Virus record (IMG/VR): IMGVR_UViG_3300020472_000203
Coordinates: 1 to 21,044 of that record
Reading direction: 5' to 3' (one strand)
DNA length: 21,044 nucleotides
From: a virus
The notes below the pieces were generated by a model. That model searched no databases. It saw nothing but the letters and a program-made list of their open reading frames with translations, and was not told where the DNA came from. Below are positions 1 to 21,044 of the stretch, piece after piece (within the stretch, counting starts at the first letter, position 1; the number at the start of each line of letters is the position of its first letter). The position numbers and the translations under genes are program-made.

Positions 1-450
1 ATGCAACCAGAATTTGAGGATGAGTCACCGATTAATCCTTTTGACTTCTGGCAAGGTGCAAACTTCAAGTTGAAGATTGTTAAGAAAGATGGTTACTGGA
101 ACTATGATAAGTCAGAGTTTGATGATCCATCACCTTTACTTGATGATGATGATGCACTAGAAGCATTATGGAAGAAAGAGTATTCTCTTGTTGCTCTTAC
201 TGCTGCAGATCAATTCAAATCATATGATGATCTTGAAAAGCGTCTTAAGTATGTTTTAGGTGCAAAAACTCCTACTCGTCGTGTAGATGAGGAGGTATTT
301 GAGGAAGATAATATTCGTGGATCAGTCACTGCTGATTATCCATCATCTAAACCTGACTTTGCTAGTCGCAAAGCACCTGCTCCAGTAGCATCTGCTAGTT
401 CAGATGAAGATGATGCACTAAGTTATTTCCAGAAACTTGCTGAGGAATAA
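1..450 (+). CDS. 32: Single-stranded-DNA-binding protein gp32, C-terminal part (5'-truncated)
   Basis: T4 gp32 coats single-stranded DNA during phage replication, recombination and repair, and recruits replisome proteins through its acidic tail. The 149 residues visible here match the end of the core domain: the stretch NPFDFWQGANFKLKI followed by GYWNYDKSEF resembles the T4 region with WEGANFVLKV and SNYDESKF. A low-complexity Ala/Ser/Pro linker follows (about residues 115-135), then an acidic tail, SSDEDDALSYFQKLAEE. That tail is the usual gp32 C-terminus. The reading frame is open from the first base and the family is about twice this length, so the ATG at position 1 is probably an internal methionine and the gene starts outside the window. 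It converges tail to tail with the gp53 gene, with no bases between the two stop codons. Confidence 0.85.
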   Translation: MQPEFEDESPINPFDFWQGANFKLKIVKKDGYWNYDKSEFDDPSPLLDDDDALEALWKKEYSLVALTAADQFKSYDDLEKRLKYVLGAKTPTRRVDEEVFEEDNIRGSVTADYPSSKPDFASRKAPAPVASASSDEDDALSYFQKLAEE

Positions 451-1122
451 TTATTGATATAATTTAATATTTTCTGCTTTTTTAAGGGTTTCACTCACAT
501 ATTGGGTGGAACCCTCTTTATATTGCATTGCTATTTCTATATCATCGCGAATGATATTGAGATATTGTGATTTTAATAAGTAAATATTTCTTTTTGCATC
601 TTCTAGTCTTTCTTCGTAGGTGTAGTTTGTTACTTCTGTTGTACAGTCTGCAGAAAGCACAGTCACTTTTTGTTGTGTATTGGCATCAAAATAAGTAACT
701 GTATAGTCAGATTCGCATTCTAATTTTTCAGGAACAATAATTACATCTCGACTATTTTTTACTTCTTGAGTTTCATAATGATGTGTTGAATTTAGATTTT
801 CATAAGTTCCATACTTATCTAAAAGAAAACTATCAAAATCATTCTGCAACATTGGCCATTCAGATTGAACATTGATAATATTATTACAAGCAAGAACTAA
901 CCAATCTAAGTTGGAATTTCCATAAAAATCAAAAGCAACATTATCAGGTCTATCATCTCCTACAATACTGTATTTTGTATGTAGTGCTAGATTATCAAGG
1001 ATATCGGGCGCAATAGCACCTTTTTTAAAAAGATTTTTTACAGTAAGATAATCTGATATTTTAGCATCAGGAAGTCTACTGACATATTCAAAATTTGGGA
1101 CTTTGCTGAAATACTCTGACAT
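451..1122 (-). CDS. 53: Baseplate wedge subunit gp53
   Basis: gp53 is a wedge component of the T4 baseplate; it clamps neighbouring wedges around the hub during assembly. The 223-aa product is close to the T4 length (about 196). Its N-terminal half has the expected pattern: a short segment on target motifs (SDYLTVKNLFKKG, residues ~23-35), then SIVGDDRPDNVAFDFYGNSN and LDWLVLACNNI. These parallel T4 gp53 'GSPRPEEMANAIYGNPQLYWVLLMCNDN'-like sequence around its LysM-like region. The C-terminal half is helical and charged (ERLEDAKRNIYLLKSQYLNIIRDDIE), like the family's closing helix. It is the last gene of the leftward operon; the gp48 stop and this start lie together as TAAAATG, suggesting translational coupling. 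The gene ends directly against gene 32. Confidence 0.8.
   Translation of the reverse strand: MSEYFSKVPNFEYVSRLPDAKISDYLTVKNLFKKGAIAPDILDNLALHTKYSIVGDDRPDNVAFDFYGNSNLDWLVLACNNIINVQSEWPMLQNDFDSFLLDKYGTYENLNSTHHYETQEVKNSRDVIIVPEKLECESDYTVTYFDANTQQKVTVLSADCTTEVTNYTYEERLEDAKRNIYLLKSQYLNIIRDDIEIAMQYKEGSTQYVSETLKKAENIKLYQ
485..515 (+). terminator. Candidate terminator hairpin for gene 32 transcription
   Basis: Positions 485-496 and 504-515 pair into a stem of about 12 bp (left arm begins AGGGTTTCAC, right arm ends GTGGAACCCT) with two G-U pairs and a 7-nt loop. It lies 35 nt after the gene 32 stop, and a short T-rich stretch (CTTTATATT) follows on the plus strand. The T tract is imperfect, and the whole element is inside the coding end of the convergent gp53 gene, so this is only a plausible call. 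Confidence 0.35.
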
Positions 1123-1123
1123 T

Positions 1124-2509
1124 TTAGTAACCTATTCCGTAATTGTCCCCAAGTTCATCATAATCATTCCTAAAGATTGGTTCTAGTTCTGTTAGAGTCA
1201 TTGTTATTTGATATGCAGTCATTACACCATCTTCAAATGTTGCATAGTTACCATCAGGTGTATATTGAACAGTAAAAGAATTTATTGCACATTCTTTAAA
1301 CCTATTTAAGTATTTGTGTGTTTTTCCTTTATGTTTATATGCAATTTTCCAAGTATATGGGGATTCGAGGAATAAATTTGATTTACTTTTTGATGGTGCC
1401 ATTCCACTTTTAAAGAATCTTATAAGCTTAATTACTTGTTGGGCTTCCTCAGCACTTCTAGGAGCAAGTTTCCAACCAAAACTAAAAGGTCTTAGTGATG
1501 GATCTTTGAATAATAACTCCATATTTGGGTTTAGAATTTTACCTGTGGTTCTAGTTAAAAGTTGAGAACCAGTTCCTGAAGCCATTCCAGCAATTCCTGT
1601 TTTAAGGGCTTCTTCCATATCTGTACCACCTCCTCCAGAGGCTGCTCTACCCAAACTTTCTACTTCTGCAAGAGCACCACTAGCACCTTTTTCAATACCT
1701 GATAATGCAATATTTGCTAGTGCAGTATCCATAGGACCCATTTTATCTCCTCCCCATGAAACTGAATTACTGTCACTAATTCCTCCTGGAATTGGAAGTA
1801 CTACAGTACCTTTTGAATTTCTATTTTTAGTCGCTCTATCACCCCATCCTAAACCCTCTCTTGCTTTACCTTGATATTCTAATGCTTCAATTTTAATATA
1901 ATCTTGTCCAGAAGCTGCAATAGATGAAGGATATACTGCTACATAATTTCCACCTAGTCCTGATTTTATTCCACCACTGAATCCATTTATTTTTTTATTT
2001 TCAGGAGTATTTGCTATTGAACTTACTGCACCATCGCCAGTACCGTATGGATTAGTAGTATCATCTGATCCAGCAGCAGCAGTTTGTGTATTTTTTACGC
2101 TATTAGATTGATTTACTGAACCTGCTGGATCAAATGCTTGTACTCCAGAACCTGCTCCTCCATAGATTGCTTGAGTCGGAGGTGGTTGAGTTCTTCCATC
2201 CCATTCTTTACTAGCAACTTGAAGTGCTTGTTTTCTTACATTCGCAATATTTGATGGAGTAGAGAAAAAACTTGTTTCAGCAGAAGTTGTATTACTATTA
2301 ACTACAATGGTATTATTTCCCTGTCTTATAAATGCTACTTCAACACCTGTTCCATCTGCAGGAACATATCTATTAACTGTAATTTTTCCTGATTTTGCGT
2401 TAGTAGTGTAGTAGTATTGGTTAGTACCTAAAGTACCTTTAGGCATTACTCTATTACTTACTGCACTACCTCCATAAGAGGATTGCGCTGTATATGGAAG
2501 TGTTGCCAT
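1124..2509 (-). CDS. 48: Baseplate tail-tube cap protein gp48
   Basis: In T4, gp48 sits on the hub/baseplate and, with gp54, forms the platform on which the tail tube polymerises. The 461-aa product is longer than T4 gp48 (about 364). The conserved part is the C-terminal third (residues ~325-461): NPNMELLFKDPSLRPFSFGW, then a long helix with AEEAQQVIKLIRFFK, then AINSFTVQYTPDGNYATFEDG and a final YQITMTLTELEPIFRNDYDE. That order matches the tube-like beta fold of the gp48/gp54/gp19 family. The N-terminal two thirds are Gly/Ser/Asn-rich with beta-like segments and appear to be a cyanophage-type extension. A CTAAATA late-promoter-like motif lies 20 nt upstream, overlapping the stop of the preceding gene. 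Confidence 0.78.
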   Translation of the reverse strand: MATLPYTAQSSYGGSAVSNRVMPKGTLGTNQYYYTTNAKSGKITVNRYVPADGTGVEVAFIRQGNNTIVVNSNTTSAETSFFSTPSNIANVRKQALQVASKEWDGRTQPPPTQAIYGGAGSGVQAFDPAGSVNQSNSVKNTQTAAAGSDDTTNPYGTGDGAVSSIANTPENKKINGFSGGIKSGLGGNYVAVYPSSIAASGQDYIKIEALEYQGKAREGLGWGDRATKNRNSKGTVVLPIPGGISDSNSVSWGGDKMGPMDTALANIALSGIEKGASGALAEVESLGRAASGGGGTDMEEALKTGIAGMASGTGSQLLTRTTGKILNPNMELLFKDPSLRPFSFGWKLAPRSAEEAQQVIKLIRFFKSGMAPSKSKSNLFLESPYTWKIAYKHKGKTHKYLNRFKECAINSFTVQYTPDGNYATFEDGVMTAYQITMTLTELEPIFRNDYDELGDNYGIGY

Positions 2510-2528
2510 TATAGTGTATCTTTTTTAT

Positions 2529-2535
2529 TATTTAG
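2529..2535 (-). promoter_or_regulatory. Late-promoter-like CTAAATA upstream of gp48
   Basis: On the minus strand the sequence reads CTAAATA from 2535 to 2529, the form proposed for T4-type late promoters in cyanophages (T4 consensus TATAAATA). Its TAA is also the stop codon of the 149-aa gene (2534-2532). The gp48 ATG begins 19 nt further on, leaving room for a short leader. Confidence 0.45.
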
Positions 2536-2981
2536 CGTGGATTGAGTATGAATTTAGCATAAGGTATGGTAAGAAGGTCATCTAGTTCATTTCGCTGGAC
2601 AATATAGAGTTGTCCTGCTAGTTCGCTCCATGTATAGTTCCTATATTTTCGCCAATGAAAGTTCAATCCTCTAAATCCCCAAGGAAATAGTGCCACACAA
2701 GCAATTAGAGGATGTTGATCGTATGATTCACCAGGAGTTTTAGCATTATATACAAAGGTGTAGAAATTTCCTACATCAGGGACAGGAGTAACTGTGTCAT
2801 TTAGGGCACCCATTATTTCCAACATCATTTCTTCAGGATCATTGGTTTGGTTATTCAGATCACTTAAAAATTCACGGACACGATTATCTTCTTCTTGATC
2901 TCCATCCAATCCAAAAGCTTTCTTCTCTGCTTCTCTAGCAGCATCTCTATCTTTTCTTTGTTGTATTGTTAATCTTGGCAT
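2532..2981 (-). CDS. Conserved phage protein of unknown function between gp4 and gp48
   Basis: The 149-aa product is not confidently assigned. The N-terminus (residues 1-60) is highly charged and helical, beginning MPRLTIQQRKDRDAAREAEKK. The C-terminal half looks like a compact domain: VGNFYTFVYNAKTP, then DQHPLIACVALFPWGFRGLN, then FHWRKYRNYTW. From memory, small proteins with the pattern 'FY-F-Y-AKT ... YD-PL ... G--GLN-H' occur in several T4-like phages, which suggests a virion or packaging accessory, but I cannot name it. Its start overlaps the gp4 stop as TAATG, so translation is probably coupled to gp4. It could be a head-completion or DNA-end-protection partner of gp4; that is inference from neighbourhood only. 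Confidence 0.7.
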   Translation of the reverse strand: MPRLTIQQRKDRDAAREAEKKAFGLDGDQEEDNRVREFLSDLNNQTNDPEEMMLEIMGALNDTVTPVPDVGNFYTFVYNAKTPGESYDQHPLIACVALFPWGFRGLNFHWRKYRNYTWSELAGQLYIVQRNELDDLLTIPYAKFILNPR

Positions 2982-3421
2982 TAGTTAATACCCAATTCTT
3001 TTTCGGTGATGATTTTAAATTCAACTCTCTTATCTTTACACCATTCATCTGCTGCTTTCCATTTTGCTTGGTTAGTAGCATAGGTTTTACATTCGTAGAG
3101 GTATGATTTGGTCACATTTTTTCTTTGTTTGGGTGGTCTGGTTTGTTTTGCAGGTTTAACTTCTATAACATATGTTTTAATAACACCAGTATTTTCTTTT
3201 ACTTTTATAATAAAGTCTGGATAGTAACGACGGGTCTTACCATCAGGAGCACGGTAAGGTATAAAAAATTCTTCACTTCCCCATTCTACAATATTTTTAT
3301 TTTTATCACACCAATTACAGAATTTTCTTTCCCAAGAACTCCGACAAATAATATTTCTTACATCACCTTTATATTTCTTAGGTTTAGTAGGTTTAAATAG
3401 ACTTTTAATACTTTCTGCCAT
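2981..3421 (-). CDS. 4: Head completion protein gp4 (TnsA-like nuclease fold)
   Basis: gp4 (also called gp50/65 in T4) completes the DNA-filled head before tail joining. The family carries a TnsA-N/restriction-like nuclease fold. The 146-aa product shows the pattern in order: RSSWERKFCNW (Glu31), WGSEEFFIPY, RRYYPDFIIK (Asp69) and YVIEVKP (Glu87, Lys89), the E...D...ExK set expected for a PD-(D/E)xK metal site. T4 gp4 has equivalent 'SSWE', 'YFPDF' and 'EVKP' segments and a very similar length (about 150 aa). It is the first gene of the leftward operon. A perfect TATAAATA lies 34 nt upstream on the same strand. All putative active-site residues are present, so it is probably a functional nuclease. 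Confidence 0.85.
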   Translation of the reverse strand: MAESIKSLFKPTKPKKYKGDVRNIICRSSWERKFCNWCDKNKNIVEWGSEEFFIPYRAPDGKTRRYYPDFIIKVKENTGVIKTYVIEVKPAKQTRPPKQRKNVTKSYLYECKTYATNQAKWKAADEWCKDKRVEFKIITEKELGIN

Positions 3422-3454
3422 TATCTTGGCTACATAATATATAATGTCAAATAA

Positions 3455-3462
3455 TATTTATA
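3455..3462 (-). promoter_or_regulatory. T4-type late promoter TATAAATA for the gp4-gp53 operon
   Basis: The minus strand reads TATAAATA from 3462 to 3455, an exact match to the T4 late consensus bound by the gp55/gp33 RNA-polymerase system. It points at gp4, whose ATG is 34 nt downstream. It is in the 42-bp region between divergent genes, so it nearly abuts the start codon of the gp54-like gene on the other strand. Confidence 0.6.
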
Positions 3463-3463
3463 A

Positions 3464-4291
3464 ATGCCTAACATAAGGTCAGTCTCGGACATTAAATCAA
3501 ATTTACTTAGACCATCTTTAACTTCTGTCTTTGAAGTTCAGATTGGACTACCTGGGTCTTCTCTTGGTACTCGTTTAAGATCGCTTTTAGGGACAGATCA
3601 AAGAAAGTTGAATTTAATGTGCAGTGAAGCAGTTCTTCCAGGATCTTCTTTAGCTACTACTGAAGTTAATAATGACTATACTGGTGTTACCGAGAGACAT
3701 GCATATAGAAGAATTTATGATGAGACTATTGATTTAAGTTTTTATGTTGATGCTGTAGATTATTTGCCTATTAAATTTTTTGAAGAGTGGATTAGTGGAA
3801 TAGTTAATGAAGATCAAAATGAAGCAAAAGCTCCAAACTATTTCTATAGAGTTCAATATCCTGATGATTATGTTGCGGCAGGATTAAAAGTAATAAAATT
3901 TGAAAAAGATTATACAGATCAGTATAATGATATAAAGATGACTGGTGGAGCAAAGTCTTATCGTGTACGAACTGGTACTAGATCAAAATTGGAATATGAA
4001 TTCATAAGAAGTTATCCTCGTAGTATAACCTCTATGCCAGTAAGTTATGATGGATCATCATTATTAAAGTGTAGTGTACAAATGACATATGTAAGATATG
4101 TTTTAAGTAGTGGTGGAGATGGAGGAAGTGATATAGGATTATATAATCCATTCCAACAAGCTCAATTTAATTCTAATGGAATTAGAGGAGTAGCAGCTAA
4201 TCTTGTTGATGCTGCTGTAGATAGAATAACTGGAAATGATTTCCTTGGAGATGTTGCTGGTGCTGTTGTTGGAGGTGGATTACCCTTCTAA
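3464..4291 (+). CDS. 54: Baseplate tail-tube initiator gp54-like protein
   Basis: gp54 binds the baseplate top after gp48 and starts tail-tube polymerisation. The 275-aa product (T4 gp54 about 320) begins with an N-terminal helix and a strand typical of tube-fold proteins (SLTSVFEVQIGLPG, residues ~19-32). It continues with MCSEAVLPGSSLATTEV, then YDETIDLSFYVDAVDYLPIK and FFEEWISGIVN. This 'Met-Cys-x-Ala-x-x-Pro-Gly ... small-molecule-like strand ... W-x-x-x' order is the same as T4 gp54 with 'MPENRLSYET ... PLVISFRMD ... MQDWVNSV'. The C-terminus is Gly/Ala/Val-rich. It opens the rightward operon. No Shine-Dalgarno is obvious before the ATG at 3464. A gp19-like tube role is a less likely alternative. 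Confidence 0.7.
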   Translation: MPNIRSVSDIKSNLLRPSLTSVFEVQIGLPGSSLGTRLRSLLGTDQRKLNLMCSEAVLPGSSLATTEVNNDYTGVTERHAYRRIYDETIDLSFYVDAVDYLPIKFFEEWISGIVNEDQNEAKAPNYFYRVQYPDDYVAAGLKVIKFEKDYTDQYNDIKMTGGAKSYRVRTGTRSKLEYEFIRSYPRSITSMPVSYDGSSLLKCSVQMTYVRYVLSSGGDGGSDIGLYNPFQQAQFNSNGIRGVAANLVDAAVDRITGNDFLGDVAGAVVGGGLPF

Positions 4292-4294
4292 ATA
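4288..4294 (+). promoter_or_regulatory. Late-promoter-like CTAAATA upstream of the gp26-like gene
   Basis: CTAAATA spans the stop codon of the gp54-like gene (TAA at 4289-4291), 28 nt before the ATG at 4323. It matches the cyanophage late-promoter form. It would give the gp26/small-ORF/tape-measure genes their own transcript. Confidence 0.45.
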
Positions 4295-4322
4295 AAGTAC
4301 ACTGAATTGTAATTGGGATATT

Positions 4323-5042
4323 ATGCCTTTACCAAAAATTAGTACTCCGACATATGAGTTGAAGTTACCGTCCAATGGACAAACTATTCAATATAGACCA
4401 TTTCTTGTAAAAGAAGAGAAGGTACTTGTAATCGCTTTAGAAAGTGAAGATAATAAGCAGATTACTACAGCAATTAAAGCAGTACTTAAATCATGTATTC
4501 AAACTAAAGGTGTAAAGGTAGATACACTTCCTACTTTTGATATTGAATATCTATTTCTTAATATTAGGGGTAAATCTGTTGGTGAGGAATTAGAAGTTAA
4601 TATTATTTGTCCTGATGATGAGACAACTCAAGTTCCAGTAATAATTAATTTGGATGATATACAGATTCAGAAGGATGAGAAGCATAATAATAAGATTAAA
4701 TTGGATAAGAATTTAATGATGGAAATGAAGTATCCATCTCTCGATGAGTTTATTAAAAATAATTTTGACTTTAATGAAACTAATCAAATGGATCAATCAT
4801 TTGCATTGATTGCATCTTGTATTGATAAAATTTATAGTGATGAAGAAGTATGGGCAACTGCAGATTGCACTAAGAAAGAAGTGAATGAATTTCTTGAGTC
4901 AATGAATTCATCACAGTTTAAGGAAATTGAGAAGTTTTTTGAGACAATGCCTAAACTTTCTCATACTGTCAAGGTTACTAACCCTAAGACAAAAGTGAAG
5001 AGTGATGTGGTCTTGGAGGGCTTAGCGTCTTTTTTCGCTTAG
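4323..5042 (+). CDS. 26: gp26-like baseplate hub / tail assembly chaperone candidate (zero-frame product)
   Basis: The 239-aa product resembles T4 gp26 (about 208 aa; T4_baseplate family). It opens MPLPKISTPTYELKLPS, then QTIQYRPFLVKEEKVLVIA (the conserved 'RPF-vKEeK-Ll-A' block), and TTAIKAVLKSCI, followed by DIEYLFLNIRGKSVGE and a short acidic beta region. The C-terminal half (residues ~140-239) is mainly helical, with YPSLDEFIKNNF. T4 gp26 is described as a hub assembly component. In this genome its position directly before tape-measure-like genes and its frameshift signal at 5030-5036 suggest it acts as the short form of a tail assembly chaperone, like lambda gpG. The zero-frame ending is ...LASFFA then TAG at 5040-5042. 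That chaperone role is inference. Confidence 0.8.
   Translation: MPLPKISTPTYELKLPSNGQTIQYRPFLVKEEKVLVIALESEDNKQITTAIKAVLKSCIQTKGVKVDTLPTFDIEYLFLNIRGKSVGEELEVNIICPDDETTQVPVIINLDDIQIQKDEKHNNKIKLDKNLMMEMKYPSLDEFIKNNFDFNETNQMDQSFALIASCIDKIYSDEEVWATADCTKKEVNEFLESMNSSQFKEIEKFFETMPKLSHTVKVTNPKTKVKSDVVLEGLASFFA
5015..5020 (+). promoter_or_regulatory. Internal Shine-Dalgarno-like GGAGGG upstream of slippery site
   Basis: GGAGGG lies inside the gp26 coding sequence, 9 nt before the slippery heptamer. In E. coli dnaX and other bacterial -1 sites, an internal SD about 10 nt upstream of the slip site stimulates frameshifting by pairing with the ribosome's anti-SD. It is also about 24 nt before the ATG of the 60-aa ORF, too far to serve as a normal initiation site. 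Confidence 0.5.
5030..5036 (+). other. Programmed -1 ribosomal frameshift site (T TTT TTC)
   Basis: The bases are T at 5030, TTT at 5031-5033 and TTC at 5034-5036 in the gp26 reading frame, exactly the X XXY YYZ arrangement. A tandem -1 slip keeps both tRNAs on Phe-type pairing, and the ribosome continues with CGC (5036-5038), TTA, GCT, ATG at 5045. This is in frame with the 60-aa ORF and there is no stop between. The predicted fusion runs from 4323 to 5224: 238 gp26 residues plus 63, or 301 aa. Without a slip, translation stops at 5042. Slippage itself cannot be shown from sequence. Confidence 0.7.
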
Positions 5043-5044
5043 CT

Positions 5045-5227
5045 ATGGTGCATATGAGTTTGGAAGGTTATTTCAAACTTAATTTTGCTTTAATGCAGTA
5101 CCATAAATATTCATTAACAGAAATTGAAAATATGATGCCGTGGGAACGGGACATCTATGTGGCACTTCTTCGACAACATTTGGAAGAGGAGGAGTTAAAA
5201 CGCAAACAACAGCAAGCGAATGCCTAG
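5045..5227 (+). CDS. Small ORF downstream of gp26, likely expressed as a -1 frameshift extension
   Basis: The 60-aa ORF has an ATG at 5045, three bases after the gp26 stop. No Shine-Dalgarno sequence is at a normal distance. Its frame continues back through the slippery site without a stop, so the more likely product is a gp26 fusion of 301 aa. The residues form a helical domain: EGYFKLNFALMQYHKYSLTE, MPWERDIYVALLRQHLEEEE and a basic Lys/Gln tail. 'W-x-x-D-x-Y' near the end of a short helical protein is typical of the T-domain part of gpGT-like tail chaperones. The C-terminus overlaps the next gene start at 5220 by 8 nt. T4 gp51 or gp28 homology is possible, but I do not recognise it firmly. 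Confidence 0.65.
   Translation: MVHMSLEGYFKLNFALMQYHKYSLTEIENMMPWERDIYVALLRQHLEEEELKRKQQQANA
5055..5081 (+). other. Predicted hairpin downstream of the frameshift site
   Basis: Positions 5055-5065 pair with 5071-5081, giving about 11 bp with two G-U pairs and a 5-nt loop (GGTTA). The strong core is AGTTTG against CAAACT. It begins 18 nt after the heptamer, longer than the usual 5-9 nt for a stimulatory structure, so its role is uncertain. It also lies just inside the small ORF. Confidence 0.35.
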
Positions 5228-7409
5228 CAACAATAAAAATATAATAGGGGATTTAAGGGGGAAGTTCGACCCTCATTATCAACTTGCGGCTCAAGTTGAT
5301 AATCTTGGAAAGGATTTACCTATTCAAGTTGCTCAGTTGCATAAGACAATGAGTAAGTCCTTTGGTATGCAAAGGAAGACTTTGGTGAGAGTTCTTGCAC
5401 TTGAGAAAAAAGTTGCTGAATTAGAAGCAGAAAGAGAAGCAGCAGAGGAAGTAGTACAAGCAGTAGAAGAGGCAGCAGAAGCAGTAGAAGAGGCAGCAGA
5501 AGAATTAGGTGTTGAGGATGAGATACCTGAAGGTTTAGATGATCTCTTAGATGATGTACGTGGAGAGAAAGAAGAAGTAGGTGGAACAACAACTCCTAAG
5601 AAACCAACAGCAACTGCCACAAAGAAAAGGAAACCAAGGATAAGACTTAGGAAGTCATCCATCAGTGCTGCATCTTTAAAGAAAGGAACTGCATTAGATG
5701 ATGACTTTGCCTCAAGGGTGATGGGTAAAAATGAAAAAGGAGGATATTTAAGTAAGGAAGAAAGAATAGCAAGATTCAAGAAAACAACAATTTCAACTGA
5801 TGGTTTAAAAGCATCGGATTCAGAATCAGAATCAGAAAAAGGTGGTGCATTAGCAAAAGGATCAGGAAATTTAATAGGATCTCTTAAGACTATTGATAAT
5901 AGTGTTAATGGTATTATAGAAGTATTAAAGGATAGTAATAAAGAAGATGCAGATGCAAGAGCAGACGCACGAAAAGAAGATGAAAAAAAGAAAAGAAAAA
6001 AATCAGAAAGTAAATTAGAAGGAGTAGGTGCTGGATTAATAGCAGCAGGAGATAAAATTCTTGCACCAGTTAAGAGTATTTGGTCTAAGATATTAGATTT
6101 TATACAAACTATATTCTTTGGAAATATTGCTCTTAAATTATGGAAGTGGTTTGCTAATCCAGCAAATTCAGAAAAAGTTGCAAGTGTTTTTAGATTCTTG
6201 AAAGATTGGTGGCCTGTTTTAGTAGCAGGTATTATGGCAGTTGTTGGACCAGGTATAACATTTACAGTAGGTTTAGTTGCTTTATTAATGTGGGGTATTC
6301 CTAAGATTATTGATGCTGTAAAATGGGTTGGAAGTTTATTTGGTATAGGTGTAAAGAAAGAAATAGAAAATATTGGTGCAGAATCAGAAAAAACCAATGC
6401 TGATATAGGGAAGGGTATAGAAAGTGATTTAACTAAAGATACTGATAAAATATTAAATGATGCTCCAGATACGGATAAAAAACCTGATAAAGTAGTTGAG
6501 TCAGAACAAAATGCACAAAATTTAAAAGATAGTTCTTCAACCGCACAAGAACCAAAGAAATTTGCTACAGGTGGTTTCGTATCTGGTCCTGGTGGAGTAG
6601 ATAAAGTACCTGCAAAACTAACTGCTGGTGAATTTGTCATGTCTAAAGGAGCAGTTCAGAAGTATGGTGCAAATACTCTTGCTGGTATGAATGCTGCTGG
6701 AGGCGGAACTAATAGACCAACAATGGGTAGATATAATGAAGGGGGTGTCATAACTGATCCAAAAGAGAAAGCACAGCAAGAAGCATATATGCTTAAGTTT
6801 GTTAATGAAGAACGAGCATTGCAGGGTATGGAACCTTTAAATAATCTAACTTATGCTCCAGGTGTGGAACTTACAAAGATGAGAGGTCCAGGTCCAAGAA
6901 CAAACGAAACATCAAATACTAATTTTGATTTTGATAAGGGTATCAAGACCACATCAAGATCAAAAACAGTTGATGGTAAAACTACTTTTGGTGGATCAAT
7001 GAGTCAGATAACACCAGAAGAGAGGGAGAAGTTTTTTGCAGAAAATCCACACGCAGCACAATTAGTAATGCTCAAGGATCAGATAGAATTAGATAATTTA
7101 GGTGCTGATATATCTGCCAGTGCTAAAATGAATGGTGGTGGATTAGTTCAGAAATTTGCTGGTGGTGGGTTAGTTCAGAACTTTGCTGGTGGTGGTCCTG
7201 TAGCAAGAGCTAAAATTTATCCTAAAAAATCTTCTTTAGCTCCTATATCACCTCCATCTTCTCCAGTTTATAAAATTGCTATGGATTCGACGACAGCACA
7301 GAGTCAAAAAACATCTGCTATTGCATCGAATGATCAAGATTTACCTCAATTTAGTGCTTCTGCAATGCGTTCTGGGTCGAAAATCAAAACTTTAGGAATA
7401 TCGGTATAA
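5220..7409 (+). CDS. Tail tape-measure-like protein 1
   Basis: This 729-aa protein is probably a tape-measure-type tail protein, located where the family sits after tail chaperones. Visible features in order: an N-terminal helix and coiled coil (residues ~61-96) with AVEEAAE heptads; a Lys/Glu-rich linker; a hydrophobic region (~330-372) beginning WWPVLVAGIMAVVGPG; and a Gly-rich C-terminal half. There GGFVSGPGGVDKVPAKLTAG followed by EFVMSKGAVQKYG is the motif seen at the end of many phage tape measures. Repeated GGGLVQ units lie at ~639-656. Tape measures set tail length and enter the host membrane during DNA delivery. It could equally be gp29 or a second lumen protein. Translation is probably coupled to the upstream ORF because the start overlaps its end. 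Confidence 0.7.
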   Translation: MPSNNKNIIGDLRGKFDPHYQLAAQVDNLGKDLPIQVAQLHKTMSKSFGMQRKTLVRVLALEKKVAELEAEREAAEEVVQAVEEAAEAVEEAAEELGVEDEIPEGLDDLLDDVRGEKEEVGGTTTPKKPTATATKKRKPRIRLRKSSISAASLKKGTALDDDFASRVMGKNEKGGYLSKEERIARFKKTTISTDGLKASDSESESEKGGALAKGSGNLIGSLKTIDNSVNGIIEVLKDSNKEDADARADARKEDEKKKRKKSESKLEGVGAGLIAAGDKILAPVKSIWSKILDFIQTIFFGNIALKLWKWFANPANSEKVASVFRFLKDWWPVLVAGIMAVVGPGITFTVGLVALLMWGIPKIIDAVKWVGSLFGIGVKKEIENIGAESEKTNADIGKGIESDLTKDTDKILNDAPDTDKKPDKVVESEQNAQNLKDSSSTAQEPKKFATGGFVSGPGGVDKVPAKLTAGEFVMSKGAVQKYGANTLAGMNAAGGGTNRPTMGRYNEGGVITDPKEKAQQEAYMLKFVNEERALQGMEPLNNLTYAPGVELTKMRGPGPRTNETSNTNFDFDKGIKTTSRSKTVDGKTTFGGSMSQITPEEREKFFAENPHAAQLVMLKDQIELDNLGADISASAKMNGGGLVQKFAGGGLVQNFAGGGPVARAKIYPKKSSLAPISPPSSPVYKIAMDSTTAQSQKTSAIASNDQDLPQFSASAMRSGSKIKTLGISV
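5460..5501 (+). repeat. Perfect 21-bp tandem duplication coding coiled-coil heptads
   Basis: Positions 5460-5480 and 5481-5501 are identical 21-bp copies. Each encodes the seven-residue heptad AVEEAAE, so the duplication lengthens the coiled coil by exactly one heptad without changing the frame. Confidence 0.85.
7134..7187 (+). repeat. 27-bp tandem repeat in tape-measure-like gene
   Basis: Two near-identical 27-bp units (7134-7160 and 7161-7187) encode GGGLVQKFA and GGGLVQNFA, and a partial third begins GGGPVA. The glycine-rich repeats are typical of the C-terminal region of tape-measure proteins. Confidence 0.8.
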
Positions 7410-7413
7410 TATT

Positions 7414-9408
7414 ATGGCTTGGGGAGCAGTTCTAAAAGGAGTAGCGAAAGGAGTAGGAAAGGGGGCAAGAAAGGTTGCTACAGATAAACTTCTGAATAGA
7501 AAAAAGAATGTAAAGAATAGAAGAGCAAAGGCACAAGAAGCCATGGGAGGTGGTGAAGAGAGGGGTGGAGCACTTGCTATTCGTCCTACTACACCTTTAG
7601 CTCCTACTATAGGTGGTGGTGCTCTTGCTACTATTGGAGGTAGTGGTGGAGGTAGTGGTGGAGGTGGTGGTGCAGCAGCAGATAATACACCAGAAGGGAC
7701 TGCACTTAATATATCAACTAATATTATTAAAGTTGAGAATCTTTTGAAGAATTCTTATACAATGAAGCAGAAGGTAAGGGAAGATGCTAGAAAACAATCA
7801 AAGGTTGATGAGGATAAGGAGCAGGAAAAAGCATTAGAGAAAGTAAAGAAACCTAAAAGTAAGATTAAAATTCCTGGTGCAAAAGCAGCAGAAGGTCTTT
7901 TAGGTAAAGTATTTAATTTTATTGGTGCGATGCTGCTTGGTTGGATTGCAGTTAGGTGGCAGGAGTGGTTGCCAAAATTAATTGCTATTTTAAAACCTAT
8001 AGCAGCAATCGCAGATTGGATTATTAATGTAGCTGGTGTAATTTTAGATGCATTAGCGGGAGTTATTGATTTTGGTTATAAACTTGTTGATAAGATGGAG
8101 GGGTGGGTAAAAGATATCTATGGAGAAGAAGGGGCTGAGAAATTTAAGACTTTTATGACTAATCTTAAGGATCTTATTGCTGGATTCTTAGTGTGGAAGA
8201 TAATTGGTGAAAAGCTGTTCAAGGCTTTCGTTGGCGTGATAAAGAATGCCTGGAAAGCAGTTACTGGAGCTATTAGAAAAGCATGGGTATCATTAAAAAG
8301 GATGGTGGGTCGTAAGGCCAGGATGTTCTTTAAGAATTTGGTTAAAAGGCTTGGTGATGGTGCTAAAACTGTTGGTGGAAAAATACTTAATGTAGGTAAG
8401 AATATTGGTGGAAAAGTACTTGGAGGAGCTAAGAATGTTTTAGGTAAAGTTGGTGGTATATTCAGACAAGGTGGTGGGAAGTTAGCAAGTACTGGTGCAG
8501 GTAAAGTAGCAGGTAAGGTTGGTGGATTTGCTGCTAAGATATTTGGTAAAGCAGCTGGTGTTATTGGTCCTGCAATAAAGGGTGCAATGCCAGCAATAAA
8601 GGGATTTGCTAAAAGAATTCCTATTTTTGGTTCTCTTATTGTTGCTCTTGTTTCTCTTATGTCAGGGGAACCAGTTGGGCAAGCACTCTTTAAAGCAGTT
8701 GGTGCTGGATTAGGTGGGGCACTAGGAACATTCATACCTATTCCTTTCCTTGGAACGCTTCTTGGAGAGACCTTTGGTATGTTTATTGGTGATGCTCTTT
8801 ATTATGGAATTGTAAAGGGAGATTGGAAGCAAGCGGGAGTAATTCTTAAGCAGCATTTGATGGGTATATTTAAGGCAGGTAAAGCTGTAGGGCAATGGAT
8901 TGGTGGTGGACTTGGTAGATTTGTAGACAATTTAATGAAAAAAGACCCTATTGGAATAAAAGAGGGTTTGGGAAGACGTGCTGCTGCAACTAAGATAGCA
9001 GAAATTTTAGGAATGAAGAAGTGGTTAAATGGGTTGGGGTATGTTGAGGATGGTCAAGTAACTAAGTTTCCTAATATTTTAAATTTACTTAATCCTCTTA
9101 AGTTTTATCCTTTATTATTCAAATCTTTCTTTCCTCCTAGTGAAGAAGGAGGAGGAGTAAGCATACCTGCAGGGGGAGGAAAAGAAAAGGTGGCAATAAC
9201 TTCTACTAATAAAAATCAAGGAGTTGTAGATTCTATATCTACTCGTGCTTCCTATGAAGATTCATCTGCAGGGACAATTAGAATCTCACCTCCAACTACT
9301 ACATCTTCAGAAACATCTAGTGGAGACTCTGAGGGTGGTGCTGTTAAGTTTATTCCTATATCATCAGGTGGTGGAGATCCTTATGAAGAACTTGATTTCT
9401 TTGGTTAA
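7414..9408 (+). CDS. Tail tape-measure-like protein 2 / tail lumen protein
   Basis: The 664-aa product is hydrophobic and helical, probably a tape-measure or lumen protein. It begins MAWGAVLKGVAKGVGKGARK, then a Gly/Ser linker (GGGSGGGGGAAA, ~87-96). Hydrophobic helices follow at ~165-219 (FIGAMLLGWIAV) and a second at ~248-268. Residues ~310-400 form a Gly/Lys-rich amphipathic region with VGGKILNVGKNIGGKVLGGA. More hydrophobic segments lie at ~401-416 (IPIFGSLIVALVSLM) and ~430-467. The tail is Gly/Ser/Thr-rich. Such a mix of amphipathic and hydrophobic segments fits a protein that leaves the tail and inserts into the host membrane. It is close to T4 gp29 length (590). Functional assignment is moderate. 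The 5' gap is 4 nt after the preceding gene. Confidence 0.6.
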   Translation: MAWGAVLKGVAKGVGKGARKVATDKLLNRKKNVKNRRAKAQEAMGGGEERGGALAIRPTTPLAPTIGGGALATIGGSGGGSGGGGGAAADNTPEGTALNISTNIIKVENLLKNSYTMKQKVREDARKQSKVDEDKEQEKALEKVKKPKSKIKIPGAKAAEGLLGKVFNFIGAMLLGWIAVRWQEWLPKLIAILKPIAAIADWIINVAGVILDALAGVIDFGYKLVDKMEGWVKDIYGEEGAEKFKTFMTNLKDLIAGFLVWKIIGEKLFKAFVGVIKNAWKAVTGAIRKAWVSLKRMVGRKARMFFKNLVKRLGDGAKTVGGKILNVGKNIGGKVLGGAKNVLGKVGGIFRQGGGKLASTGAGKVAGKVGGFAAKIFGKAAGVIGPAIKGAMPAIKGFAKRIPIFGSLIVALVSLMSGEPVGQALFKAVGAGLGGALGTFIPIPFLGTLLGETFGMFIGDALYYGIVKGDWKQAGVILKQHLMGIFKAGKAVGQWIGGGLGRFVDNLMKKDPIGIKEGLGRRAAATKIAEILGMKKWLNGLGYVEDGQVTKFPNILNLLNPLKFYPLLFKSFFPPSEEGGGVSIPAGGGKEKVAITSTNKNQGVVDSISTRASYEDSSAGTIRISPPTTTSSETSSGDSEGGAVKFIPISSGGGDPYEELDFFG

Positions 9409-9411
9409 ATA
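9404..9411 (+). promoter_or_regulatory. Late-promoter-like GTTAAATA upstream of gp27
   Basis: GTTAAATA contains the stop codon of the previous gene (TAA at 9406-9408). It is 19 nt before the gp27 ATG. One base differs from the T4 consensus core (TTAAATA versus ATAAATA), so this is the weakest of the set. Confidence 0.3.
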
Positions 9412-9430
9412 GTAATAGAGGTAATATCAC

Positions 9431-10873
9431 ATGGCAAAAACACAATTATCAGGAGCAAGAGCTGCAGCACCCGCCTTTAAAGAAGGTACGGGTTTAGGTG
9501 TTCAACAGATTGATATAGTATCAAATGAAGATTCAGGTAAAACAGTAAGTGTTGTTAATAGCACGATGGCTTTTTTATATTATGAAAGTATCTTACAAGA
9601 TTCTGTTAGGGCAACAGTAACCTTTACTGATACTGGTAATACAATTGAAGAAACAACTGCTATGGCTGGATTACCTATCGTGGGACAAGAAACTGTCAAT
9701 ATAAAGTTTACTGATAATAATGAGAATACTATAAAGACGACTTTATTTGTTAATAAAGTTTCTCCTCTTTTAGAAGATACTACAACATCTGTAGTTCAAT
9801 TGGACTTGGCATCTAGAGAATTTATATGGAATGAGAAAAGAAGAGTTAATGTAAGATTTGATGGAAAAATATCAGATCATGTTGAAAAATTATTAAAAGA
9901 TGAGAATTTTCTTGGACCTACTCAGAAATTTAAGAGTTTGGATGGGTATAAGCAAAAAGAAATTGATATTGAACCTACTTCTAATAAACATAATTTTGTA
10001 GGAAATAATAAAAAACCTTATTATATAATTAATTGGTTATCTCGTGGAGCAGTTCCTGAAAGTGGATCCAAAGGAAATACTGCAGGATATTTTTTCTGGG
10101 AAACTTCTGATAAATTTTATTTCAAATCTATTGATAGTTTAATGGATACTACACAAAATAAACCAAAGAAGTCTATAATTTATAACGAATCTCCTGATGC
10201 TGGTGGAGCAAATATACCTGAAGGATATGATTATAAAGCACTTGAGTATACTGTAGATAATGCTGTGGATGTTCAACAAAAACTTAAGTTGGGTGCATAT
10301 TCTACTCGTATTATTACATTTGATCCTTTTAATTGTTATTATAAATGTGTTACTCCTAATGCAGGTAATTCTAAGATTAAAGGAGCAGCAAATACTCCTG
10401 GAGATCAAAAGAATCTAAAACTTGCTGGAAAGAAATTACCTACTTTAAATCCTGCATTTGATATTCCAGAAGAAGGAAAAGAATTTTCTAGAACCACTTA
10501 TATGGTATTAGATTGTGGTAGTCTTCCTGCAGGAACAGGTGAAGGGGAATCTAATCAACAATTGGATAAATCAAAAGACGAGAATTATAATCCAGGAGAA
10601 GTATTAAATCAAGGTATTATGAGGATGAATCAATTGTTTGCGTTGAAAACCTCAATTACTATACCTGGGGACTTTTCATTACACGCAGGAGATGCTATAT
10701 ATGTGGATGCTCCTGAACTCAAAACTGATACTAAAAATGATGAGGTAGATAAGCAGGTAGGTGGTAACTATATCATTTCAGATGTGTGCCATTATCTTTC
10801 TCCTAAATTTACATTAACAAAATTGGTATTAGTGAGAGATTCCTTTGGAAGAAAACCAAAGGAAAGGGGATAA
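9431..10873 (+). CDS. 27: Baseplate hub subunit gp27
   Basis: gp27 forms the trimeric ring at the centre of the baseplate hub that binds gp5. The 480-aa product (T4 about 391) begins MAKTQLSG and has the family pattern: an N-terminal beta domain (ESILQDSVRATVTFTDTGNT, then QETVNIKFTD), VVQLDLASREFIWNEKRRVN in the hub fold, and a central YYIINWLSRGA, with AGYFFWETSDKFYFKSIDSL (~218-237) as a conserved F-x-W-E-x-x-x-x-F-x-F block. A C-terminal beta domain ends KFTLTKLVLVRDSFG. A Shine-Dalgarno AGAGG at 9417-9421 is 9 nt before the ATG. It is next to the hub partner gp5, with the CP12-like gene between them. Confidence 0.8.
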   Translation: MAKTQLSGARAAAPAFKEGTGLGVQQIDIVSNEDSGKTVSVVNSTMAFLYYESILQDSVRATVTFTDTGNTIEETTAMAGLPIVGQETVNIKFTDNNENTIKTTLFVNKVSPLLEDTTTSVVQLDLASREFIWNEKRRVNVRFDGKISDHVEKLLKDENFLGPTQKFKSLDGYKQKEIDIEPTSNKHNFVGNNKKPYYIINWLSRGAVPESGSKGNTAGYFFWETSDKFYFKSIDSLMDTTQNKPKKSIIYNESPDAGGANIPEGYDYKALEYTVDNAVDVQQKLKLGAYSTRIITFDPFNCYYKCVTPNAGNSKIKGAANTPGDQKNLKLAGKKLPTLNPAFDIPEEGKEFSRTTYMVLDCGSLPAGTGEGESNQQLDKSKDENYNPGEVLNQGIMRMNQLFALKTSITIPGDFSLHAGDAIYVDAPELKTDTKNDEVDKQVGGNYIISDVCHYLSPKFTLTKLVLVRDSFGRKPKERG

Positions 10874-10876
10874 ATA
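10869..10876 (+). promoter_or_regulatory. Late-promoter-like GATAAATA upstream of the CP12-like gene
   Basis: GATAAATA differs from the T4 late consensus only in the first base. It includes the gp27 stop codon (TAA, 10871-10873) and lies 21 nt before the ATG of the CP12-like gene. A transcript from here would carry the CP12-like gene and gp5. Confidence 0.55.
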
Positions 10877-10897
10877 ATAAAGTAACGGACTAATCTT

Positions 10898-11164
10898 ATG
10901 TCAGAAATCAAACACGATTTAGACCATGAAGTCTACCTTGATCCTAAAGATGGCAAGGAACATATCAATCATGGTAAGATGGAATATTCTAAGGAAGACT
11001 TAGAATCATCTCATGCTTATTATGATGAGTATCATAAGGGTGAGGTAGTAGATAAGAATGATGCTACTATCAATGATTGGCATACTAGACATCAAGACCA
11101 ACACTTAGAAGTCTATTGTGATAATCATCCTGATGCAGAAGAATGTAGAGTCTACGACGATTAG
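10898..11164 (+). CDS. CP12-like protein with C-terminal GAPDH-binding signature
   Basis: The 88-aa protein ends YCDNHPDAEECRVYDD (residues 73-88), which is nearly identical to the C-terminal motif of cyanobacterial CP12 (typical form YCDDNPDALECRVYDD). CP12 binds GAPDH and PRK in the Calvin cycle to switch both off; its C-terminal cysteine pair and tail insert into GAPDH. Both cysteines (C74 and C83) and the 8-residue spacing are kept. The rest is different: the N-terminal cysteine pair and the AWDxVEEL core are not visible, and residues 1-60 are acidic, His- and Tyr-rich. Cyanophages are known to carry CP12 as an auxiliary metabolic gene. Here it is unusual in lying between hub genes gp27 and gp5. 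It could be a partial CP12, or a virion-linked protein that borrowed the motif. Confidence 0.6.
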   Translation: MSEIKHDLDHEVYLDPKDGKEHINHGKMEYSKEDLESSHAYYDEYHKGEVVDKNDATINDWHTRHQDQHLEVYCDNHPDAEECRVYDD

Positions 11165-11170
11165 TAACTT

Positions 11171-13951
11171 ATGGAAGGTAGTGCTCTTTTTAATTCAGGA
11201 TATTTAGGATCTAGTTTCATCTGGTGGATTGGTCAGATAGCTGATGATTCCACTTGGAGAGATAATCGTTTAACTGGAAAATTTCCAAGCAAGGAATCAA
11301 TACCTGGATGGGGAGCGCGGTATAAAGTTAGGATCATGGGTGTCCATGATCAAGGTCAAATAATTCCTGAAGAAGATTTGCCTTGGGCAAATATAATATA
11401 TCCAGTTACTGCTGGAGGTGGACAAACTAATTCTTGGATGTCATCAAACCTTAGACAAGGTAATATTGTTTTTGGTTTTTATATGGATGGGCAGAATATG
11501 CAGAACCCCGTTATTTTAGGGGTTCTAGGAAACAATGCTCAAACTAATCTTGGTATGGTTATTGGTGAGAATGATGATGGTGTTACTAATACTCAACCTG
11601 GAAGTATAGCAAAAAGTGGATTTGCTAAAGGATCTGTACCAAAAAAAGGATCTACGCAGGAGAAAGTTCCTGATGAAGCACTTACGGTAGAGAAACCAAC
11701 AAAACAAGAAATAGCGAAAGAGTCAGCAGAATCTCCACCAGGAACTCAGACTAATCAATATGGATTACCTGAAAATCGTGCAATAACACAATCTCAGCAG
11801 AATGATATTGCAAGTGCAAAAGCAGATGCAGAGGAACAGGGATTAACTGGAGAGAATGCTAAAGAATTTGTTAAATCTAAGGTTAAACAGGGGATTAAAA
11901 ATCGTGCAGGTGATGCAAAGGCACCGTTTAGAGATCCTGAACCTGGTCCTACTATAGAAAATCCTGATGCAATGCATCAGTTAGCAGCAGGAGATGTAAA
12001 GCGAAATGATAAGTATAATGAGAAAGTAGTATTAATGAATCCCGATGATGCAGTAGGATCTGCAACTAAGGCGATGCAAACAGAAATTGATAATCTCACT
12101 CAAAAAATTGATAAGTTTATGGGTTCTAGAAAGCAGTATATTGATGCAGTATCTGGACCTCCTAATCAAAATGATATTGAGAAAGAAATTAAATTGACTG
12201 CAAGGAAGATATCAAAATATCAAAAAGTTATTATGGATAAGATTGGAGAATTCCAATCAAAGAAATTAAATGAGGAATTAACTAAAACTGTAGCAGCAAT
12301 GCCGTCAAGTATGAGATATATGTTTGCGGATCAAAAATTTCTTAATACTGAGGAAAATATTAAAAAATATAATGAGATCACGAATAAAATGGTAGATCAA
12401 ATGGAAGGTATTTTGAAGGGTAAATTACAGATTCCTCAATTAACTGCTGCGGCAGATGCATTAGCAGCTAGTGGAGCTTTGTGGGCAGATTCTAATTCTT
12501 CATCAGCAATAGATGCTCTTATGAGTAGTGGTGGTGATGATAGTTTTACTGATTTAACTACAGGTTCAGAGGCATTTAAGATTGGTGGAACAGATGATTC
12601 TGTTGCAGGACCTAAGGGAGTTATTGACACATCCAATCCTTCTCCCATTAAGGTTCCAAAAGTTCCTGTTTGTTATGCTGAGGATGTTGTTGCACAAGGA
12701 ATTGCTATAAATCAAGATGCTTTACAAGATGTTGCTTCTTCTCAGCATAATAATTATAATAAGTTTTTAGAAAATCTTCGCAGTCAATTGACAGAAGAGG
12801 AAAGAAAATTACAGGATAAAGCATATGATAAGACTGGTTTAGGAAAGGTTACAGTTATTACTGATGAAGAAGAGGATGATTTACCTCAAGGTGGTACAAA
12901 TTATTATTCTGAGAATGGTGCTCCATGTGCGGGTGGTAGTGGAACAGGATTTAAGGTTGATATTGTAGTTCCAGATGGGGGTTTATATGATAATGGATTT
13001 CTTACTATAAATGATGCTGGTGCTGGATATACAGTGAATACTGCCGATGGAGGAGGTGTTTCTGGTACAGGATCTACGACGGCTACTACTACTACTGGGG
13101 GATCTGGAACGGGAATTAAAGTAAATTACACTATATCATCTGGTGCTATTACTGGTATTAGTACTAATGCTGTAGGAGCAAATTATAAGAATGGTGATAT
13201 TCTTACTGTAGTTAATAATGCTTCAGGAACTCCATCTACTAATGCAACATTTACACTTGATAAGGTAAGAGGTTCTGTAGAAACAATAGAGAATGGTGGT
13301 ATAATTATTGCTGATCCTGGTAGTGGTTATAAGATTGGTGAATTATTAACAGTTCAACAATCTGGTAGTGGTAATAATTGTGGTCTTGTGATAACACAAG
13401 TTTTAGATCCAGGAGAAAAGAAAGCAACAGCAGGTCCTGTTACTCCTGGTGATACTAATGGTTCAGTTGCTGATTCTAAACCAAGTATTGGACAAAAACT
13501 TGGGGATATGCTTCAGATGTTAGGTGGTATGGAAGGTAGTATGACACAAGCATTAGATTTTAAAAATCTTGAAGGAAATGTATTCCCATTTGAAAATCCA
13601 CCAAATAAGGCAATTACTGATTTTTATACTTTAGCAACAGGTGGTTCTGGTCAAGATGAAACTCAAAAACCAAGTATGCAATCAATTGATAAAACAGTTG
13701 CTGGTATGGATCTTTCAAGAATTAAAGATAAACTTCCAGATATTCCGTTTGCTGGTCCTGGTAAAGGTACACCTTCTATTGATTTGATTAGTAAAGTTGC
13801 AGGTGGATTTGGTTCTGGATTATCTCAAGATCAAGTTAATCAGGCTATAAAGAAAGTGAAAGCACTTAGAGATGCAGGTGAAGATGTTAAAGGAAAATTA
13901 TCTGCAGAATTAAAAAATTTGAGTGGAAATAATAATCCTTACAATACCTAA
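11171..13951 (+). CDS. 5: Baseplate hub protein gp5-like, OB-fold, no visible lysozyme domain
   Basis: The first ~120 residues match the gp5 N-terminal OB-fold domain: SIPGWGARYKVRIMGVHDQG, DLPWANIIYPVTAG, and LRQGNIVFGFYMDGQNMQNP with VILGVLGNN. That domain binds gp27 and nucleates the hub. The remaining 800 residues differ from T4 gp5 (575 aa). There is a charged region, a helical/coiled section (~290-430), and a Gly/Thr-rich beta region (~588-745) with repeats such as GAGYTV, GANYKNGDILTV and GSGYKIGELLTV. No glycosidase-like Glu-Asp-Thr pattern of the T4 lysozyme domain was recognised. No C-terminal octapeptide beta-helix was seen; a separate gene downstream may provide it. The C-terminus is helical. 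It follows the CP12-like gene by 6 nt. Confidence 0.72.
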   Translation: MEGSALFNSGYLGSSFIWWIGQIADDSTWRDNRLTGKFPSKESIPGWGARYKVRIMGVHDQGQIIPEEDLPWANIIYPVTAGGGQTNSWMSSNLRQGNIVFGFYMDGQNMQNPVILGVLGNNAQTNLGMVIGENDDGVTNTQPGSIAKSGFAKGSVPKKGSTQEKVPDEALTVEKPTKQEIAKESAESPPGTQTNQYGLPENRAITQSQQNDIASAKADAEEQGLTGENAKEFVKSKVKQGIKNRAGDAKAPFRDPEPGPTIENPDAMHQLAAGDVKRNDKYNEKVVLMNPDDAVGSATKAMQTEIDNLTQKIDKFMGSRKQYIDAVSGPPNQNDIEKEIKLTARKISKYQKVIMDKIGEFQSKKLNEELTKTVAAMPSSMRYMFADQKFLNTEENIKKYNEITNKMVDQMEGILKGKLQIPQLTAAADALAASGALWADSNSSSAIDALMSSGGDDSFTDLTTGSEAFKIGGTDDSVAGPKGVIDTSNPSPIKVPKVPVCYAEDVVAQGIAINQDALQDVASSQHNNYNKFLENLRSQLTEEERKLQDKAYDKTGLGKVTVITDEEEDDLPQGGTNYYSENGAPCAGGSGTGFKVDIVVPDGGLYDNGFLTINDAGAGYTVNTADGGGVSGTGSTTATTTTGGSGTGIKVNYTISSGAITGISTNAVGANYKNGDILTVVNNASGTPSTNATFTLDKVRGSVETIENGGIIIADPGSGYKIGELLTVQQSGSGNNCGLVITQVLDPGEKKATAGPVTPGDTNGSVADSKPSIGQKLGDMLQMLGGMEGSMTQALDFKNLEGNVFPFENPPNKAITDFYTLATGGSGQDETQKPSMQSIDKTVAGMDLSRIKDKLPDIPFAGPGKGTPSIDLISKVAGGFGSGLSQDQVNQAIKKVKALRDAGEDVKGKLSAELKNLSGNNNPYNT

Positions 13952-13957
13952 TAAATA
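13951..13957 (+). promoter_or_regulatory. ATAAATA motif before the giant structural gene
   Basis: ATAAATA starts on the last base of the gp5 stop codon (TAA, 13949-13951). It ends 5 nt before the ATG at 13963, which would leave essentially no leader if the start site were at the usual distance. It could be chance in AT-rich sequence, or a leaderless late transcript. Confidence 0.25.
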
Positions 13958-13962
13958 TTTCT

Positions 13963-16900
13963 ATGGCAAAACCCACATTTAATCTTTTTGGTCCTATAAC
14001 GAAGGATGATATCAGAGTTGGATACATCTCTACTGATAGAGGGTATGTAGAGGGTAGGAGTATTTGTGATGCCAATCTTCATGCACAGAAGAATCCTGGT
14101 GCTGTTTTTATCTTTAAGCCAGATAGAACAACTGTTGAATTTTTAAGTATTAATGAAGTTAATAAATTAGATCCATCTACTGCTGATACCACTATTAGTT
14201 GTCCAGATGGTTTGAAGTTAGAGGGTGAACCTGATCCACCATCTGTACAGTTTTTGGGTGGGGGTGGAATAGGTGCTGTAGCTAATCCTGTGATTGGTAA
14301 TGATGGATCTGTAATGGCAATTGATTTAGTGAATGGTGGATATGGTTATCAATACCCACCTATTGTTAAGTTGAAAGATGATAGGGGTCTTGGTGTAGGT
14401 GCAATTATTAATGTTGGATTGGGGACGATTGCAGATCAAACCATATATTATGCTGATGAAGAAGATTTTGAAGAAGTTCGCTTATGCCCAGATCCTTTTA
14501 CAGATCCTTCAAAAAGTGATGGTGGTAAAGAGTCAAAAGATGCATCAAAAAGATCTGAATATGGAAGAAGATTTGGTCCAAGTGGTAAAGATTTAGGTGC
14601 TTGGAGACCAAGAACCTACACAGAAGATAAGAAAATTCCATTTGAGGATGTATTAGATGATTATCTTAAGAAGTTAGCAGTATCAGGCAAAGACTGGTGG
14701 ACCACCAGAAAAGAACCACCTTTAAGAGTGAATACTGATGGTAAACAAAGTAGAACAGTTTATGATGTTAGTCATTGGGCATGGGGTGGTGGAACTGCTA
14801 CTGCTTTAAGTGATGTTGAATTTGAAATTTATTGGCATTCTCCTGGTAGAACCACAGGATTGGGATTTGAATTTGTTGCTCAAGATGGATCTCATTCATT
14901 TATAATAGGAAGTGGTACTAAAACAATAGGTCAAGGTAGAACGAAAAGTGTTTTTCAAGTTAAAGAGAATGTAACATATAATGTAAAACCAATTGGAAAA
15001 AAATCTAAGAACATGGGTCCTTTACCAAAGGCATCATCTTCAACAGCACCAAAAAAATTAAATGTAGGTACTGTTAATGAATTAGCTAATCAGGGACTTC
15101 TGAAAAAACTTGGTGGGACTGCAGGTAAAGATATTACTAAATTTAAACAACAGGCAGTAGGTACAGGAGATAAAATATTTGCTGATTTTCTTGCTAGTGG
15201 AGATGATGCTGATGATATTCAAGTACAGGCCAATAGAGGTAAGTTTACTGCATCCAATCAAAGATGGGTTAAAGGTACTGGTGGTAGAAGGCAAACTTAT
15301 GATTTAACTTATAGATTCCAAACTGGTAAAGTTGAGGTTGCTCCTAGTTTTATGAATAGACATGCTATATCTCCAGTTCCTCCTTCTAATGTAAAGGGAT
15401 CTGATAATTCAGGAAAGTGGTATTCTTTTGAATGGGATGTAGATTTTCCTTATGATGGTGAGTATAAGTTTAGAGCACAGTGTGATAATAAGGCACGACT
15501 TTATATTGATAATAAACAATTATCCAGTTTTCAAATAGGATTTGGAGGAGCATCGGGGCATGTACTGTCTAGTCCTTCAGGACTTAAAGAAACAGTTGAG
15601 GGTGGACTTCATAAGATGAGATTGGATCTTTATAATGAAAGTATTAAGCAACAATTACCTATATCTCAACCCCCTCCAGCTTCAACTAGTGAAGTAATTT
15701 TTAAGATTGTTGGTTCATCTTGGTTTACTGATGGAGTAAGAATAGAGGAACTTGATATTAATGAAGTAAAGGATTTTACTTTCTCAGATACTAAGGGTCA
15801 GTTAAATAAATCTTATACTAGAAAGATTGATTTTGGTAGAAAATATAAAGTGGTATTTACTAGTAAGGAAAGTTTAAATGTAGAATTAAGAACAAAAGGT
15901 TTAAATGTCATTCAAATGGAGAATGCTGGTGATGGATCTTTTGATGATGTAGTTATATCTGCGAGTACAGGACAGTTCACTGATCTTAAAGGAAATGTTG
16001 CTTACTTTAGTGTACCTTATCCTGAAAAGAAGGGTAATAAATCTGAAAGTTCTCAAGGTATAAAAACAAAGCAGATTTTTAATACTGTTGATTATATTAA
16101 TAAAGCAAATAGACAATTATGGAGAACGAATATTTTTGCACAAGGTGGATTTTTAAATGATAATGGAGTTTGTCCTTTTGATACTAATCTTCAATTAAAA
16201 GATAATCCTTACGCAGGAACTCATACAATTAATTGGCCGAATGTTAATTTTCCTATTGATGGAAATTATACTATTGATGTAGCAGTTGATGATAATGTTA
16301 AATTGAAAATTGGTGATCAAGTTAACATTGATAAGAAAGGTTTTAAAGAAGGTACTAGTGTAAGCACTGGTACATTAAGAGTTACTCGATTTATTAAGCA
16401 AGGAACTTATCCTGTTATTGCTGAATTGGAGCAAATTGCAGGAGGAGCATTTTCATTCAAGGCTCCTGATGGTAATATTAAAAAAGCTCTTGATGTTAAA
16501 TTTAAAGTAACATCTGCGTCCATGTATGCGAATAAGATTACTATTCCTGGATTACTTTCTGTAGGAAAACAATATAAAGGATCTCAAATAAGTCAGATTT
16601 TAAATAAGAAAGTTGAAGTTAATAAGGATTATGATGTTATATTGAATAGTGATCAAAGTACTAATATAAGATTAAGAATAAAGGATGATGGTAAAAGATT
16701 AGAAATGGAAGATTGGAAAGATGGTGATTGGCAGGATATGGTATGTACGGTAACTCAAGGAGAATTTCATAGTATTCAAGGAAATAGGTGCAAGTTTAGG
16801 ATAAATCAAACTGTTAAGGGTAGTAACCCAATGGCACTAGCAATTAATATTGAGAGTAGTTTTTCAGAGAAGGAAGTAGATGCTCAAAAATCTTGGAATG

Positions 16901-19803
16901 AAAATCCTATGGGAGTTGCATTGACTATTGATTCTCCAATACCACCAATTCCTCAAGAACCTGTTCCTTTACAAGAAGGAAGGTGTCCTAATAATCCATT
17001 TTGGACAACTAGATTTCCTGGTGCTAAAGAAAGATGGTTCCCTGTCAAACATAATCAATGGGGTGATTTGTTGAATAAGCATGGAATTTCACCAACCATT
17101 CCATTTAATAAGACTACTAATCCTTTAATTGATGTATCATTTGAAGTTCAGTGGAATTCTCCACATAGAAATAGTGGTTTGGGGTATAGATTTGTTGCTC
17201 AAGATGGATCTCATTCCTTTACGATAAGAGATATTAGTAAAACAGTAAGTCAGGGTCAGAGGATTGATAAGATTAAAGTTAAGGAAAATATAACTTATGA
17301 TGTAAAAGTAATTGGCCGAAGATCAGCATCTCAAGGATCTATTAATGATGCAAGAGGTGATAACTCTAAGGTTACTGAATTGGCAGAACAAGGTCTTCTT
17401 AAAACGATGGGCAAGACCAAGGGTGGAAATCTTCCTAAATTGGATGGTGGTAGTGGTGATATAATTTTTGCTGATTTTCTTGACAGTCTTGATGATGCTG
17501 ATGATATTCAAATACAAGCCGGAGTAGGTAAATTCACTTCTTCTAATCCAAGGAAGGTAAATGCTCTTAAAGGTCAAAGAACCACTTATGATCTAACTTA
17601 TAGGGTGGATAAAGTACCCTCTATGGAAACTGGTAGTTTCTCAAATAGTTGGACTAAAGATTTTCCATTTGGTGGGTATTATAAAGCTTTATTAGAAGTT
17701 GATGACATTGGTGAACTTTGGATTGATGATGAGAAAGTAATTGACCGTAAAGTTCCTGGTAAAGAAGAGAAATTAATTTATATTGATGGACCAACTTCTC
17801 AAGAAGAGTTTGATTCAAAAGGACCTACATCTCATACAATAAAAGTAGTTGCTCAGAATACTAAATCTGAAAAAACAAAAGAAATTGATGCGAAGATTTT
17901 CAATACTTTAGATTGGATAGGTGGGGGATCATCTAGTCCAACATATAAAACAATTAAATTTAAAGTTTCTACAGCATCCTTGTATGGTAATGGAATTAAG
18001 ATACCTGAACTTGGTATTGCGGCAAGTAAAAAATATAACGGTGCTAATGTTAATAAAACTTTTGAGAGGGAAGTAGAAGTAAATAAGGTTTATGATGTAG
18101 AATTGACAAGTAATGCTACTCCACCAGGACTTATTTCTAGAGATATTATATTTCAAGGTCTTCATCCTGTTAATAACCCTATTCAAGTTAATGATAGTAG
18201 GAGAAGAATGAATTTAAAAGATGGTCATGGTACAGATTCTAATGCATCTTTTATAATTGAGAGTGGGGATGTTAGATTCTCTGCTGATGGTAAGAGTTTA
18301 GAGGGAAGTGGTGAATCAACTATAACTTTAACATGGAATGATAAAAGGAAAGCGGGTCGTGCTATTGATAAAATTACGATAGCAAATATCACATGGACTA
18401 GAAGTGGAACGAGAGGTACTGAGAGTCATAAGATTACTATTCCTGGTAATACTTCAAGGGCAGCAGGAGTACGATTAAGGACTTCAGGTGAATCTGTACT
18501 TCAAATGGAAGATCATACTGATAGTTCTTGGGATGATGTTCAATGTTCTGCTACTGAAGGAAGATTTTTTGATTTTAAACCTGGTGCAAATAATGCGAGT
18601 TGTAAATTTGTAGTTACTGCTGCTACTAAAGTATCTGGTGGTGTTGCAGGTGGTACAACAAGAGAAGGTGTTACTTATCAAGGTCCTCATTTATTTCATT
18701 TTACTCATAAGTTATGGGGTAAGGTAATTAATAAAGAAGGTATTTCTCCTATTGGATCTCCTAATCAAAGTTTATCTGAACCTAATTCTAATATTTTGGG
18801 AACCAAGATTTTAACTTGGAAGAATGTTAATTTCCCAGAATCAGGGGAATATGATATACTTTTTGTTGCTGATGATATTGGAGAATTGTATATTGGTGAT
18901 AGTTCTATTCCTAAGATAAAAGTAACGCAAAATCATCCAACAAATGAGTATGCTACTGAATCAATTAAATTAACTAAAGGTAAGCATGATATATCAGTTC
19001 ATCTTACCAATCTTTATACTAACGATCTTTTCCAAACCAATCCTACAGGAGTTGCTCTTAAGATTACTAAAAAGATGGCAGTAGGAACAGGAATCTATAG
19101 AACTTGGAAGGAGAATCCCTTAGGAATTTCTGCAAAACTTATTCCCCCACCTTGTCCTAAAAAGGTATCTGGTAAGGGTGTTGTTGTTGATCCAGTGGTT
19201 GTAGATCCTGGTAACGGATATCCTCCTGGTGGTGGAGGTGGATATCCTGCTGCTTTAAAATTAAAAGATGCTGTTATTCTAAATGGTGGGATAAATTATG
19301 ATCAGGATAAGGATACAGTAACACTTTTGGATCCAATTACAGGAGATTCTAATGGAGCAAAGCTTTCTTTATGTGAAGTTGGTCCATTTGGACAAATAGA
19401 GAAGGTATGTATAGATGCACCTGGATTCTTTGATAGAATGCCTACTGTTGTTGTTGACTCTGATACTGGTGTTAATTTAGATTTGTCATTACAATTTGAA
19501 GTTGTTAGGGATCCTGTAGTAGAAGACTTGCCATTGGTACAAGTTACTGATCTTGTTGGACTCAAGCAGACAGGATACTATCGAGGTAGACCTTACTATG
19601 GTGCTGTATTCTATCAAGATGGTGTTAAATATGCTGGTTGGTATGAAACTGCTGGTGAATTAGTACAGATCTATGAAACAATGCAAGAAAGTATTGATGC
19701 TAGGGTAACTACACCTCCATCTGCCATTCTTAGACAAGGTTCAGATACTAGTAGTAATGATCCACGACTTAATATTCCAGGTACTCCTGAAAATCTTACA
19801 TAG
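13963..19803 (+). CDS. Giant 1946-aa modular virion structural protein with PA14-like repeats
   Basis: A large phage structural protein, probably baseplate- or tail-associated; its specific role is unknown. The N-terminus (1-60) has VGYISTDRGYVEGRSICDAN and FIFKPDRTTVEFLSINEV; I believe similar N-termini occur in other marine myovirus tail proteins. A Gly-rich beta segment follows (~85-160). Then come repeated modules, residues approximate: A (284-455), B (484-561), C (577-684), B (752-826), C (843-950), A (1057-1217), B (1225-1303), C (1329-1554, interrupted), B (1613-1685). The B modules (FPYDGEYKFRAQCDNKARLYID) resemble PA14 domains, known for carbohydrate binding in adhesins. A second Gly-rich beta region (~1730-1850) precedes a conserved C-terminus with YYRGRPYYGAVFYQDGVKYA. 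It could be a host-recognition adhesin or a baseplate decoration protein. Confidence 0.7.
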   Translation: MAKPTFNLFGPITKDDIRVGYISTDRGYVEGRSICDANLHAQKNPGAVFIFKPDRTTVEFLSINEVNKLDPSTADTTISCPDGLKLEGEPDPPSVQFLGGGGIGAVANPVIGNDGSVMAIDLVNGGYGYQYPPIVKLKDDRGLGVGAIINVGLGTIADQTIYYADEEDFEEVRLCPDPFTDPSKSDGGKESKDASKRSEYGRRFGPSGKDLGAWRPRTYTEDKKIPFEDVLDDYLKKLAVSGKDWWTTRKEPPLRVNTDGKQSRTVYDVSHWAWGGGTATALSDVEFEIYWHSPGRTTGLGFEFVAQDGSHSFIIGSGTKTIGQGRTKSVFQVKENVTYNVKPIGKKSKNMGPLPKASSSTAPKKLNVGTVNELANQGLLKKLGGTAGKDITKFKQQAVGTGDKIFADFLASGDDADDIQVQANRGKFTASNQRWVKGTGGRRQTYDLTYRFQTGKVEVAPSFMNRHAISPVPPSNVKGSDNSGKWYSFEWDVDFPYDGEYKFRAQCDNKARLYIDNKQLSSFQIGFGGASGHVLSSPSGLKETVEGGLHKMRLDLYNESIKQQLPISQPPPASTSEVIFKIVGSSWFTDGVRIEELDINEVKDFTFSDTKGQLNKSYTRKIDFGRKYKVVFTSKESLNVELRTKGLNVIQMENAGDGSFDDVVISASTGQFTDLKGNVAYFSVPYPEKKGNKSESSQGIKTKQIFNTVDYINKANRQLWRTNIFAQGGFLNDNGVCPFDTNLQLKDNPYAGTHTINWPNVNFPIDGNYTIDVAVDDNVKLKIGDQVNIDKKGFKEGTSVSTGTLRVTRFIKQGTYPVIAELEQIAGGAFSFKAPDGNIKKALDVKFKVTSASMYANKITIPGLLSVGKQYKGSQISQILNKKVEVNKDYDVILNSDQSTNIRLRIKDDGKRLEMEDWKDGDWQDMVCTVTQGEFHSIQGNRCKFRINQTVKGSNPMALAINIESSFSEKEVDAQKSWNENPMGVALTIDSPIPPIPQEPVPLQEGRCPNNPFWTTRFPGAKERWFPVKHNQWGDLLNKHGISPTIPFNKTTNPLIDVSFEVQWNSPHRNSGLGYRFVAQDGSHSFTIRDISKTVSQGQRIDKIKVKENITYDVKVIGRRSASQGSINDARGDNSKVTELAEQGLLKTMGKTKGGNLPKLDGGSGDIIFADFLDSLDDADDIQIQAGVGKFTSSNPRKVNALKGQRTTYDLTYRVDKVPSMETGSFSNSWTKDFPFGGYYKALLEVDDIGELWIDDEKVIDRKVPGKEEKLIYIDGPTSQEEFDSKGPTSHTIKVVAQNTKSEKTKEIDAKIFNTLDWIGGGSSSPTYKTIKFKVSTASLYGNGIKIPELGIAASKKYNGANVNKTFEREVEVNKVYDVELTSNATPPGLISRDIIFQGLHPVNNPIQVNDSRRRMNLKDGHGTDSNASFIIESGDVRFSADGKSLEGSGESTITLTWNDKRKAGRAIDKITIANITWTRSGTRGTESHKITIPGNTSRAAGVRLRTSGESVLQMEDHTDSSWDDVQCSATEGRFFDFKPGANNASCKFVVTAATKVSGGVAGGTTREGVTYQGPHLFHFTHKLWGKVINKEGISPIGSPNQSLSEPNSNILGTKILTWKNVNFPESGEYDILFVADDIGELYIGDSSIPKIKVTQNHPTNEYATESIKLTKGKHDISVHLTNLYTNDLFQTNPTGVALKITKKMAVGTGIYRTWKENPLGISAKLIPPPCPKKVSGKGVVVDPVVVDPGNGYPPGGGGGYPAALKLKDAVILNGGINYDQDKDTVTLLDPITGDSNGAKLSLCEVGPFGQIEKVCIDAPGFFDRMPTVVVDSDTGVNLDLSLQFEVVRDPVVEDLPLVQVTDLVGLKQTGYYRGRPYYGAVFYQDGVKYAGWYETAGELVQIYETMQESIDARVTTPPSAILRQGSDTSSNDPRLNIPGTPENLT
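14812..15327 (+). repeat. Module A copy 1 within the giant gene
   Basis: Encodes a domain starting DVEFEIYWHSPGR and ending RQTYDLTYRF. It is repeated at 17131-17613. A 26-bp stretch (14872-14897) is identical to 17191-17216 and encodes FVAQDGSHS. Confidence 0.75.
15412..15645 (+). repeat. PA14-like module B copy 1 within the giant gene
   Basis: Pattern FEWDVDFPYDGEYKFRAQCD then ARLYIDNK and HKMRLDLYN. Further copies are at 16216-16440, 17635-17870 and 18799-19017. The order 'FP--G-Y ... D---(K/E)L-I-' resembles the PA14 fold. Confidence 0.6.
15691..16014 (+). repeat. Module C copy 1 within the giant gene
   Basis: Begins EVIFKIVGSSWFTDGVRI and includes VELRTKGLNVIQMEN, then DDVVISASTGQFTDLKG. 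It is the first of three copies; the second is at 16489-16812 and the third at 17947-18624. Confidence 0.65.
16216..16440 (+). repeat. PA14-like module B copy 2 within the giant gene
   Basis: Pattern INWPNVNFPIDGNYTIDVAV, then DDNVKLKIGDQVNI, and TYPVIAELEQI at the end. Confidence 0.6.
16489..16812 (+). repeat. Module C copy 2 within the giant gene
   Basis: Begins LDVKFKVTSASMYANKI and includes IRLRIKDDGKRLEMED, then VCTVTQGEFHSIQGN. The copy is compact, with no insertion. Confidence 0.65.
17131..17613 (+). repeat. Module A copy 2 within the giant gene
   Basis: Encodes DVSFEVQWNSPHR to TYDLTYRV, clearly homologous to the first copy, with ADFLDSLDDADDIQIQA matching ADFLASGDDADDIQVQA. The copies differ in the central Lys/Ala-rich linker. 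Confidence 0.75.
17635..17870 (+). repeat. PA14-like module B copy 3 within the giant gene
   Basis: Pattern NSWTKDFPFGGYYKALLEVD, then DIGELWIDDEKVI and SHTIKVVAQNT. Confidence 0.6.
17947..18624 (+). repeat. Module C copy 3, split by an insertion
   Basis: Begins KTIKFKVSTASLYGNGI and resumes as VRLRTSGESVLQMED, then CSATEGRFFDF. Between DVELTSNATP and VRLR lies about 115 aa (18124-18468) that the other copies lack. Confidence 0.65.
18799..19017 (+). repeat. PA14-like module B copy 4 within the giant gene
   Basis: Pattern LTWKNVNFPESGEYDILFVA, then DDIGELYIGDSSI and KHDISVHLTNL. 'DDIGEL' is shared exactly with copy 3. Confidence 0.6.
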
Positions 19804-19813
19804 GTAATTAGAA

Positions 19814-20518
19814 ATGTCAAAAGGAATAGATGCTCCTGGAGCAATATCAAGAAATACGGTTAATAATAGAATAAGTGGCAGGGCAGAGGATGAGAATCCT
19901 ACGGATACTGCTAAACAGAATTATACTGAGATTGGTTGGTCAAATGATAAAGGGTCTATAAGGTTAGGTCATGTTCATAAGCAAGGTGATGTAACTGCTG
20001 GTGTTATACTTCAAACTCCTGATGCAGAACATCAATTGTCATTGGATATTGATGGTCCTAGAAAAGGATGGACAACATCAACTGGTCCTGGAAATTTTAA
20101 TGTAGAATGTGGTAGTGCTAATGAGGAAGCACAAGACAGCTTGATTCTTAACGCAAAAAATGGTAATATTTGTATTACTGCTACTAATGGAAAGATTAGA
20201 TTGCAGGGAACTGATATAGAACTTGTTGCTATTGGTGATGGTGATGCCAGAGGTAATATCAAAATGGAGGCAACGGAAAATATCATTACTAATTCTAAAA
20301 AATTAATGATGACAGCCAAGCAGTATTATCGAATTGCTACACCAGGAATTGGTGAGGTATGTGCTAATGCTGTTCTGCAAATGTATGGATCTATATTTCG
20401 TGGTATATCGGATGGATGTATGTTTAAAAATTCTAAAGTTGGTGGACAGAAATTTGCTGTTCTAAATACTGCACTTACAGCTTCAACAATAGCTAACCCA
20501 GAACCACAACCAGAGTAA
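19814..20518 (+). CDS. Spike/needle-like beta-rich structural protein
   Basis: The 234-aa protein has a mixed N-terminal domain (YTEIGWSNDKGSIRLGHVHK at ~37-56, with HEQL-like beta strands in GVILQTPDAEHQLSLDIDGP) and a central segment of short, regular strands: NGNICITATNGKIRLQGTDI, then ELVAIGDGDARGNIKMEATE and NIITNSKKLMMTA. Short beta repeats of this kind are typical of triple-stranded beta-helix tail needles such as the C-terminal part of T4 gp5. In this window the gp5-like protein lacks that part, so this could be the detached needle or a spike near the baseplate tip. The C-terminus (FRGISDGCMFKNSKVGGQKF) is unassigned. It starts 10 nt after the giant gene stop. I have not seen a firm family for it. 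Confidence 0.6.
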   Translation: MSKGIDAPGAISRNTVNNRISGRAEDENPTDTAKQNYTEIGWSNDKGSIRLGHVHKQGDVTAGVILQTPDAEHQLSLDIDGPRKGWTTSTGPGNFNVECGSANEEAQDSLILNAKNGNICITATNGKIRLQGTDIELVAIGDGDARGNIKMEATENIITNSKKLMMTAKQYYRIATPGIGEVCANAVLQMYGSIFRGISDGCMFKNSKVGGQKFAVLNTALTASTIANPEPQPE

Positions 20519-20527
20519 GAGGTAAAA

Positions 20528-21044
20528 ATGCAATTTGATGACGTAAACATTGGTGGACAACTCAAAGTAGGAACTGGAGTTTGTGCTGCTATTAAGGAAG
20601 GACAAGAGAAGATTAATGGATCAGCATTGATAGAAGGTCCAATGGTTGTTGGTGCTCCAGATGCATTTGGATCACAGGAAGCCACATTAATGGTTGGTCC
20701 TTGTTCAAATGATGATCCAGACTCAGAGATGCCTGAAAGTTCTTTAGGTATTTCTGGTAGTCAACCAACTGGTATAAAGATTAAAGGAAATGTGTATGTA
20801 GAAGGGGATTTATATACAACTGGATCTGTTGATTGTATTTCTGTTGGGAGATTAGAAGCAAGACATGGAGTTGCTGATAAACTTCCCAAAAAGTTTGATA
20901 TTGTTCACCCAAGTTTAGGTGAAGGAAACCGACTTGCTCATGCTTGTATTGAGGGTGCTGAGGTTGGTGTTTATCATAGAGGAAGAGTAAAGAATGAAAA
21001 GGTAATCATTCTACCTTCTTATTGGAAGGATCTAGTACATGAAA
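20528..21044 (+). CDS. Fibre-like structural protein, 3'-truncated by window edge
   Basis: The gene starts at ATG 20528 with a strong Shine-Dalgarno AAGAGG (20517-20522) 5 nt upstream, and stays open to the last base (172 codons visible). The N-terminus MQFDDVNIGGQLKVGTGV and a middle segment GIKIKGNVYVEGDLYTTGSV look like beta-roll fibre repeats. The last visible part, KKFDIVHPSLGEGNRLAHAC followed by IEGAEVGVYHRGRV and IILPSYWKDLV, is a recurring C-terminal domain of phage tail fibres and cell-surface-type proteins, with conserved His-Pro, HACIEG and YW. It probably belongs to a short fibre or tip protein. The rest lies outside the window. Confidence 0.6.
   Translation, partial: MQFDDVNIGGQLKVGTGVCAAIKEGQEKINGSALIEGPMVVGAPDAFGSQEATLMVGPCSNDDPDSEMPESSLGISGSQPTGIKIKGNVYVEGDLYTTGSVDCISVGRLEARHGVADKLPKKFDIVHPSLGEGNRLAHACIEGAEVGVYHRGRVKNEKVIILPSYWKDLVHE

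Follow-up and report, generated by a model that had tools for sequence, protein, structure and literature searches.

A putative programmed −1 frameshift joining gp26-like and gp51-like reading frames in a cyanophage tail assembly chaperone locus

Organization of the gp26-gp51 locus

The window analysed here, the whole stretch of 21,044 nucleotides of the IMG/VR virus record IMGVR_UViG_3300020472_000203, carries on its plus strand an open reading frame of 239 residues (4323-5042) that matches the T4 gp26 family profile PF12322 (E 6.8e-77; 258.5 bits against a cut-off of 24.5 for this curated profile) and phrog_150 (E 2.9e-81), and that would encode the gp26-like short form of a tail assembly chaperone (TAC-N). 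Its product ends in LEGLASFFA, followed by TAG. Directly upstream on the same strand lies a gene for a tail tube or tube-initiator protein (3464-4291; PF23849 Phage_TTP_2, E 8e-16; phrog_45 tail tube, E 2.6e-34), and downstream are two long plus-strand ORFs of 729 and 664 residues (5220-9408). An earlier note on this sequence had placed tape-measure-like genes at this position; the two long ORFs are there, but their identity as tape measures is weakly suggested, mainly by position, with a weak phrog_167 tape-measure match for the second ORF (E 0.0014) and no significant match of either to the annotated tape measure of the pelagiphage HTVC008M.

Near the end of the gp26-like ORF the zero-frame codons read TCT TTT TTC GCT TAG, which places a slippery heptamer T_TTT_TTC in zero-frame phase (5030-5036) and the TAG stop one codon past it (5040-5042), the G of this stop being where the next −1 frame codon begins. 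A GGAGGG sequence resembling a Shine-Dalgarno (SD) element lies 9 nt before the heptamer (5015-5020, with the core AGGG at 5017-5020), and an 11-bp hairpin of −10 kcal/mol when folded alone is predicted 18 nt past it (5055-5081). The −1 frame is open from 5' of the heptamer through position 5227, and the extension comprises 63 codons and a stop (5036-5227, plus strand). A −1 slip would therefore yield a product of 301 residues (238 + 63) with the junction ...ASFF-RLAMVHMSLEGYF.... This frame also contains a 60-residue ORF whose ATG, at 5045, is located 2 nt past the gp26 stop with no ribosome site at normal spacing. The earlier note had built its proposal of a lambda-like frameshift on these same elements, and all of them, including the stop-free passage from the slip to the 60-residue ORF, are present.

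Two other genes of the window have features of their own. A protein of 1946 residues (13963-19803) contains internally repeated segments, e.g. ...GLGFEFVAQDGSHSFIIG... and ...GLGYRFVAQDGSHSFTI..., which suggests a duplicated module, and a head-closure gene on the minus strand (2981-3421; phrog_218) matches the N-terminal domain of TnsA-like endonucleases (PF08722, E 4e-24).

The slippery heptamer is invariant among cyanophage loci

We compared the heptamer, the SD-like element and the fusion frame, as the earlier note had advised, across the 138 distinct cyanophage loci that two IMG/VR scans yielded with the window locus counted in; these loci are mutually related, so that their counts are not independent events and conservation counts overstate independence. 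For Vibrio D528 the IMG/VR scan gave no relatives, and for phiA8-29 it returned phiA8-29 itself and no other relative. The comparison was extended to 16 diverse isolate genomes (Syn9, S-PM2, BUCT-ZZ01, ME01, HTVC008M, pf16, phiM7, ORM_20, OLIVR6, YB07, X1, D491s, VH7D, EniLVp02, P19 and avDM12), and copy number was compared in 24 whole genomes.

In every locus (138/138) the heptamer sits at −10 relative to the stop of gp26. Elsewhere in gp26 phenylalanine is encoded by TTC in 27% of cases (419/1568), and the other Phe-Phe pairs are written TTC TTT (98) or TTT TTT (39) and never TTT TTC. The stop itself is TAG in 125 of the 138 relatives, while among the other long ORFs of these loci TAG is the rarest stop (30/354, with 211 TAA and 113 TGA). 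The 16 isolates have the same −1 layout with an in-phase T_TTT_TTC or T_TTT_TTT, a set that covers Kyanoviridae, the pelagiphage HTVC008M, pf16, phiM7 and ORM_20, as well as OLIVR6, YB07, X1 and Vibrio and Aeromonas Straboviridae.

A single match to X_XXY_YYZ is common in AT-rich DNA, and the heptamer might thus lie by chance beside a decayed or mis-annotated gene. We consider the probability of this negligible: it is refuted by the conservation of the site in every locus and by the absence of any other in-phase TTTTTTC in 31,486 sites, and the −1 frame encodes a conserved gp51 family.

An SD-like element and hairpins in two registers accompany the slip site

The AGGG core is kept in 135/138 loci, compared with about 53 expected from synonymous draws, and its spacing to the heptamer is 9 nt in 113 loci and 8 nt in 22. 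Where the Glu codon is GAA, the next Gly codon is GGG in 22 of 25 loci, and where Glu is GAG it is GGG in 7 of 113; this compensation between the two codons points to selection on an RNA motif and not on the protein.

The 66 nt downstream of the heptamer have a mean folding energy of −14.3 kcal/mol versus −10.2 kcal/mol after within-column synonymous shuffling, a difference of more than 20 s.d., whereas control windows inside gp26 give folding z values of about −3. Two hairpin registers account for this signal. In register 1 the stem lies 11-24 nt past the heptamer (62 loci), and in register 2, which is the hairpin of the earlier note, it lies 19-45 nt past it, and 53 of the 138 loci form 8 or more of its 9 inner pairs. 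Either register is found in 111/138 loci and both in only 4, while the shuffles expect 64.7 ± 3.9 for either. A single conserved hairpin was also considered and rejected, since default RNAalifold finds none, slid controls are not zero and a choice between two registers fits the data better. The hairpin is real and its position is not fixed, and both the SD-like element and the hairpins are under synonymous selection.

These accessory elements bear on whether the ribosome or the polymerase would slip. The run of 6 T, which reaches 7 in pf16 and HTVC008M, could in principle allow transcriptional slippage to produce a fusion mRNA. In the cyanophage loci, however, TTC is always used and selection keeps the run from exceeding six T, although longer runs would favour polymerase slippage; moreover, the codon phase is kept and the elements under selection are of the ribosomal type, which makes transcriptional slippage very improbable.

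The −1 frame is probably read from upstream of the first ATG

The 60-residue ORF belongs to the gp51 "baseplate hub assembly catalyst" family (phrog_634, profile match E 2e-29), so that the extension can be described as a gp51-like C-terminal tail (TAC-C), and a Pfam search with this ORF gave no meaningful family. The same ORF has a second phrog match, to the C-terminal end of the gp26 profile (the last 38 positions of phrog_150, 244-281; E 3e-5), which is expected if some members of that profile are natural fusions. No stop interrupts the −1 frame over 75 nt in any of the 138 loci.

Relatives annotate a separate gp51 gene from an ATG near 5045, and the ORF could accordingly be an independent gp51 translated by termination-reinitiation 2 nt past the gp26 stop, with the heptamer incidental. 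An ATG is indeed present at +5 in 94/138 loci and at +14 in 132/138, and with most relatives having an ATG soon after the stop, the short ORF may sometimes be initiated on its own. On the other hand, in 44/138 loci the codon at +5 is a Leu codon (CTA, CTG, CTC, TTA and so on), three loci have no ATG before +53, that is, until well inside the conserved domain, and the −1 frame residues around and upstream of the first ATG stay conserved even where this ATG is replaced by Leu, a pattern that fits reading from upstream and not initiation. The SD-like element, at least 24 nt from the ATG of the 60-residue ORF, is too far away to serve it, the heptamer never varies although codon bias disfavours TTC, and T4 carries the tail and a gp26-like domain on a single polypeptide. 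Taken with these observations, an independent gp51 as the sole explanation is unlikely, and we favour translation of the tail through a −1 frameshift.

The annotated gp51 genes of Syn9 (3271-3414 of the segment examined) and HTVC008M (2561-2698 of the segment examined) start inside the conserved domain and truncate the tail, their starts having been misplaced inward because no ATG exists further upstream.

A tail assembly chaperone would be made in two forms

We also examined the predicted structure of the gp26-like protein. The model has a pLDDT of 82, and its best PDB match was the HK97 tail assembly chaperone, ranked first by Foldseek with a poor E-value (0.54). The N-terminal domain gave VIA Z scores of 8.0 for 2OB9, 8.0 for 3FGX, 7.1 for YqbN (3KLU) and 5.1 for 5IR0, with the next unrelated structure at 2.7. 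These Z scores are moderate, and the alignment to the HK97 chaperone is confined to the N-terminal ~90 residues (about 1-86 to 1-88). Sequence searches with gp26 and with the 60-residue ORF found no relative of solved structure, and identity to the HK97 chaperone (2OB9) and YqbN, whose fold the predicted N-terminal domain resembles, is about 5-11%; unlike these proteins, gp26 has ~150 further residues outside the matched region. The predicted N-domain fold supports the assignment as a tail assembly chaperone, short of proof.

By comparison among loci, the short ORF has a conserved −1 site close to its end and an open extension behind it, which is the G/GT-type arrangement. Together with the fold prediction, this lends support to the suggestion of the earlier note that gp26 works as a G/GT-type chaperone in cyanophages. 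We estimate a probability of about 90%, on the sequence evidence, that −1 frameshifting lets this one gene yield both a short and a long form of a tail assembly chaperone. Most ribosomes would terminate at 5042 and release the 239-residue short form, while a minority would pause on the heptamer, where the two tRNA-Phe would slip back one base, aided by the SD-like element and the downstream hairpin, and would read on to produce the 301-residue long form (gp26 plus gp51 tail, TAC-NC). If lambda is a guide, the tape-measure protein would be coated by numerous short-form molecules and a small number of long-form ones, whose tails would bring in tube or hub subunits, and the virion need not retain either form. 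We infer cellular slippage and the chaperone roles, and take the frameshift rate, stoichiometry and binding partners by analogy from lambda.

The likeness to lambda gpG/gpGT is one of layout: shared are a short form with a −1 extension, a tube gene upstream, a slip site close to where the first ORF ends and the probable chaperone role. The lambda G domain is smaller, the lambda heptamer is G_GGA_AAG, unlike the T_TTT_TTC found here, and selection on an SD-like element and hairpins is a feature of the present locus. The bacterial dnaX −1 signal (PMC5009743) likewise combines an upstream SD-like element, a slippery heptamer and a downstream stem-loop, but its heptamer is A_AAA_AAG and its frameshift truncates the protein, whereas here the frameshift would extend it.

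T4 and its nearest kin have two genes instead of a frameshift

The earlier note had further suggested that T4 gp26 and gp51 are related in the same way, and the sequences agree with it. T4 gp26 (208 residues) and gp51 (249 residues) align with the whole of PF12322 (E 9e-64 and 4e-52, respectively) and with each other; gp51 alone carries the C-terminal tail, being PF12322 plus tail, while gp26 is PF12322 alone. On sequence grounds the two are paralogues. Among the 24 whole genomes, 18 have one PF12322 gene, all with the C-terminal tail in the −1 frame, and 6 (T4, CC31, ZHF, 44RR, ZZ1 and Klebsiella CP-p-KP-21068) have two PF12322 loci, of which one is short and the other bears the tail; the frameshift layout and two copies never occur together. 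In the tree every gp26 and gp51 of the two-gene phages falls on one side of a branch supported at 95/94, which is consistent with one duplication. The switch from frameshift to two genes would have taken place within Straboviridae, because the frameshift is retained in VH7D, EniLVp02, P19 and avDM12. In T4 and its closest relatives the same two proteins would come from genes 26 and 51, born of one duplication, and the locus suggests how gene duplication can replace a frameshift.

Two of the two-gene genomes deserve separate mention. In Klebsiella phage CP-p-KP-21068 (2501-3792 of the segment examined) the gp51-like and the gp26-like gene stand in tandem on the same strand, overlapping by 4 bases, whereas the T4 pair is divergent; this tandem is possibly an intermediate layout after duplication. 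In Acinetobacter phage ZZ1 gp51 (2501-3255 of the segment examined) consists of two PF12322 pieces in different frames of the deposited record, where the gene appears broken, either by sequencing error or by a real break.

The abstract of a 2022 study on these phages reportedly names genes 26 and 51 and describes frameshifting as kept in several T4-like groups. That study (Vladimirov, Gautam & Davidson 2022, Virology 566:9-15), as represented by its title and the papers citing it, identified the tail assembly chaperone genes of T4-like phages together with a two-gene alternative: PRFect 2024 (PMC10885494) refers to it for the occurrence of a short and a long gene copy in T4-like phages, and the phage Adele paper (PMC12846349) for the polyT slip sites of their TAC-N genes. 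The TAC-N and TAC-NC of that study (genes 26 and 51) would be the same gene family under the same proposal as here, so that the frameshift arrangement in T4-like phages was, from these sources, already published in 2022 and the present locus is a further example. The main texts of GeneTack 2013 (PMC3711429) and PRFect 2024 make no mention of cyanophages or baseplate genes. The earlier note had expected a frameshift to recast the role of gp26 in T4-like tail assembly, an expectation that was not new after the 2022 proposal, and the T4 tail review (PMC3004832) already counts gp26 and gp51 among the hub assembly chaperones and describes gp51 as required yet absent from the particle. T4 has long been cited as the exception to the conserved G-T tail frameshift ("except T4" in Atkins et al. 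2016, PMC5009743), and our data agree with the 2022 explanation, as relayed by the citing papers, of either one frameshifted gene or two genes.

Ackermannviridae have the tail without a canonical heptamer

Ackermannviridae and kin have a single gp26 gene with a conserved gp51-like C-terminal tail in the −1 frame right after the stop. The slip position holds NTT TTY only (ATT TTC, CTT TTC or CTT TTT), at best a U_UUY tetramer with no canonical heptamer, and several of these genomes have no ATG ahead of the conserved tail. The tail may be expressed from a weaker slip site or by another mode.

The cyanophage locus offers a candidate three-part recoding signal, in which AGGG and T_TTT_TTC are followed by a hairpin that adopts either of two mutually exclusive registers. 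We tentatively propose, at slightly less than even odds, that cyanophages use this signal and that Ackermannviridae make the long chaperone through the lone U_UUY slip. Neither the three-part signal nor the U_UUY variant was found in the literature, in which the 2022 study was represented by its title and citing papers, and both may be new.

The comparison indicates annotation errors, with cyanophage gp51 listed as a separate truncated gene and the tail missing in several Ackermannviridae records. It is unannotated in those of Kuttervirus, Limestonevirus, Taipeivirus and phiEa2809; in the segments examined from Ackermannviridae and kin, the tails lie at 2280-2460, 2300-2470, 2280-2460, 2255-2420, 3660-3870, 3730-3950 and 2205-2400.
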